Source: Sphingobacteriaceae bacterium
Lineage (GTDB): Bacteria; Bacteroidota; Bacteroidia; Sphingobacteriales; Sphingobacteriaceae
Assembly (NCBI GenBank): GCA_947460875.1
Contig: CANHGR010000004.1
Span: forward strand, 124,001-188,000
Reading direction: 5' to 3'
Length of the DNA: 64,000 bases
Of this stretch, positions 1-64,000 are shown piece after piece. Under the pieces are notes generated by a model. It ran no database searches. It was not told where the DNA came from and saw only the letters and a list, made by a program, of their open reading frames with translations. The position numbers were made by a program, and so were the translations under genes. The stretch's first letter is position 1; each line of letters starts with the position of its first letter.

Positions 1-589
1 GTTTAGGCGCATCTACAATACTCTCTAAACTTGGATCTTCAAATACATCGTATTCGGGGGCAAGACGACTAGATTCGTTAGTTTCTTTCGCTATGGCGTT
101 CAAGCCAAGCTCATCCAACGGTTCCTTGCTAATTTCTTCGTGCTGCGGCATATCTTCTGCCGGCTCATCAAGTATGAATTTGGTTTTTTTGAGATGAATT
201 TCCTCCGGCTCGGCATTGTCAATATGAGATTCCTGTTCTTCCACGATACTTTCCTGTAAATTTAAATCAACATCAATTTCTTGTTCGCCATACTTTTGCG
301 GGAGATCATTGCTATCAACTTTTACTTCAACTGACTGGGATTGTGTTGATGGAACTATTATCTTATCGAGCAACTCCGCTCCGGCGTGAGTTATCTCAAC
401 TGAAGGACCAGCAGCACCTAGCTTCTGGACAATACGAATATGGTCGGCCAAAAAATTAGCATTTGCTTTAAACAACTCCATCTCTACTTCTTTCATCTTG
501 TCCGGATGTTCAGCCAAGTATTTATATTGGTCGTTAAGCTCATTAACAATCTCACCTATTTTCCTGAATAGCTCCTTTTGATCCATCAT
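1..589 (-). CDS. Hypothetical acidic protein, C-terminus outside window
   Basis: The reading frame starts at an ATG at 589 (a second ATG follows at once, at 586) and stays open to the window edge, about 196 codons. The first 55 or so residues look helical and charged (MMDQKELFRKIGEIVNEL), with many Lys and Glu. The rest is acidic and low in hydrophobics, rich in Glu, Asp, Pro and Ser, so probably disordered. There is no signal peptide or membrane segment. I do not recognise the family and assign no function. Codon use looks like that of neighbouring genes, and the long open frame supports a real gene. Confidence 0.7.
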   Translation of the reverse strand, partial: MMDQKELFRKIGEIVNELNDQYKYLAEHPDKMKEVEMELFKANANFLADHIRIVQKLGAAGPSVEITHAGAELLDKIIVPSTQSQSVEVKVDSNDLPQKYGEQEIDVDLNLQESIVEEQESHIDNAEPEEIHLKKTKFILDEPAEDMPQHEEISKEPLDELGLNAIAKETNESSRLAPEYDVFEDPSLESIVDAPK

Positions 590-1102
590 AAACGTAAAGA
601 TTTTGTAAAACGATTTCTTCAAAAATAGGATTAATCCGGTAGAATTGCATTGGTAATTGATTGAAAGACGGGTTATCTTAAGATGGTCCAAATACCTGCA
701 TCGTAAACAGTTTTCAAACAGTGAAATGAATTAAGATGCCAGGCCTGCCAGTACAAGTAGTGGAATGGACGTCATCCATTGAAATGGTGTTCCCTCAAAC
801 AGGACTTTTAAAATCGGAACTTAAAAGAAGCTTTTAAAACAATCTCTTTCCGTGATACAAGGAGGCAATACGAAGCTACGCCCCGGTTTTCTTATCGGAC
901 TTTGCGCCTGTATAGTAAAACAAAAACCAAAAAGAACGGAAGTAAAAGTTTACTCATAGGAAATTATCACGATCAAGTCTAACCAATGCTGTATTAATAA
1001 TCGAATAGATTGTAACAAATAGGGGGCACTTTGCACATTGAAGCAATGAATGAAAGACAATTATTTATCTTTACGACTACGTTGAATAACCAGACCCTTG
1101 CC
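590..1102. other. Intergenic stretch with possible decayed coding sequence
   Basis: No credible intact gene lies here. On the minus strand a frame from about 825 to 731 reads like the end of a membrane protein (hydrophobic run SIPLLVLAGLAS) and stops at a TAA, after which the same frame reads FISLFENCL. Another minus-strand piece near 959-894 encodes MSKLLLPFFLVFVLLYRRK, resembling a signal peptide, and is then out of frame. These may be remnants of lost genes, but the pieces are short and unassigned. Confidence 0.3.
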
Positions 1103-1132
1103 TTGTAATTTTGATAAATATCTCTACTTTTG
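1103..1132 (+). promoter_or_regulatory. Bacteroidota-type promoter for the oxidoreductase operon
   Basis: TTG at 1103-1105 and TACTTTTG at 1125-1132 are separated by 19 bases. This fits the Bacteroidota primary sigma-factor consensus (TTG, about 19-21 bases, TAnnTTTG). Transcription would start near 1139, about 45 bases before the TTG start codon at 1183. Confidence 0.6.
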
Positions 1133-1182
1133 AAGATTGAAAAAATCTGAGCCAATTCCACTATAAAAATTATACAAACCTT

Positions 1183-2952
1183 TTGAAACCAACAGATATT
1201 AAAGACCCGGAATACTTCCACAAGGTGGTTGATTGTCAATATGCCTGCCCTGCACATACGCCAGTTCCTGAATATATAAGACTAATTGCCGAAGGTAAAT
1301 ATTCTGAAGCCTATATGGTAAACTGGGAATCTAACGTGTTCCCTGGAATACTAGGTCGCACATGCGATCGTCCTTGTGAGCCTGCTTGCAGACGCGGAAG
1401 AATAGAAGAGGAACCCGTAGCAATTTGCCGCCTGAAACGTGTTGCAGCAGACAACAAAGATGATGTTAAGGCATACATGCCTAAGATCCCCTCAAAAGGT
1501 AATGGAAAAAAGGTTGCATTGATTGGCGGCGGACCATCAGCGCTCACCGTAGCGCGCGACCTTGCCCCGCTCGGCTATGAAATCCACTTGTACGATGATC
1601 AAAACGCTGGCGGAGGGATGATGCGTAGTCAGATTCCATCATTCCGTTTACCTACTGACGTACTGAATGAAGAAGTAAATTATATCTTAGATATGGGCGT
1701 TCACACCCATTTCAACACCTATGTGTCTAGTCTTCAGGAAATCCTTGACAAAGGCTATGATGCAGTTTTTATTGGCACCGGAGCTCCTCGCGGACGCAAT
1801 ATCGATCTTCCCGGAAGGAAAGAAGCGGCTGCAAACGTCCATATTGGCATTGAATGGCTTGCAAGCGTCGCGTTTGAACATACCAGTAAAATAGGAAAAA
1901 AGGTAATCGTTCTAGGTGGCGGAAACACTGCGATGGACTGTTGCCGCACCTCTCGGCGCCTTGGCGGTGAAGAAGTAAAAGTATTAGTGCGCAGTCCCTT
2001 TGCAGAAATGAAAGCATCCCCATGGGAAAAAGAAGATGCTCTACATGAAGATATTCCAATTCTTGATAATCATGTTCCAAAAAGCTTCATTGTAAAACAA
2101 GGAAAACTTGTTGGAATGACTTTCGATAAAGTACACGCTGTCTATGATAACAAGGGCAAACGCTCACTCGTGTCAACCAATGAGCCTGAAGTGTTTGTAG
2201 AAGCCGATGATGTTTTGGTGGCCATCGGACAACAAAATAGCTTCCCTTGGATCGAGCAATCAACCGATGTTAAATTTGATGAATGGGGAATGCCGGTGGT
2301 TGATAAGTTGACACATCAATCAAGTAACGCCAACGTGTTTTTTGGCGGCGATGCTGCTTTCGGACCCAAGAACGTTATCACTGCAGTAGCTCAAGGCCAC
2401 CAGGCAGCAATTTCTATCGATCTTCATTGTCAAGAAAAAGACCTGACTCAACGTCCGGCTCCCTTCACTAACCTAGTAAGCCAGAAGATGGGAATACATG
2501 AATGGAGCTACGATAATGATGTCGTAAACGATCTTCGTTTTGCGGTTCCACATGCTGACAAGAAAGTTTATCTTTCTGATCGAAAGGTTGAAGTCGAACT
2601 GGGATTTGACGTCCAAACCGCTGTAAAAGAAGCCCAGCGTTGCCTTAATTGCGATGTACAGACAGTCTTTGAAGCCAATCGCTGTATTGAATGCGATGCC
2701 TGCGTCGATATCTGTCCGACCTCTTGTATAACTTTTACAGTAAATAGTGAAGAAGAAGAATTGAGACCAAGACTTAAAGTTCCGGCAATAAACATAACTC
2801 AGGACTTGTACGTTTCAACAAGCCTCCCAACAGCAAGAGTAATGGTCAAGGACGAAGACGTTTGTCTTCATTGCGGATTATGCGCCGAACGCTGCCCTAC
2901 ATCAGCGTGGGATATGCAGCAATTTTTATATAACGTTACAAAAGCAGGTTAA
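1183..2952 (+). CDS. GltD-like FAD/NAD(P)H oxidoreductase with C-terminal 4Fe-4S domains
   Basis: This is a 589-residue flavoprotein of the glutamate-synthase small-subunit (GltD) type. The N-terminal third has the cysteine-rich Fe-S region (CQYACPAHTP, CDRPCEPACRRG). An FAD-binding Rossmann motif (GGGPSA) lies near residue 114 and an NAD(P)-binding motif (GGGNTAMD) near 245. Two ferredoxin-like clusters (CIECDACVDIC near 501, CLHCGLCAERC near 561) end the protein. It is followed after two bases by korA and then korB, so it probably passes electrons between the 2-oxoacid:ferredoxin oxidoreductase and NAD(P)H; that is inference from context. The start is a TTG; no in-frame ATG fits the conserved N-terminus better. 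Confidence 0.85.
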   Translation: MKPTDIKDPEYFHKVVDCQYACPAHTPVPEYIRLIAEGKYSEAYMVNWESNVFPGILGRTCDRPCEPACRRGRIEEEPVAICRLKRVAADNKDDVKAYMPKIPSKGNGKKVALIGGGPSALTVARDLAPLGYEIHLYDDQNAGGGMMRSQIPSFRLPTDVLNEEVNYILDMGVHTHFNTYVSSLQEILDKGYDAVFIGTGAPRGRNIDLPGRKEAAANVHIGIEWLASVAFEHTSKIGKKVIVLGGGNTAMDCCRTSRRLGGEEVKVLVRSPFAEMKASPWEKEDALHEDIPILDNHVPKSFIVKQGKLVGMTFDKVHAVYDNKGKRSLVSTNEPEVFVEADDVLVAIGQQNSFPWIEQSTDVKFDEWGMPVVDKLTHQSSNANVFFGGDAAFGPKNVITAVAQGHQAAISIDLHCQEKDLTQRPAPFTNLVSQKMGIHEWSYDNDVVNDLRFAVPHADKKVYLSDRKVEVELGFDVQTAVKEAQRCLNCDVQTVFEANRCIECDACVDICPTSCITFTVNSEEEELRPRLKVPAINITQDLYVSTSLPTARVMVKDEDVCLHCGLCAERCPTSAWDMQQFLYNVTKAG

Positions 2953-2954
2953 TA

Positions 2955-4778
2955 ATGCCTAATTCTAAAATTAACAACTTCGTAGTGCGGTTTGCCAATG
3001 TGAATGGCACGGGTTCAGCAAGTGCAAATCACCTTTTTGCAAAAGCAATATTCCGGATGGGAATTCCGGTAACACCTAAAAATATTTTCCCGTCGAATAT
3101 ACAAGGCTTACCCACATGGTACGAAGTCCGCGTAAGCGAAAAAGGCTATCAGGGCAGACGCGAGGGCATCGACCTGATGGTTTGTGTTAACCCTCAAAGC
3201 ATGCCTAAAGACGTAATGTCTGTTGCCAGTGGTGGATATTTTATATACGATAGCACTAAAACACTCCATCCCGAATTGATTCGCGAAGACATCAATTATA
3301 TCGGGGTGCCACTCATGGAGATTTGCCTGCGTGAATTTACCGATCCGCGTCAGCGCCAGCTGTTTAAGAATATTATTTACGTAGGTGCCCTAGCAGCTTT
3401 ATTGAACATCGAATTTCAAGTGCTTGAACAATTGCTCAGTGAGCAATTCAAAGGCAAAGAAAAACTGATCGTGCCGAACGTAAAGTCCCTTAAACTCGGC
3501 ATGGATTATATCAAAGAGAATTATACCTGCCCATTAGAGATGCGCCTTGAGAGACGTGATCTGATCGGCGATAAAATCTTAATTGATGGCAATGCCGCCT
3601 GTGGCCTCGGTGCGGTATATGGTGGTGCTACGGTAGTTGCCTGGTACCCTATCACTCCTTCCACCTCTGTAGTGGAGGCGTTCGAGTCTTATGCCGAAGA
3701 ACTTAGAATCGATCCAGAAACGGGAAAGAAAAATTTTGCGATTGTTCAGGCGGAAGATGAGCTTGCTGCGATGGGTATGGTGATTGGCGCTAATTGGAAT
3801 GGCGCACGTTCATTCACAGCTACCAGCGGACCAGGTTTATCCCTAATGCAGGAATTTTTAGGCCTTGCGTATTTTGCAGAAATACCTTCAGTCCTTATCG
3901 ATGTACAACGCTCAGGGCCATCGACAGGTATGCCTACGCGTACCCAACAATCAGATATCATCCTCGCTGCATATGCTTCGCATGGCGATACAAAACAGGT
4001 ACTTCTGTTCCCTTCAGATCCTAAGGATTGTTTTGACATGACGGCCGAGTCATTTGACATTGCTGAATTACTCCAAACTCCGGTTATCATGTTAACAGAC
4101 CTTGATTTGGGCATGAATGATCATATGTCTGAACCATTTGAATGGGATGATACTAAACCATATAATCGCGGAAAAGTATTAAACGCTCAACAGCTAGAAG
4201 ACATGCCACGTTTTGGCAGATATCTTGATGTTGACGGCGACGGGATTCCATATAGAACGATTCCAGGCACCCATCCTACCAAAGGTTCTTTCTTTACGCG
4301 CGGAACATCGCGCGATGAATATGCAGCTTATACAGAAGACGGCGCAGTATATGCACGGAATATGGATCGGCTAACGAAAAAATGGAATACGGCTAAGAAT
4401 ATCGTTCCAGCACCTTTTTTCTACCAGGAAAAAAACACAAGCACTAACGGATTGATTTTCTTTGGAACATCTACTAATTCTGCTGAAGAAGCGATGGATT
4501 TAATGCTCGAAAAAAATGAATTAGTTGATGCGATGCGATTAAAAGCTTTCCCCTTCCCGAAATCAGTGGATGACTTTATCAATTCGCACGAAAAAATATT
4601 TGTTATTGAGCAAAATAGAGATGGGCAAATGCGCACCCTACTCATTAACGAGTTAGGCATTAACCCTCAGAAGTTGATATCAATTTTGAACTATGACGGT
4701 ATGCCCATCACTGCTCATGCCATCGTCGCCGGAATCAATAACAATTTATCTGTGGCCAAAACTCTTACCTATCAGTAA
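2955..4778 (+). CDS. korA: 2-oxoacid:acceptor (ferredoxin) oxidoreductase, fused gamma-alpha subunit
   Basis: This is a 607-residue subunit of a thiamine-pyrophosphate 2-oxoacid oxidoreductase, probably the 2-oxoglutarate-specific type that makes succinyl-CoA and reduced ferredoxin. Residues 1-190 form the gamma (POR_N-like) domain. From about 205 on lies the alpha pyrimidine-binding domain with YPITPST near residue 231 and the TSGPG segment. The gamma-alpha fusion is typical of KorA proteins. The ATG lies two bases after the stop of the flavoprotein gene, and korB starts eight bases downstream, so the three are one transcription unit. Specificity for 2-oxoglutarate rather than another 2-oxoacid is inferred from family resemblance. 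Confidence 0.88.
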   Translation: MPNSKINNFVVRFANVNGTGSASANHLFAKAIFRMGIPVTPKNIFPSNIQGLPTWYEVRVSEKGYQGRREGIDLMVCVNPQSMPKDVMSVASGGYFIYDSTKTLHPELIREDINYIGVPLMEICLREFTDPRQRQLFKNIIYVGALAALLNIEFQVLEQLLSEQFKGKEKLIVPNVKSLKLGMDYIKENYTCPLEMRLERRDLIGDKILIDGNAACGLGAVYGGATVVAWYPITPSTSVVEAFESYAEELRIDPETGKKNFAIVQAEDELAAMGMVIGANWNGARSFTATSGPGLSLMQEFLGLAYFAEIPSVLIDVQRSGPSTGMPTRTQQSDIILAAYASHGDTKQVLLFPSDPKDCFDMTAESFDIAELLQTPVIMLTDLDLGMNDHMSEPFEWDDTKPYNRGKVLNAQQLEDMPRFGRYLDVDGDGIPYRTIPGTHPTKGSFFTRGTSRDEYAAYTEDGAVYARNMDRLTKKWNTAKNIVPAPFFYQEKNTSTNGLIFFGTSTNSAEEAMDLMLEKNELVDAMRLKAFPFPKSVDDFINSHEKIFVIEQNRDGQMRTLLINELGINPQKLISILNYDGMPITAHAIVAGINNNLSVAKTLTYQ

Positions 4779-4786
4779 AATTTATC

Positions 4787-5839
4787 ATGACTTATATACG
4801 TCCTCAATTTCGCCATCCTGCACTTCCAAAAAACGACCTGGGTTATACCAGTAAAGAATATGAAGGTGCGTTATCCACCCTTTGTGCAGGTTGCGGCCAC
4901 GATTCGATCAGCGGAAGCATCATTCAGGCATGTTATGAACTTTCTATAGCTCCGCACCGTATCGCCAAATTATCAGGCATCGGCTGCTCCTCAAAAACTC
5001 CTACCTACTTTTTAGGAAATTCACACGGTTTTAACTCTGTACACGGCCGCATGCCCTCGGTAGCTACCGGAGCCAATATGGCAAACCGCGATTTGGTTTA
5101 CCTGGGTGTTTCCGGCGACGGCGATACAGCGTCAATCGGTATGGGGCAATTTGTACACGCCATTCGCCGTAACCTAAATATGCTTTACATTGTGATGAAT
5201 AATGGTTGTTACGGGCTTACAAAAGGACAAGATTCTGCAACAGCAGATGAAGGTTCTAAAAGTAAAGCAGGATCTGTAAATCCTTTTCAGCCCATTGATC
5301 TTGCCGGCCTGGCACTTGAATTAGGCGCTACTTTTGTTGCTCAAAGCTTTTCTGGCGATAAAGAACAATTAGTGCCATTGATTAAAGAGGGCCTGTCACA
5401 CAATGGATTTGCATTTATTAATGTAATCTCTCCTTGTGTTACTTTCAACAATAACCCCGGATCAACAAAGTCTTACGATTACGTGCGCGAGCATTTAGAA
5501 GCAAGTCCGGCGCCCGATTTTGTTCCTACTAAAAAGGAGATCAAAACTAGATATGCAAGTGGTACCGGAACCGATATACGTATGCACGATGGCACCTCTA
5601 TTCGCTTGGAAAAAATGGCACACGATCGCAACCCTTACAGCCGATTAGAAGCAATGAATGCCTTGCAAAATTCCAGAAACAAGAATGAAATCCTAACAGG
5701 ATTGCTTTTTGTACAACCGGTGTCTGATGATCTGCATCAAACCATACAAAGCAGCGATAAACCGTTAAATAGCCTTGGAAAGGATGTTCTTTGTCCGGGA
5801 TCGAGTACCTTGGCGACGATTAATGCGGATTTAAGATAA
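4787..5839 (+). CDS. korB: 2-oxoacid:ferredoxin oxidoreductase beta subunit (TPP-binding)
   Basis: This 350-residue partner of KorA binds thiamine pyrophosphate. It shows the CAGCGHD cysteine motif near residue 32, the GIGCSSKTP segment, and the TPP/Mg motif GDGDTASIG near residue 110 followed by NNGCYGLTKGQ. The third cysteine that helps hold the 4Fe-4S cluster is probably in SPCVTFN. Length and motif order match KorB proteins. It is the last gene of the operon and is followed by a strong terminator hairpin at 5861. Confidence 0.9.
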   Translation: MTYIRPQFRHPALPKNDLGYTSKEYEGALSTLCAGCGHDSISGSIIQACYELSIAPHRIAKLSGIGCSSKTPTYFLGNSHGFNSVHGRMPSVATGANMANRDLVYLGVSGDGDTASIGMGQFVHAIRRNLNMLYIVMNNGCYGLTKGQDSATADEGSKSKAGSVNPFQPIDLAGLALELGATFVAQSFSGDKEQLVPLIKEGLSHNGFAFINVISPCVTFNNNPGSTKSYDYVREHLEASPAPDFVPTKKEIKTRYASGTGTDIRMHDGTSIRLEKMAHDRNPYSRLEAMNALQNSRNKNEILTGLLFVQPVSDDLHQTIQSSDKPLNSLGKDVLCPGSSTLATINADLR

Positions 5840-5860
5840 GAAGAATCTACGATTTTGAAA

Positions 5861-5896
5861 GAGGCTATCTTTTCCAAGATAGCCTCTTTTGTTTTT
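5861..5896 (+). terminator. Rho-independent terminator after korB
   Basis: A perfect 11-base stem (GAGGCTATCTT / AAGATAGCCTC) with a TTCC loop is followed by a T-rich tract (TTTTGTTTTT). It ends the three-gene oxidoreductase operon. Confidence 0.9.
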
Positions 5897-6026
5897 AAAA
5901 GGTTCTAAGGAGAGGATGTTGCGCTTCAAAAAATACTAAACGGATAATTGCTTGCCGGTGCCCGAAAGGGACCCTAGTGTTCGGTTCCGAAGGAATCTTT
6001 TTGGGATTGTTTTATATCCGCGAACG

Positions 6027-6653
6027 TTAATTAGCCACCCTGATTTTAATAACCACCTTTTTAACGTTTGGATAACCCTCAACGTTTATGCTTGGACGAT
6101 GTGCGTCCGAAGGGAAACAGATAAAAAATACGCCCTGATCGGCGATATAAAATGTCCCGTTCGTTTTCTCTGAATCATAGTTAATCAGATCTCTTACAGC
6201 ATCAAAGGGCTTAGTAATATTCGTTTCTTGTATAAGCCCAATCCCAATTTGCTCTTTACCAGTAATTAAATAATGAATATCAATATAGTTTCGGTGGGAT
6301 TCCCACATCACCCTGTCCATAGCTCGCGTTGGCGCTTCGGTAACAGTAGCAAAAACGTTTTCACCGTCTATTAAATGCTTCCCTGGTGCGGTCGCTTTTA
6401 GATCTGTATCCCTTAGATAGGCAAATGCTTTATCCCACATTTCTTTATTTACTCGATATTGCTTGGCAAATTCTTGCTGATTTATCGATGCGTGGGGTGT
6501 TACTTTAAGGCCTCCGAGCCATTTCCCCTTCTTAAACCATTTTGCATGTTGCTCCTGGGATTTTTGATCAGTTCCTGGATTCTGTGCAGCAGCATTTGAA
6601 TAAAATGCTGCACTAATTAATAATAAAATCGTGAGCTTCAATAATATTTTCAT
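6027..6653 (-). CDS. Secreted YhcH/YjgK/YiaL-family (cupin, DUF386) protein
   Basis: This 208-residue protein has a signal peptide (hydrophobic run to NAAAQ, about 23 residues), so it is probably periplasmic. The body matches the YhcH/YjgK/YiaL (TabA-like) cupin family: WESHRNYIDIHYLI carries the conserved Glu and His residues that usually bind a metal, and FPSDAHRPSI near the C-terminus supplies another His. Family members act on sugar derivatives or influence biofilm toxin-antitoxin behaviour. A signal peptide is not typical of the E. coli members but occurs in Bacteroidota ones. No operon partner is adjacent, and the substrate is unknown. Confidence 0.82.
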   Translation of the reverse strand: MKILLKLTILLLISAAFYSNAAAQNPGTDQKSQEQHAKWFKKGKWLGGLKVTPHASINQQEFAKQYRVNKEMWDKAFAYLRDTDLKATAPGKHLIDGENVFATVTEAPTRAMDRVMWESHRNYIDIHYLITGKEQIGIGLIQETNITKPFDAVRDLINYDSEKTNGTFYIADQGVFFICFPSDAHRPSINVEGYPNVKKVVIKIRVAN

Positions 6654-6830
6654 AGTCGATCGTTTCTAAACGAATATAACAAGGAAAACCTTTAGATTAC
6701 CATTTCTTTAAAAAGAAAAACATGTTTTTCAGATACTTTAAAAGAAAAATTCACTAATTTTAAACAAGCCCAATCGGCAAAAAACAACTACGGAAATTCT
6801 TCTTTTTTACAATTGACTTAAATCTTACAG

Positions 6831-7028
6831 ATGAATAATCAATCAAAAATATTGGCTTCGTTATTAGTTGGAGTAGCTGTTGGAGCTACATTAGGAATCT
6901 TATTTTCATCTAAAAAAGGAAAGGAAATTCTTGATTATTTAATCTCCTCTGAAGATTCGGAGTTCGAAGCAAGACCGGCTATTTCAGAAGATTACTGGAG
7001 CGACTTGAACGACTCTTTAGGCGGCTAA
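6831..7028 (+). CDS. Small YtxH-domain membrane protein
   Basis: This 65-residue protein has one N-terminal membrane segment ([18 protein letters not shown]) followed by SSKKGKEI, the signature of YtxH/general-stress proteins. The tail is acidic. The ATG at 6831 is the only reasonable start. The function of the family is poorly known; Gram-positive relatives are induced by stress. Its 3' end overlaps the end of the antiporter remnant on the other strand by about 12 bases. Confidence 0.75.
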
Positions 7029-7637
7029 GATCAAGTACACCGAAAAATTTTCGATGTACAAAATTAGCGGACTCTTCAGAAAAGTTGTTGCAAGCGCCAT
7101 TAATACCATGATCGCATACAATTCTATTCCGATAATATTTAAATCGTATCCAATATTAAGTACAATTAACTCCATTAACCCTCTAGTATTAAGCATAGTG
7201 CCGATAAATCATGAGGCTTCCCAACTCTGACCAGACAAACGACTAAAAACAGATCCGCCGCCAATCTTCCCGGCAATGGCAATTAGTATAACCAGTACAG
7301 ATACAATAGGATCGTCCGGTTGCAAGCAAAAGAGTAAATGCATGGTACTAATCGCTACTGCTTTTCCTTTTAGATGGCTTAGATCCAGCGACGTGAGCGA
7401 ATATTGGGGAGACACGAAACTTACGAAAGAAGGCAAAATGATGCCCATGACAGACGGTCCAAGAAAAATGCCAGCTAAAATTTCGTCAATCAGTGCCAGC
7501 ATTCCAATTCGCAACACAATCCTGCCGAAGAAGAATGAAACAGTTGTAATAATAATCAGCTGAAGAAGAAGTAAAATAAATGGCGTCGCCGGATCGTGAA
7601 CATATAACTCCCAGTTTATATGACCAAAATCCTGCAA
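7017..7637 (-). pseudogene. Decayed Kef/CPA2-type cation:proton antiporter
   Basis: The minus strand encodes pieces of a cation/proton antiporter. The N-terminal part is recognisable (HDPATPFILLLLQ, then EILAGIFLGPSVMGI and LDLSHLKGKA), but the sequence then jumps to a C-terminal block (IAIAGKIGGGSVFSRLSGQSW), implying an internal deletion of most membrane segments. A TGA follows at 7211-7209. After it the same frame continues with the conserved [20 protein letters not shown] and reaches a TAA at 7019-7017. The frame is open upstream to about 7703. An intact family member is several hundred residues longer, so at least a deletion and a nonsense mutation have destroyed the gene. Confidence 0.85.
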
Positions 7638-7703
7638 AAGATAAGGGTCTCTTTCTAATGATGAACTGACGGTTCCACTGCTAGCTCTATTTAACTTTAG
7701 GCA

Positions 7704-8032
7704 CTAATCAATTATATGATAAATCAGAACGGATAAAACGGCAAGGAGAGAACTATAAAGGGTAGTTGATCGAAGCTTTTTCGATTTTTTCGATTAAAAT
7801 ATATCAATCAGTTCATTTTACCTTTTAAATGCGGTCATAGGAGATAGATACTAAATCAATCAAAAATATGGTTTCAAATTCAACCATTAATCTAAAGAGA
7901 GGTTAAATTTTAGTTTGTACTGCTTTTATAGGTATAATAATAATACTGAAAGGCCATGAACTAGAAAAAATTAGTTCGGGAATAAGGGCTATAACATATC
8001 CTATAAATTTTACCGATATTAGTAGCTATCAT
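7704..8032. other. AT-rich intergenic region upstream of oxyR
   Basis: No coding frame was found. The stretch is very AT-rich, with runs such as TCGATTTTTTCGATT near 7780 and several TATAA/TATAAT-like steps at 7929-7945 and 7990-8005. It presumably carries the oxyR promoter, but I cannot pick a clean TAnnTTTG box. Confidence 0.4.
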
Positions 8033-8047
8033 ATAGTTACTTTCTAT
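8033..8047 (+). promoter_or_regulatory. Candidate OxyR half-site upstream of oxyR
   Basis: ATAGTTACTTTCTAT has the ATAG-N7-CTAT spacing of one OxyR dimer site and matches the E. coli consensus ATAGnTnnnAnCTAT at all but one specified base. It ends three bases before the oxyR ATG. A CTAT lies nearby at 8026-8029, but at the wrong spacing for a full tandem site. Autoregulation is plausible but untested. Confidence 0.4.
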
Positions 8048-8050
8048 AAC

Positions 8051-8998
8051 ATGACCCTCATACAGCTAGAGTATATTATTGCCCTCGACACGCACCGTAA
8101 TTTTGTTCAAGCCGCCGAAAAATGTTTTGTAACACAGCCTACCCTAAGCATGCAGATTCAAAAACTTGAAGCGCATCTAGGCATCAAAATTTTTGATCGA
8201 AGTAAACAGCCTGTGGTTCCAACTGACGTAGGCCTGGAAGTAATCGAAATGGCCAGAAAAATTGTGAAAGAAAGCTATAAGTTGCGTGAGCTGATTTCAG
8301 ATCGAAAAGCTGAACTCGAGGGTGAGCTAAAAGTGGGTGTTATACCGACGATTGCCCCTTACTTGTTGCCTAAAGTTTTACAGAGTTTTATAGAGAAATA
8401 CCCGAAAGTAAAGCTACACATCTGGGAATATACAACAGAACAGATCATTCAAAATCTCAAGTTAGGGGTGCTCGATTGCGGCTTATTATCTACGCCGATG
8501 GATGATCAGAGTCTCAACGAAATTCAACTTTTTTATGAAAACTTTGTGGTCTACCTTTCTCCTGAAAGCCTACTAATGAAGAAGAAGACCATAGAAGCAA
8601 AAGATATTATTGAAGATGAGCTTTGGCTTCTCAATGAAGGGCATTGCATGAGAAACCAAGTACTAAACATATGCTTTAAGAAGAAAACCGAAAATTTACA
8701 AAGGCATTTTGAATATAATACCGGCAGCGTTGAAACGCTCAAGCGGATGGTATATCTTAATAATGGAATGACGATTCTGCCTGAGCTATGTCTCGCAGAT
8801 TTTACTGCTCAGCAAAGGAAGCACGTTCGACATTTTGCATCTCCTCAACCAGCGCGAGAAATCAGCATCGTTACTCACCGAAATTTCATAAAACGTCGTC
8901 TGATTGCTACATTAGAAGAAGAAATAATGAACATTATCCCGACTCGGATGAAAACTAAGAGTAAAAAGGAAATCATTAATATCCTTCCCAATGAGTGA
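8051..8998 (+). CDS. oxyR: Hydrogen peroxide sensor, LysR-type regulator OxyR
   Basis: This 315-residue LysR-type regulator has an N-terminal winged helix-turn-helix (QAAEKCFVTQPTLSMQIQKL) and a substrate-binding-like sensor domain. The decisive feature is GHCMRNQVLNIC: the two cysteines fall at residues 199 and 208, the same numbers as the redox pair of E. coli OxyR, with the same 9-residue separation. Oxidation by peroxide would form a disulfide and switch on antioxidant genes. No catalase or peroxiredoxin gene is adjacent, so it presumably acts elsewhere in the genome. The C-terminus has a Lys-rich tail of about 15 residues beyond the usual end. Confidence 0.93.
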   Translation: MTLIQLEYIIALDTHRNFVQAAEKCFVTQPTLSMQIQKLEAHLGIKIFDRSKQPVVPTDVGLEVIEMARKIVKESYKLRELISDRKAELEGELKVGVIPTIAPYLLPKVLQSFIEKYPKVKLHIWEYTTEQIIQNLKLGVLDCGLLSTPMDDQSLNEIQLFYENFVVYLSPESLLMKKKTIEAKDIIEDELWLLNEGHCMRNQVLNICFKKKTENLQRHFEYNTGSVETLKRMVYLNNGMTILPELCLADFTAQQRKHVRHFASPQPAREISIVTHRNFIKRRLIATLEEEIMNIIPTRMKTKSKKEIINILPNE

Positions 8999-9096
8999 AT
9001 AATTAAACATTAATAATTTCAGATCAATAACTATCCCGGATATATTCTTATTTTTCTAATATTTTAATACAAACCTTATTTTAGCACAAAAAAATT

Positions 9097-9462
9097 ATGT
9101 TTCTTATTGCATTAAATGTATTGTTCGTCATCTCGTTTATTGGGTTCGCGTATGTAAACTTGAACGATAGCGATTCTTGGCTTTGGGTGCCGATTTATGG
9201 CGCAGCTGCAGCAGTCTGCGGATTTGCAGCTTTCGGAAGCTATTACCCGACCGTCTACTTGCTACTTATGGGATTCTATTTGGCGTATGCTATAATCTTA
9301 TTCTTCAGGAAAGATGGATTTTTAGAATGGATCGTAAAATATAATACTCCGAGCATTGTTGAAACAATGCAGGCGAAAAAGCCATATATTGAAAACACCA
9401 GAGAGTTTTTCGGCTTGTTGATCATTGCATGCGCAATGCTAATTAATTACCTAGCGTATTAG
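9097..9462 (+). CDS. TMEM220-family integral membrane protein
   Basis: This 121-residue protein has four predicted membrane segments (about residues 2-20, 29-47, 50-68, 103-120). The N-terminal NDSDSW(L)WVPIYGAAA pattern is typical of the transmembrane protein 220 family, which occurs in bacteria and animals with unknown function. It stands alone between oxyR and a converging gene. No biochemical role can be given. Confidence 0.75.
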   Translation: MFLIALNVLFVISFIGFAYVNLNDSDSWLWVPIYGAAAAVCGFAAFGSYYPTVYLLLMGFYLAYAIILFFRKDGFLEWIVKYNTPSIVETMQAKKPYIENTREFFGLLIIACAMLINYLAY

Positions 9463-9507
9463 AACGACCTGATCCGCTGATTTGGAGTCTCCCCTTGGAT
9501 CAACAAA

Positions 9508-10317
9508 TCACTTTATCGCTCCTGCCGCCCATAATATTCCTCGGGATACCATCGTCAAGAAAATCGGGTCGCTGAATGTGCCTGTTGAATGGCCGAAAGT
9601 TGTGCCAAACACGCGTGCCTTTCCGTATTGGTTGGTCCACGCAATAGGGTAAGATTTTCCGTCCACTTCGCTAACAGCGCTAGCTAGAGCCTTGGAATTT
9701 GGCCAGAATTTGTCTATTATGTACAGTTCATCAGATCGTGTTACCCAATTGTTAGGCATACCCTTTAAAATTGTATGCTTTGCTTCAACTAATGTGACAG
9801 GATATTTAGCCTGCTTTTCATCGTGTCTTTTACTCGTCACCCCTAAAAACTCACGCCAGTCGTTTTCTTCAGCTGCCCGATAGGTGTGCATCGCGCAATG
9901 AATTACCACTGCCGGTATACCCGCGTAATGTGCTTTGGTGATCTTTCTGAAATACTCAGAGTCTTTAGTATCGGCAAAACATTCATTATGAACTATTACA
10001 TCATAGTTTTTTCCCCAATCTGGATTATCGTATAGCGCGATTGTACCACGAGTAGTCGTTCCTCCTTCACTCATAACAGTCCACGTTGCCTTCGGTGCAA
10101 TCTTGTTCATCGCATCATTCATCGCCTTGGTTTGAAAAGGGTAGTTATGGCAACAGCCGCTTGTAATTAACAATATTTTAATAGCCTTATTGGTAGCGGC
10201 CTGGGCGTTTATCGGTTCTGAATTACTTAAAAAAACGCAAAAAGACAAGAACATACTATTAGATCCAATCGATTTTATGCATCTTAAAAGCTGATTAATG
10301 TGCTTACTCATATACAT
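9508..10317 (-). CDS. ThuA-like domain protein (trehalose-utilisation family fold)
   Basis: This 269-residue protein has a ThuA-like (class I glutamine-amidotransferase-like) fold. It shows ILLITSGCCHNYPFQ near the start of the domain, the YDVIVHNECFAD segment, AVVIHCAMHTYR, and a C-terminal RVFGTTFGHSTGTF and ILWAAG. Bacteroidota have many secreted ThuA proteins that act in sugar and glycan metabolism, usually without a defined reaction. A hydrophobic stretch before NAQA looks like a signal peptide, but the N-terminus is long; an ATG at 10254 would give a standard signal peptide and is an alternative start. The substrate is unknown. Confidence 0.82.
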   Translation of the reverse strand: MYMSKHINQLLRCIKSIGSNSMFLSFCVFLSNSEPINAQAATNKAIKILLITSGCCHNYPFQTKAMNDAMNKIAPKATWTVMSEGGTTTRGTIALYDNPDWGKNYDVIVHNECFADTKDSEYFRKITKAHYAGIPAVVIHCAMHTYRAAEENDWREFLGVTSKRHDEKQAKYPVTLVEAKHTILKGMPNNWVTRSDELYIIDKFWPNSKALASAVSEVDGKSYPIAWTNQYGKARVFGTTFGHSTGTFSDPIFLTMVSRGILWAAGAIK

Positions 10318-10445
10318 TGACTTTATGCTTTACATTGCTAAAGTACCTATTTCCTAGCATTAAGGTTGTATGAAATTTGTATTTCAGCCTAGCAATTCTC
10401 TCGTTCATCTAAATTTTTAGGCTATCTTAGTTTTAATCTTTCAAG

Positions 10446-11279
10446 ATGAAACTAACAAGAAGAAAATTTTTAAATCTTGGCATAAAAGGGGTTGTGCTGA
10501 TAAGTGCGGGAAACAGTATCCAAACCTTTGCTAACAGCAGTAAATTACAGGGCAAAAACCTAAACATTGCGCTACGTTTCGCGATAGCTTCTGATGGCCA
10601 TTACGGACAAATGGGCATCCAATATGAATCTTTCCATCTAGATACGATCAATTGGATTAATGCTGAAAAAGACACTAGTACCCTTGATTTTACATTTATT
10701 AACGGTGATTTGGTCCATGATGACCCCAAATGGGTGCCTGAACTCAGAGCACAATTCAATAAATTAAAAACTCCTTGGTATGTCAGCCGAGGAAATCATG
10801 ACAAGATGGACCCTGCTTCTTGGGAGAAGGAATGGGGAATGCCTTTAAATTATTCCTTCATAAAAAATGATACGGCTTTTTTAGTGCTTGATACTTCAAA
10901 TGAACAAGGACAGTATGTTTGTCCAAATCCGGCATGGGCAGAGCAAGAACTGAAAAAACTAAGTGCTTACAAAAACCTGTTTGTGTTCATGCATATCACC
11001 CCCTTTAAATGGACACAGAACGGCATTGCTTGTCCGCAAATAACAGAATTATTTGAAAAACAAGCAAACCTGAAAGCAATCTTCCATGGCCACGACCATG
11101 ATCAGGATTCATTTAAAGAAATGAATGGAAAGTATTATTTCTTCGATTCTCATATTGCAGGTAACTGGGGTACACCCTACCGTGGATATAGGATCGTAGA
11201 ATTGTCTGATACAGGTGATATTCTAACATACCAGGTCAATCCGACTGAGGGGAAGAAGATGAATACGACTAGCATTTAG
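10446..11279 (+). CDS. Exported calcineurin-like metallophosphoesterase
   Basis: This 277-residue protein contains the metallophosphoesterase motif series: ASDGHYG (variant of DxH), NGDLVHD (GDxxx), RGNHD (GNHD), MHITPF and HGHDHD (GHxH). These bind a two-metal centre that hydrolyses phosphoesters. The N-terminus TRRKFL followed by a hydrophobic stretch is a twin-arginine export signal, so it is likely folded in the cytoplasm and exported. It is transcribed divergently from the ThuA gene, with a 128-base gap. The physiological phosphoester is unknown. Confidence 0.88.
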   Translation: MKLTRRKFLNLGIKGVVLISAGNSIQTFANSSKLQGKNLNIALRFAIASDGHYGQMGIQYESFHLDTINWINAEKDTSTLDFTFINGDLVHDDPKWVPELRAQFNKLKTPWYVSRGNHDKMDPASWEKEWGMPLNYSFIKNDTAFLVLDTSNEQGQYVCPNPAWAEQELKKLSAYKNLFVFMHITPFKWTQNGIACPQITELFEKQANLKAIFHGHDHDQDSFKEMNGKYYFFDSHIAGNWGTPYRGYRIVELSDTGDILTYQVNPTEGKKMNTTSI

Positions 11280-11638
11280 CCCAGACTATTGTCCTCCCTT
11301 TTCACCAGTAATACTTCATGATCATTAAGCAGGATATAGCCATACTCATAGCAGAAGTAGTACGTTCCGCCTTTCTGGGTTTGGTAGATGTGAGTGTGAT
11401 AAGTCAAGTCGAAGCCCTGTTTTAACAATCTGTCACGATTGATTTTTGTTTTGCCGCCAGGATTCAATTTTTGAAGGATATCGCGATTCTTTTTAAGAAC
11501 TTGATTGACCTGACGCATGTAACTGCTATCCTCACTTTTAAGGCGGTTATTATAATTACTACGACACTGATCGTCGCAAAATTTCTTATCAGACCGGCCT
11601 TTTACTATTTCGCCGCAATCTAAGCATACGCGTTCCAT
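11276..11638 (-). CDS. Hypothetical protein with N-terminal zinc-ribbon-like motif
   Basis: This 120-residue protein starts CLDCGEIVKGRSDKKFC and then DDQCRSNYNN, giving CxxC...CxxxC, a probable single zinc site. The middle is a basic helix (QVNQVLKKNRDILQKL), and the C-terminal part is a small hydrophobic beta-rich segment with several Tyr (YYFCYEYGYILLN). Similar small proteins are frequent in Bacteroidota without an assigned role. DNA or RNA binding is possible from the zinc motif and charge, but it is inference. Its stop overlaps the end of the converging phosphoesterase gene by four bases. Confidence 0.7.
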   Translation of the reverse strand: MERVCLDCGEIVKGRSDKKFCDDQCRSNYNNRLKSEDSSYMRQVNQVLKKNRDILQKLNPGGKTKINRDRLLKQGFDLTYHTHIYQTQKGGTYYFCYEYGYILLNDHEVLLVKREDNSLG

Positions 11639-11809
11639 ATATTTTTATGCGATTAAACAATAAATATAACCATTATACGTGTATAACCGTTTATATACGG
11701 ATGTAAATGTTTAACATCCGACTAGGCTTTCTGACTACCCTCACCTTTGTTCTGTCGATGGCCAAAGAGATGCCATTGTTCGTTAAACATCAGATAAATT
11801 TTTAGAAAA

Positions 11810-12151
11810 ATGAGTAATTTAAGAAACAGTGTTCGCCTAACAGGATTTTTAGGAAACGACCCAGAAGTGAAAATCGTTGGAAACGATAAAAAACTAGTCC
11901 GTATGTCTATCGCAACAGATGAGTCTTACAAAAATGAAAAAGGTGAAAAAATTAAGGAAACCCAGTGGCATTACGTAAATGCATGGGGCAAGACTGCAGA
12001 AATCGCTGAAAAATATCTTCACAAAGGCAGTGAAGTAAGTATTGAAGGAAGACTTTCAAACCGCTCTTACCAAGATAAAGACGGAGTAAAGCGTTACACT
12101 ACTGAAATTGTAGTGAATGAATTGCTAATGCTTGGGAAAAAGGCAGTTTAA
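11810..12151 (+). CDS. ssb: Single-stranded DNA-binding protein (OB fold, short form)
   Basis: This 113-residue SSB protein has the OB-fold segments NSVRLTGFLGNDPE, VRMSIATDESY, WHYVNAWGKTAEIAEKYLHKG and VSIEGRLSNRSYQDKDG. It covers single-stranded DNA during replication and repair. It lacks the glycine-rich linker and acidic DDDIPF-type tail of the principal SSB, ending after the fold, so it may be a secondary SSB. It is transcribed alone and followed by a terminator at 12219. Confidence 0.9.
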   Translation: MSNLRNSVRLTGFLGNDPEVKIVGNDKKLVRMSIATDESYKNEKGEKIKETQWHYVNAWGKTAEIAEKYLHKGSEVSIEGRLSNRSYQDKDGVKRYTTEIVVNELLMLGKKAV

Positions 12152-12218
12152 TATTCTATTCTGCGCATAGGGTTTAAACTCAGGGCGATATGATATTCGC
12201 CGACGTCATGTTGATTTT

Positions 12219-12245
12219 AGCCACGGGGCAAACCCGTGGCTTTTT
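12219..12245 (+). terminator. Rho-independent terminator after ssb
   Basis: A perfect 9-base stem (AGCCACGGG / CCCGTGGCT) with a GCAAA loop is followed by a short T run. Confidence 0.85.
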
Positions 12246-12326
12246 AATTGATCTCGGCCAAAAATTTATACAACAAAATCGAACGCAAAAAGGTTATATA
12301 TTTAGAAGACCTTCAATGTTAGCCAA

Positions 12327-13211
12327 ATGGATTTTATCGACTATTATAAACTGTTAGAACTGGATAAAAACGCTGACGAGAGCGACATAAAGAAAGCATA
12401 CCGCAAACTGGCAAGAAAATATCATCCTGACCTTAATCCAAACGATAAAGTAGCAAATGCAAAATTCCAACAAATTAATGAGGCCAATGAGGTTCTAAGT
12501 GATCCGGAAAAACGCAAGAAATATGATAAATTCGGCAAAGACTGGAAACATGCTGATGCAAATGCAGCCTCACAACAGTACAGCTCTAATCAGGGCAGAC
12601 CAGACTCTTCCGGCTCTTACAGCGAACAAGACTTCTCGGAATTTTTTGGGTCTATGTTTGGTGGCGGCGGTCAAGGGCGCAGGCAAACTAAATTCAGAGG
12701 TCAGGATCTCCATGCAGAACTTCATCTAAGTCTTGAAGCTGCTTATTTATCTCAAAAACAAACGCTTACAGTAAATGGAAAAAATATTCGTCTTACCATA
12801 CCTGCCGGGATAGAGAACGGACAAACGATAAAAATTACCGGACAGGGAGGAGATGGAATGAATGGGGGTCCAAAGGGTGACCTTTACATTAAGTTCGCGA
12901 TTACAAACCAAACGAAATTTAAACGAGATGGGAACAACTTATATACCACCGTCAATCTCGATTTGTACACGGCAATTTTAGGAGGCGAAACCACTATTGA
13001 TACGTTTAGCGGCAAAGTAAAACTTAAAATCCAGCCAGAAACACAGGCGGGGGCCAAAGTTCGGCTGAAAGGGAAAGGCTTCCCTTTGTATAAAAAAGAA
13101 GGAGAATTTGGCGACCTTATCATTACTTATAACGTAAAAACACCAAAAAATCTTTCAGAGAAAGAAAAAGAATTGTTTAAAGAACTATCAAAGTTGCGCC
13201 ATGAAAACTAA
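12327..13211 (+). CDS. cbpA: DnaJ-like co-chaperone CbpA
   Basis: This 294-residue Hsp40 has an N-terminal J domain (about residues 4-70) with the HPD motif in KYHPDLNPN, which stimulates DnaK ATPase. A Gly/Ser-rich linker with [10 protein letters not shown] follows. Two C-terminal substrate-binding domains follow from about residue 125. There is no zinc-finger repeat (CxxCxGxG) between them, so this is the CbpA type rather than DnaJ. The gene overlaps cbpM by 11 bases, and the pairing with its own modulator confirms the call. Confidence 0.93.
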
Positions 13212-13497
13212 AGATCCAATCTCTATAGAACTTTTTTGTACTAGTCACAATGTTGAAGTTTCATTCATTAGCTCCCTCCAGGAATACGGATTAATAGAAG
13301 TATCTACCGTAGAAAATGCTACATATATCTCTGCGGAACAGCTTCAAAATCTGGAAAAAATGATGCGAATGCATTATGAGATGGATATAAATATCGAAGG
13401 GATTGAAACTATTATTCACCTGCTTCAAAAAGTAGATGATCTTCATAACGAATTATCGACATTAAAAAATCGAATAAACCTGTATGAGAGCTACTAA
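13201..13497 (+). CDS. cbpM: Chaperone modulator CbpM
   Basis: This 98-residue protein has a MerR-like helix-turn-helix ([22 protein letters not shown]) and a C-terminal helix pair ending in a coiled coil. CbpM binds the J domain of CbpA and inhibits its activity. Its ATG lies inside the end of cbpA, giving an 11-base overlap and probable translational coupling. Its stop overlaps by three bases the stop of the converging MTHFR-family gene. Confidence 0.88.
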
Positions 13498-14426
13498 ATT
13501 CTAATCCCTCGCTCAGTAAGCATCGCTCCTACTTGATTGACCATATAAATTGAAGCCTCAATCTCCTCTTTTCTGATAGCCACGCTTTCGATATTAAATC
13601 CAAAAGGAATGGATCGTTCCGTGCAGAAAGCCGTCAGTTCTGAAGCAATATCAAGACAAATATTAACCGATTTATCCAAAATATTTTCAGAATTTTTTAA
13701 ATCTTCTTTTAGTTCATCGGGAACGTGGATACCCAGCCATTCCATAAAGTGGAGAGTTTTTGTAGAACCACAAGCTGTTAAGGTAAATATGATCGTGGGT
13801 ACTTTAACATTAGCTTCTGTACAACCTTTTACGAGATCTATAATCATCTGTTTAGCAAAATCAACGTTATAGACACATTGCGAGATAAAATAAGAAACAC
13901 CGCAATTTACTTTGTCTAAAATCCTAACGTCTTCATCTTTCAACACAACATGTCGTTCCGGAATAGTTATAGCGCCAATAACAGAAGTGTGTTCATGGTT
14001 TTTCCAAATTCGGTAAGCTTCTTTAAGTGACGTTTTAACCGGATAATCAGGCGTAGGCATCCCGACAAAAACAGGGAAAAACTGAGACTTATGTAAGTCA
14101 TCTAGCCATATGGCTAGTTCCTGCTCGGTATATTTACCGGCCGGACGGTAAATTATTTTCGGAATTCTTAGTGCTTGTAAGTAAGTAGACGCAAATTCAA
14201 GAGGGTCAAGTGCATGAAGAAATGGGAAGGGTCTTTCTTCATCAGTTCTCGCCGATTCATCTTGTACATCATACACAACGAGCGCATCAATGTCTAATGG
14301 GAAAAGTCTCTCAAGCGTCTTCGTTGCGATTTCAACAATCCTTTCCCTAGTAGTTTCAGATTTTGGCGGAGTAATGCCATAGAGAAGAATTCCAGATTCA
14401 CCGGATTTGATCTTATTTAAAAACAT
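13494..14426 (-). CDS. Methylenetetrahydrofolate reductase-family protein (divergent)
   Basis: This 310-residue TIM-barrel protein resembles the MTHFR family. It starts with a Pro-rich GITPPKSETTRERI, and has DALVVYDVQDES, ITIPERHVVLKDEDVRIL and CGVSYFISQCVYNVDFAKQMI, which correspond to the folate- and FAD-binding strands of MetF-like proteins. It differs from classical MetF (no obvious FEFFPP start), so the exact reaction is uncertain. Related proteins reduce 5,10-methylene-THF or use flavin for related one-carbon steps. Its neighbours give no pathway clue. Confidence 0.68.
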   Translation of the reverse strand: MFLNKIKSGESGILLYGITPPKSETTRERIVEIATKTLERLFPLDIDALVVYDVQDESARTDEERPFPFLHALDPLEFASTYLQALRIPKIIYRPAGKYTEQELAIWLDDLHKSQFFPVFVGMPTPDYPVKTSLKEAYRIWKNHEHTSVIGAITIPERHVVLKDEDVRILDKVNCGVSYFISQCVYNVDFAKQMIIDLVKGCTEANVKVPTIIFTLTACGSTKTLHFMEWLGIHVPDELKEDLKNSENILDKSVNICLDIASELTAFCTERSIPFGFNIESVAIRKEEIEASIYMVNQVGAMLTERGIRI

Positions 14427-14736
14427 ATATTATTTCTTAATCATTACTTTCCAATAATCAATTTAGTCAGTTCGGCCGCTCCTGCCGAAATATTATTTTG
14501 AATTGGGTTTATAAATTCGTTGAAGGTAAAGATCATGTATATAATTATGAAATATTTTTTCAAACAACGCATGGCAAACTCTTGGTTAGTGAGAACTAAT
14601 CTTTAAAAGGCCATGTTATAAATAGGGCCTGAAACATATAGAAACAGCTCTAAATGATATCAGCGTAACATCCGTTACTTGTTCGAAAAAAAGAAAAAAT
14701 CTGCTCCACTCCTTGCTTATTAAGTACCTTTGCGCG

Positions 14737-15087
14737 ATGTTAGAATATTTTAACCTATTCAAGGAATGGCTGATTGAGCTAGGCGATCACCATGGCGTGG
14801 ATCCGCTTTTCCTAGGAACACTATACCTTGGTAGCAAGGTTTTCTTTTTTTCATGCTTGGGTTGGGTATTTCACTGCATTAGAAATAAAAAGACGTTGGT
14901 CTTTCCAATGCTTTTTGCTTCTATGAGTTTCAGCTTACCCTACGTTTATTTGATCATTTCGGGGCGAAACATTTCAGTTTGGGTATATCTATTAATCGGA
15001 CTAATTTTCATATCTGGCACTTACTCAATATGGAAAAAAGTGACAGCCGTACTTTCCGCTTCCAAGAGATCTCGAACTAGTGCATAA
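14737..15087 (+). CDS. Small membrane protein of unknown function
   Basis: This protein of 116 residues has four hydrophobic segments and a short polar C-terminus (KRSRTSA). The N-terminus (MLEYFNLFKEWLIELGDHHGVDP) is amphipathic. A longer start at TTG 14713 is possible, but TACCTTTG at 14725-14732 looks like a promoter -7 box, which would make the ATG at 14737 the start on a very short leader. No -33 TTG lies at good spacing, so the promoter is weakly supported. The family is not recognised beyond a Bacteroidota hypothetical. Confidence 0.6.
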   Translation: MLEYFNLFKEWLIELGDHHGVDPLFLGTLYLGSKVFFFSCLGWVFHCIRNKKTLVFPMLFASMSFSLPYVYLIISGRNISVWVYLLIGLIFISGTYSIWKKVTAVLSASKRSRTSA

Positions 15088-15445
15088 GGATTTCGTTACA
15101 GCATTGACAGCGTCTAAATTAGCTGGCAAGCTCGAAAATCTGCCGTTGAGTCGTGCGAGCTCTTACTAAGTCAATACGCAAGTTCCAAGACTTATTATAT
15201 GAATAAACGCACCGCTTAGTATGAGTGCCAATCCGTCTACGTTTGCGTCCAGCTTTGACCGAACACAAATCTCCAAAAATCCCGAATTGTCATTTTGCCC
15301 TGTTGCCCCATGTTCACATTTGCAAATCAACAAATCATATAGTTATTTAATAAAAAGGTCATTTTATTCTGAATACTAACAATGATCGGTTTCTATAATT
15401 AATTTTGTAGAATAAAGAAAATTTTGATCTTCTAAAATTAAGATA
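15088..15445. other. Intergenic region, no gene recognised
   Basis: No long frame is open. The first 90 bases continue in a second plus-strand frame (KDFVTALTASKLAGKLENL) past the preceding gene and then stop, which may be chance or a decayed end. The last 100 bases are AT-rich and probably hold the promoter of the next gene. Confidence 0.4.
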
Positions 15446-15859
15446 ATGGAAGAAATTAAAAATAAGCCGGACTTGGTGGTTTGGGATAAAGAAAAAGGTT
15501 ATTATCAAAAGGGATTAAGCTATGGCAGTAACGTAAGTGCGCCTGCGATAGCTCTTGAAAATGTAGGTGGGTGGAAGCAAGCTAATGCAGCGTTGGCGAA
15601 CAAGAATTTCAAAGCAAAATTCGATGATTTAAAAGAAGAATATGATAAACTGGTCAGTGAAGTCCAATTGAATGAACTTGTTTATTCAGCGAAGTATAAT
15701 TTCACGCCAACTATAGGAGAGATATATCATTTATACAGTAAATCAGATGATACAGTATTTCTTTCAATGATTTCTCCAGACAGTTGGACCCAAAAATATC
15801 TTGGTTCATTTAAACTCGATTCAAGTCATAAATGGTCAAAAATTGAAAGTCCGAAATAG
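15446..15859 (+). CDS. DUF2452-family protein
   Basis: This 137-residue soluble protein has the DUF2452 pattern: an N-terminal KPDLVVWDKEKGYY, then VSAPAIALENVGGWKQAN, a helical FKAKFDDLKEEYDKL, a beta region with GEIYHLYSK, and a C-terminal LGSFKL. The family is widespread in Bacteroidota and eukaryotes and has no established function. The length is typical. It is monocistronic. Confidence 0.8.
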   Translation: MEEIKNKPDLVVWDKEKGYYQKGLSYGSNVSAPAIALENVGGWKQANAALANKNFKAKFDDLKEEYDKLVSEVQLNELVYSAKYNFTPTIGEIYHLYSKSDDTVFLSMISPDSWTQKYLGSFKLDSSHKWSKIESPK

Positions 15860-16210
15860 TTTCTGTGCTAATCTTTTTATTGTAAAAATATATTTTCTAC
15901 TCCTTTAAATAATGTCTTTCTTTTCCTAATCATTGTTTTGATCAGGTCGACCCTTGTGTGCCCTCCCTAACTATTATGTACAACCTCGCTTTGCGGATAC
16001 TGGCAGACAAGTCCATAAATAATAAAGATTGGGTTTTAAAAAACGGATGCTCTTAAAACTGATCTTCATGGTAATCAAAACGTACCAGCAAACGTACCAA
16101 ATCATAACACAAAAGACCTGAATTAACTTAATAAATTAAGCAGGCACAGATATTTATAAAAAACAAAATTAAGGCTTAAACGTTTTAAAATAAGGCTAGA
16201 ATAGCTTCAA
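15860..16210. other. Intergenic region downstream of tRNA-Phe
   Basis: No gene of useful length is visible. The region holds a 10-base direct repeat (see 16078-16099) and a short minus-strand frame starting ATG at 16070 (MKISFKSIRFLKPNLYYLW) that stops after about 32 codons. Mobile elements often insert next to tRNA genes, but no integrase was found. Confidence 0.4.
16078..16099. repeat. Tandem pair AAACGTACCA near tRNA-Phe
   Basis: AAACGTACCA occurs at 16078-16087 and again at 16090-16099, a 12-base period. It lies about 150 bases from the 3' end of tRNA-Phe. It could be a leftover recombinase arm site or a chance repeat. Confidence 0.35.
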
Positions 16211-16241
16211 AACAACGAAACCCCAGCTAATGCTGAGGTTT
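16211..16241 (-). terminator. Terminator after tRNA-Phe
   Basis: On the minus strand a 10-base stem (AAACCTCAGC / GCTGGGGTTT, one U-G pair) with an ATTA loop is followed by TCGTTGTTTT. It lies 10 bases past the tRNA 3' end. Confidence 0.7.
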
Positions 16242-16250
16242 CTATCTTCG

Positions 16251-16323
16251 TGGTACCAGCTGGAATCGAACCAGCGACACAAGGATTTTCAGTCCTTTGC
16301 TCTACCAACTGAGCTATGGTACC
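16251..16323 (-). tRNA. tRNA-Phe (anticodon GAA)
   Basis: A 73-base cloverleaf can be read on the minus strand: acceptor GGTACCA/TGGTACC, D arm with AGCTCAGTTGGTAGAGC, anticodon stem AAGGA/TCCTT holding loop CTGAAAA (anticodon GAA), and T arm with GGTTCGATTCC. The 3' CCA is not encoded and must be added. Confidence 0.97.
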
Positions 16324-16478
16324 GCCTATCCCGAATGGGAACGCAAATGTAGCGTCTTTTTTGGTTTATGAAAACATTTTTTGAGAAAATATGCACCTAA
16401 TGCATTAATAAATATTACTATGCATGCGCAGTAATATTCTAAAACGGAATTGCTATTTTTAGCTTATACTATTACTAT

Positions 16479-17780
16479 ATGATCGCTCAACTGATCTTCT
16501 TTCTGCTGTTTATCGCAGCTATTACTCTTTTTATAAAAAATGTTCGAAAGATCATCCGCAACATAAACCTCGGACTCCCGGTTGACAGGAGCGACAGGAA
16601 GGCGGAAAGATGGAAAATCATGTTTAAAGTTGCGTTCGGACAAACGAAGATGTTTGCCCGTCCCATTCCAGCAATATTGCATTTCACAGTCTACGCGGGT
16701 TTCATCATCATTAATATCGAGGTCCTTGAAATAATTATAGATGGGTTGTTTGGCACACATCGAATTCTTGCACCAATTCTAGGCTTGTTCTATAACTTCA
16801 TCATCGCTTCGTTTGAATGGCTTGCGTTGGGCGTTATCCTCGCTTGTATCGTATTTCTGATTCGCAGAAATGCGATTAATCTCCGCAGATTTTCGGGCCT
16901 AGAAATGACCAAATGGCCAAAATCGGACGCAAATCTTATTTTAATAATAGAGATTTTGTTAATGAGCGCATTTCTTAAGATGAATGCAGCAGATTTTCAG
17001 CTACAACAAATGGCATCAGCCCACTACGTTGCGGCAGGCGCCTTCCCGGTCAGTTCCATGTTCGCTTCAATGATGCCTCAGAATGAAGGCAGTTTAATTC
17101 TAATCGAAAGGATTTGCTGGTGGTTCCACATCATCGGAATATTTGCTTTCCTAAACTATCTCCCCTATTCAAAGCATCTACATATCGTCCTTGCCTTCCC
17201 GAATACATGGTTTTCGAAACTCGAACCCAAAGGCGAGCTCAATAATATGCCTACCGTTACAAATGAGGTAAAAGCAATGCTTGACCCCTCGTATTTGGTA
17301 CCACCGACTAACGCTCCGGCCCGTTTTGGCGCCAAGGACGTTAATGATCTGAGCTGGAAGAGCCTTATGGAAGCCTATACCTGCACAGAATGCGGACGGT
17401 GTACATCAGAATGCCCTGCGAACATTACGGGTAAGCTATTGTCGCCTCGCAAGATCATGATGGATACACGCGACCGCCTTACGGAGCTTGGCAACAACAT
17501 AGACATCCATGGAAAGGACCATATTGACGGTAAATCCTTACTCGACAATTATATCAGTCGCGAAGAGATTTGGGCCTGCACGAGCTGTAACGCATGTACC
17601 ATGGCCTGCCCAGTCAATATTGATCCACTAGCCATCATTTTAGAGCTTCGCAGATATATAGTGATGGAAGAATCAAAAGCCCCGGCAAGCCTTAATACGA
17701 TGTTTGGCAATGTTGAAAATAACGGCGCACCCTGGAAGTACTCACCCGCAGATCGGTTAAATTGGGGGAAGGAAGGGTAG
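16479..17780 (+). CDS. Membrane-bound 4Fe-4S dicluster electron-transfer protein
   Basis: This 433-residue protein has about five membrane helices in its first 230 residues (start MIAQLIFFLLFIAAITLFI), resembling the cytochrome-b-like gamma subunit of nitrate reductase. Two ferredoxin-type motifs follow: CTECGRCTSECPAN near residue 305 and CTSCNACTMACPVN near 370. The following CCG-domain gene completes an HdrDE/GlcF-like redox module that probably moves electrons between the quinone pool and a cytoplasmic donor. The pair is common in Bacteroidota, but its partner substrate is not established. Confidence 0.82.
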   Translation: MIAQLIFFLLFIAAITLFIKNVRKIIRNINLGLPVDRSDRKAERWKIMFKVAFGQTKMFARPIPAILHFTVYAGFIIINIEVLEIIIDGLFGTHRILAPILGLFYNFIIASFEWLALGVILACIVFLIRRNAINLRRFSGLEMTKWPKSDANLILIIEILLMSAFLKMNAADFQLQQMASAHYVAAGAFPVSSMFASMMPQNEGSLILIERICWWFHIIGIFAFLNYLPYSKHLHIVLAFPNTWFSKLEPKGELNNMPTVTNEVKAMLDPSYLVPPTNAPARFGAKDVNDLSWKSLMEAYTCTECGRCTSECPANITGKLLSPRKIMMDTRDRLTELGNNIDIHGKDHIDGKSLLDNYISREEIWACTSCNACTMACPVNIDPLAIILELRRYIVMEESKAPASLNTMFGNVENNGAPWKYSPADRLNWGKEG

Positions 17781-17812
17781 ATGTGCGGATGTGCAAATGG
17801 GTGAATGTGCTC
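17781..17812. repeat. Degenerate ATGTGC short-period repeat
   Basis: Directly after the stop codon, units of the form GATGTGCG / GATGTGCA / GAATGTGC recur with a period of about 9-13 bases. It is one of several short degenerate repeat patches between genes in this window. Confidence 0.5.
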
Positions 17813-17911
17813 CAAGAGAGCCCCTTTGGGGCAAATGCGCAGAAATTAAAGATCAAACTCAGGAAATCGTAATTCTGAGATCGTAAATACTACTGAAATA
17901 GAAAAGAAAAA

Positions 17912-18754
17912 ATGATTGCAGAAAACCCATCAGATTCTCAGACCTCACACCTCACACCTCAGACCTCAGTCCTCCACATTCCCACCATGGCCGAACTTCG
18001 GGCAAAAGGTGAACATCCCGATATTCTGTTCTGGGTAGGATGCATGGGCAGCTACGATGAGCGAGCGCAGAAAATTACAAAAGATATATGCAAAATTTTA
18101 AATCATGTAGGAATGAAATATGCGGTTTTAGGTATTGAAGAAAGCTGCACCGGCGATCCCGCTAAACGATCTGGCAATGAATTTCTGTTCCAGATGCAAG
18201 CGATGATCAATATTCAAGTTCTTGATGGCTATCAGGTAAAAAAAATCGTAACTGCTTGTCCACATTGCTTCAACACTCTAAAAAATGAATATCCTACACT
18301 AGGCGGACATTACGAAGTGATCCATCATTCGCAACTCATACAGCAGTTAATTAATGAAGGAAAAATTCGAACAGAAGGCGGCGAAAGTTTCAAAGGAAAG
18401 AAAATCACTTTCCATGATCCCTGCTATTTGGGTAGAGGCAACAATATTTATGAAGCACCACGACGCGCGCTGGAGGTACTAGACGCTGAATTAGTGGAAA
18501 TGAAGCGTTGTAAAACAACCGGCCTCTGCTGCGGAGCAGGTGGCGGTCAAATGTTCAAGGAGCCTGAGCATGGCAAAAAAGACATCAACATAGAACGCAT
18601 CGAAGAGGCGATGGAGACTAAATCTGAAGTGATTGCAGCAGCATGCCCTTTTTGCATGACGATGCTATCCGACGGCGTGAAAAACTTCAACCAAGAAAAT
18701 GGAATTAAGGTGTTGGACATTGCAGAGATAACGGCAAGCGCAAACGGACTTTAG
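17912..18754 (+). CDS. CCG-domain Fe-S protein (HdrB/GlcF-like)
   Basis: This 280-residue protein contains two cysteine-rich CCG-type regions, seen as WVGCMGSYDER ... ACPHCFNTLKNEYP and FHDPCYLGRGNN ... GLCCGAGGGQMF ... ACPFCMTML. Such domains bind an unusual Fe-S cluster and act in heterodisulfide-, glycolate- or lactate-type oxidoreductases. It forms a pair with the preceding membrane protein, separated by 131 bases. The first 25 codons are odd: residues about 9-21 (SQTSHLTPQTSVL) are encoded by a short repeat, and MAEL at 17987 could be the older start. Confidence 0.82.
   Translation: MIAENPSDSQTSHLTPQTSVLHIPTMAELRAKGEHPDILFWVGCMGSYDERAQKITKDICKILNHVGMKYAVLGIEESCTGDPAKRSGNEFLFQMQAMINIQVLDGYQVKKIVTACPHCFNTLKNEYPTLGGHYEVIHHSQLIQQLINEGKIRTEGGESFKGKKITFHDPCYLGRGNNIYEAPRRALEVLDAELVEMKRCKTTGLCCGAGGGQMFKEPEHGKKDINIERIEEAMETKSEVIAAACPFCMTMLSDGVKNFNQENGIKVLDIAEITASANGL
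17936..17975. repeat. CTCAgACCTCACACC-type repeat within coding start
   Basis: Four or five degenerate units related to CACACCT and CAGACCTCAG lie head to tail. They are translated as SQTSHLTPQTSV at the N-terminus of the CCG protein. The same motif, in either orientation, appears in intergenic DNA near 38070-38105 and 38225-38262. Confidence 0.6.
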
Positions 18755-18884
18755 AAAGTTGTACGAGAAATATTACAATTTATAGAGAGTAAGTTTCTGC
18801 TAGAGACCTGCTAAAATGATTTAAATGTGACCGTTAACTCCTCTATAGAGTATTCTAAGACTTTTAAAATCCATAATTTCGTAC

Positions 18885-19361
18885 ATGGAAATTTCCGAAA
18901 ACGCCAGAGTCTGGATTTACCAATCAGACCGCCCACTAAGGGCTGCTGAGCAAGTCCAGATTAACGATATTCTAAGCAGTTTCACTTCGCAATGGCTGGC
19001 TCATGGGGAGCGTCTCACTGCACTCGCCGAAATTCGATATCATCGCTTTATCATTCTCATGGTGGATGAGGAAAGAGCCGGAGCAACAGGTTGTTCAATT
19101 GATAAATCTGTCAATCTAATGAAAGAATTGGAAAAGCTGTACGATATAGACCTATTCGATCGGTTTAATGTTGCTTATCGCGATGGTACTGAGATATTTT
19201 CGTGCAATCGTTCAGACTTTGAGATGCTACTTTCGACCGGCAAACTACATGAAAATTCGATAGTTTTCAACAACACCGTGCCAACACTAAGAGATTTGAA
19301 CAGCAAGTGGGAAGTGCCGCTAAAAGATAGCTGGCATGCGCAGGTGTTTGGAAAAAGTTAA
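18885..19361 (+). CDS. Conserved Bacteroidota hypothetical protein
   Basis: This 158-residue soluble protein starts MEISENARVWIYQSDRPL and has HRFIILMVDEERAGATGCSIDKSV in the centre. Homologues in the phylum are often labelled as ABC transporter ATPase, but no Walker A motif is visible, so that label is not supported. Two Cys residues (at GCSID and SCNRSD) could be functional. It follows the Fe-S pair on the same strand after 130 bases, which may indicate a shared neighbourhood rather than an operon. Confidence 0.72.
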   Translation: MEISENARVWIYQSDRPLRAAEQVQINDILSSFTSQWLAHGERLTALAEIRYHRFIILMVDEERAGATGCSIDKSVNLMKELEKLYDIDLFDRFNVAYRDGTEIFSCNRSDFEMLLSTGKLHENSIVFNNTVPTLRDLNSKWEVPLKDSWHAQVFGKS

Positions 19362-19459
19362 GCGAAGCGCAAGGCGCAGGGAGCGCGGCGAACTAAAACA
19401 GACAAACCGACATGGCTTTCTATATACCAACTCGGCGCTAGACGCTATGCTCCGTGCTT

Positions 19460-20185
19460 TTAAAACTCCACCTTCGACAACCTTCTCATGTTCCTAAGTA
19501 TAAGTCCCTGTTTATAATAAATGTAGGCGGTGGGCTTCGCCGGCGACCACCGCAAAGGATTGGGAAGTACCGCAACAAGCAAAGCTGCTTGTCCCTTGCT
19601 TAGACTCTCCGCAGATTTTCCGAAATAACGTTGGGTGGCAACTTCCGCGCCGTAGATCCCATCGCCGGTTTCAATCACGTTTAAATAAACTTCAAGTATC
19701 CTCTTCTTTGGCCAAAATATTTCGATTAGTACTGTAAAATAGGTTTCGAATCCCTTACGTATCCAGGAGCGACCAGGCCATAGAAATACATTTTTTGCAG
19801 TTTGCTGACTGATGGTACTACCCCCGCTGACCTTCTTCGTAGATTTTTGATTTTTCTGATAAGCCTTTTTGATTGCTTCTAAATCAAACCCCCAGTGATT
19901 CATAAATTTTGCGTCTTCGCCGGCGATTGCCGCATACTTTAGATTTTCAGACAGCTCATCAAAATTTCGCCATTTTTTTACGATTTTCCATTCCTTCCCT
20001 TCTATCTTTTGTTCTATTCCACGCTGGAGCATCAACCAAGTCATTGGCGGGTTGATAAAACGATAGACAATCACCCAGAAAATTGAGAAAGCAAAAAAGA
20101 AGAGGAAAACTTTTTTGGCTATGCCAAGAAATGATTTAATGTTATCGGAATTATTGGTTTTGCGCTGAGATCTTTTAGCGGTCAT
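19460..20185 (-). CDS. mtgA: Monofunctional peptidoglycan glycosyltransferase
   Basis: This 241-residue glycosyltransferase family 51 enzyme polymerises lipid II into glycan chains on the outer face of the inner membrane. It has one N-terminal membrane anchor (FLFFFAFSIFWVIVYRFI). The GT51 motifs follow: EDAKFMNHWGFD carries the catalytic Glu, GGSTISQQTAKNVFL is motif two, and RILEVYLNVIETGDGIYG is motif four. There is no transpeptidase domain. The start at 20185 is chosen because a longer frame to 20260 would run through the rplI terminator. Confidence 0.9.
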   Translation of the reverse strand: MTAKRSQRKTNNSDNIKSFLGIAKKVFLFFFAFSIFWVIVYRFINPPMTWLMLQRGIEQKIEGKEWKIVKKWRNFDELSENLKYAAIAGEDAKFMNHWGFDLEAIKKAYQKNQKSTKKVSGGSTISQQTAKNVFLWPGRSWIRKGFETYFTVLIEIFWPKKRILEVYLNVIETGDGIYGAEVATQRYFGKSAESLSKGQAALLVAVLPNPLRWSPAKPTAYIYYKQGLILRNMRRLSKVEF

Positions 20186-20244
20186 AGAACAAAAGTAGCA
20201 GTTTAGAAAATAAGTTGCTCCACATGATCCCCGAAAGAACCAAT

Positions 20245-20270
20245 GAAAAAAGGCGCCCAATGAGCGCCTT
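20245..20270 (-). terminator. Terminator of the rpsF-rpsR-rplI operon
   Basis: A stem of seven bases (AAGGCGC / GCGCCTT) with a seven-base loop is followed on the minus strand by TTTTTTC. It lies 37 bases past the rplI stop. Confidence 0.85.
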
Positions 20271-20306
20271 CTGTGTTTTATCCTTAATTCTTAGTGTTTT
20301 AGCTAT

Positions 20307-20750
20307 TTACTCAGCGACCACATTGAAGGAAACTTTAACTTTCACTTCTTTGTGTAAATTTAAATTAGCTATATACTCGCCAACAAATTTCGGTTCAGTT
20401 TCAAATGTGATCCGACGACGATCAACATCAAAACCTTCTCTTTTAAGCGCATCAGCAACCTGGATCGTGTTTACAGATCCAAAGATCTTCCCGCTTTCGC
20501 CAGCTTTTGCACCTATTGAAAGGGTGATTCCTTCTAATCTAGTTGCTATAGCTTCTGCATCGCTTTTTATCTTATCCTGTTTGAACTGGGCTTGCTTTAA
20601 ATTTTCTGCCAATACTTTCTTTGCAGAAGGTGTTGCCATAGCAGCAAAGCCCTGTGGAATAAGGAAATTACGGCCGTAACCCGGCTTTACATTTACGATA
20701 TCGTCCTTTTCTCCAAGGTTCTTAATATCTTGTTTTAGTATGAGTTCCAT
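20307..20750 (-). CDS. rplI: 50S ribosomal protein L9
   Basis: This 147-residue L9 has the typical N-terminal domain (MELILKQDIKNLGEKDDIVNVKPGYGRNFLIPQG) and a long connecting helix. The C-terminal domain begins at about residue 75. L9 binds 23S rRNA at the base of the L1 stalk. It is the last gene of rpsF-rpsR-rplI, starting 10 bases after the rpsR stop, and is followed by a terminator. Confidence 0.96.
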   Translation of the reverse strand: MELILKQDIKNLGEKDDIVNVKPGYGRNFLIPQGFAAMATPSAKKVLAENLKQAQFKQDKIKSDAEAIATRLEGITLSIGAKAGESGKIFGSVNTIQVADALKREGFDVDRRRITFETEPKFVGEYIANLNLHKEVKVKVSFNVVAE

Positions 20751-20760
20751 TTCGCTTCCC

Positions 20761-21024
20761 CTATTTTAATGAATCAGTAACATAAGGCAATAATCCGATA
20801 TGACGAGCACGCTTCACAGCCTGTGCTACTTTACGTTGAAATTTCAATGAAGTACCTGTTAAACGACGTGGTAAAACTTTACCTTGATCGTTTATAAACT
20901 TCAACAGAAAGTTAGCGTCTTTGTAGTCAATGTACTTGATTCCGTTTTTTCTGAATCGGCAGTATTTCTTACGGTTATCCTCCACTTTGGGGGCCGTAAC
21001 GTATTGTATTTGTTCTTTTGCCAT
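20761..21024 (-). CDS. rpsR: 30S ribosomal protein S18
   Basis: This 87-residue S18 contains the conserved [15 protein letters not shown] and the basic [29 protein letters not shown]. It binds S6 in the 30S platform. Its ATG overlaps the rpsF stop by one base (TAATG), indicating translational coupling with its protein partner. Confidence 0.97.
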
Positions 21025-21419
21025 TACTCAGCTGCCTCCTTTACTGCTTTTACCGGCTCTGCAGTTTCCTGCACCACTGGCTTCTTTTTGTTAAAAGCAC
21101 CACCGCGCTTACGTTCATTGTAAACAGTGGCATGCTTGTCTAATGAAACAGTTAAAAAACGCATAATACGCTCATCACGTTTTAATTCAAGTTCCAGTTT
21201 GTTAATTACATCACCCGGAGCCTTAAATTCGGTTAAGTGATAATACCCCGTAGTTTTCTTTTGGATAGGGTAAGCTAATTTTTTCAGACCCCAATTATCC
21301 TCCTGGATAATTTCGGCTCCGCTATCTTTAAGCAGCTTGGTGAATTTGGCAATTGCCTCTTTCACGGCTTCTTCTGATAGCAACGGGGTCAGAATTACTA
21401 CTGTTTCGTACTGTTGCAT
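21024..21419 (-). CDS. rpsF: 30S ribosomal protein S6
   Basis: This 131-residue S6 begins [21 protein letters not shown]. The core ferredoxin-like fold is followed by a Lys/Glu/Ala-rich tail of about 25 residues, longer than in the E. coli mature core and common in Bacteroidota. It is the first gene of its operon, with a good promoter 65-95 bases upstream. Confidence 0.96.
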
Positions 21420-21483
21420 TGCTTTTTTAAAATATTTAATTTATTTACCGCAGACCTGCAAAAGGCAGACTTTTAGCGGGTTG

Positions 21484-21513
21484 CAAATGTAGGAATATTT
21501 TTTTATCTGTCAA
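21484..21513 (-). promoter_or_regulatory. Promoter of the rpsF-rpsR-rplI operon
   Basis: On the minus strand TTG (21513-21511) and TACATTTG (21491-21484) are separated by 19 bases, fitting the Bacteroidota promoter consensus. The leader to the rpsF ATG is about 60 bases. Confidence 0.65.
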
Positions 21514-21596
21514 AGAAAAACGTGCAAGTAATATGCAAAATACAATATGTAAATCTCATATCTCACATCTCAATTCTTCTTTTTAACTTAGAAGCG

Positions 21597-23423
21597 ATGG
21601 AGAACTTCATTGTTTCAGCAAGAAAATACAGACCGGTAACCTTTGAAAGCGTTGTCGGTCAGCAACATATAACCAATACGCTGAAAAATGCGATCAAAAA
21701 TAGTCAGCTTGCACAAGCTTTTTTATTCTGCGGACCACGAGGAGTCGGCAAAACAACGTGTGCCCGAATTCTTGCAAAAACCATTAATTGCGAAAAGACA
21801 AGTGCCCAAGTTGAACCATGTGGAATTTGCAGTGCTTGCGTTTCTTTTCAAAACGGAAATTCTTTTAATATCCATGAATTAGATGCCGCTTCAAACAATT
21901 CAGTAGACGACATAAGAAGTTTAACGGAGCAAGTAAGAATCCCTCCGCAGGCCGGAAATTATAAGATTTACATCATTGATGAGGTGCATATGTTATCTCA
22001 GGCGGCTTTTAATGCATTTTTAAAAACGCTCGAAGAGCCCCCTCCCTACGCGATATTTATTTTAGCGACTACAGAAAAACATAAAATTCTGCCTACTATT
22101 CTATCGCGATGCCAGATTTTCGATTTTAATCGGATCCGAATAGATGACATCACCGAACACCTGGCAACAATTGCTGGAAAGGAGGAAATTAACTTCGACA
22201 CAGACGGACTTCACCTGATTGCGCAAAAAGCAGATGGTGGGCTACGCGATGCTTTATCGATGTTTGATCAGATTGTAAGTTTTTCTAACCGCAATGTCAG
22301 TTATAAAGCAGTACTTGAAAATCTTAACATCCTTGATTACGACTATTATTTTAAAATCACCGAATCTTTGTTTACTGAAAACTTATCGGAATGCCTACTC
22401 ATTTTCGATGATGTACTAAACAATGGCTTTGATGGAGACCAATTCATTACAGGACTTGCATCGCACTTAAGAAATTTGCTTGTTGGAAAAGATGCGCAAA
22501 CATTAAAACTGCTGGAGGTTAGCGAAGGTATCAGCCAAAGATATCTGAAGCAGTCTAAAGAAACTTCTGTTTCGTTTTTACTGTCGGCCCTTAACATCGC
22601 TAATCAATGCGATTTAAACTACAGAAACAGCAAAAATCAGCGCCTGCTTGTTGAGTTGGCTTTGATTAAAATGTGTCATATCGCCGCCGCTATTAGCATT
22701 TCCGAGGGCGTAATCATTAATGGAAGCCCATCGTCAGAAGACGGAACTAAAAAAAAAACTGAAGCCCGAAACGCTGACGCTCCTAACCCAGAACCGATCA
22801 TCCCAACATTAACTGCACCGGCGGAGGAGCGTATCGCGGTATCAAAAGAGAAAATCGCGCAAGTTGTTGAAGAAGAACATGAAACTGCACCTCCCATTCA
22901 GGAAATAGAAACTCAAAAGCCCGAGATAAAAATCCCGAGCAATTCTACTAGCTTAATAGCTGCTTCATCAATTATCCCCAACTTAAATGAGCTGGATAAT
23001 TCCATTAGCAGAGAAGAAGAGCAAAAACCGAGTTATATATCCGGCGACAGCCGACAAGAATATACTGCCGACACATTTTTAAAAGTCTGGACAGCGTATG
23101 CAAATAAATCTAAACAATATGGAAAGATTAATTTGTTTACGATCATGACTTCTGCCCAGCCTACACTTCTTGAAGCTTTTAAAGTTGAATTAGTTTTAGA
23201 AAGCAAGTTACAGGAAACTCAACTCCATGCAGAAAAGATCGATCTGCTAAATTTCATCAGAATCGAACTCCAAAACTATGGCATTGAACTTGAAACCCGC
23301 ATCGCCGAGCAAAGCACGAAGAAAATACTCTATACCTCTTCTGACAAGTACAAGCACATGGCCGAAAAAAATCCTAAGCTGGAGGATTTTAAAAAACTGT
23401 TTAATTTGGATTTAGATTACTAG
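21597..23423 (+). CDS. dnaX: DNA polymerase III gamma/tau subunit
   Basis: This 608-residue clamp-loader ATPase has Walker A (GPRGVGKTT), a zinc site (CEKTSAQVEPCGICSAC), Walker B (IIDEVHML), sensor motifs in LATTEKHKILPTILSRC, and the collar domain to about residue 370. The rest is a linker rich in Glu, Pro and Ser and a C-terminal domain likely to contact the polymerase. The ATG at 21597 is preferred to a longer TTG/GTG-type extension because the family starts MENFIVSARKYRP. The upstream 60 bases contain a CTCATATCTCACATCTC low-complexity patch. Confidence 0.95.
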   Translation: MENFIVSARKYRPVTFESVVGQQHITNTLKNAIKNSQLAQAFLFCGPRGVGKTTCARILAKTINCEKTSAQVEPCGICSACVSFQNGNSFNIHELDAASNNSVDDIRSLTEQVRIPPQAGNYKIYIIDEVHMLSQAAFNAFLKTLEEPPPYAIFILATTEKHKILPTILSRCQIFDFNRIRIDDITEHLATIAGKEEINFDTDGLHLIAQKADGGLRDALSMFDQIVSFSNRNVSYKAVLENLNILDYDYYFKITESLFTENLSECLLIFDDVLNNGFDGDQFITGLASHLRNLLVGKDAQTLKLLEVSEGISQRYLKQSKETSVSFLLSALNIANQCDLNYRNSKNQRLLVELALIKMCHIAAAISISEGVIINGSPSSEDGTKKKTEARNADAPNPEPIIPTLTAPAEERIAVSKEKIAQVVEEEHETAPPIQEIETQKPEIKIPSNSTSLIAASSIIPNLNELDNSISREEEQKPSYISGDSRQEYTADTFLKVWTAYANKSKQYGKINLFTIMTSAQPTLLEAFKVELVLESKLQETQLHAEKIDLLNFIRIELQNYGIELETRIAEQSTKKILYTSSDKYKHMAEKNPKLEDFKKLFNLDLDY

Positions 23424-23427
23424 ATTT

Positions 23428-23835
23428 TTAAATGCCAATATTCTTTGGATAACCTTCCTCATCCAAATCATCACGCTCATCTTCTTTTGTATGCGATAAT
23501 TCTTTATCAGTGGCATTTAGCTTCACGATCTCGCCATGATCAATATGCATGGACAACTTATCGACCTCGCTTTCGAAAGAGAGAGCTTTATCATACTCCT
23601 CCCTCACTGTGGGATTTGCTGTATCATAGTCAGAGTTCGCATCACCTCCGTTTTTGACTGAGGTATCGTATGGATCTGAGTGTTGGTATTCTGAATCGTC
23701 GCTTTCAACATCAAGTTCAAAACTGTCTTCTTCCTCATTGTATGTAAGATTGTGAGGAACAGCATTTAAATCCATGTCTTCGTTCAGCTTCTTATCCTTT
23801 TCAGATTGCCCGTTGAGTTCTTTTTTGCTTTCCAT
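23428..23835 (-). CDS. Hypothetical highly acidic protein
   Basis: This protein of 135 residues is dominated by Asp, Glu, Ser and Asn (SEYQHSDPYDTS, DERDDLDEEGYP) with no hydrophobic core, signal peptide or Cys. It is probably disordered. The ATG at 23835 is chosen over a TTG 13 codons upstream. It ends a few bases after the dnaX stop on the other strand. No family is recognised, and the gene call rests on the long open frame and the plausible start. Confidence 0.55.
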   Translation of the reverse strand: MESKKELNGQSEKDKKLNEDMDLNAVPHNLTYNEEEDSFELDVESDDSEYQHSDPYDTSVKNGGDANSDYDTANPTVREEYDKALSFESEVDKLSMHIDHGEIVKLNATDKELSHTKEDERDDLDEEGYPKNIGI

Positions 23836-23905
23836 ATAATCGCTTTTGCTTGAGAAACCATAAAAAAGTACCAAATGTTTTACTAAGCTTTATTAATCTC
23901 ATTAA

Positions 23906-23934
23906 TTGCCGTGAACGCAAAATTTATATCTTTG
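23906..23934 (+). promoter_or_regulatory. Promoter of icd
   Basis: TTG at 23906-23908 and TATCTTTG at 23927-23934 are 18 bases apart, within the range of Bacteroidota promoters. The icd ATG follows 32 bases after the box. Confidence 0.65.
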
Positions 23935-23965
23935 GCTGTTAATAACATAAATACAAAAACTTCGT

Positions 23966-25201
23966 ATGTTAATCGAAAAAATTAAGGTAGATAAGCCTGT
24001 AGTAGAGCTGGATGGGGATGAAATGACTCGCATCATCTGGAAGTTTATTAAAGACAAACTCATTTTTCCTTATTTGGATATCGACATCAGATATTATGAT
24101 CTCGGAATGGAGTATCGCGACGAAACCAATGATCAGGTTACTATAGATGCTGCTAATGCAATTAAAGAATTCGGTGTTGGAATAAAATGCGCCACCATTA
24201 CTCCCGATGAAGAACGTGTAAGGGAGTTTGGTTTAAAGCAGATGTGGAAATCGCCTAACGGTACGATACGCAATATTTTGGATGGAACGGTTTTTCGTGA
24301 GCCCATCGTAATGAAAAATGTACCGCGCTTGGTTACAAACTGGACTGCCCCAATCTGCATTGGAAGACACGCTTTTGGTGATCAATACCGCGCAACAGAT
24401 TTCGTAACCAAAGGAAAAGGAAAGTTGACTATAACATTCAGTCCTGAAGATGGTGGTGCCGAACAATCTTTTGAAGTATATAATTATAAAGGCGACGGAG
24501 TTGCCATGGCAATGTACAATACCGACGAAAGTATTTTTGGATTTGCCCGCGCTTGTTTTAATCAGGCTCTGATGAAACAATGGCCATTATATCTTTCTAC
24601 TAAGAATACCATCCTCAAAAAGTATGACGGTCGCTTTAAAGATATCTTCCAGGAAGTTTATGAAAAGGAATTCAAAACAGAATTCCATGCTAAAAAATTG
24701 ACCTACGAGCATCGACTAATTGACGACATGGTTGCTTCCGCACTGAAGTGGAATGGTAACTTTGTGTGGGCATGTAAGAATTATGATGGAGATGTACAGT
24801 CGGACACAGTTGCACAAGGCTTTGGTTCCTTAGGATTGATGACTTCTACTCTGGTGACTCCCGACGGCAAAACGATGGAAGCAGAAGCTGCGCATGGCAC
24901 CGTTACTCGTCACTACCGTGATCATCAGGCAGGAAAACCAACTTCAACAAATCCAATTGCTTCCATATTCGCATGGACCAGAGGCCTGGAGTTTCGTGGA
25001 AAACTAGACAAGAACCAAAAGCTGATTGATTTTTGTCAAACACTAGAGCAAGTTTGTATTGAAACTGTTGAGAGCGGCAAAATGACCAAAGACTTGGCAG
25101 TAAATATCCACGGTAGCAAGGTAAATCATGGAGAACATTACCTCTACACTGAAGAGTTTTTAGCCGCAATTGATGAGAATTTAAAAGTTAAGCTGGCTTA
25201 A
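23966..25201 (+). CDS. icd: NADP-dependent isocitrate dehydrogenase, homodimeric type
   Basis: This 411-residue enzyme oxidises isocitrate to 2-oxoglutarate and CO2 with NADP. It begins [21 protein letters not shown], and contains [19 protein letters not shown] (substrate-phosphate loop), [11 protein letters not shown] and [12 protein letters not shown]. The length and motifs match the eukaryote-like homodimeric IDH (as IDH1/IDH2) rather than E. coli Icd, which is normal for many Bacteroidota. It has its own promoter and terminator, and its product is the likely substrate of KorAB in the same window. Confidence 0.96.
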
Positions 25202-25220
25202 TATTCAGATTTTTATGTCT

Positions 25221-25248
25221 AGCCCTGCATTTAAATGCGGGGCTTTTT
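25221..25248 (+). terminator. Terminator after icd
   Basis: The stem AGCCCTGCAT / ATGCGGGGCT (one wobble pair) with a short AT loop is followed by TTTTTCG. Confidence 0.85.
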
Positions 25249-25333
25249 CGTTTCTGATCGAAAAGCAAATAAGTATATTCGCTACATCAAAAAGATTAAA
25301 ACTATTTTTTTTATAAAGGTTATTCTATCAATT

Positions 25334-26170
25334 ATGAACACATCTAAAATATGGTTAATTACAGGCGTATCCGGCGGTTTTGGCCGCGCGGTTGCTCTTG
25401 AAGCTGCCACATCCGGCGATATCGTATTCGGTACATTAAGAAAGCAGTCACAGATCGAAGAATACAATCGTCTTGTTCCGGGTAAAACATTCGGGCTCGA
25501 ACTTGACGTCAATGATCATCCTCGCATTCCTCTAATCGTCGCTCACATCCTTGATCAGTTCGGCCGAATAGATGTTTTAGTAAATAATGCTGGCTATGGC
25601 TTGTTTGGGGCAATCGAAGAAGTGAGCATGGATGAAGCCCGAATGCAGATGGAAACCAACTTTTTTGGTGCTCTCGCCGTTACACAGGCCGTATTACCAA
25701 TTATGCGGAAGCAAAAATCAGGCAATATTGTTCAAATTTCGTCTCAAGCAGGAATGCGTGCTAACGCCGGCCTAGGCCTATATAATGCCAGTAAATTTGC
25801 GCTAGAAGGATTTAGTGAAGCCCTTTCTGTTGAAACCCGACATCTAAATATACATGTTACTTTGGTTGAACCGGGACCCTTCCGTACAGAGTGGGCTGGA
25901 CCTTCGTCGACAAGAGCTGCCAAAGTCATTGATGAATACAATGAGACAGCAGGAACTGTTATATCATATATTAACGGCATCAGTGGAACACAACCCGGCG
26001 ACCCTGTTAAAGGCGCGAAAGCTATTCTCAAGGCTGTAAGAAGTGAAAATCCACCGCTGCGATTACCTTTAGGTTCAATCGCCCTAAATGGGATTCGTGA
26101 AAAGCTAAAATCGGTAGAGGAAAACCTTGCAAAATGGGAATCTGTTTCCATTGACACCCATTTCGATTAA
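25334..26170 (+). CDS. Short-chain dehydrogenase/reductase
   Basis: This 278-residue classical SDR has the cofactor motif TGVSGGFG near residue 11, NNAG near 85, an active-site Ser in ISSQAG, and YNASK (YxxxK) near 150. After the YxxxK it continues LEGFSEALSVET and a VEPGPFRTEW loop, as in the SDR group near retinol- or ketoacyl-type reductases. Substrate cannot be predicted. The ATG at 25334 is preferred because a longer frame would start inside the icd terminator. It lies seven bases before manA. Confidence 0.88.
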   Translation: MNTSKIWLITGVSGGFGRAVALEAATSGDIVFGTLRKQSQIEEYNRLVPGKTFGLELDVNDHPRIPLIVAHILDQFGRIDVLVNNAGYGLFGAIEEVSMDEARMQMETNFFGALAVTQAVLPIMRKQKSGNIVQISSQAGMRANAGLGLYNASKFALEGFSEALSVETRHLNIHVTLVEPGPFRTEWAGPSSTRAAKVIDEYNETAGTVISYINGISGTQPGDPVKGAKAILKAVRSENPPLRLPLGSIALNGIREKLKSVEENLAKWESVSIDTHFD

Positions 26171-26177
26171 TGAATGT

Positions 26178-27158
26178 ATGGGACAACTATACCCTCTAAA
26201 ATTCATTCCGATTTTTAAAGACAAAATTTGGGGTGGAAACAAGATTAAAACCATTCTTAAAAAAGACTTTGCTCCCTTGCCAAATTGTGGCGAAACCTGG
26301 GAAATTTCAGGAGTAAAAGGTGATGTCTCGGTTATAGAAAATGGCGAGTTAATGGGCCAAACCTTAGCTACAGTATTGGAAAAATATCAAGATAAATTAG
26401 TGGGCAAGAAAGTTTACAAACACTTTGGGAATGAATTCCCGCTGTTGGTGAAATTTATCGATGCTAATGACGATTTATCGATCCAGGTGCACCCAAACGA
26501 TGTTTTAGCAAAAGAAAGGCATAACTCATTCGGTAAAACTGAGATGTGGTATATTATCCAGGCCGATCCCGGCTCTACTTTAATTTCCGGTTTTAGTCGA
26601 GAACTTGATGAGAAAATCTTTCTTGAAAAAGTTGAACGGGGCGAGCTGGTTGATATTCTGAATAAAGAAGAGGCAAAGGCGGGCGATGTCTTCTTTCTTC
26701 CAGCGGGACGCGTACATACTATTGGGAAAGGACTTTTACTTGCTGAGATTCAACAAACCTCAGACGTTACCTATCGAATTTTTGATTTTAATCGAAGAGA
26801 CTCCAACGGAAACACTAGAAAACTACATACAGAAGAAGCGCTTGCGGCATTTGATTACAAAATGTACCCTGATTATAAAACTGCATATGAACCGCAGCAA
26901 GATCATCCTGTCGAGCTGATCAAGTGTCCTTATTTTACAACTAATCTTTTAGAATATAGCCAGTCTACGATAAGGAATTACCAAACAATAGATTCATTTA
27001 TCATATATGTGTGCGTGCAAGGTTCTGTCACGGTCGTAATGGACAAAAGACGAATTGAACTAAACATGGGCGAATGCATTTTACTGCCCGCTACTGCTCA
27101 AGAAATACAACTAGAGACTTCTGAGGGATTTAAAATACTTGAAAGCTTTATTGAATAG
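26178..27158 (+). CDS. manA: Mannose-6-phosphate isomerase, class I
   Basis: This 326-residue cupin enzyme interconverts mannose-6-phosphate and fructose-6-phosphate. It shows IWGGNKIKTIL, ETWEISG, the zinc-binding QVHPND and TEMWYII, LPAGRVHTIG and QTSDVTYRIFDFNR. The length is on the short side typical of Bacteroidota ManA. The ATG at 26178 matches the family start (MGQLYPLKFIPIFKDKIWG). It follows the SDR after seven bases, so they are probably co-transcribed, and a terminator follows. Confidence 0.94.
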   Translation: MGQLYPLKFIPIFKDKIWGGNKIKTILKKDFAPLPNCGETWEISGVKGDVSVIENGELMGQTLATVLEKYQDKLVGKKVYKHFGNEFPLLVKFIDANDDLSIQVHPNDVLAKERHNSFGKTEMWYIIQADPGSTLISGFSRELDEKIFLEKVERGELVDILNKEEAKAGDVFFLPAGRVHTIGKGLLLAEIQQTSDVTYRIFDFNRRDSNGNTRKLHTEEALAAFDYKMYPDYKTAYEPQQDHPVELIKCPYFTTNLLEYSQSTIRNYQTIDSFIIYVCVQGSVTVVMDKRRIELNMGECILLPATAQEIQLETSEGFKILESFIE

Positions 27159-27173
27159 AATAGTTTTATAAAA

Positions 27174-27208
27174 GAGCCCGCTCCTCTAAAGAAGAGCGGG
27201 CTTTTTTT
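27174..27208 (+). terminator. Terminator between manA and carbonic anhydrase
   Basis: The stem AGCCCGCTC / GAGCGGGCT is extended by partial pairing in the loop and followed by TTTTTTT. It can also serve the converging anhydrase transcript, as the upstream bases are A-rich. Confidence 0.88.
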
Positions 27209-27845
27209 AGTTTGATATCATCTCAGGATGAAATGTCACCAAGCCTGTAGATATATCATGCATACCACCAATAATTCCAATGTCACCGGCTTCAATCATT
27301 TCCTTCAAGATTGGGCTACGCTGCATGATTGCATTTACCGTCCGCTTTACATTTATCACTGCTACATTTTCAACAAAATTCGAATTGCTTGAGTTTCGAT
27401 TTTCTGATGTTTCTGTCTCGTCATCTACCGCCGGTCTAATTTTAGTAAGTAAGGCAGTGAGGTTACCCATTTCAACGTGATCGCAGGCGCCTTTTACGGC
27501 TCCGCATTTCGTATGACCTAGAACAACAATAATCTTTGACCCTGCTACCTTGCAGCCAAATTCCATACTTCCGAGGATATCCTCATTAATGATGTTTCCA
27601 GCGATACGCACACTAAATACATCGCCCAAGCCTTGGTCAAAAATTAACTCAGCAGAAGTGCGACTATCGATACAGCTAAGTATAACTGCAAATGGATGCT
27701 GACCATCAGATGTTTCGTTGGCTTGCTGCAAAAGGTTTCGATTTACTTTTAGATTATTAACAAATCTTTTATTCCCTTCTTGTAATAATTCAAGCGCCAT
27801 GGCGGGTGTTATGGCTGTTTGCATGTCTTTTGTTAGTGTTTTCAT
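27207..27845 (-). CDS. Beta-class carbonic anhydrase
   Basis: This 212-residue enzyme hydrates CO2 to bicarbonate. Zinc ligands are visible: Cys with the Asp-Arg dyad in SCIDSR, and His and Cys in GHTKCGAV. SVRIAGNIIN and GSMEFGCKVAG are also diagnostic. There is no signal peptide, so it is cytoplasmic. It follows the SulP transporter gene after 16 bases on the same strand, an arrangement known for bicarbonate uptake pairs. Confidence 0.94.
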   Translation of the reverse strand: MKTLTKDMQTAITPAMALELLQEGNKRFVNNLKVNRNLLQQANETSDGQHPFAVILSCIDSRTSAELIFDQGLGDVFSVRIAGNIINEDILGSMEFGCKVAGSKIIVVLGHTKCGAVKGACDHVEMGNLTALLTKIRPAVDDETETSENRNSSNSNFVENVAVINVKRTVNAIMQRSPILKEMIEAGDIGIIGGMHDISTGLVTFHPEMISN

Positions 27846-27861
27846 TTTTTCATTTATTAGG

Positions 27862-29406
27862 TTAAGAAGGTTCTATAAAGCCAATTGTTTCTACGTTAAT
27901 GTTTTTAGTTTTAGCATTGCTCCTAAAGTCTTTAATAAGCTCAACAACATCGTATGCGATTGATTTAGATTTCGAACAGTCTATCACCACTTTCGAACCA
28001 TTCGGTATGCTTTCAAGTGCTTTTACAACACTTGCTTTATTAAAAAACGAAACTTCTTCAGCGAGTACAAGATGATGCATCTGTTTGCCATCTTCAGTTG
28101 TTATTACGTCTTTCAAGTGGTATGAATTCCTGTAGCTATGATACAAGGCAAAAAATCCACCTACCAACATTCCTGCCGCTATTCCTTTCAGTAGATCTGT
28201 AGCTAAAATGGCAACAATTGTTACGATAAAAGGAATGAACTGCTCCCAGCCCAATTTGTACATCTGCTGATAAAGCTCTGGTTTAGTAAGCTTATACCCC
28301 ACCATCAGCAGAATCGCTGCCAAACTCGCTAGAGGAATCATATTTAAAACCCCCGCGATCGTAATGGCACTGATCAGCAAAAATACACCATGCAAAATTG
28401 CAGACATTTTAGTTCTGCCCCCAAAGGAAATATTTGCCGAGCTTCTTACAATTACTTGTGTAAGAGGTAGCCCTCCGACCAAGCCCGAAATCACATTTCC
28501 AAGCCCTTGTGCCTTCAACTCTCTGTTTGTTGGTGTAACCCTCTTATGTGGATCAAGTCTGTCTGTTGCTTCTACACAAAGCAACGTTTCTATACTGGCA
28601 ACAATTGCTAAAACAACCGCTATCGTCCATACATCGGGATTCGTTATAGCTGAAAAGTTTGGAAGGGTGAACTGACCTATGAAATCAGAAGCATTCTGCG
28701 GAACTGGTATTCTAACCACCTGATCAGCCGCCAAATTAAAAGCCAACACGCCATTTTGGAACAGATAGTTCATCAAAATTCCAAGAACGACTACGACTAA
28801 GGGGCCGTTAATCATTGCAAATACTTTATGCTTTTTTGATAGCACCATATCCCATAGAAGTAAAATGGCTAAAGACAAACCAGCAATAAGCACAGCGCCG
28901 GGAGTCAGGAAATCAAAAGCTTTGACAATCTCGGAGAAGGTCGTTTGTCCGTCTGCTTGCACGAAAGACTCATCACCCTCAAAGTCCTTGTCCCAACCAA
29001 GTGCATGTGGAATCTGCTTAAGAATTATAAGCAATCCAATACCCGCAAGCATTCCTTTAATCACAGAAGATGGAAAAAAGTACGCGATAAATCCTGCTCT
29101 TACATATCCCAAAATGAGCTGAATAATACCCGCCAGTACCACCGACATAAGAAAAGTGGGCCAGGAGCCGAGCGTTGCTATTGCACTTAATACAATAACC
29201 GCCAAGCCTGCTGCCGGACCGCTAACCCCGAGCGGCGATCCGCTAGCTATCCCGACGATAATTCCCCCGATGATACCTGAAATTATTCCAGAAAACAAAG
29301 GAGCTCCGGAAGCAAGGGCAATACCCAAACAGAGCGGAACTGCAACGAAAAAAACGACCATACTCGCTGGCAGATCACTTTTTATTTCTTTAAATAGCTC
29401 TTTCAT
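27862..29406 (-). CDS. SulP-family anion (probably bicarbonate) transporter
   Basis: This 514-residue protein has 10-12 or more membrane helices in the transporter domain (GIALASGAPLFSGIISGIIGG, VSGPAAGLAVIVL) and a cytoplasmic STAS domain at the C-terminus (SKVVIDCSKSKSIAYDVVELI). SulP members carry sulfate, bicarbonate or other anions. The adjoining carbonic anhydrase favours bicarbonate, as in BicA-like systems, but the substrate is inferred. It starts near a divergent TetR gene that shares a palindrome in its promoter region. Confidence 0.92.
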   Translation of the reverse strand: MKELFKEIKSDLPASMVVFFVAVPLCLGIALASGAPLFSGIISGIIGGIIVGIASGSPLGVSGPAAGLAVIVLSAIATLGSWPTFLMSVVLAGIIQLILGYVRAGFIAYFFPSSVIKGMLAGIGLLIILKQIPHALGWDKDFEGDESFVQADGQTTFSEIVKAFDFLTPGAVLIAGLSLAILLLWDMVLSKKHKVFAMINGPLVVVVLGILMNYLFQNGVLAFNLAADQVVRIPVPQNASDFIGQFTLPNFSAITNPDVWTIAVVLAIVASIETLLCVEATDRLDPHKRVTPTNRELKAQGLGNVISGLVGGLPLTQVIVRSSANISFGGRTKMSAILHGVFLLISAITIAGVLNMIPLASLAAILLMVGYKLTKPELYQQMYKLGWEQFIPFIVTIVAILATDLLKGIAAGMLVGGFFALYHSYRNSYHLKDVITTEDGKQMHHLVLAEEVSFFNKASVVKALESIPNGSKVVIDCSKSKSIAYDVVELIKDFRSNAKTKNINVETIGFIEPS

Positions 29407-29429
29407 CTGAACAAATGTTATTTTTCTTA

Positions 29430-29437
29430 CAAAGATA
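29430..29437 (-). promoter_or_regulatory. Possible -7 box for the sulP operon
   Basis: On the minus strand TATCTTTG fits TAnnTTTG and lies 23 bases before the sulP start codon. A clear -33 TTG at standard spacing is lacking. The expected -33 region lies in the 29452-29472 palindrome, so an activator or repressor there could control access. Confidence 0.5.
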
Positions 29438-29451
29438 GTAATAGTTTATAC

Positions 29452-29472
29452 AATAATAGTATTACTATTATT
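29452..29472. promoter_or_regulatory. Perfect 21-base palindrome, candidate TetR operator
   Basis: Two 10-base arms (AATAATAGTA and TACTATTATT) flank one central base at 29462 with no mismatches. The site lies in the 121-base gap between the divergent sulP and tetR genes, directly before the tetR -33 box and over the expected -33 region of sulP. Divergent TetR genes typically bind such symmetric sites. Confidence 0.65.
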
Positions 29473-29504
29473 TTTGATTGTAAAATTACTTTTACGTAAC
29501 TTTG
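29473..29504 (+). promoter_or_regulatory. Promoter of the TetR-family gene
   Basis: TTTG at 29473-29476 and TAACTTTG at 29497-29504 are 20 bases apart, a good Bacteroidota promoter. The transcript would begin near 29511, just before the GTG/ATG start codons. Confidence 0.65.
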
Positions 29505-29527
29505 TACTATAATTTAATGTGATCTCG

Positions 29528-30202
29528 ATGAAGCTCCAGTTGCACGTACAAATGAATCAAGCATTATTTCTCCGGAATCCTGAACAATCAGATTTGGGAA
29601 GAAAAATAATCAAGCATGGTATTCAACTGATTAATACTAACGGGTTCGAGTCGTTCACGTTCAAGAAGCTTTCTGAAGACATCGGAACGACGGAAGCCGG
29701 GGTTTACCGATATTTTGAAAATAAGCACAAGTTATTGCTATATATTACTTCCTGGTATTGGAGTTGGTTAGAATACCAGATTAATTTCCAGACCAATAAT
29801 ATTATAGATCCAGAAGTGAAATTAAAGACAGTGATCAGACTGCTTGCCACGTCTGTAAAAGACGATGAACAAACAAGTCATGTTGACGAGAGCATTCTAC
29901 ATAAGATCATTATTTCAGAAGGGTCAAAGGCCTACCTTACTAAACAAGTAGGAGAAGATAATAAACAACAATTTTTTAAGCCCTATAAAGATCTGTGCGC
30001 ATTGATTGGAAACATAATCCTAGAATGCAGTCCGATTTACAAATATCCTAAATCACTTGCTTCAACCATTATCGAAATGGCACATTTTCAAAATTTCTTC
30101 ATGAATAACCTACCTTCGCTAACTGATTTTGGCATTGAGAAAGAAGAAACTGAGATCGTTGAATATTTGAACGATTTGGTCTTCTCAAGCGTTAAAAGAT
30201 AA
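29528..30202 (+). CDS. TetR/AcrR-family transcriptional regulator
   Basis: This 224-residue regulator has an N-terminal helix-turn-helix (FTFKKLSEDIGTTEAGVYRYFENKHKLLLYI) from about residue 41 and an all-helical effector domain. It is divergent from sulP-carbonic anhydrase, and the shared gap holds a perfect palindrome, so it probably represses or controls that operon and itself. The effector is unknown. A GTG at 29519 is an alternative start three codons upstream. Confidence 0.85.
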   Translation: MKLQLHVQMNQALFLRNPEQSDLGRKIIKHGIQLINTNGFESFTFKKLSEDIGTTEAGVYRYFENKHKLLLYITSWYWSWLEYQINFQTNNIIDPEVKLKTVIRLLATSVKDDEQTSHVDESILHKIIISEGSKAYLTKQVGEDNKQQFFKPYKDLCALIGNIILECSPIYKYPKSLASTIIEMAHFQNFFMNNLPSLTDFGIEKEETEIVEYLNDLVFSSVKR

Positions 30203-30229
30203 AGTTCGGGGCGCTTGCTTTATAGAACT

Positions 30230-30650
30230 TTATTTTAAAGCATCGATATCATCCAGAATACAACATTGCTCCATCTTTGTCATGCCAATGCCGGGATAGT
30301 AATTGACCGCTTCAGGCGCTTCGAGCAAGATAAGTTTTGCTTGAGCTGCGGCAATTTTGCTACGGTGTATCAGTTTTTCCGATACCTTTCTTTTGATAAG
30401 ATTCATCAACAGCTAGGTCTGAGAGATAGGTACAGAAGGTAAAGTCTGTTAATGACCGCGCTACCCCAATCAGTTTTCCATCCTCCCTTACCGTGATGAT
30501 CAAATTTGCGTGACGAAGCATTTTTGAAAGGCACTCAAGATCATCGGCAGCTCTGCGTTTCGCCAGAGTGGATCTCACGAGCACATCTCTGAATTCTTCC
30601 GGACTTAGCGTCTCTTCGGTTTGACATTTTACATTGTACGTTTTTATTAT
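30230..30650 (-). pseudogene. Frameshifted GNAT acetyltransferase
   Basis: The minus strand encodes a GNAT protein: TEETLSPEEFRDVLVRSTL, DLECLSKMLRHANLIITV, GKLIGVARSLTDF and YLSDLAVDESYQKKGIGK, which includes the acetyl-CoA motif. After GIGK, at an A5 run (about 30377), the frame breaks and ends as TDTP and a stop. The neighbouring frame continues LIHRSKIAAAQAKLILLEAPEAV and NYYPGIGMTKM to a TAA at 30230. The N-terminal frame also has no ATG: it opens after a stop at 30651, beginning ATA ATA. Two lesions make a functional product unlikely. Confidence 0.8.
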
Positions 30651-30679
30651 TTAAATGCCGGGAAGAATATAAGTATTAA

Positions 30680-30790
30680 ATCAAAAGGCAAAAAGCAGAT
30701 CGCGTAAAAGTGAAAGCAGAAAGCATAAAACTTAAAACCTTTCGCTTAGAACGTGTAGCGTAGCACATAGAGCGTAAAGTATAGAGAAAA
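30680..30790. repeat. Low-complexity degenerate repeat patch
   Basis: AAAAGGCAAAAAGCAG, GTGAAAGCAGAAAGCATAAAAC and later TAGCGTAGCAC / AGCGTAAAG consist of drifting short units (AAAGCA, AGCGTA). There is no coding content. It is one of several such patches between genes. Confidence 0.45.
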
Positions 30791-30803
30791 AATCATCTTC
30801 AAA

Positions 30804-31529
30804 TTATTTCTCTCCAAAGCCCTCAAATTTCTCCCAAAATCCATCTTTTGGCAGTGGCGCAAAAATATGGACAGGTTCTTTCTTAACAGGATGGATAAAT
30901 TGTAAGCGCCTAGCATGCAAGCAAATGCTTCTTTTTAAGCTTCCACGGGGGTATCCATATTTATTATCGCCGACTATAGGGCAATCCAGTGTAGAAAGTT
31001 GCACCCTAATTTGATGTGGACGACCTGTAATGGGATCAACTTCGATCAAATAATATCCGTTTAATTCACCAATAACCTTATAGTTGAGCTCGGCACGCTG
31101 GCTTCCTACTACTTCACGATCATGAGCCTTAGTGACATTCTTTTGAGGGTTCTTTACCAACCAATGAATCAGAGTGCCTTCCATTTGAGCCGGCCTTTTA
31201 CGAACTACCGCCCAATAGGTCTTTTTCATCTCTCGACTTTTAAACATATTGTTAATACGCTCGAGCGACTTACTTGTTTTTGCAAAAAGAATCACGCCAC
31301 TAACAGGTCGGTCAAGCCGATGCACAACCCCCAAAAAGGCCCCATTGGGTTTATCATACTTTCTGGCAATGTATTTTTTTACCTTTTCATCGAGAGGTTC
31401 ATCACCTGTTTCATCTGATTGAACAATATCGCCCGCCCGCTTATTAACAGCAATCAGGTGATTATCCTCAAAAAGTATATCCCTTTCTGTGACCGGGATA
31501 TCGGCGCTCCAGCCTTCTGCTTTGTTCAT
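30804..31529 (-). CDS. RluA-family 23S/tRNA pseudouridine synthase
   Basis: This 241-residue protein converts uridine to pseudouridine in rRNA or tRNA. The catalytic motif HRLDRPVSG carries the essential Asp. AVNKRAGDIVQSD is motif I, and GRPHQIRVQL and LHARRLQFIHP follow. There is no S4 domain, so it resembles short RluA-type enzymes. The start at 31529 (MNKAEGW) gives the usual length; a longer frame to 31574 is possible. Target nucleotide is unknown. Confidence 0.88.
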   Translation of the reverse strand: MNKAEGWSADIPVTERDILFEDNHLIAVNKRAGDIVQSDETGDEPLDEKVKKYIARKYDKPNGAFLGVVHRLDRPVSGVILFAKTSKSLERINNMFKSREMKKTYWAVVRKRPAQMEGTLIHWLVKNPQKNVTKAHDREVVGSQRAELNYKVIGELNGYYLIEVDPITGRPHQIRVQLSTLDCPIVGDNKYGYPRGSLKRSICLHARRLQFIHPVKKEPVHIFAPLPKDGFWEKFEGFGEK

Positions 31530-31610
31530 TTTTATCAAAACTTTCTGACGTGACCCATTCGGGGCAAAACGCAATACCTTTTCTGAATACTAACTACTAC
31601 TATCTAAGTA

Positions 31611-32426
31611 TTAATACTGCTCCTTCTCATTCGGAAAATCCTTGCGCTTAACGTCCTTGATGTATGATTCAACCGCCCCTTTTATTTCTTCATAGGCATT
31701 AAAATACTGCCGCAAAAATCTGGGCGTAAAGCTCTTCGTTAATCCGATCATATCATTTATGACCAAAACTTGTCCGTCGCAATGCGGACCGGCGCCGATA
31801 CCAATGGTAGGGATCTTTATACTTTCTGTAACTTCTTTTGCAAGCTTCGCGGGTATTTTTTCCAGCACAACAGAAAAACAACCTGCTTCCTGCAAGATTA
31901 AAATATCTGATTTTAATTTTTTAGCTTCTTCAACTTCTTTTGCCCTCACCGTATACGTGCCAAATTTATAAATAGATTGTGGAGTGAGGCCTAGATGCCC
32001 CATTACCGGAATACCGGCAGTGATTATTCGCTCAATAGATTCGCGAACTTCCGCTCCCCCTTCAAGTTTGACTGCATGTGCTCCGGACTCTTTCATGATA
32101 CGAATTGCCGAGTTAAGCGCTTCCTTTGAATTTCCCTGGTAAGAGCCAAATGGAAGATCAACGACCACCAAAGCCTTCTTTGCAGCCCGTACAACACCCT
32201 GAGCATGATAAATCATTTGATCGAGCGTAATTGGCAAGGTTGTTTCATGCCCCGCCATAACATTAGATGCAGAGTCTCCGACAAGAATAATGTCAATGCC
32301 CGCGTCTTCTACGATGGTGGCCATCGAATAATCGTACGAAGTAAGCATAGCGATCTTTTCGCCCAGCTGCTTCATTTCCTGCAACGTATGCGTAGTAATA
32401 CGTTTTACTTCTTTATGTACCGACAT
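31611..32426 (-). CDS. panB: 3-methyl-2-oxobutanoate hydroxymethyltransferase
   Basis: This 271-residue enzyme makes ketopantoate for pantothenate/CoA synthesis. It shows [32 protein letters not shown] with the Mg-binding Asp, [22 protein letters not shown] and [19 protein letters not shown]. Length fits the family with an ATG at 32426. The gene precedes the RluA-type synthase on the same strand, 80 bases away. No other pan genes are in the window. Confidence 0.95.
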
Positions 32427-32526
32427 TAGAATGGATTTATTTTTCAAAGGTAGAATTTAAATTAGAGCCCTTAAAAATACTAGCCAAATATTTCACAATC
32501 ACTTATAGATTATCCGCAAAAAAACA

Positions 32527-32534
32527 TACTTTTG
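32527..32534 (+). promoter_or_regulatory. -7 box upstream of carA
   Basis: TACTTTTG matches TAnnTTTG. No TTG is at the usual -33 spacing, so support is partial. Start of transcription would fall near 32541, at the GTG of the small upstream frame. Confidence 0.45.
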
Positions 32535-32540
32535 TCCCTT

Positions 32541-32678
32541 GTGAAATTTGAACTGAACGGCTTCAGTCTAGTAACGCTGATCGACGGAAATCATTCCGAA
32601 ATCATTGATTTTTCTTTCAGAAAGAATCTTATCTCCTGTTTAATTTTTGTTCCAAGAACTTTTACACTAAGTAAATGA
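32541..32678 (+). CDS. Possible leaderless 45-codon ORF coupled to carA
   Basis: A GTG at 32541 opens 45 codons (MKFELNGFSLVTLIDGN...) that end at a TGA overlapping the carA ATG as ATGA. The promoter -7 box ends seven bases before the GTG, so the message may start at the GTG itself. The peptide resembles no family I can name with confidence; a cut-off start of an aldose-epimerase-like gene is an alternative. It could couple translation to carA or be chance. Confidence 0.3.
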   Translation: MKFELNGFSLVTLIDGNHSEIIDFSFRKNLISCLIFVPRTFTLSK

Positions 32679-33778
32679 CCACAAATTACACTAAACTACC
32701 GGCTGTTCTTCTTCTACAAGATGGCACCGTTTACCACGGCAAAGCAGCTGGAAAAATTGGCACCACTACAGGCGAAATTTGTTTTAATACCGGAATGACC
32801 GGATATCAGGAAATCTTTACAGACCCTTCCTATTTTGGCCAGATTATGGTGACCACAAATTCTCATATCGGGAATTACGGAATACACGACGAGGAAGTTG
32901 AATCGGGTGCTATTAAAATTGCCGGACTAGTTTGTAAAAATTTCAACATCGCATTTAGCAGAAAGCAAGCGCATACATCGATACAAGATTACTTTCAAGA
33001 CGAGAATATCGTTGGAATTTCTGATGTAGATACTCGTTCTTTGGTACGCCATATTCGTGACAAAGGAGCTATGAACGCGGTAATATCTTCAGAAATACTT
33101 GATATAGAGGAACTTAAAATGAAACTTGCAAAAGTTCCATCAATGGATGGTTTAGAACTTTCTTCGCAAGTATCTACAAAAGAAGCCTATTACTATGGAA
33201 ATGAACAAGCCAGTCGCCGCGTGGCTGTGTTAGATCTTGGAGTAAAGAAGAATATTCTTCGGAATTTTGATAATCGCGGCATCTATGCTAAGGTATTTCC
33301 CGCAAAAACTCCTTTCGGCGAGATGGAAAAATGGAACCCGGACGGTTATTTTATTTCAAATGGTCCTGGTGATCCGGCGGCCATGCCCTATGCAATCGAC
33401 ACGGTAAAAGAAATATTAAAAGCGGACAAACCACTTTTCGGAATTTGTCTTGGCCACCAATTACTGGCTCAAGCAAATGATATAGGAACCATGAAAATGT
33501 TTAACGGGCATCGAGGACTAAATCATCCTGTTAAGAACATAATCACCAACCATTGCGAAGTAACCTCACAAAACCACGGTTTTGGTGTCATTCCTGATGA
33601 AGTCCACAAATCAAATAAAGTAGAGATTACACACTTAAACTTAAACGATCAGTCGATTGAAGGAATCAGAGTAAAAGGGAAAAAAGCATTCTCTGTTCAA
33701 TACCACCCTGAATCTTCCCCGGGCCCACATGATTCAAGATATCTTTTTGATGAATTTGTGAATTTGATGGAGAAATAA
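32675..33778 (+). CDS. carA: Carbamoyl-phosphate synthase small (glutaminase) subunit
   Basis: This 367-residue subunit releases ammonia from glutamine for carbamoyl-phosphate synthesis, feeding arginine and pyrimidines. The N-terminal domain has GEICFNTGMTGYQEI. The class I amidotransferase domain has the nucleophile in GICLGHQLLA and the catalytic His/Glu in VQYHPESSPGP. The large subunit carB is not in the window. eno follows after 57 bases on the same strand. Confidence 0.96.
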   Translation: MTTNYTKLPAVLLLQDGTVYHGKAAGKIGTTTGEICFNTGMTGYQEIFTDPSYFGQIMVTTNSHIGNYGIHDEEVESGAIKIAGLVCKNFNIAFSRKQAHTSIQDYFQDENIVGISDVDTRSLVRHIRDKGAMNAVISSEILDIEELKMKLAKVPSMDGLELSSQVSTKEAYYYGNEQASRRVAVLDLGVKKNILRNFDNRGIYAKVFPAKTPFGEMEKWNPDGYFISNGPGDPAAMPYAIDTVKEILKADKPLFGICLGHQLLAQANDIGTMKMFNGHRGLNHPVKNIITNHCEVTSQNHGFGVIPDEVHKSNKVEITHLNLNDQSIEGIRVKGKKAFSVQYHPESSPGPHDSRYLFDEFVNLMEK

Positions 33779-33808
33779 TTTAGAAGTTAGAAAGAAGAAG
33801 ATTAATAA

Positions 33809-35131
<1,323 letters not shown>

Positions 35132-35274
35132 ATCACTTAGAACTCGGAGTCTAGATGGTGAGAGCGAGGCGAAAGGAGTTTGGAATCCTAGTCATAGTCG
35201 TTGCCTCCCATACTATGGATCTATTTGATGGCGCGCTAATCAATTGTTAACAAGTTGATAACAACATTTGTAAA

Positions 35275-35308
35275 ACATCCGGAGATTTGAAATCTTCGGA
35301 TGTTTTTA
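35275..35308 (+). terminator. Terminator after eno
   Basis: ACATCCG pairs with CGGATGT, and the inner AGATT with AATCT, followed by TTTTTATT. It separates eno from the following gene. Confidence 0.8.
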
Positions 35309-35322
35309 TTTAATTTTAGGCT

Positions 35323-35625
35323 GTGAATCACTTTTTAAGTCTGCTTAGTAATAAATATCTGCTGGTAAGTGTCGCTTTTTTAGTTTGGATGCTTTTTTTC
35401 GATCGAAACGATATCATGCTCCAGTATAAATACAATACGCAACTGAGCGATTTAGAACAACAGCGTGATTTCTATGTTAAAGAAACCGCTCAGGTTAAAA
35501 AAGACCTCAATGAACTGACCACTAACCGTGCAAGACTTGAAAAATTTGCGCGCGAAAAATACTTCATGAAGAAAGATCATGAAGATGTTTATGTGATAGT
35601 GACTGAGAAAGCGGAAGAAGAATAA
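35323..35625 (+). CDS. Septum formation initiator (DivIC/FtsB-like)
   Basis: This 100-residue bitopic protein has one membrane segment (YLLVSVAFLVWMLFF) near residue 15 and then a coiled coil (QLSDLEQQRDFYVKETAQVKKDL). The end resembles the family (RLEKFAREKYFMKKDHEDVYVI). FtsB/DivIC proteins join FtsL and FtsQ/DivIB in the divisome. The start is a GTG at 35323; downstream of eno, the location matches other Bacteroidota. Confidence 0.88.
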   Translation: MNHFLSLLSNKYLLVSVAFLVWMLFFDRNDIMLQYKYNTQLSDLEQQRDFYVKETAQVKKDLNELTTNRARLEKFAREKYFMKKDHEDVYVIVTEKAEEE

Positions 35626-35628
35626 GGT

Positions 35629-36802
35629 CTGCGCTCAAACTAATAACAGAAACGCTGTTTGGTCGTTTCACTTTATATAGTTCATTCTCTTTTTAAGAGC
35701 AATGGAACTATTCAATTCTCATCCAAGTAGCTCTCAGTAATTTTAGCATATTTTTAGTTTAAGTATGCTTTCCTTGTTTACGTACCTTAGAATGTAAATA
35801 GGCTATTCGGGCTTGTTGCTCCGAATTGTGTACGATGTACGCTTGGACTCGCTTTTCTACTTAGAACCCCAATTTTGAAACGCTAAAGTATCGTTCGTAC
35901 TTTAATTTCTGTGTTGTTCCTTTTTAGTATCTCGGCTTTGATCCATTTCAAGTTCTATATTCAATTTTATGATTCTTTTTTTGCACGGATATTTACAAGA
36001 TACATGCAGACTAATTTCATTAACAGGTTTGAATTAAATTCTTAAGTTCTATCATGCAATTGATTTCCTGCCCATAAAGAACCAACAATTTTCTAGTATA
36101 CATTTGAGAAAAAACTATCATCACGATATGCATTTATCTTCTACCATTATTTCCAACAAATTGATTTTAAATTATTTAAAATACCTGGCAGATTTCTTGA
36201 GTTTAGCTAGGCTTTAAAAACACGATCTCATGATAAAGAATATCTCACCGAAAAGCAAGATTCAATTTCTATTACACCCGACAGTACCCCAGAAAGCACA
36301 GCGGCAACTAAAGTAGATGGAATCATAGTAGCAAGTACGATGGCATCTTCTAGACGCATGACATTATCTTTTGATCGAATACGATATCCACAGTCGTAAC
36401 AGCAAGCAATGGCATTACAACGACCACCTATCGGTTTTAGACCCCCACCCGCGACAACGTTAATCTAACAACTGGCATCCCGTCAGCTTCGGCCTATAGC
36501 TTTCGTAAATTAAGTAGTACGTCTTCAAATAGCGCGATACAAGTTCGAAGAGTAGACAATATTGCGAAGAATTTTTCTCTTATTAAAAGAAGACCCGGCA
36601 CAGAAGAACAACCTGGAAGCGGCATTAGTTTAATCTTACCTACGTAGTCAAAAAAGTCAATGAGCCCTAATTTATTACTAGAAAATAAGGAAGGCGTAGC
36701 TACGGCAGTCGCAATTCTATTTTCAATGTCCTCTACTAAATAAGCACAGGCATATTACTTGCCTGACAATTTCTTAAACGACCTCCTTGTAGAATGCAAC
36801 AA
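35629..36802. other. Gene desert of about 1.2 kb
   Basis: No open frame in this stretch has a plausible start and family. The first half is AT-rich with nothing recognised. The second half (about 36400-36690) resembles a decayed surface-protein gene on the plus strand, described separately. Minus-strand frames around 36230-36440 (MRLEDAIVLATMIPSTLVAAVLSG is hydrophobic) are also open, but they may be mirror effects. Confidence 0.5.
36400..36690 (+). pseudogene. Probable decayed surface protein with AYSLRKL-type domain
   Basis: The plus strand reads VVTASNGITTTTYRF, a TAG, then TRDNVNLTTGIPSASAYSFRKLSS and NSAIQVRRVDN. The AYSxRKL ... AIxVRRxxDN order is characteristic of a domain often seen in Bacteroidota and phage surface proteins (arabinofuranosidase/lectin-like). 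After NFSLIK the frame changes; another frame reads NLEAALV, a stop, then SYLRSQ, similar to the next conserved block. At least two stops and a frameshift are needed to align, so this is a remnant. The match is from memory of the family, not a search. Confidence 0.45.
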
Positions 36803-38059
36803 TCATCCCAGCCTTGCGATCAGCTCGGCACTCAACTTTAATCCATCTTGCAGCCTGTGGAAAAAAAATGCTTTGGTTTCTTCAAAATGAGCTTTATAGC
36901 CCTCCATATCTCCATAGCCTATTATTGAAGCCCATTCTCTTACTGCAGAGTGAAATTCCAGATCATCTCCTCGTATTGTTTTATCGAACAGAGCAGTTTT
37001 AATCGACTCCTCCAATAAGGCCTCATTTTTAAATAAGTATTCTGCAATTCCGAGGCGTAGCTTAAAAGGCGGCGTCTGGCAAATCATGTTATCATAGGGA
37101 TTCACACCCAAATGGTACCAGGCATCCACCATAGCGAGCAAGCTTAAGTGTGAATTGGCTTTGGGAGTAGTTTCGTGTGAGGAAAGCCGAAAAGTTTTCA
37201 TGATACTTTCATCGAGCATCAACAGTTCCCTGCTTTCATGAAAGACAAAATCGCGAGCTTGATATATCCGCTTACGGAAAGATTTCTCATCTTCCTGAAT
37301 CATCATTTTAAAAAGCTCTGATTCAGACTCGGCATATCTCTTCACCTGCTTTCGCGCATATGGATTCAATATCGCCAGTCCCGCATAAACGTGCGCTTTA
37401 TACCCAAATATTCTCAACGTGGTAAGTATTTTAACATTATCTATCCCACCGTTGTTATAAGAAGCATTATCCCAAGGATAAAAACCTGCGTTTTTCCAAG
37501 CAGTACCCATACTTTCAAAACCCATATGTGTAACCGCCTGCGTGTCGGCAACGATCTGGTCATGAAGGTGAAAATCAGCAATCTCAGCGATATGTGAGCC
37601 TAATGCTGCAAATATTTTAAGTGCTTTCGAGTAGCCCTCGTCCGTTGCCCGATGACGGATCACAATCAAATGCTGACCTTCGGTGGCAAATCCCGGTCCG
37701 TGTAAAGAATGACAGCTCACGATTTGCGTGTCCTCAGAAAGAAACTGTTCGAACGCTGCTATTTCCGGATGCTTTACAGAGGTTTGTCCGCAAACAATTG
37801 CTCCTCTTTTAGTGGCATGTCCAAAAGAAGCTACCACCTCAGCTATCTTCTCGGCTTCTACAGAATAAATGATGAAATCAGCCTGCTCAGAAACATCAAT
37901 TCCGCTTTCAAGTACCTTAATTCCTATAGGTTCTAGCTCCCGGTTCAGCGTTTCAAATCTATCCGGTAGATCACAACCTAGCACCGCGTATCCTGCCTTT
38001 GCGAATGTCTTCGCGTAAAGCTTTCCCATGTCTCCGAGACCTATAATTCCGATTATCAT
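36803..38059 (-). CDS. tyrA: Prephenate dehydrogenase of fungal TYR1 type
   Basis: This 418-residue enzyme is a prephenate dehydrogenase for tyrosine synthesis. It starts with a Rossmann motif (GIIGLGDMGKLYA) and contains IIYSVEAEKIAE, GQTSVKHPEIAAFE, HSLHGPGFATEGQHL, VADTQAVTHMGFESMG, the helical HVYAGLAILNP, NSHLSLLAMVDAWYHLGVNPYDNMIC and DDLEFHSAVREWAS. These blocks, and their order over the full length, resemble the yeast TYR1 enzyme more than E. coli TyrA or the chorismate-mutase fusions. There is no ACT or mutase domain. It is alone, with no aro genes beside it. Confidence 0.87.
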   Translation of the reverse strand: MIIGIIGLGDMGKLYAKTFAKAGYAVLGCDLPDRFETLNRELEPIGIKVLESGIDVSEQADFIIYSVEAEKIAEVVASFGHATKRGAIVCGQTSVKHPEIAAFEQFLSEDTQIVSCHSLHGPGFATEGQHLIVIRHRATDEGYSKALKIFAALGSHIAEIADFHLHDQIVADTQAVTHMGFESMGTAWKNAGFYPWDNASYNNGGIDNVKILTTLRIFGYKAHVYAGLAILNPYARKQVKRYAESESELFKMMIQEDEKSFRKRIYQARDFVFHESRELLMLDESIMKTFRLSSHETTPKANSHLSLLAMVDAWYHLGVNPYDNMICQTPPFKLRLGIAEYLFKNEALLEESIKTALFDKTIRGDDLEFHSAVREWASIIGYGDMEGYKAHFEETKAFFFHRLQDGLKLSAELIARLG

Positions 38060-38067
38060 GATTGTAA

Positions 38068-38110
38068 ATATATGGAAATTTGAGGACTGAGGTCTTAGGT
38101 CTGATTGAAA
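38068..38110. repeat. GAGGTCTGA-type degenerate repeat
   Basis: GAGGACTGAGG, TCTTAGG and TCTGA form repeats with a 7-8 base period, complementary to the motif at 17936 and 38225. The patch lies upstream of tyrA. Confidence 0.5.
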
Positions 38111-38162
38111 TAAGAATCAAGGTTTAATACTCCAAAACTTACATTGGCAGCTTGCATAAAAC

Positions 38163-38190
38163 AAAAAAACCGGCAAGAATATCTTACCGG
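38163..38190 (-). terminator. Terminator of the rpsL-rpsG-fusA-rpsJ unit
   Basis: On the minus strand the stem CCGGTAAGA / TCTTGCCGG (one wobble) is followed by TTTTTTT. It lies about 65 bases past the rpsJ stop. Confidence 0.85.
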
Positions 38191-38218
38191 CGTTATATCT
38201 AGCAATGTTTCGGTCGTC

Positions 38219-38254
38219 ATGCCTTTTCAGACGTCCGACCTCAGACCTGTTGCC
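38219..38254. repeat. GACCTCAGACCT-type degenerate repeat
   Basis: CAGACGTCCGACCTCAGACC lies directly downstream of rpsJ and shares the unit seen at 17936-17975. Confidence 0.5.
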
Positions 38255-38560
38255 TCAAACTTTGATTTCAACTTCAACTCCACTAGGTAATTCAAGTTTC
38301 ATCAGCGCATCAACAGTCTTTGAATTTGAGCTGTAAATATCCAATAGACGTTTGTAAGAACATAATTGAAACTGCTCACGAGCCTTCTTGTTTACGTGTG
38401 GTGAACGCAAAACTGTAAAAATTTTCTTGTCGGTCGGCAAAGGTATTGGTCCGCTAACCACAGCGCCCGTAGGTTTAACTGTCTTTACGATCTTCTCAAC
38501 TGATTTGTCTACCAAGTTGTAGTCGTAGGATTTTAATTTGATTCTAATTCTCTGGCTCAT
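38255..38560 (-). CDS. rpsJ: 30S ribosomal protein S10
   Basis: This 101-residue S10 shows [45 protein letters not shown] and a C-terminal [11 protein letters not shown]. It sits in the 30S head and also takes part in antitermination as NusE. It ends the str operon after fusA, rather than beginning the S10 operon as in E. coli. Confidence 0.97.
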
Positions 38561-38682
38561 TGTTTTGTTTTTAAGTGATCCTCCCGTAAGAGCTATTTGC
38601 TACGTGAAGGGGGTTAATTATTATTTTCCGGCAAAGGGCATGAAGCAGAGAGCTGTTAACTCTATGCTATTTGCACGATGTG

Positions 38683-40788
38683 TTAGGCATTTTCTTTTTT
38701 ACCTTTCACCTTCGCAATTACTTCTTCTTGTACGTTTTTAGGTGCTTCAGCGTAGTGATCAAACTCCATTGTTGAAGTTGCCCGTCCGGATGTGATTGTA
38801 CGTAACTGAGTTACATAACCAAACATTTCTGAAAGTGGTACCGTTGCTTTAATTACTTGTGAACCTGCACGAGAGTCCATACCTAATAGTTGGCCGCGAC
38901 GGCGGTTCATATCACCGATAACATCACCCATATTTTCTTCAGGAGTAAGAATCTCAATCTTCATGATCGGCTCCATCAATACCGGTTTACATTTTGGCAA
39001 TGCTTCACGGAACGCGGAACGCGCACAAATTTCAAAAGAAAGCGCATCAGAATCGACCGCGTGGAATGAGCCATCGATCAACCGTACTTTCATATCTTGA
39101 AGCGGATAGCCGGCAAGCACACCATTAACCATGGCAGCAGCAAAGCCCTTCTCTACAGATGGAATAAATTCACGAGGGATAGATCCACCAGAGATTTCAT
39201 TCACAAATTGTAAACCTGATTTACCTTCATCGTTTGGTGAAATAATGATTTGAATATCGGCAAACTTACCACGACCACCTGTTTGTTTCTTGTATGTTTC
39301 TCTGTGTTGTGTTGTTCCTGTAATTGCTTCTTTGTATGAAACCTGAGGAGCACCTTGATTTACCTCCACTTTAAACTCACGTTTTAGACGATCCATCAAG
39401 ATGTCAAGGTGGAGCTCACCCATTCCGGAGATAACTGTTTGTCCAGTTTCTTCATCCGTTTTAACGTGGAAAGTAGGATCTTCCTCGGCTAATTTACCAA
39501 GTGCCATACCTAACTTATCCATATCCGCCTGAGTTTTAGGCTCAATTGCCAAACCAATAACCGGCTCAGGGAAGTTCATAGACTCTAACACGATTTGATG
39601 TTTCTCATCGCAAAGAGTATCTCCTGTTTTGATATCCTTAAAACCAACCACCGCAGCAATATCACCTGCTCCAACATTCGGGATAGGGTTTTGCTTGTTA
39701 GCGTGCATTTGGAATATACGTGAGATGCGCTCTTTATTTTCAGACCGCATATTATATACGTATGAACCTGCTTCAAGGTTACCTGAATAAACGCGAATAA
39801 AGCAAAGACGACCAACAAATGGGTCGGTAGCAATTTTAAATGCTAATGCTGCAAATGGCTCTTTTTCAGACGGGAGACGAACAATTTCTGCGCCAGTATC
39901 TGGGTTATGACCCACAATACCTTCAACATCCATTGGTGAAGGAAGTAATTCCATCACATAGTCAAGCATTGTTTGTACGCCCTTATTTTTAAATGATGAA
40001 CCGCAAACCATCGGAACGATCTTCGCATCCAGAACCGCTTTACGCAATGCATCTAAAACTTCGCGTTCTGTAATGGTTTCAGGTGCTTCGAAGAACTTCT
40101 CCATTAAAGTATCATCGTACTCAGCAACAGACTCCAACAATTTTTCTCTCCACTCGGTTGCTTCTTCAATCATATCCGCAGGAATTGGAACTTCTTTGAA
40201 AGTCATTCCTTTATCATGCTCATTCCAAACAATTCCACGGAAGTTGATCAAGTCAACAACACCTTCAAATTTCTCTTCAGAACCGATAGGTAATTGTAAA
40301 GGAACAGCATTGCTGCCTAACATATCTTTAACTTGCTTTACAACTTTCAAGAAATCTGCTCCGGAACGGTCCATCTTATTTACAAAACCGATACGAGCTA
40401 CGCTATAGTTATTAGCAAGACGCCAGTTTGTTTCAGACTGAGGCTCTACACCATCAACTGCAGAAAACAAGAACACTAATCCATCAAGTACACGCAATGA
40501 ACGATTTACTTCAACAGTAAAATCCACGTGACCAGGGGTATCGATAATATTAATGTGATAATTCTGATCTCTGTATTTCCAGTCAACTGTTGTAGCAGCT
40601 GACGTAATAGTGATACCACGCTCCTGTTCTTGCGCCATCCAGTCCATCGTTGCAGCACCTTCGTGCACTTCTCCGATCTTATGGTTAATACCCGCATAAA
40701 AAAGGATACGCTCTGTTGTTGTAGTTTTACCCGCATCAATGTGTGCCGCGATACCGATATTTCTTGTGAATCTTAAATCTCTTGACAT
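38683..40788 (-). CDS. fusA: Elongation factor G
   Basis: This 701-residue GTPase drives ribosomal translocation. The G domain has [13 protein letters not shown] near residue 16, DTPGHVDF and NKMD. Domains II to V follow with [15 protein letters not shown] near the C-terminus. The length is normal for EF-G. It is the third gene of the str operon. A long hairpin lies between rpsG and fusA (40820-40855). Confidence 0.97.
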
Positions 40789-40819
40789 TTTATTTTATGA
40801 TTTCTCTGATTTTTAAATG

Positions 40820-40855
40820 ATTACACCGATCTGTTTATAAAACAATCGGTGTAAT
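40820..40855. repeat. Long inverted repeat between rpsG and fusA
   Basis: ATTACACCGAT (40820-40830) pairs perfectly with ATCGGTGTAAT (40845-40855), and TGTTT pairs with AAACA inside, with one bulged base. On the minus strand it is not followed by a T run, so it is unlikely to be a terminator. It may control fusA translation or processing of the str transcript. The nearby GTGTAATC units also recur at 50570-50590. Confidence 0.6.
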
Positions 40856-40881
40856 TATTTAATCTGTGTAATCTCCTTTTA

Positions 40882-41349
40882 TTAAAACCGGAAGTGAGAG
40901 AACGCTTTATTAGCTTCAGCCATTTTGTGCGTATCTTCTTTCTTTTTCACCGCAGCACCTTCGCCCTTAGACGCAGAAATAATTTCTCCGGCTAATTTTT
41001 CCATCATCGTTTTTTCACCACGTCTGCGTGCATAGCTGATCAGCCATTTCATACCCAAAGCAACTTTACGCTCCGGACGAACTTCTGTTGGTACCTGGAA
41101 GTTAGCTCCACCTACACGACGCGATTTAACTTCTACTGCTGGCATAACATTGTTTAACGCTTTCTTCCAGGCTTCAAGGCCACTTTCACTAGTCTTCTTT
41201 TCAACTAATTCAACGGCATCATAGAATATTGAATAAGCAATAGACTTTTTACCATCGTACATCATATTATTAACAAACCTGGTAACCATTATGTCGTTAA
41301 ACTTTGGATCAGGCAGTAAGATTCTCTTTTTTGGTTTTGACTTTCTCAT
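40882..41349 (-). CDS. rpsG: 30S ribosomal protein S7
   Basis: This 155-residue S7 contains [22 protein letters not shown] and the [19 protein letters not shown] loop, ending [15 protein letters not shown]. It nucleates 30S head assembly. The gene follows rpsL after 19 bases. Confidence 0.97.
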
Positions 41350-41368
41350 GTTGCTTTCCTCCGTTTAA

Positions 41369-41782
41369 TTATTTCTTTTTACCCTTAGCCGGCGCAGCTG
41401 CTGCCTGACCTGGCTTTGGTCTCTTAGTTCCATATTTAGAACGACGTTGGTTACGTCCCGCTACACCCGAAGTATCCAAAGCGCCACGAATAATGTGGTA
41501 ACGAACACCAGGTAAATCTTTAACACGACCACCACGGATTAATACAATTGAGTGCTCTTGCAAATTGTGTCCTTCTCCCGGAATATAAGCATTCACTTCT
41601 TTTCCGTTTGTTAAACGCACACGTGCAACTTTACGCATTGCTGAGTTTGGCTTTTTAGGGGTAGTGGTGTATACACGGGTACACACTCCTCTTCGCTGTG
41701 GACATGAGTCCAACGCTGGTGATTTACTCTTATCAACCAGAGCTACTCTACCTTTTCTAACTAATTGCTGAATAGTAGGCAT
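41369..41782 (-). CDS. rpsL: 30S ribosomal protein S12
   Basis: This 137-residue S12 has [18 protein letters not shown] with Lys at residue 43 and [13 protein letters not shown] with the Lys corresponding to K88, both wild-type for streptomycin response. A short Lys/Ala/Pro tail follows the core. It is the first gene of rpsL-rpsG-fusA-rpsJ and has a consensus promoter upstream. Confidence 0.97.
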
Positions 41783-41830
41783 TATTTGTTTTTGTTGTTT
41801 TTACAGTTTGATCCTTAATTTTAAGGACTG

Positions 41831-41861
41831 CAAAAGTAGGAAGTTTATTTGTGATATTCAA
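41831..41861 (-). promoter_or_regulatory. Promoter of the str operon
   Basis: TTG (41861-41859) and TACTTTTG (41838-41831) on the minus strand are separated by 20 bases, an excellent match to the phylum consensus. The leader to the rpsL ATG is about 45 bases. Confidence 0.75.
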
Positions 41862-42198
41862 GTGCTTGTGAGAAAAAATGTTCTTTCATGGAGCAAAGGC
41901 ATACGGCATAGAGTTTGACCGCATATGAAAAAGCAACTAGATTCGAGCCGGGCGTATTATCTTTAGTCCTTATTACTTACTGCGTATTCTCTATATCCGT
42001 TTGCAGAAAACGTTCTGTTCTGTGGCTATCATCCGACAGTCCCGTGATCCGCTGTAGCTTTGCTCTCGCACAGGCTTGGGCTTCAAGGCTGCCGCTTCTG
42101 CCGGGCTTAGATCGGCCAGGGTGCTTTCTATGGCATAAATCGGGTCGCTAAACGTAATATTCAAGCAAAAGTTCAACTTATAGGAAAGCAATCTGGTC
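41862..42198. other. Intergenic region with a GC-rich island
   Basis: There is no convincing gene. A TTG-initiated minus-strand frame of 66 codons (41991-42191, with SPAEAAALKPKPV) is open but has no recognised family. Between 42041 and 42120, 51 of 80 bases are G or C, higher than the neighbouring DNA. It may be a foreign remnant. Confidence 0.4.
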
Positions 42199-43143
42199 TT
42201 ATTTTTCTAAAGCCTCTAAGACACCTTTAGCATTCTCAATATAAGCTTGCTTCGTATCTAATCCGTCGAGAACTAAAACACCTTGTATTGATGAAAACTT
42301 AGTTGCGTCTTGTTTCCAAGACCAAACCCGATCGCCATCAGGCGAATATTCAACAACCTGGTGACCAGAACGACCAAAATCCGGTCCATGACCCTGCCAG
42401 TTTGAAACCACATAATTACCATTTGGCAGGATCTGAAAACCAGCAAAAAAACTTGGATTTATATCTGTTGGACCAGCAATAACGCCTTCGGCGTTTCCGT
42501 CCTGATCAAATATCTGGAAATTTGCAGCATAGCCCGCGCTAACAATTGTCTGCCCGTTAGACAAACGAAGAGCTTGCCAGGAGTTGGTGTTCGTTGGCCC
42601 CACCAGGTTTGCCCGCCAAATTATTCTACCAGTTTGATCAGTTTCAAATACTACTTTGTTTGCAGTTACCAGATAATTTCCAGAGGCAGTTTCGCGTACC
42701 AAACGCACGTAGTTGAATTCCGGAAAGTTAAGCTGCTTTTTAATCGTACCATCTTTATCAGTTTCGGTCAATACGATCCCTTTTTTATCATGAGAATTTA
42801 AGCTCGTTAGTAAAATATTGCCGTTTCGCAGCATGCGTGCCGTAACTGTACCTGCAAAACCCGTAACCGACCTTACTTTGTCTCCGTTTTTAATTTCCCG
42901 CTCTTCATAACCGTCGCCTGTGCCAATCAAAATGCGAGCATTGCCTATTAACTGCATGTCGCGACCGGCAGGAACGCTCACATGCCAGCTCTTAAGTGGT
43001 TCAGCAAGATCGACATAGCTAAGTTTTGACAGGCCCTCATCCCTAAGCAAAAGTTTTCGACTATCCGGACTCTGCGCGTAAATTGTCGAGACCACAAAAC
43101 AAAATGATATGACTAAGGCGTTGTTAAACTTAAGACTCAGCAT
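42199..43143 (-). CDS. Secreted beta-propeller-like protein
   Basis: This protein of about 314 residues has a signal peptide (ALVISFCFVVSTIYAQ) and a body of repeated strands with NG/DG turns (GNILLTSLNSHDKKG, SGNYLVTANKVVFETDQTG, SNGQTIVSAGYAANFQIFDQDG, PNGNYVVSNWQGHG), as in arylsulfotransferase/PQQ-like propellers. Function is unknown; such exported propellers often bind sugars or other proteins. The ATG at 43143 is used rather than a TTG three codons upstream. Confidence 0.75.
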   Translation of the reverse strand: MLSLKFNNALVISFCFVVSTIYAQSPDSRKLLLRDEGLSKLSYVDLAEPLKSWHVSVPAGRDMQLIGNARILIGTGDGYEEREIKNGDKVRSVTGFAGTVTARMLRNGNILLTSLNSHDKKGIVLTETDKDGTIKKQLNFPEFNYVRLVRETASGNYLVTANKVVFETDQTGRIIWRANLVGPTNTNSWQALRLSNGQTIVSAGYAANFQIFDQDGNAEGVIAGPTDINPSFFAGFQILPNGNYVVSNWQGHGPDFGRSGHQVVEYSPDGDRVWSWKQDATKFSSIQGVLVLDGLDTKQAYIENAKGVLEALEK

Positions 43144-43310
43144 CCTGTACAATTAATTCGAGTAAATGTAATAATTAAAGAAGCAGATTAAGTTCATGGC
43201 TTCTCAAAATACTACAATTTATCTATATTTGAGTTCGGTGCTCCATTCAATAAAAACAGGTGCATCAGGCCATCAGGCTAAGGATTTTGAGTTCCAAATT
43301 AACCGCTCAT

Positions 43311-43330
43311 GTTCAGGAAAAATCCTGAAC
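43311..43330. promoter_or_regulatory. Perfect inverted repeat in the helicase leader
   Basis: GTTCAGGA and TCCTGAAC flank AAAA, an 8-base perfect hairpin 28 bases before the start codon. A possible -7 box TATATTTG lies at 43224-43231, so the repeat would be in the 5' leader RNA or bind a regulator. A tandem CATCAGGC repeat lies at 43263-43278. Confidence 0.45.
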
Positions 43331-43358
43331 AATTTAAATTTATCAAAAAAGATATATT

Positions 43359-45806
43359 ATGGAGCAGAATGAGCAACTGACCTTAGCTTACAATTTTATA
43401 CAATTTACCGACAAGAATATCTTTCTAACCGGCAAAGCAGGTACCGGCAAAACAACATTCCTCCATCAGTTAAAAAATACGTCCAATAAACGTATGGTTG
43501 TTGTTGCACCCACAGGGGTGGCGGCCATCAATGCAGGCGGAGTGACCATCCATTCTTTCTTTCAACTGCCTTTCGGTCCATATCTTCCGGGAAACGAAAA
43601 AAATCAACCTTACAAACGATTTAGCAGAGACAAGATCAATCTTATCAAAAGCTTAGATCTATTGGTCATTGACGAAATCAGCATGGTACGCGCAGATGTC
43701 TTAGACGGGATCGACGAAGTACTGAGGAGATTCAGAAACCACAATCGCCCTTTCGGAGGGATCCAACTTTTGATGATTGGCGACCTACATCAACTATCCC
43801 CAGTGGTAAAAGAGGATGAACTTGCCATTTTACGAGATTACTATTCAACTTTTTACTTCTTTGGAAGCAGAGCATTACAGAAAACGGATCCGGTGAATAT
43901 TGAGCTTAAACATATCTATCGCCAGGCCGATCCTTTTTTTATCGATCTACTTAATAAAGTTAGAAATAATCAAATTGATCAATCCGTACTTGAACAACTG
44001 AATCAACGATATATTCCAGAATTTAATCCGAATGAAAATGAAGGTTATGTTACTTTAACTACGCACAATAAATTGGCTGCTGCAATTAATGAGAAGAAGT
44101 TAATGGAGACCGGCGGAAAGTCGTATAGGTTTAATGCTACAATCAGCGGTGAATTTCCTGAATACACCTACCCTACGGAGCCCGATCTTGAATTAAAAAT
44201 TGGAGCACAGGTAATGTTCGTTAAAAACGATCCATCGCGCGATCGGCTTTTTTACAATGGAAAGATTGGAAAAGTCATCCGAATAGAGCAAAACGTCATC
44301 TTTGTAAAATGCCCCGGCGAATTCCGAGAGATTTTAGTCGAGCAACTCGAATGGCAAAATATCAAATACGATTTAAATGCAGAAAACAAGGAAGTAGAGG
44401 AAAAAGTAATTGGCACGTTCTTGCAATACCCGATAAAGCTCGCCTGGGCAATTACAATCCACAAAAGTCAGGGCTTAACATTTGAAAAAGCAATTATCGA
44501 CGCGAATTCCGCTTTTGCGCACGGACAAGTATACGTGGCATTAAGTCGCTGTAAAAGTTTCGAAGGATTAGTTCTGAGCACACCAATTTCTATTAATGGC
44601 ATAAAAACCGATAAAAAAGTAGCGGACTATACAAAGTCTGCTGATGATAATGCACCTACTGAAGAATATTTCATTCGCTCTAAAATCGCCTATCAACAGA
44701 CACTTATCTACGAACTATTTGACTTTACAACTATCAAAGTGGCCTTGTATCAGTGTAAAAAAATAGCTGAAGATAACCATTCTTCACTCGGAGGAGATAT
44801 CGTAAACGACTTGAACAATATCATCCGCGAAAGCGAAAACGAAATTTACATCGTTGCGGAAACCTTTAAAAGGCATCTCGCTAGTTCATTTACGGCTACA
44901 GAAATACCTGAAGAAAATACAATCCTGCAAGACAGGCTTAAAAAAGCCTGCGCCTATTTTAATGATAAAACAAGTACTTGTTTGTATGCTTCTTTACAAA
45001 AAATAGTTATTGAAACCGATCACAAAGCGGTAAAAACAATGATAAATGAGGCGAATAAAAATCTAAGGAAAGAGATTTCTATCAAACTAATGCTTACTGA
45101 TTTGTGTAGAGATGGCTTTTTGACAGAATCCTACCTCAAAACAAAGGCGGCAAGCGAAATTGATCATCTTGAAAATAAGTCTGCGGATTCTCAGCCTGAG
45201 GCTGTTTCAACCAAAATACCGCATCCTCATCTATATACTACGATCAAAAATTGGAGAAACAAGTTGGCTGAGGAACATCATACTCCTGCCTATATCGTGT
45301 TACCGCAGAAGACATTAGTAGAGCTGGTAAAGATTTTGCCGATAACTGTTCCAGAACTTGCCAATGTGAAAGGAATGGGCAAAGTAAAGTTGAAACAATA
45401 TGGCGAAGTTATTTTAGAGATGATTTCTTCATATTGCAACGAAAACGATATTGAGCGAATCCCAATAGAGCCTTTAGTGAAAAAGGGGCACCTAAAGTCT
45501 GAAACACATAAACTATCCTTTGAACTCTATAAAGAAGGCAAGTCCGTTAGAGAAGTTGCAGAAATGCGCGGACTTGTCATTTCTACTATTGAAGGGCATC
45601 TGGCTCATTTCATCCCCACTGGAGAACTATCTGTCTTTGATTTTGTTTCCAAGATCAAAGTTGCAAAAATCATGGCTCATTTGATTCAGCACCCAAACAA
45701 TACCTTAAATGAAGTGAAGTTGGGCATGGGCGACACCGTTTCGTTCTCCGAATTAAAGGTGGTGATGCGGCACATCGATTTTATTAAGAAGAATTCCGTC
45801 GAATAA
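43359..45806 (+). CDS. Pif1/RecD-type helicase with HRDC and HTH domains
   Basis: This 815-residue protein has a superfamily 1 helicase core of Pif1 type: Walker A GKAGTGKTT near residue 26, Q-rich VAPTGVAAINAGGVTIHSFF, Walker B VIDEISM near 108, IGDLHQLSPVV, and TIHKSQG with VALSR in the last helicase motifs. An HRDC-like domain follows (about residues 622-694, with LANVKGMGKVKLKQYG), then a helix-turn-helix of HTH_40 type (VREVAEMRGLVISTIEGHL). The fusion is known in Bacteroidota and likely acts on G-quadruplex or fork DNA; partners are unknown. Confidence 0.88.
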   Translation: MEQNEQLTLAYNFIQFTDKNIFLTGKAGTGKTTFLHQLKNTSNKRMVVVAPTGVAAINAGGVTIHSFFQLPFGPYLPGNEKNQPYKRFSRDKINLIKSLDLLVIDEISMVRADVLDGIDEVLRRFRNHNRPFGGIQLLMIGDLHQLSPVVKEDELAILRDYYSTFYFFGSRALQKTDPVNIELKHIYRQADPFFIDLLNKVRNNQIDQSVLEQLNQRYIPEFNPNENEGYVTLTTHNKLAAAINEKKLMETGGKSYRFNATISGEFPEYTYPTEPDLELKIGAQVMFVKNDPSRDRLFYNGKIGKVIRIEQNVIFVKCPGEFREILVEQLEWQNIKYDLNAENKEVEEKVIGTFLQYPIKLAWAITIHKSQGLTFEKAIIDANSAFAHGQVYVALSRCKSFEGLVLSTPISINGIKTDKKVADYTKSADDNAPTEEYFIRSKIAYQQTLIYELFDFTTIKVALYQCKKIAEDNHSSLGGDIVNDLNNIIRESENEIYIVAETFKRHLASSFTATEIPEENTILQDRLKKACAYFNDKTSTCLYASLQKIVIETDHKAVKTMINEANKNLRKEISIKLMLTDLCRDGFLTESYLKTKAASEIDHLENKSADSQPEAVSTKIPHPHLYTTIKNWRNKLAEEHHTPAYIVLPQKTLVELVKILPITVPELANVKGMGKVKLKQYGEVILEMISSYCNENDIERIPIEPLVKKGHLKSETHKLSFELYKEGKSVREVAEMRGLVISTIEGHLAHFIPTGELSVFDFVSKIKVAKIMAHLIQHPNNTLNEVKLGMGDTVSFSELKVVMRHIDFIKKNSVE

Positions 45807-45878
45807 GCTAGTAATACGCCTCATTTTTACAATTATCATTTAAAAATGATCGAATTCTTGATGGAAATTTGTCAATAG

Positions 45879-45906
45879 AAGCGTCAATCTTGACGCTTTA
45901 TTTTTA
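45879..45906 (+). terminator. Terminator after the helicase gene
   Basis: AAGCGTCA pairs with TGACGCTT around an ATCT loop, followed by TATTTTTAAATTTT. Confidence 0.75.
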
Positions 45907-45962
45907 AATTTTCACAAAAAATATTATTTTAATATTAATTTATCATAATAATAGCCAATTAA

Positions 45963-45993
45963 TTGTAATTTAATTAATTAAAAAGTATATTTG
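45963..45993 (+). promoter_or_regulatory. Promoter of the secreted 160-residue protein
   Basis: TTG at 45963-45965 and TATATTTG at 45986-45993 are separated by 20 bases, close to consensus. The ATG follows 23 bases downstream. Confidence 0.7.
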
Positions 45994-46016
45994 TTGAAAA
46001 TTTAATTATAAAAGTA

Positions 46017-46499
46017 ATGAAAAAACTAGTAGTACTATCATTGTTCACGGCATTTGCACTAGGTGTTTATGCGACGGACGAAACAACAAAATTGGCAGAT
46101 GAGAATCGAATTTCTTATGTAACCAAGAAACAATTTGAAAGCGAATTTAAAGATGCCAAGGATGTGGTATGGTCTGTCAGCAGCGTAACTCAGAAAGCAT
46201 CTTTCGTTTTGAACGATCGCAAAATGAGCGCCTTTTATGATCTTTCAGGTAAGTATCTTGGAACGATTCAGTATGCGAAGTTTAATGACATGCCTTACAA
46301 AGCCCTTCGCGAAGTTTCTGAATCTTACAAAGGATTTTCTCCGGTAGCGGTTCTACAGATTGCTGACAGACCAGCTAACGCTGAGACAAATGACACCGGC
46401 GCGTACATCGTAGCCATGACAAATGGAGGAAAAGAAGTTTATCTTCAAGTATCTTATGACGGTTATGTATCATTGTACAAGAAAAGATTAACGCTGTAA
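46017..46499 (+). CDS. Secreted hypothetical protein, PepSY-like
   Basis: This 160-residue protein has a signal peptide (MKKLVVLSLFTAFALGVYA). The mature part alternates strands and helices (ISYVTKKQFESEFKDAKDVVW, KMSAFYDLSGKYLGTIQY, EVYLQVSYDGYVSLYKK), similar in pattern to PepSY-like/DUF2874 periplasmic proteins. The function of this group is not known. It has a consensus promoter and so may be well expressed. Confidence 0.72.
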   Translation: MKKLVVLSLFTAFALGVYATDETTKLADENRISYVTKKQFESEFKDAKDVVWSVSSVTQKASFVLNDRKMSAFYDLSGKYLGTIQYAKFNDMPYKALREVSESYKGFSPVAVLQIADRPANAETNDTGAYIVAMTNGGKEVYLQVSYDGYVSLYKKRLTL

Positions 46500-46695
46500 G
46501 ATGTCACTGGCGCTGTTAATTTCAAAAAGAAATTAAGCCGAAAAACCATCAATAAATTTCAAGTTCGCTCTAAAAAAAACACAGATCTTGAAACGGGCAT
46601 TGATTAAACTATCAAGGTTAGTACTCTACAATCGGCCCCTAATTTCTTCTCACCAAAAAGGCGTCTACAAACATTCCTGACGCATTAAACCTCAA

Positions 46696-46731
46696 AAAAT
46701 CCGTTTCGGGACACCCGGAACGGATTTTGTA
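46696..46731. terminator. Bidirectional terminator
   Basis: AAAATCCGTTTCGGG and CCGGAACGGATTTT form a long hairpin with an ACAC-type loop and A/T-rich flanks on both sides. It lies between converging genes. Confidence 0.75.
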
Positions 46732-46746
46732 TTTAATAGCACCTTT

Positions 46747-47211
46747 CTAATCTGTCTTTTGCATTTTGAGCGCAATACCGGTAAAGATGCTGTTAGCTAT
46801 TAAATAAATCGGAACGGCAATTAAGGCGGTAATAATCAACCATAAAAGTATCGCACTCATATTTATCCAGAAAAACCGATATATCGTTCCAGGAAGATCT
46901 TCCGATAGCATATTAACAATCTGCATTAATGAATAGTTAAACCTTTGCTCACTAAACAGAGACGCTCCAGCCTTTAGAAAAGGTATGTAAAAGATTAATT
47001 GAAGAGGATAAACGGCATAGTTCACGGCTTGTATGGCCGGCAAATTCAATCTAAACATAAATGCGGCAGCAGTACACAACAAGAATGTTGAGCCTAACAA
47101 AGGGATAGTACCCAGGCAAAACCCTATGGATAATGTTAAAGCAAGTTTCTTTGGACTAATCCCTTGCTTCAGAAATGATATGATCTTATCGCCGATTCGT
47201 TTGAACGCCAT
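46747..47211 (-). CDS. DUF2062 membrane protein
   Basis: This 154-residue protein has three or four membrane helices. SPKKLALTLSIGFCLGTIPLLGS matches the DUF2062 core, in which the PxxxA...GxxxGxxP pattern is conserved. In other bacteria DUF2062 is found alone or fused to glycosyltransferases; its role is not known. It lies downstream of the M1 peptidase on the same strand. Confidence 0.8.
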   Translation of the reverse strand: MAFKRIGDKIISFLKQGISPKKLALTLSIGFCLGTIPLLGSTFLLCTAAAFMFRLNLPAIQAVNYAVYPLQLIFYIPFLKAGASLFSEQRFNYSLMQIVNMLSEDLPGTIYRFFWINMSAILLWLIITALIAVPIYLIANSIFTGIALKMQKTD

Positions 47212-47257
47212 TTAAATCGAAAATTTTCCTTTAGCTGTATCTACGGTTTAAATTCAT

Positions 47258-49270
47258 TTATGGATTTGGACTCAGCCAGGCATCATTTGTCGAATTATGA
47301 TCCGGAAGTACGTGATCAGGATCTGAGATTACAGATACAATTTCTTCAGTAGATGGATATTGAAACGTCCACGATGTGTTTCGCTGCCATATCTCAACTG
47401 GAAGTTTGATTCGATCAACTTTACCGCTCTTTGTTTTAATCTCTAAAATCACCGGCATGGCCATTTTTTCTAAATTGTCGATAGTGATCAACGATCCTTG
47501 TTTAGGATCTGACCTGATATAACTAACACTTTTTACGGCCTGATCCAACCTCCAGTTATTTAAAAACCAGCCTCTCCAAAACCAGGCCAGGTCTTCGCCG
47601 GCCACGTTTTCTATGGTTCTGAAAAAATCATAAGGCTCAGGATGTTTATAGGCCCATCTATTAATGTACGTTTTCAACGCAAGGTCAAAACGCTCTGCAC
47701 CAAGAATCTGATCGCGCAACAGCGTTAAACCCATCCCCGGCTTATAGTAAGCCAGATTTCCAATATTGCGTTCTTTCATATTATCCGGACTGCTCATTAC
47801 TGGTTCAAGAACGGGATTTGTTAGGGTGGCAGCAGCTCGATGCATATCTGTTGCTGCTTCACGGTACTCCCCGTGATTAAACGCTTCGGTACTTAATGTG
47901 TTAATGAACGTATTAAAGCCCTCATCCATCCAGGCGTATAAGCGCTCGTTAGATCCCACAATCATCGGAAACCAGGTATGGCCAAACTCATGATCGGTTA
48001 CTCCGAATAGAGCGTCGCTCCTACTACGAAATCCACAGAATACAATTCCCGGGTATTCCATTCCGCCGGTAATACCAGCTACATTCGTAGCTGCAGGATA
48101 CGGATATTGCAACCATTTATTTGAATAATGCTCAATGGCTGCTTTCGTGTACTCTGAAGAACGGCTCCAAGCTGAATCGCCCTCACTTTCCACAGGATAA
48201 GCTGAAATCGCCATTGATTTCTTCCCGCTAGGTAAATCGATTTTTGCTGCATCTATAATAAATGAAGCAGATGATGCCCAGGCTGCATCCCTCGAATTTT
48301 TGATGTGAAAACGCCAGGTTAGCTGTTGCTTTCCTGCGGGACGAGAACCTGCATCAGTGACTTCTGCCGCACTGCGTATCAGAACCGTTTTGTCGCTCTG
48401 CGCAGCTGCCGCCCAACGATTTTGCTGTTCTACGGTGTATACTTCTTGAGGATTTACTAGTTCGCCCGAGGATACTACAATATGATTCGCAGGGGCGGTA
48501 ATATTAATGTCAAAATCGCCGTACTCCAAATAAAACTCTCCCGGACCGGTATAAGGAGCGCTGTTCCATCCAAGAATATCGTCATAAACACAAATGCGTG
48601 GGTACCACTGAGCAACAGTAAAAACTTTTCCGTTCTTGGTCTCCAAAATACCCATTCGATCTGAACCATACGTTGGAGAAATAAATGAATATTCAATCTT
48701 TATTTTAACCTGACCACCAGTGGCGCTGAGCATCTGTGGCAGAAAAATCTGCATTCTTGTATCGTTAATTAAATATTTGACATCGGTTTCCGTAGCCTTA
48801 CCTGAAACAGTCGAAACAATTTTTACTGATTTTATATCATAACCTGCTTCCTGTGTCTGACCGGTGCTTCTATATCGACTGCTTCCGGTAGGCACTATTG
48901 CAGTACCTCGAGAATCCTTTTTAAATAAATTTTGATCAAGTTGCATCCAAAGAAAAGACATTCGATCCGGACTGTTATTCGTGTACGTCAGAACGGTAAC
49001 ACCGCTAATCTCATTGGTTTGGTCGTTTAATTTCGCAGATAATTGATAATCTGCTCTATTCTGCCAATACTTTACACCCGGTTGACCGCTAGCAGAACGA
49101 TATTCAGTTCCGTTCTTGGTGTAAAAAAAAGGGCCAAATACGTCTCGATAATCGTATTTAGTAACCGGTGGCGTAGCTTGTGCAGTTTGCACCTGGGCAT
49201 TTAAAGAATTAATTCCGAAGAAAAGTCCGAAAAAACTCAACAGCAACAATTTATTTTTGATCATAATCAT
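47258..49270 (-). CDS. Secreted M1-family zinc metallopeptidase
   Basis: This 670-residue exported aminopeptidase-like protein has a signal peptide ([19 protein letters not shown]). The zinc motif HEFGH and the downstream Glu in WMDEGFNTF give the HExxH-x18-E of M1 enzymes. The substrate-binding exopeptidase motif appears as GGMEYPG (G-x-M-E-x). It trims N-terminal residues from peptides in the periplasm or on the cell surface. Two ATG codons (49270 and 49264) are possible starts, without effect on the mature product. Confidence 0.9.
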
Positions 49271-49324
49271 GTATTTGTAAGTAAAAATAAGAATCTTGGA
49301 TCACAAAATGATGCAAAAGGATTT

Positions 49325-49675
49325 TCAAAAGAAGATATTACTATAAGCAACCTCATCAAATCCAAAAAAGATTTTTCCGTTAGCCTCAAGCACCGGACGC
49401 TTGATCAAACTTGTCTTTTCTTGCATCACTGCAACAGCAGCATTCTCTGAATTTATGTTCTCTTTAATCCGGAGATCAAGCTGCTTCCAGGTTAGTCCTT
49501 TTCTATTCATTAATAGTTCCCAACCCTGAACGAATACCCAATCTCTCAATTTTGTTTCAGCAATACCTAATTTCTTAAAATCATGGAAAACAAAATCGAT
49601 TTGATGTTCTTCCAGCCAACTGAGTGCTTTCTTTACGGTGTTGCAGTTCGGTATTCCGTATAATTTGACTTTCAT
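49325..49675 (-). CDS. ArsC/Spx-family thioredoxin-fold protein
   Basis: This 116-residue protein begins KLYGIPNCNTVKKALSWLEE, with the family Cys in PNC and no second CxxC cysteine. The Arg-Pro signature appears as IKRPVLEANGKIFFGFDE. The YffB/Spx-type group includes arsenate reductases and RNA-polymerase-binding regulators; the function here is not certain. No ars genes are adjacent, so arsenate reduction is not implied. Confidence 0.85.
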   Translation of the reverse strand: MKVKLYGIPNCNTVKKALSWLEEHQIDFVFHDFKKLGIAETKLRDWVFVQGWELLMNRKGLTWKQLDLRIKENINSENAAVAVMQEKTSLIKRPVLEANGKIFFGFDEVAYSNIFF

Positions 49676-49777
49676 TTAAAATTGGATTGATAAGAAGCTG
49701 CCAGCATACAAGACTGAAAAGATTTTGAAATGTTGCCGAAGGAGATAGAATATTCAAACGAATACAATCCGATTCTC

Positions 49778-50338
49778 CTATTTATTAAACTTGGTCATCG
49801 TGAGCTCAGCACCAGACGTTATGAAACTCTTGATTATTTCGACCGATGTGTCTATTAATGCCGGGAGTTCGGACTGCTCATCGTCATCGAAGCCACTTAG
49901 CACAAAATCAACCTGTCTGCCTTTCGGGAAATTATCCCCCACGCCAAATCGCAGCCTGGCATAATCCTGCGATTCCAAAACGCTTTCAATACTTTTTAGG
50001 CCATTATGGCCAGCGGCACTTCCTTTTGGCTTTAAGCGGATTGTACCAAATGGCAAGGCAAGATCATCAACAAGCACTAAAATATTTTCAATAGGAACCT
50101 TCAACTCCTGCATCCAGAAATTGAGGGCCTTACCGCTCAAATTCATATAGGTTGTGGGTTTGATGAGGTAGATCTTTTTCCCTTTAAATGCGAACTCAGT
50201 GTAATAGGCTAGTCTTAAATTAGAAAAACCCGCAGCAACTTCTTTCGCCCAAGCATCTGCGATCATAAAACCGACATTATGCCTGGTGTCTGAGTATTCC
50301 TGACCAATATTGCCTAGGCCGATAACGAGGTATTTCAT
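49778..50338 (-). CDS. pth: Peptidyl-tRNA hydrolase
   Basis: This 186-residue enzyme recycles peptidyl-tRNA. It has GLGNIGQEYSDTRHNVGF with the catalytic His, KPTTYMNLSGKAL, VLVDDLALPFGTIRLKPKGSAAGHNGLKSI and RLRFGVGDNF. It lies downstream of rplY and prs on the same strand, a common L25-Pth neighbourhood, but a terminator separates it from rplY. Confidence 0.96.
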   Translation of the reverse strand: MKYLVIGLGNIGQEYSDTRHNVGFMIADAWAKEVAAGFSNLRLAYYTEFAFKGKKIYLIKPTTYMNLSGKALNFWMQELKVPIENILVLVDDLALPFGTIRLKPKGSAAGHNGLKSIESVLESQDYARLRFGVGDNFPKGRQVDFVLSGFDDDEQSELPALIDTSVEIIKSFITSGAELTMTKFNK

Positions 50339-50511
50339 AGAAGGAGTAAAGATAACAATTGGAGCAAAGAATAAAGAACAAGGAATAAGGACTAGGTATT
50401 CATAGATGGGCTTGTAATGTCAATTAGTAGCGATCGGCTAAAGTCAGGTATCACGTCGCGTATTTAACAGCCAGCGTCTTTACTCGTTCGATCTTTATTC
50501 CCTTGTAAAAT

Positions 50512-50545
50512 AAAAAAAGCAGCGCATTACTGCGCTGCTTTTTTT
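50512..50545. terminator. Terminator between rplY and pth
   Basis: GCAGCGCA pairs with TGCGCTGC around TTAC, with A7 on one side and T7 on the other, so it can work in both directions. It ends the rplY transcript on the minus strand. Confidence 0.88.
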
Positions 50546-50596
50546 GAATATTCGTTGTAATCTCTTTATCAGTGTAATCCTATAATCTGCGTACGC

Positions 50597-51172
50597 CTAT
50601 TTACCTGCTTCCTGCTCAGCTTGTTTAAGCGCGCGAGACATTGTAACAGAAACAATTGTATCCTCTGGATTATTTGAAATTTCAAACTTGTTAAATTTCA
50701 ATTCTCCAACACGAACTGATTTACCAACCTCAAGAGCTGCAAGGCTAACTTCTACAAATTGTGGAAGATCTTGCGGCAAAGCCTTAACGCGTAAGCTACG
50801 TAATTTTTGCACTAATTTACCACCCACTTTCACGCCCGGTGAAGTTCCGGTTAGTTTAACAGGCACCTGCATAATTACCGGCTTTTTATCATTAAGCTCA
50901 AGAAAATCAATGTGCACAATTTTTTCTGTAAGGGGATGGAATTGAATGTCTTGAACAATTGCCTTTGCTTTTGAGCCGGCAACATCCAGGTCAACAAAGT
51001 TCACGTCCGGAGTGTAAATCAGATCCCTAAGATCGCTTGCCACTACTGAAAAGTGCAATTGATTTTTTCCGCCGTACAGAACAGCCGGAACCTTACCTTC
51101 GTAACGCAATTCCTTTGCGTCGCGTTTCCCTACGTTCTCTCTTAGAGAACCGCTAATAGCGATAGATTTCAT
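50597..51172 (-). CDS. rplY: 50S ribosomal protein L25/general stress protein Ctc
   Basis: This 191-residue protein has the 5S-rRNA-binding L25 domain (REN[V]GKRDAKELRYEGKVPAVLYGG) and a C-terminal TL5/Ctc domain from about residue 95 (LRSLRVKALPQDLPQFVEVSL). The length marks it as the long Ctc type rather than E. coli L25. Its promoter overlaps the end of prs. Confidence 0.94.
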   Translation of the reverse strand: MKSIAISGSLRENVGKRDAKELRYEGKVPAVLYGGKNQLHFSVVASDLRDLIYTPDVNFVDLDVAGSKAKAIVQDIQFHPLTEKIVHIDFLELNDKKPVIMQVPVKLTGTSPGVKVGGKLVQKLRSLRVKALPQDLPQFVEVSLAALEVGKSVRVGELKFNKFEISNNPEDTIVSVTMSRALKQAEQEAGK

Positions 51173-51191
51173 ATTTTTTTAATTTGAGGTG

Positions 51192-51222
51192 CAAAGATAG
51201 GATTATTCTTCCAAATAATCAA
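51192..51222 (-). promoter_or_regulatory. Promoter of rplY
   Basis: TTG (51222-51220) and TATCTTTG (51199-51192) on the minus strand are 20 bases apart. The box lies just past the prs stop, so rplY can be transcribed independently of prs. Confidence 0.65.
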
Positions 51223-52184
51223 TCGAAAAGGTCTTTCGGACGGACAACTCTGAACAACTCACTGATTGAGCCGTGCTCATTAACACTCGTGATGGCCTTT
51301 GCAAAAAGCTCGGCGGTTGATAAAACTCTGATTTTATCGCTATGCGCTTTTAATGGAATTGTATCTGTAACAATTAGTTCGGCTAATTTCGACTTTTCGA
51401 CTACTTCATAAGCACCTTCAGACAAAACGGGGTGGGTACAAACAGCACGCACGCTAGTTGCGCCGTTTTCCATGATTAATTCAGCGGCCTTTGAAAGTGT
51501 CTTCGCCGTATCACAAATATCATCGATTAATACGATATCGCGACCGCTAACATCTCCAATGATCGACATTGACTCAATTTCATTTGCACGCTTACGTCTT
51601 TTATCGCAGATTACTATTTCTGCGTTAAAAAACTTTGCAAACGTACGAGCGCGATTTGAACCGCCTATATCCGGTGAAGCAACTGTTAAATTCTTTAGTC
51701 CGAGGTTTTGAATGTAAGGCACAAAAATGACCGATCCATCTAAGTGATCTACCGGGATATCAAAAAACGCTTGAATTTGTGCTGCGTGTAGATCCATTGT
51801 CATAATGCGGTGTGCACCTGCAGCGGTAATAAGATTCGCGATTAGTTTTGCACCAATGGCAACCCGAGGTTTGTCTTTCCGATCTTGCCGGGCCATCCCG
51901 AAATAAGGAACCACCACGGTAATATAATGTGCTGATGCGCGTCTCGCAGCATCAATCATCATTAGAAGCTCGACAAGATTGTCGTTTGGCTGATTAGTTG
52001 ATAAGATAATAAAAACATCGCATCCGCGGATGGATTCATTATAAGATGGCTGGAATTCGCCATCGCTAAAACGTGACAAAACTGAATCTCCGAGCTCTTT
52101 GCCGTAGGCCGCGGCAATTTTCGTAGCAAGTACCTTTGAATTAGAACCGGCAAATAATTTAACCTGATTAAACTGCAGAGGCAT
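51219..52184 (-). CDS. prs: Ribose-phosphate pyrophosphokinase
   Basis: This 321-residue enzyme makes PRPP from ribose-5-phosphate and ATP for nucleotide, His and Trp synthesis. It has the ATP flexible loop near PYFGMARQDRKDKPRVAIGAKL, MDLHAAQIQAFFDIPVDHL, SPDIGGSNRAR, CDKRRKRAN and the PRPP-binding VLIDDICDTAKTL. Length is typical. tRNA-Gln lies upstream on the same strand. Confidence 0.96.
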   Translation of the reverse strand: MPLQFNQVKLFAGSNSKVLATKIAAAYGKELGDSVLSRFSDGEFQPSYNESIRGCDVFIILSTNQPNDNLVELLMMIDAARRASAHYITVVVPYFGMARQDRKDKPRVAIGAKLIANLITAAGAHRIMTMDLHAAQIQAFFDIPVDHLDGSVIFVPYIQNLGLKNLTVASPDIGGSNRARTFAKFFNAEIVICDKRRKRANEIESMSIIGDVSGRDIVLIDDICDTAKTLSKAAELIMENGATSVRAVCTHPVLSEGAYEVVEKSKLAELIVTDTIPLKAHSDKIRVLSTAELFAKAITSVNEHGSISELFRVVRPKDLFD

Positions 52185-52275
52185 GGGACTTTAGAATATT
52201 AGATTTCAGATTTAAGACTTTTGAAGATCGGCATCAATTTTCCGTTTTATAATTATCCGAAATCCGAATTTAATG

Positions 52276-52346
52276 TTGCCCGACCAGGATTCGAACCTAG
52301 ACAATCTGAACCAAAATCAGATGTACTACCTTTATACTATCGGGCA
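52276..52346 (-). tRNA. tRNA-Gln (anticodon TTG)
   Basis: A 71-base cloverleaf reads on the minus strand: acceptor TGCCCGA/TCGGGCA, anticodon stem TCTGA/TCAGA with loop TTTTGGT (anticodon TTG), T arm AGGTTCGAATCCT. The 3' CCA is not encoded. Confidence 0.97.
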
Positions 52347-52528
52347 ATCTCCGTTCTGCACTAAGCTTTGCGGTGGAGTGCAAATATAGACCGATAAAAT
52401 AAAACCTGCAAACGGTTTTTAATATTGTTGATTTAAATGTTAAATCTTACAAATTTATTGCCCGTATTCATCGAATATAAATTGTATTGATTATTTTCGA
52501 CACCAAATACATTGATCAAAACAATCGA

Positions 52529-55500
52529 ATGAGTTATCTTAAAATCAATAATATCACGGGCTGGATCTGCTTTTTGATTGCCGCTGTAACCTATACCATG
52601 ACACTCGAGCCTTCAGCAAGCTATTGGGATTGTGGCGAATTTATTTCTGCTGCATTTAAATTACAAATTGTACATCAGCCGGGTGCTCCGCTCTTTTTAA
52701 TGATTGGTAAAGTGTTTTCTCTGCTCGCGGGAAGCGATACTAGCAGAGTTGCCTTCTGGGTCAACATGAGCTCGGCCTTAGCGAGCGCGGCTACTATATT
52801 ATTTTTGTTCTGGACTATTACCGCATTGGTAAAAAAGATAATACTAAGGTCAGGCGAAGAATTAACGACTGCCAAATTGGTTACTATAATGGGCTCAGGA
52901 ATCGTTGGTGCACTTTCCTACACCTTCTCAGATTCTTTTTGGTTCTCTGCCGTAGAAGCTGAAGTATATGCTCTTTCATCTCTTTGTACGGCAATCGTTT
53001 TCTGGGCGATTCTAAAGTGGGAAGGCCATGCCGATGAGCCACATGCCGACCGTTGGTTAGTATTTATTGCATACATCATGGGTTTATCAATTGGTGTTCA
53101 CTTACTTAACTTATTGGTAATCCCGGCTATTGCCTTTGTTTACTACTTTAAAAAAGAAAAGAAGCCCACAACAGGCGGAACATTATTAACATTTCTGGTC
53201 GGGTGTTTTATACTCGGTCTTATCCAATATGGAATTGTTCAATATCTGATAAAATTTGCTGCTTATTCAGATCTTCTTTTTGTAAATACGCTAGGAATGG
53301 GCTTCGGCAGTGGCGTCGCCTTTTTCATTATCCTTGTTGTTTCGACGCTCCTTGCCGGAATTTTATATACTCTCAAGGGAGCAAAAAGCTATATAGTTAT
53401 ATCTACTGTAGCCTTTGTTTTAGCAATGACAGTAGGTGGAGGAATTAGCGGTCTTGTTGTTGCCTTGATACTTCTTGCAGTTCTTGAGTACGTCCTTAAA
53501 ATACGTGAACACCGCCGTCTATTTAATCTGATTTTGGTTTCTACAGTGTTTATCATCCTTGGATATGGATCATTTGCAATGATTGTTATCCGCGCGAAAG
53601 CAGACACTTCTCTAAATAATAGCGATCCTGATAACGCTTTTGCTTTATTAAGTTATGTTAATAGAGAGCAATACGGCGACCGTCCCCTTTTATACGGACA
53701 ATACTTTGATTCTAAGCCGATTGACTCCAAAGAGGGAGACAATATTTACAGAAAAGGCAAGGACAAATATGAAATTGCGGGTCAGCGTTTTGAATACGTA
53801 TATGACAGGAACACCCTCTTGCCGAGAATGTATAGTACCGAAGACAGTCACTCGGCTTTTTATCGCGAATGGATGCAGCTTGGCGAAACAGGCTCGCCAA
53901 CGATGGTTGAAAATCTTGGTTTCTTGTTCAGCTATCAAACGGGATTTATGTACGTGCGATATTTCCTTTGGAATTTCTCCGGACGACAGAACGATTCGCA
54001 AGGCCATGGTAATCATGTGGATGGAAACTGGATTACGGGCATTGGCGCGCTAGATGCCGCCCGTCTTGGTCCGCAAACCGATCTTCCACCAAGCATCTCG
54101 GAAAATAATGCACATAATGAATTTTACATGCTGCCGCTGATTTTAGGCCTTATTGGCGCAGTTTGGCATTTTAAACGTAATCAGAAAGATGCAGGAATTG
54201 TTGGTCTGCTTTTCTTCTTCACGGGGATGGCGATAGTACTCTATTTAAACCAAAATCCACTTCAACCAAGAGAACGTGATTATGCCTATACCGGATCGTT
54301 CTATGCTTTTGCCATATGGATCGGTCTTGGCGTAGCAGCGATAACAGATTACATCCAAAAAAAGCTTAACCCATTGAACGCAGGAATTGCAGCCACTCTA
54401 CTTGGCCTTCTAGCAGCGCCCGTTTTAATGGCTAAAGAAGGCTGGAATGACCATGACCGTTCTTCAAAATTTACTGCGCGCGATTTGGCGATTGATTATC
54501 TTGAATCATGTGCGCCGAACGCAATACTATTTACCTACGGAGATAATGACACCTACCCTCTATGGTATGTACAGGAAGTTGAAAAGGTAAGGCCGGATGT
54601 AAGAATTGTAAATCTCAGTCTATTAGGAACCGATTGGTACATCCGTCAGATGAAAGAAAAACTGAACGAAGCAGATGCCCTTCCTATCACGATGGCGGAT
54701 GAAAAATTCGTGCAGGGGGTACGAGACGGTCTTCCATTCAATGATCTCCAAATACCGGAGGCTGTAGAACTAAAGCAAGTTTTTGATATTATAACGTCTG
54801 ATAATGATAATGATAAAGTAACGATGCAAGATGGTAGCAGAGATAACTTTCTTCCGACAAAGAAACTCAAGATGACGATAGACCCAAATGTGGTTCTTTC
54901 AACAAAAACCGTACCTGTCGAGTTAAAAGACAGCATCACATCTGTAATGGAATGGACCTATAATCAAAACTATATACGCAAGACTGAGTTAGCCATGTTT
55001 GACATCCTAGCTCATAATAACTGGAAGCGTCCGATTTATTTTGCGATTACTGTTCCGTCTAGCAATTATATCGGACTAGACGATTATCTATATAGCGAAG
55101 GTTTTGCATCGCGTCTACTCCCTCTGAAAAACTCGGCGGTAGCGAGAGAGGAAAGGATTAACGTCGATGCGATGTATAACAATTTGATAAATAAATTCAA
55201 ATGGGGCAACATGAAGAATGCGGATTACCTTGATCCAGAAAGTGCCCGGATGATCACTATTATTATCAAAAGTTTTAACGATCTGGCGGATAAACTATAC
55301 AGTGAAGGGCGTATCGAAGAAGCAAAAAAGGTTATGCAAAAATGTCTTTCGGTAGTACCGGACAAAAATTATTCATTTTATTTTGTGATGCATCGCTTTT
55401 ATAGCATTGATATGCTTTATAAATTAAAAGAAGCAGATCAAGCAAATAAGTTAGCAGAAGCTACGAGTGATTACATCGTTAAGGAACTCAATTATTTGTA

Positions 55501-55672
55501 TGATATCTCTAAGGGAAAGACAAACCTCAATACTCAGGATGTGCAAATGGGCGTTTCGGTGTTAAACGAGCTAATAAAAATAACACAGCAAAATAGGCAG
55601 ACGAAACTCAACAGCAAATTACAAACCGCATTTAAGTCGCTAGAAAGTAAATTTTACGGGGCCGGACAATAA
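52529..55672 (+). CDS. DUF2723 (GT117-type) membrane glycosyltransferase
   Basis: This protein of 1047 residues has about 11-13 membrane helices in its first 620 residues and a soluble C-terminal part. The N-terminal TLEPSASYWDCGEFI is the DUF2723 hallmark: an Asp and Glu in the first periplasmic loop, as in PMT-like O-mannosyltransferases. VHQPGAPLFLMIGKVF follows. Bacteroidota homologues are candidates for protein O-glycosylation on the periplasmic face. The ATG at 52529 is favoured over an upstream ATT/ATG-like extension of 14 codons. Confidence 0.88.
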   Translation: MSYLKINNITGWICFLIAAVTYTMTLEPSASYWDCGEFISAAFKLQIVHQPGAPLFLMIGKVFSLLAGSDTSRVAFWVNMSSALASAATILFLFWTITALVKKIILRSGEELTTAKLVTIMGSGIVGALSYTFSDSFWFSAVEAEVYALSSLCTAIVFWAILKWEGHADEPHADRWLVFIAYIMGLSIGVHLLNLLVIPAIAFVYYFKKEKKPTTGGTLLTFLVGCFILGLIQYGIVQYLIKFAAYSDLLFVNTLGMGFGSGVAFFIILVVSTLLAGILYTLKGAKSYIVISTVAFVLAMTVGGGISGLVVALILLAVLEYVLKIREHRRLFNLILVSTVFIILGYGSFAMIVIRAKADTSLNNSDPDNAFALLSYVNREQYGDRPLLYGQYFDSKPIDSKEGDNIYRKGKDKYEIAGQRFEYVYDRNTLLPRMYSTEDSHSAFYREWMQLGETGSPTMVENLGFLFSYQTGFMYVRYFLWNFSGRQNDSQGHGNHVDGNWITGIGALDAARLGPQTDLPPSISENNAHNEFYMLPLILGLIGAVWHFKRNQKDAGIVGLLFFFTGMAIVLYLNQNPLQPRERDYAYTGSFYAFAIWIGLGVAAITDYIQKKLNPLNAGIAATLLGLLAAPVLMAKEGWNDHDRSSKFTARDLAIDYLESCAPNAILFTYGDNDTYPLWYVQEVEKVRPDVRIVNLSLLGTDWYIRQMKEKLNEADALPITMADEKFVQGVRDGLPFNDLQIPEAVELKQVFDIITSDNDNDKVTMQDGSRDNFLPTKKLKMTIDPNVVLSTKTVPVELKDSITSVMEWTYNQNYIRKTELAMFDILAHNNWKRPIYFAITVPSSNYIGLDDYLYSEGFASRLLPLKNSAVAREERINVDAMYNNLINKFKWGNMKNADYLDPESARMITIIIKSFNDLADKLYSEGRIEEAKKVMQKCLSVVPDKNYSFYFVMHRFYSIDMLYKLKEADQANKLAEATSDYIVKELNYLYDISKGKTNLNTQDVQMGVSVLNELIKITQQNRQTKLNSKLQTAFKSLESKFYGAGQ

Positions 55673-55685
55673 CACATTTCCTCAT

Positions 55686-55724
55686 AAAAAGGGGTCGATT
55701 TCAAATAGAAATCGACCCCTTTTT
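55686..55724. terminator. Bidirectional terminator between converging genes
   Basis: AAAAAGGGGTCGATTTC pairs with GAAATCGACCCCTTTTT around AAATA, a 17-base perfect stem with A/T tails on both sides. Confidence 0.95.
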
Positions 55725-55739
55725 TATCTGTTTGACTGT

Positions 55740-56693
55740 CTATTCAGTAACAACACCCATCGCGCAGAATTTCTCGATTCGTTCTGTCACTAGCTGATCG
55801 ATATTTAGTTTGCGGAGCTTTTTTAGATCAGCAATAATTTTTGCCTTAATTGTTTCTGCCATTGCAGCTGGATCATGATGGGCTCCGCCGAGCGGCTCCG
55901 TGATGATCCCATCAATCAATTTATTTTTGTACATATCCTCGGCTGTAAGCTTTAGACAATCGGCAGCTTTTTCTTTAAAATCCCAGCTTCTCCACAAAAT
56001 TGAAGAGCATGATTCCGGCGAAATCACAGAATACCAGGTATGCTCAAGCATATATACACGGTCGCCGATTCCAATGCCTAATGCACCACCAGAAGCCCCT
56101 TCGCCGACCACAAAGCATAAAATAGGAACTTGAAGTACCGACATTTCAAGCAGATTTCTTGCGATAGCTTCACCCTGTCCTCGTTCTTCAGCCTCCAGTC
56201 CGGGATAGGCTCCGGGAGTATCAATAAGCGTGACCACGGGCTTATTGAATTTTTCTGCAAGTTTCATCAGCCGAAGAGCTTTACGATAGCCTTCAGGATT
56301 AGCCATTCCGAAATTACGGTACTGGCGCATTTTGGTATTTAACCCTTTTTGGTGCCCGATGAACATTACTGTTTGACCATTTAATGTTCCAAATCCACCT
56401 ACTATTGCTTTATCATCTTTTACGGTACGGTCGCCATGCATCTCAATAAAGTCATCACAAATCATTTCGATGTACTGTAGGGTATAAGGACGTTCGGGAT
56501 GTCGAGAAATTTGAACTTGGTGCCAGCCACTTAAATTAGAGTAAACTTCGGCCTTCGTTAATTCAAGTTTGGTTTCCAATTCTTGAATAGTTGCCGTCAT
56601 ATCGAGCTTAGTCTTTTCAGCAACCTGTTTAACCTTTTCTATCTGCAATTGCAGATCTGCTACAGGTTTTTCAAAATCAAACGATGTATTCAT
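55740..56693 (-). CDS. accA: Acetyl-CoA carboxylase carboxyltransferase alpha subunit
   Basis: This 317-residue subunit transfers the carboxyl group from biotin to acetyl-CoA in fatty acid synthesis. It shows [82 protein letters not shown] and [12 protein letters not shown]. The beta subunit accD is not nearby. Confidence 0.96.
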
Positions 56694-57039
56694 CTTGGAA
56701 ATATAGTAGAAACTCTGAATTAAATCTATAGCTCTTCATTGAGATCTATTTGTATCTACAAACTTAAGAAGAATAAGGGAGTAATTGTAAACATCAGCCT
56801 ATTTGTATGCCAAGAGATAAAAAATCCAATCTGTTGTATAGAACTTATTCGTGTTCATCTATGAAAATTAGCTGTTGGCCGTTTTGCCTAAAGTTTCAAA
56901 TTGGAATAATGTGGAGAGGGCGAGTTCAGTTTTTTTTGCAAGAAAATTATTCGTTAATGCCATAATAATAAAAGGCAAACGAAGAATCCATACCCGAGCA
57001 ATTTATTTCGAAATTATTTTAGATCATCTTAATATAATA
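56694..57039. other. Intergenic region between accA and imuA
   Basis: Divergent promoters are expected. Short frames exist but none is convincing. The last 40 bases are very AT-rich and lead into the operator-like palindrome. Confidence 0.45.
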
Positions 57040-57063
57040 CTAAAATTTTTAGCATTATATTTG
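57040..57063 (+). promoter_or_regulatory. Palindrome and -7 box upstream of imuA
   Basis: CTAAAATTTTTAG (57040-57052) is a perfect 13-base palindrome around one central base. It lies directly before TATATTTG (57056-57063), which fits TAnnTTTG. The imuA ATG is seven bases further on. A repressor bound there would cover the promoter; damage induction is known for ImuAB-DnaE2 systems in other bacteria. Confidence 0.45.
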
Positions 57064-57070
57064 CTGAAAC

Positions 57071-57814
57071 ATGGAAAAAGCTGCATTAAAAAAAGATGTT
57101 ATTAGTCGGCTACGCAAAGATATATTGCTTTTGGAGGGCTATAAACCACCCTTAACAGGCAATAGTAATGCAATTGGCTTAGGACTTATAGAAGATGCTT
57201 TTCCGAATGCAGTATTTCCAAGAGGATCCATTCATGAATTTTTATGCGACCAACCCGAACACGCTGCGGCTTCCGGTGGATTTATCTCCGGATTACTTAA
57301 AAGCCTGATGAAGCAAGGCGGAGCCTGCTTGTGGATCGGTCTATCAAGAACAATATTCCCGCCTGCACTAAAAGCTTTTGGGGTAGAGCCCGACAGGATC
57401 ATCTTCATTGATTTGAAGCGGGAGAGGGATGTACTCTGGGTGATGGAAGAGGCTATTAAATGCGAGGGACTAGCCGCAGTGATTGCCGAAATAGAAGCTG
57501 TCAGTTTCACAGAATCCCGAAGGCTTCAACTAGCTGTAGAAAAAAGCAGAGTTACAGGCTTTATTGTTAGAAACGATCTCCAAAAATTATCTTCCACGGC
57601 CTGCGCAGCACGCTGGAAGATTACACCTCTGCCCAGTGAAATAGATAATGGCTTACCCGGTGTTGGTTTCCCAAAATGGAACGTTGAACTTCTTAAGGTT
57701 AAAAACGGGAACCCCGGCGAGTGGAAAATGGAATGGTCTGATCAGGGATTCAGACCTAGTCGCGAAAAGGCACTCAATGCTCCTCTTAAGCAGACAGAAC
57801 GAAAAGCCGGATAA
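57071..57814 (+). CDS. imuA: ImuA-family mutasome protein
   Basis: This 247-residue protein is RecA-like (GSIHEFLCDQPEHAAASGG, then a strand-rich core with IIFIDLKRERDVLWVMEEA) but lacks an evident Walker A loop. ImuA connects RecA to ImuB and DnaE2 during translesion synthesis. The following imuB starts one base after its stop. The context of imuA-imuB-dnaE2 supports the name, since the sequence itself is divergent. Confidence 0.85.
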   Translation: MEKAALKKDVISRLRKDILLLEGYKPPLTGNSNAIGLGLIEDAFPNAVFPRGSIHEFLCDQPEHAAASGGFISGLLKSLMKQGGACLWIGLSRTIFPPALKAFGVEPDRIIFIDLKRERDVLWVMEEAIKCEGLAAVIAEIEAVSFTESRRLQLAVEKSRVTGFIVRNDLQKLSSTACAARWKITPLPSEIDNGLPGVGFPKWNVELLKVKNGNPGEWKMEWSDQGFRPSREKALNAPLKQTERKAG

Positions 57815-57815
57815 C

Positions 57816-59318
57816 ATGAAAAAGCGTTTCATTGTAGTTTGGTTTCGTCATCTGACGACGGATTGGCTGACCCTTCGCCGGCCGGATCTTCAGTCAGTAC
57901 CCTTTGTTATTGCGGCTCCCGATCATGGAAGGTTGATGATCATAGCTACCAACATGCTTGCAGAAACGCAGGGTATCCTGCCGGGCATGGTGGTCGCAGA
58001 TGCAAAAGCCATCCATCCGGAGATTGAGGTTATTCATGCCATACCAGGAATTACAGAAAAACTATTAAAAGCACTTGGAGAATGGTGCATCCGATATACA
58101 CCCATCATCTCGGTTGACCTTCCAGACGGATTAATACTTGACATGAGTGGCTGTGCCCATCTCTGGGGCGGAGAAAGAGGCTATTTAAAGGAGATTGTTA
58201 ACCGACTAAGAAGTAAAGGCTATGATGCGCGTGCAGCTATCACCGATACCATTGGTACAGCGTGGGCTGTTTCACGTTACGGACGGGTAAACCCGATAAT
58301 AGAACCCGAACAACAGGCCTCGGCCCTCCTCAACCTCCCTCCCGAAGCACTTCGTTTAGAGCCACTTATCATTGAACGATTGCAGAAACTCGGCTTCCGG
58401 ACCATCGGTAGCTTCATAGATATGCCCCGAAGCGTATTACGCCGGCGCTTTGGAGCAGCATTTATCCAAAGATTAGATCAAGCTTTAGGTCTGGAAGAAG
58501 AATATAGAATACCTATTATCCCGATTGAGGCCTACCAGGAGCGATTGCCCTGTTTGGAACCTGTGAGAACAGCAACAGCTATTGAAATTGCGCTGCAAAC
58601 ATTGCTTGAAAGACTTTGTGAGCGCCTGCAAAAAGAAGGCAAAGGCATCCGAACAGCAATTTTTAGAGGCTATCGGGTAGATGGTAAAACGGTGCACATA
58701 GATATCGGAACTAACCGCCCTACCCACAATATCCGTCATATCTTTAAATTATTTGAACTTAAAATATCTTCAATAGAGCCTGCGCTGGGTATTGAATTAT
58801 TTATTCTGGATGCCCCTAAGGTGGAAGATGTTTCTCTGGATCAGGAAACCTTATGGAACGAAGAGCGCAAGCAACTGGATGATCTGATCATAGCCGAGCT
58901 CCTAGACAAGGTTGCGGGCAAAGTGGGCGCACATAACATTCGCCGCTACCTACCCCAGGAGCATTACTGGCCTGAAAGATCGATCAAACAAAGTAGCTCT
59001 CTACAAGAACAACCGGCCACTACATGGCGAACAGACCGGCCAAGGCCTGTACAGCTTTTAAGCTATCCTCAACGTGTGGAGGTAACAGCACCTATTCCTG
59101 ATTATCCTCCTATACTCTTCAGATATAAAAACAAAGTCCATCATATTAAAAAGGCCGACGGGCCCGAACGTATTGAGCGGGAATGGTGGCTGGAGGAGGG
59201 AGAGCATCGCGATTATTACACCGTAGAAGATCAAGACGGACAACGCTACTGGCTGTTCAGGGCAGGGCATTATTCGGCAGAACAGTCGCAATGGTTTATA
59301 CATGGTTTTTTTGCATGA
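57816..59318 (+). CDS. imuB: Y-family polymerase-like protein ImuB
   Basis: This 500-residue protein has the Y-family fold: N-terminal FIVVWFRHLTTDWLTLRRPDL, TNMLAETQGILPGMVVADAKAIHPEI and VDLPDGLILDMSGCAHLWGG. The catalytic acidic residues are not evident as DxD/DE at the usual places, consistent with ImuB being a clamp-binding scaffold rather than an active polymerase. The ATG at 57816 lies one base after the imuA stop, and its TGA overlaps the dnaE2 ATG (ATGA). Confidence 0.9.
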   Translation: MKKRFIVVWFRHLTTDWLTLRRPDLQSVPFVIAAPDHGRLMIIATNMLAETQGILPGMVVADAKAIHPEIEVIHAIPGITEKLLKALGEWCIRYTPIISVDLPDGLILDMSGCAHLWGGERGYLKEIVNRLRSKGYDARAAITDTIGTAWAVSRYGRVNPIIEPEQQASALLNLPPEALRLEPLIIERLQKLGFRTIGSFIDMPRSVLRRRFGAAFIQRLDQALGLEEEYRIPIIPIEAYQERLPCLEPVRTATAIEIALQTLLERLCERLQKEGKGIRTAIFRGYRVDGKTVHIDIGTNRPTHNIRHIFKLFELKISSIEPALGIELFILDAPKVEDVSLDQETLWNEERKQLDDLIIAELLDKVAGKVGAHNIRRYLPQEHYWPERSIKQSSSLQEQPATTWRTDRPRPVQLLSYPQRVEVTAPIPDYPPILFRYKNKVHHIKKADGPERIEREWWLEEGEHRDYYTVEDQDGQRYWLFRAGHYSAEQSQWFIHGFFA

Positions 59319-62300
59319 GCTATACAGAATTACAGGTAACAAGCAATTTTAGCTTCCTTCGCGGAGGATCGCACCCTGATGAACTGGTAGAGCAAGCGGC
59401 TATTTATGGGTATAGCAGAATAGCGATTACCGACCGTAATACGCTGGCAGGTGTTGTTCGCGCTCATGTTGCTGCAAAAGCAAAGGGCATCAAGCTGATT
59501 ATCGGCTGCCGGTTGGATCTACTCGACGGATACAGCCTCCTGGCCTATCCCACGAATAAAGACGCTTATAGTAATCTTTCGGCGCTGCTTACCCTAGGTA
59601 ATCTTAGAACAGAAAAGGGCGATTGCCATCTATATAAAGTAGATGTTTATGAGCATAGTGAGGGGATAAAATTCATTATCGTTCCACCAGATCAGTTGAA
59701 CACTTTGTTTGACTATGAGCAGGAATTTAAAGAAGCTATAAAGGAATATCGTACTATTTTAGGAACCCATCTTTATCTGAGTGCAACGCGCTCATATAAA
59801 GGCGATGATCATAAAAAGCTTTACCGCCTTTCTGAACTCTCTAAGCAATTAGATATTCCATTGATAGCAACCAATGATGTTCATTATCACAATCTGGACA
59901 GACGTAAGCTGCAGGATGTTCTAACCTGTGTAAGAGAAAAATGCACGATACAACATGCGGGCTTTAAACTACACCAAAATGCAGAACGGTTTCTTAAGCC
60001 GGCAGATGAGATGCAGCGCTTATTCAGGCAATATCCGGAAGCAGTTGAACGGACTCAGGAGCTGGCTGAAGCCTGCCAGTTTTCGCTTAGCGAGCTACAA
60101 TATCTCTATCCGGATGAGATCACTACCGAAGGAAGAACACCACAGGAAGAATTGGTAATACTAGCATGGGAAGGTGCTAAAGAGAAGTTTGGCGAAAACA
60201 TTCAGGATCATATCCGAAAGATGATCGACTATGAACTGGATTTTATAGAGCGAAAAAATTACGCCTCCTACTTCCTCACTGTTTATGACTTCGTGCGCTT
60301 TGCCAGAAAGCAGAACATTTTATGCCAGGGTCGCGGATCGGCGGCCAATTCTACGGTTTGTTATTGCCTAGGCATTACCTCTGTTGATCCCTCTAAGTTT
60401 AAACTACTATTTGCACGCTTCATGTCTGACGCCAGAGATGAACCGCCGGATATCGATGTCGATTTTGAACATGAACGTCGCGAAGAGGTGATGCAATACA
60501 TCTATACTAAATATGGCCGGCATCGCGCTGCGGTGGTAGCTACCGTTACCCAGCTTCATTTCAAAGGGGCGGTAAGAGATGTAGGAAAAGTGATGGGATT
60601 ATCTGTTGATGCCATTAATCGCCTGTCGGGCTCGGTATGGCATTCGCATGAAGCCTTTGACGAGGAGCGACTTAAAGAACATGGCATTAACCCAAATGAT
60701 CCACTTTCAAAAAAAGTGCTCGAGCTCACCAGTCAGATGATGGGCTTCCCACGTCAGCTAGGGCAGCATACAGGAGGTTTTGTAATTACTCAGGGTAAGC
60801 TCTCTGATCTCTGTCCGATTCTGAATGCAAGAATGGAAGATCGTACCAATATTGAGTGGAACAAAGATGATATAGAAGCTTTAGGCTTTTTGAAAGTGGA
60901 TGTCTTGGCTTTAGGCATGCTCACCTGCATCCGCAAGGCCTTTGATCTGGCAAAGAAGCATTATAACCTTGATCTTACCTTAGCCAATATCCCTCAGGAT
61001 GATCCTCTGGTATATGAAATGGTTAGTCATGCCGACACGATCGGGGTTTTCCAGATTGAAAGCAGGGCACAGATGTCTATGCTACCGCGACTGCGCCCCA
61101 AATGCTTTTACGATTTGGTGATTCAAGTGGCTATAGTTAGACCCGGCCCCATACAGGGCGACATGGTGCACCCCTACCTCAGACGAAGAAATGGCGAAGA
61201 ACCGGTAGAATATCCTTCTGAAGAACTGGAAAAAATTTTGGGCCGAACGCTTGGCGTTCCTCTGTTTCAAGAACAGGCTATGGAGATCGCTATCGTTGCA
61301 GCGGGCTTTACCCCTGCCGAAGCTGATGGCTTACGGCGCAGCATGGCGACCTTTAAAGCCAAAGGCTTAGTAAGTCAATATAGAAAGCAACTGATCGATG
61401 GCATGGTAGCCAAAGGCTATGCAGAAGATTTTGCTAAACGTGTTTTCAAGCAATTAGAGGGCTTTGGGAGTTATGGATTTCCTGAAAGTCATGCCGCAAG
61501 TTTTGCCCTCTTGGTTTACGTGTCTTCCTGGCTTAAGTGCTATTATCCCGATGTGTTTGCATCAGCGCTGCTGAACAGCTTGCCTATGGGATTTTATCAA
61601 CCTGCACAGATCGTCATTGATGCCCGCAAGCATGGGGTTGAAATCAGACCCGCAGACATCAATTACTCTGACTGGGATAATCTCTTAGAAGAGAAGGCCG
61701 GAAAGTATTATGCTATACGACTGGGTTTTAGGCAAATTAAGGGCTTGAGGATAGAAGATATCGGAGTATTGATCAATGGACGATCTACTCAATATAAAAG
61801 TATTACTGCCTTAAATAAGATTGGCGTACCACAAGCAGCATTAGAGCGGTTGGCAGATGCTGATGCTTTTAGGTCGATTGGCCTCGATCGACGGCAGGCA
61901 CTCTGGGAAGTTTCTGCTTTGCACGACCGTCCGCTTGCATTATTTGAAGGGCAGCCCTCCGAAAGTGTGATGGAAGGACAGATCAATTTGCCCCTGATGA
62001 CTAAAGGAGAACATGTAGTGCATGATTATGCTACAACTTCCCTCTCCCTAAAAGCGCATCCCGTTAGTTTTACCAGAGAGAACCTGAGTTTGCTGCACGT
62101 TATTACAACAGATGATCTGCCCAAGAAAAGAAATGGCGATCTGATTAAAGTGGCAGGCCTCATCACGGTAAGGCAGCGCCCCTCAACAGCAAAAGGGGTT
62201 TTGTTCATCACGATTGAAGATGAAACAGGTTATGCCAATCTGGTTGTCTGGGAAAAGATTTTCGAAAGCTACCGTAAAGAGATTCTACAATCGCGACTAA

Positions 62301-62500
62301 TCATGGTGGAAGGAAAGCTCCAGATTGAGGGCGAGGTGATTCACGTTGTGGTGAGGCGATGCTTTAATTTAAACAGCATGTTGAACAAGATTTCGCAGCA
62401 GCAGGATATGCCCATACTGAAATTATCCAGATCAGATGAAACCAGCGCACCCGTATCCAGACAAAGAGAGGTATATGATAAGGGCAGGAATTTTAAATAG
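59315..62500 (+). CDS. dnaE2: Error-prone DNA polymerase III alpha DnaE2
   Basis: This 1061-residue replicative-type polymerase has an N-terminal PHP domain (VTSNFSFLRGGSHPDEL, IAITDRNTLAG), the catalytic PDIDVDF near residues 378-384, palm and finger regions (KVDVLALGMLTCI), a helix-hairpin-helix and a C-terminal OB fold. It copies damaged DNA with ImuA and ImuB. The ATG at 59315 overlaps the imuB stop by four bases, so translation is coupled. It is shorter than the main DnaE, as expected. Confidence 0.94.
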   Translation: MSYTELQVTSNFSFLRGGSHPDELVEQAAIYGYSRIAITDRNTLAGVVRAHVAAKAKGIKLIIGCRLDLLDGYSLLAYPTNKDAYSNLSALLTLGNLRTEKGDCHLYKVDVYEHSEGIKFIIVPPDQLNTLFDYEQEFKEAIKEYRTILGTHLYLSATRSYKGDDHKKLYRLSELSKQLDIPLIATNDVHYHNLDRRKLQDVLTCVREKCTIQHAGFKLHQNAERFLKPADEMQRLFRQYPEAVERTQELAEACQFSLSELQYLYPDEITTEGRTPQEELVILAWEGAKEKFGENIQDHIRKMIDYELDFIERKNYASYFLTVYDFVRFARKQNILCQGRGSAANSTVCYCLGITSVDPSKFKLLFARFMSDARDEPPDIDVDFEHERREEVMQYIYTKYGRHRAAVVATVTQLHFKGAVRDVGKVMGLSVDAINRLSGSVWHSHEAFDEERLKEHGINPNDPLSKKVLELTSQMMGFPRQLGQHTGGFVITQGKLSDLCPILNARMEDRTNIEWNKDDIEALGFLKVDVLALGMLTCIRKAFDLAKKHYNLDLTLANIPQDDPLVYEMVSHADTIGVFQIESRAQMSMLPRLRPKCFYDLVIQVAIVRPGPIQGDMVHPYLRRRNGEEPVEYPSEELEKILGRTLGVPLFQEQAMEIAIVAAGFTPAEADGLRRSMATFKAKGLVSQYRKQLIDGMVAKGYAEDFAKRVFKQLEGFGSYGFPESHAASFALLVYVSSWLKCYYPDVFASALLNSLPMGFYQPAQIVIDARKHGVEIRPADINYSDWDNLLEEKAGKYYAIRLGFRQIKGLRIEDIGVLINGRSTQYKSITALNKIGVPQAALERLADADAFRSIGLDRRQALWEVSALHDRPLALFEGQPSESVMEGQINLPLMTKGEHVVHDYATTSLSLKAHPVSFTRENLSLLHVITTDDLPKKRNGDLIKVAGLITVRQRPSTAKGVLFITIEDETGYANLVVWEKIFESYRKEILQSRLIMVEGKLQIEGEVIHVVVRRCFNLNSMLNKISQQQDMPILKLSRSDETSAPVSRQREVYDKGRNFK

Positions 62501-62699
62501 GAATTAGAAACAATATAAAACGGGTATATTCTTGATCACCTAATATCCCTCTAATTGACCACGGCGGCCTTTGTTTTAACCAACCTGCTATGCTCTTCTT
62601 TTGCCGACTTTAGCTCCATTAATCTGCTAGCGTAGTCTGAGCTTACCAATTCTGTGTTTTGTCAACTTATCACAGTCCCAGACATACACACCATCAACA
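62501..62699. other. Intergenic region, possible decayed fragments
   Basis: There is no gene. A minus-strand frame near 62660-62560 encodes [30 protein letters not shown] with a stop, preceded in another frame by [14 protein letters not shown]. This could be a remnant of a lost gene. It matters because the following fasciclin gene lacks a normal start. Confidence 0.35.
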
Positions 62700-63185
62700 T
62701 TGTTTGCGGCATTATCTATTGCGTTTTCTGCTAACGCTCAGAAGACTATCGTTGAGGTTGCAGTAGGATCAAGTGATCACACCACTTTAGTTGCTGCTGT
62801 AAAAGCTGCCGACTTAGTAGCAACTTTACAAAGCGCTGGTCCTTTTACTGTATTTGCTCCAACAAACGCTGCATTCGCGAAATTGCCTGCAGGAACTGTT
62901 GAAAACCTATTAAAACCTGAGAACAAAGCTACTTTAGCTAAAATCTTAACTTATCATGTAGTTGCAGGTAATTTGAATGCTGCAGCAGTTGTAAAAGCTA
63001 TTAATGATTCTAAAGGTTCATTAAAAGTAAAAACTGTAAGTGGTGGAACTTTAACTGCTTCATTAAAAGATGGAAAAGTAATTTTGACAGATGAAAACGG
63101 TGGAGTTTCTACTGTTGTTGCAGCTGATCTTGGTGCTAGCAATGGTGTAATTCACGTGATTGACTCTGTAGTTTTACCTAAATAA
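62700..63185 (+). CDS. Secreted fasciclin-domain protein, start uncertain
   Basis: This protein is about 161 residues. The fasciclin (FAS1) domain is clear: [52 protein letters not shown] and [13 protein letters not shown]. Such domains mediate adhesion. The signal peptide end ([13 protein letters not shown]) is present, but the expected MKK-type start is missing: upstream in frame there is only a TTG at 62700 and earlier codons up to a stop, with no ATG. Codon use is strongly biased to T- and A-ending codons, suggesting high expression. The 5' end may be altered by rearrangement. Confidence 0.75.
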
Positions 63186-63214
63186 TTTTATTGAGTAAAA
63201 TTCCATTATATTTC

Positions 63215-63247
63215 AAGCCACTAAGCTTTTCTTAGTGGCTTTTTTGT
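63215..63247 (+). terminator. Terminator after the fasciclin gene
   Basis: AAGCCACTAAG pairs with CTTAGTGGCTT, a perfect 11-base stem with a CTTTT loop, followed by TTTTTGTTTTTTTT. Confidence 0.9.
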
Positions 63248-63546
63248 TTTTTTTGAGCTGAGTTTATTTTTTAGAACAAAATATAGTTGCCTGTTAACTC
63301 ATTGTCTGCCAATGCCTGTAGTTTAGCGCAGCGCAAAAGGCTACAAATTATTGATAGATCATCTTTAGGGAGAGTAGGCACTATTTTATCTACCCCGGCG
63401 GACTATCGACGTAGTGCAGATCAGCGCGGCGAGGATATAACAGGCGGTTGGTTGCAAATGTTAATTAATGTTAAAAGAAGAGAATTTTACTGAGAGTGGT
63501 TAAACTTTCGCGCTGTTTTGCTATCTATCAGATAAAATAGAACGTC
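63248..63546. other. Intergenic region before the LTxxQ protein
   Basis: A TTG-started frame of 68 codons (63287-63493) is open, but I recognise no family and consider it doubtful. The last 60 bases before 63547 are AT-rich and should hold a promoter, although no clear TAnnTTTG pair was found. Confidence 0.4.
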
Positions 63547-64000
63547 ATGAAAAAACTACTAGCCACCTCAACTTTTCTCCTTGTCGGATTAGTTGCCTTC
63601 TCACAACCGGGACACGGTCGCCCGGATGTTACTGCTGAACAAATTGCTCAGCGACAAGCAAATGCATTAAGTCAGCACTTAACGCTAAGCGAAGAACAAC
63701 GATCAAAAGTATACTCGGTTTACCTTGATGCAGCGAAAAAAGAATTGGTGGCGAGAGAGGCGCGCATGAAAGAAATGCAAAAATTACATGCGCAAGATTC
63801 TGTTGCTAGAAAGCAACGACACGATAAAATTAATCAGCTGCTGACAGCAGAACAAAAAACAAAATTCGGCCAAAAACTTAAGGCACGAGGACTGCGTGGC
63901 GGTGGCCCGGGTGTAGCACAAAACATGCGTCGCGGTACACTAAAACAAGGTGGAGCATTAGGCTTCCGCCAGGGTGGCCCAGGTGTAGGTACTCGTGGTC
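63547..64000 (+). CDS. Periplasmic LTxxQ/Spy-like protein, partial
   Basis: The gene starts at an ATG and runs off the window end, at least 151 codons. It has a signal peptide (MKKLLATSTFLLVGLVAFSQ), then two helical LTxxQ-like motifs (LTLSEEQRSKVYSVYLD and LLTAEQKTKFGQ) separated by a basic charged helix, as in Spy/CpxP-type periplasmic proteins. A Gly/Arg-rich tail (GGGPGVAQNMRRG, GFRQGGPGVG) follows and is unusual for the family. It may bind periplasmic proteins or metal, but function is not known. Confidence 0.75.
   Translation, partial: MKKLLATSTFLLVGLVAFSQPGHGRPDVTAEQIAQRQANALSQHLTLSEEQRSKVYSVYLDAAKKELVAREARMKEMQKLHAQDSVARKQRHDKINQLLTAEQKTKFGQKLKARGLRGGGPGVAQNMRRGTLKQGGALGFRQGGPGVGTRG

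Follow-up and report, generated by a model that had tools for sequence, protein, structure and literature searches.

A TYR1-type prephenate dehydrogenase gene at a ribosomal operon site, and its likely displacement of the native TyrA, in Sphingobacteriaceae

Across much of the bacterial family Sphingobacteriaceae, an enzyme of the type known from yeast TYR1 stands in for the native TyrA. The case analysed here is a gene, named tyrF in the following, in a window of 64,000 nucleotides (the whole stretch of DNA under study) from a Sphingobacteriaceae bacterium, where it occupies positions 36803..38059 on the minus strand and encodes a protein of 418 aa, the sole TyrA of its genome. The enzyme itself is of a known kind; what is unexpected is its distribution across a bacterial family and its position in a ribosomal operon. 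We consider it likely that a TYR1-type prephenate dehydrogenase was gained from outside and that the native gene pair of an aminotransferase and tyrA was lost.

The reading frame of tyrF extends from an ATG at 38059 to a stop at 36803, and the opposite (plus) strand is riddled with stop codons. A search of the source genome (2.21 Mb in 26 contigs, 99% complete) yielded no further TyrA and no phenylalanine hydroxylase; a second match to Pfam PDH_N is ProC-like, as judged by eye and by its score. Because it is the sole recognisable TyrA and phenylalanine hydroxylase is missing, the protein is probably its cell's tyrosine enzyme. A pseudogene or a paralogue beside a normal tyrA is ruled out, as the genome has no second TyrA. 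In this genome, pheA is followed by a DAHP synthase-chorismate mutase gene, aroA and aroC, and the interval from pheA to the first of these genes contains neither tyrA nor an aminotransferase gene. Foreign base composition was dropped as evidence of transfer: the GC content of tyrF is 0.434 against 0.406 for the window, and its third-position GC (0.406) lies inside the range of its neighbours.

The activity of yeast TYR1, a prephenate dehydrogenase, is NADP-dependent, and its orthologues are reported from across Dikarya. For this enzyme PMC5681985 cites Mannhaupt 1989. The sequence used for comparison, a provisional version of S. cerevisiae TYR1 with 452 aa rather than a database entry, is the single fungal sequence in the whole analysis. 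The preliminary description of tyrF had reported a block-by-block likeness to yeast TYR1 over the whole length, and BLASTP against the provisional sequence bore this out with 45% identity and 64% positives over 426 columns (E 5e-133), in an alignment that is full length and collinear and includes the C-terminal third. The blocks it had quoted, HSLHGP, DTQAVTH, HVYAGLAILNP, NSHLSLLA and NPYDNMIC among six, are all present in the protein in the same order, some of them slightly altered in the provisional yeast row (DPYDHMIC versus NPYDNMIC). The two proteins also share the C-terminal extension and the active-site His and Arg. They differ in short extra ends at both termini of the yeast protein, which are missing from the bacterial one, in the residue at the specificity position (Asn in the provisional yeast sequence, Tyr in the bacterial protein) and in the setting of the bacterial gene, which sits in or beside ribosomal genes.

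The provisional yeast row shares the private residues of the window protein at none of 19 columns, and its agreement with the bacterial majority falls with conservation, from 103 of the 140 invariant columns, through 58 of 98 with conservation of 80% or more, to 29 of 96 (50–80%) and 13 of 81 (below 50%). On both counts it acts, at the sequence level, as a true outside homologue and not as an invention derived from the window. Its identity to each of the 25 bacterial rows aligned is 43–48%.

In three samples of Bacteroidota genomes, the full-length form is confined to one family. Among 392 genomes of the phylum, full-length matches (68–100% identity) were found in nine, all of them among the 12 sampled genomes of this family, while 65 other genomes, and second matches within family genomes, reached 21–38% in partial alignments that mostly end at about residue 270–310. 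When 295 genomes of the class were searched with a profile, eight matched at E 1e-40, each of them a member of the family. Of 60 relatives, 18 have the full-length form; these too belong to the family, and the 23 relatives from elsewhere in the class lack it. Six peptide patterns, which are exact and miss distant relatives, matched 214 relatives when run against 84,980 species genomes; the best 80 of these belong, by title, to Sphingobacteriaceae genera or Bacteroidetes MAGs, at 69% identity or more, the nearest loci among them being a Sphingobacteriaceae MAG (84%) and Pedobacter sp. BS3 (79%). No TYR1-type match was found in 72,556 plasmid records, in 50,697 phage records or in viral contigs. 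Our literature search, which covered few subscription papers, found no published report of a fungal-type prephenate dehydrogenase in bacteria or in these genera, or of its transfer from a fungus to a bacterium, and the accessible parts of PMC3846528, PMC5133447 and PMC13054926 hold nothing on a TYR1-like gene type.

The window protein passes the gathering threshold of Pfam PDH_N (30.7 bits versus 26.5) and fails that of PDH_C (13.6 bits versus 22). We attribute the latter to the sequence model and not to the fold, because the predicted structure matches TyrA structures up to residue 258–289. The AlphaFold model (pLDDT 89, pTM 0.88) has the fold of the TyrA superfamily, a Rossmann domain plus a helical domain. 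The N-terminal Rossmann (dinucleotide-binding) domain comprises approximately residues 1–160 (37580..38059, minus strand), starts near GIIGLGDMG, scores above the cut-offs of both PDH_N and NAD_binding_2 and is apparent from the strands and helices of the model. It is followed by the helical TyrA domain at approximately residues 161–284 (37208..37579, minus strand), which is weak in PDH_C and was delimited by its match to the structures of soybean PDH and H. influenzae TyrA, and by a C-terminal helical extension, defined from alignments as residues 285–418 (36806..37207, minus strand), which when modelled alone has a pLDDT of 56.5 and thus low confidence. Structure comparison, for which Foldseek was also run, gave Z scores of 20 to 22.6 for TyrA structures: 22.6 for S. 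meliloti cyclohexadienyl dehydrogenase (273 residues, 3.6 A), 22.1 for soybean PDH (245 residues, 2.3 A) and 20.9 for H. influenzae TyrA (266 residues, 2.8 A). Other Rossmann enzymes likewise reach about 20, mostly across fewer residues, and most of the top TyrA matches stop at about residue 258–289. Soybean PDH1 (5whx, 5t9e) is both the best sequence match and a top-range fold match with a solved structure, covering residues 1–258; its identity in the structural alignment is about 20%, and it stops where the extension of the window protein starts. None of the PDB entries searched is a solved structure of the TYR1 type, for which the bacterial members would offer diverse material.

The active site is conserved. 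His117 (37709..37711, minus strand) and Arg216 (37412..37414, minus strand) are invariant in 25 of 25 rows and align with E. coli TyrA His197 and Arg294, which we take to be the catalytic and the prephenate-binding residue, respectively. All NCBIfam TyrA models score far below their cut-offs, the best reaching 79 bits versus 464 (NF006411) with the window protein. The curated models cover none of the 25 TYR1-like members, a gap in current annotation. In each of these 25 members the ranking is the same, with PRK08655, presumably an archaeal-type TyrA, at the top and the E. coli type next. This ranking agrees with clade II of TyrA proteins, in which PMC5681985 joins the fungi with some archaea, with gamma-proteobacteria and with Chloroflexi.

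Among the nearest curated bacterial types are E. coli TyrA and the AroQ-TyrA fusions of Bacteroidota, and their active-site residues align, but they carry an N-terminal chorismate mutase domain and have no C-terminal extension; the Bacteroidota fusions are 21–28% identical to the window protein over partial coverage. The ordinary TyrA of Sphingobacteriaceae shares the PDH_N superfamily and the expected reaction. It is, in contrast, approximately 280 aa long, lacks the extension, usually has an aminotransferase gene adjoining and matches PDH_N and PDH_C at E 1e-28 and 1e-25, where the window protein reaches 2.6e-7 and 0.08. With 418 aa, and with the paired aminotransferase in none of 156 TYR1-like genomes, the window protein falls outside this class.

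As to substrate, the position equated with soybean residue 222, which governs the choice between prephenate and arogenate and was located through alignments whose chains differ by mutation at this residue, is Tyr220 in the window protein (37400..37402, minus strand). It is Tyr in all 25 rows and acidic in none, Asn in the provisional yeast sequence and Gln in E. coli. A non-acidic residue here is tied to prephenate preference in clade II in PMC5681985. Taking this Tyr together with family, fold and active site, we infer from sequence and model that the window protein is a prephenate dehydrogenase. That it might instead act as arogenate dehydrogenase or as a cyclohexadienyl dehydrogenase of broad range seems improbable to us. 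PMC1173090 does trace the specificity of the yeast enzyme to old assays and describes an HMM tool that classed yeast TyrA as arogenate-specific, but the non-acidic Tyr resembles that of clade II, thought to be prephenate-specific (PMC5681985), and the aminotransferase partner of the ordinary tyrA is absent from TYR1-like genomes.

The two TyrA types exclude each other. We searched a single set of 250 Sphingobacteriales genomes, all from one family, for ordinary TyrA (PF02153, E < 1e-26), the TYR1-like protein (E < 1e-150), the class I aminotransferase (E 1e-100) and phenylalanine hydroxylase (PF00351). The TYR1-like protein is present in 156 genomes and an ordinary TyrA of about 280 residues in 78; none has both, and 16 have neither. 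The occurrence of the same gene type in 156 of 250 genomes also rules out a contaminating contig as the source of tyrF. The aminotransferase follows the ordinary type, being present in 75 of the 78 ordinary-TyrA genomes and absent from the TYR1-like genomes (0 of 156) and from those with neither type (0 of 16); its gene directly precedes the ordinary tyrA in three of the four loci read (L150, L152 and L153, not L151). We rejected the idea that the aminotransferase was lost because specificity had changed from arogenate to prephenate: the ordinary TyrA here has Ser, likewise non-acidic, at the equated position, and the published specificity rule applies to other clades.

No genome among the 250 is without a recognisable tyrosine source. 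Phenylalanine hydroxylase is encoded in 41 of the 78 ordinary-TyrA genomes, in 130 of the 156 TYR1-like genomes and in all 16 genomes with neither type (Fisher p 0.014 for the 16); p-values are purely descriptive here, because closely related genomes are not independent. In most carriers, the TYR1-like enzyme is therefore not the only possible route to tyrosine. The 16 genomes with neither type, among them G495 and G613 of 1.7–1.8 Mb, all encode phenylalanine hydroxylase, which suggests that they obtain tyrosine from phenylalanine. Such a supply has been proposed for Bacteroidota in the case of Echinicola, according to PMC7311316.

The carriers share a genomic site. In the window, the order on the minus strand is rpsL, rpsG, fusA, rpsJ and then tyrF. 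The next gene upstream of tyrF, at a gap of 195 bases, is the one that we take to be rpsJ by similarity and order (38255..38560, minus strand); further upstream lies the rest of the str operon (38683..41782, minus strand), the names fusA, rpsG and rpsL being likewise our assignments. The best 80 of the 214 loci, with flanks of up to 5 kb and some contigs ending sooner, so that neighbour counts are limited, have rplC near tyrF in 61 cases, rpsJ in 27 and a gene that we call X1 in 75. Because the order rpsJ–X1–tyrF–rplC, with or without other genes, was read directly in seven genomes from several genera (G410, G446, G634, G542, G640, G214 and G644), we place tyrF within the S10 ribosomal operon. 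X1 comes after tyrF in one genome (G448) and is missing near tyrF in five of the 80 loci; tyrF lies at other sites in five genomes (G589, G561, G639, G641 and G630). The rplC gene of the window genome lies on a different contig, so that the operon has been broken after tyrF and the window copy no longer stands before rplC.

The site itself varies among genomes without tyrF. In four of 30 genomes examined, rpsJ is directly beside rplC; three of these are early-branching genomes with ordinary TyrA (G531, G549 and G605), and the fourth, G613, has neither type. Six genomes have the order rpsJ–X1–TauE–DUF1634–rplC without tyrF, four with ordinary TyrA (G441, G595, G533 and G611) and two with neither type (G378 and G404). 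Because G080 has X1–tyrF–TauE–DUF1634–rplC, and G407 the same order plus one small frame before rplC, the simplest reading of these six is that tyrF was lost from an occupied site.

X1 is a conserved but divergent gene of about 206 aa at the rpsJ–rplC break (positions 11108–11728 of locus L156). By eye it shows what looks like a signal peptide, together with a single membrane helix and a coiled coil; it has no match in Pfam. In the window it is absent between rpsJ and tyrF. Neither strand of the approximately 1.2 kb behind tyrF (35626–36802) holds a frame that reaches 80 aa, the stretch has no repeats, and a search there for remnants of genes known from relatives gave only matches of 24–57 residues.

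The direction of the exchange was read from a fusA tree of 47 genomes, which is a single-gene tree from a short search and has an outgroup that is not monophyletic. Genera with ordinary TyrA are basal in this tree, and the TYR1-like genomes lie inside a clade of 32 rows (SH-aLRT 95) that also contains ordinary genomes and genomes with neither type. We take ordinary TyrA to be ancestral because the early branches carry it. As the ordinary or TYR1-like label changes at least six times on the tree, a single gain requires several losses and, in some genomes of one genus (g3), an ordinary pair that was either kept or acquired again. In the history that we consider likely, a TYR1-type gene would have been gained from outside by an ancestor of the Pedobacter–Mucilaginibacter part of the family and would have settled between rpsJ and rplC in the S10 ribosomal operon. 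Its product would convert prephenate to 4-hydroxyphenylpyruvate for tyrosine synthesis, and the native aminotransferase–tyrA pair would have been lost in the same lineages, where the enzyme of foreign type is now the only recognisable TyrA.

To place the protein among TyrA types, trees were computed from TYR1-like rows and the one provisional yeast row versus E. coli TyrA, Bacteroidota AroQ-TyrA and ordinary TyrA. The TYR1-like rows and the provisional yeast row form one clade with 100/100 support in both trees, so that the special relation to fungal TYR1 claimed in the preliminary description withstood a comparison with ordinary bacterial TyrA; chance similarity is excluded by this support together with the BLASTP E value (5e-133). 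Its further proposal was a gene transfer between a bacterial and a fungal lineage or an old shared paralogue. The patchy and exclusive distribution and the shared site argue for a gain by the bacterial lineage, while a fungal partner is only plausible; an old shared paralogue is possible at the root, yet leaves the pattern within Sphingobacteriaceae without an explanation. That a fungus is among the leading candidates is due solely to yeast TYR1 being the nearest relative compared outside the family, in a comparison that barely sampled phyla beyond Bacteroidota.

A bacterial origin, in which carriers beyond Bacteroidota and outside our sample gave the type both to Sphingobacteriaceae and to fungi or a fungal ancestor, is in our view a real possibility, if short of a probable one. 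The preference of the TYR1-like proteins for the archaeal-type NCBIfam models (PRK08655) and then for E. coli TyrA points in this direction. So does the composition of clade II in PMC5681985, by which prokaryotic relatives of the fungal type exist, if at some distance. Against it stand the lack of matches among plasmid records, phage records and viral contigs and the scan of 84,980 species genomes, whose best 80 of 214 relatives are all from Sphingobacteriaceae or Bacteroidetes MAGs, although exact patterns miss distant relatives.

Transfer from a fungus, or a close eukaryotic relative, to a bacterial ancestor is possible, and we hold it tentatively. On the fusA tree the ordinary TyrA is basal in the family, the TYR1 type emerges abruptly and at a new position, and the provisional yeast row is 43–48% identical to all bacterial rows, where the rest of the phylum sample reaches at most approximately 38%; yet a single fungal sequence cannot show nesting within fungi, and in both trees the yeast row falls, with weak support, among the bacterial rows. 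About as tentative is the full chain of events, in which a fungus would have given TYR1 to a soil bacterium, the gene would have entered the S10 operon between rpsJ and rplC and made the native pair dispensable, and its product would have become the sole TyrA of most of the Pedobacter–Mucilaginibacter lineage.

The opposite direction, from a Sphingobacteriaceae-like bacterium to fungi, we regard as unlikely. It would account for the place of the provisional yeast row inside the bacterial clade near Pedobacter rows in both trees (88/59 and 86/64) and for the borderline rejection of bacteria-only monophyly under the mixture model (AU p 0.048). However, these support values are weak and the yeast branch is long, bacterial monophyly is retained (p 0.469) under LG+G4 with the most distant outgroup removed, and the fungal gene, should all Dikarya have it, probably predates the bacterial group. 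The probability that is left, like the others loosely held, falls to an ancient shared origin or to eukaryotes other than fungi.

Functional metabolic genes are considered to pass from eukaryotes to bacteria only seldom, and cases in which such a gene took the place of a native one in a core pathway to be rarer still. If the donor was a fungus, the TYR1-like gene would be a eukaryote-to-bacterium replacement of a core enzyme of amino-acid synthesis. Because the densely sampled family includes genomes that retain the native pair, carry the TYR1-like gene or lack both, and because the insertion site is shared, gain, loss and the back-up by phenylalanine hydroxylase are traceable in it.

Two further observations concern the wider setting. 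In much of Sphingobacteriaceae the str/S10 ribosomal operon is split at rpsJ–rplC, with inserts that vary by genus (loci L187–L206, 20 genomes). Other families of Bacteroidota have an E. coli-type chorismate mutase–TyrA fusion (loci L092, L094 and L099), which brings the TyrA types in the phylum to at least three.
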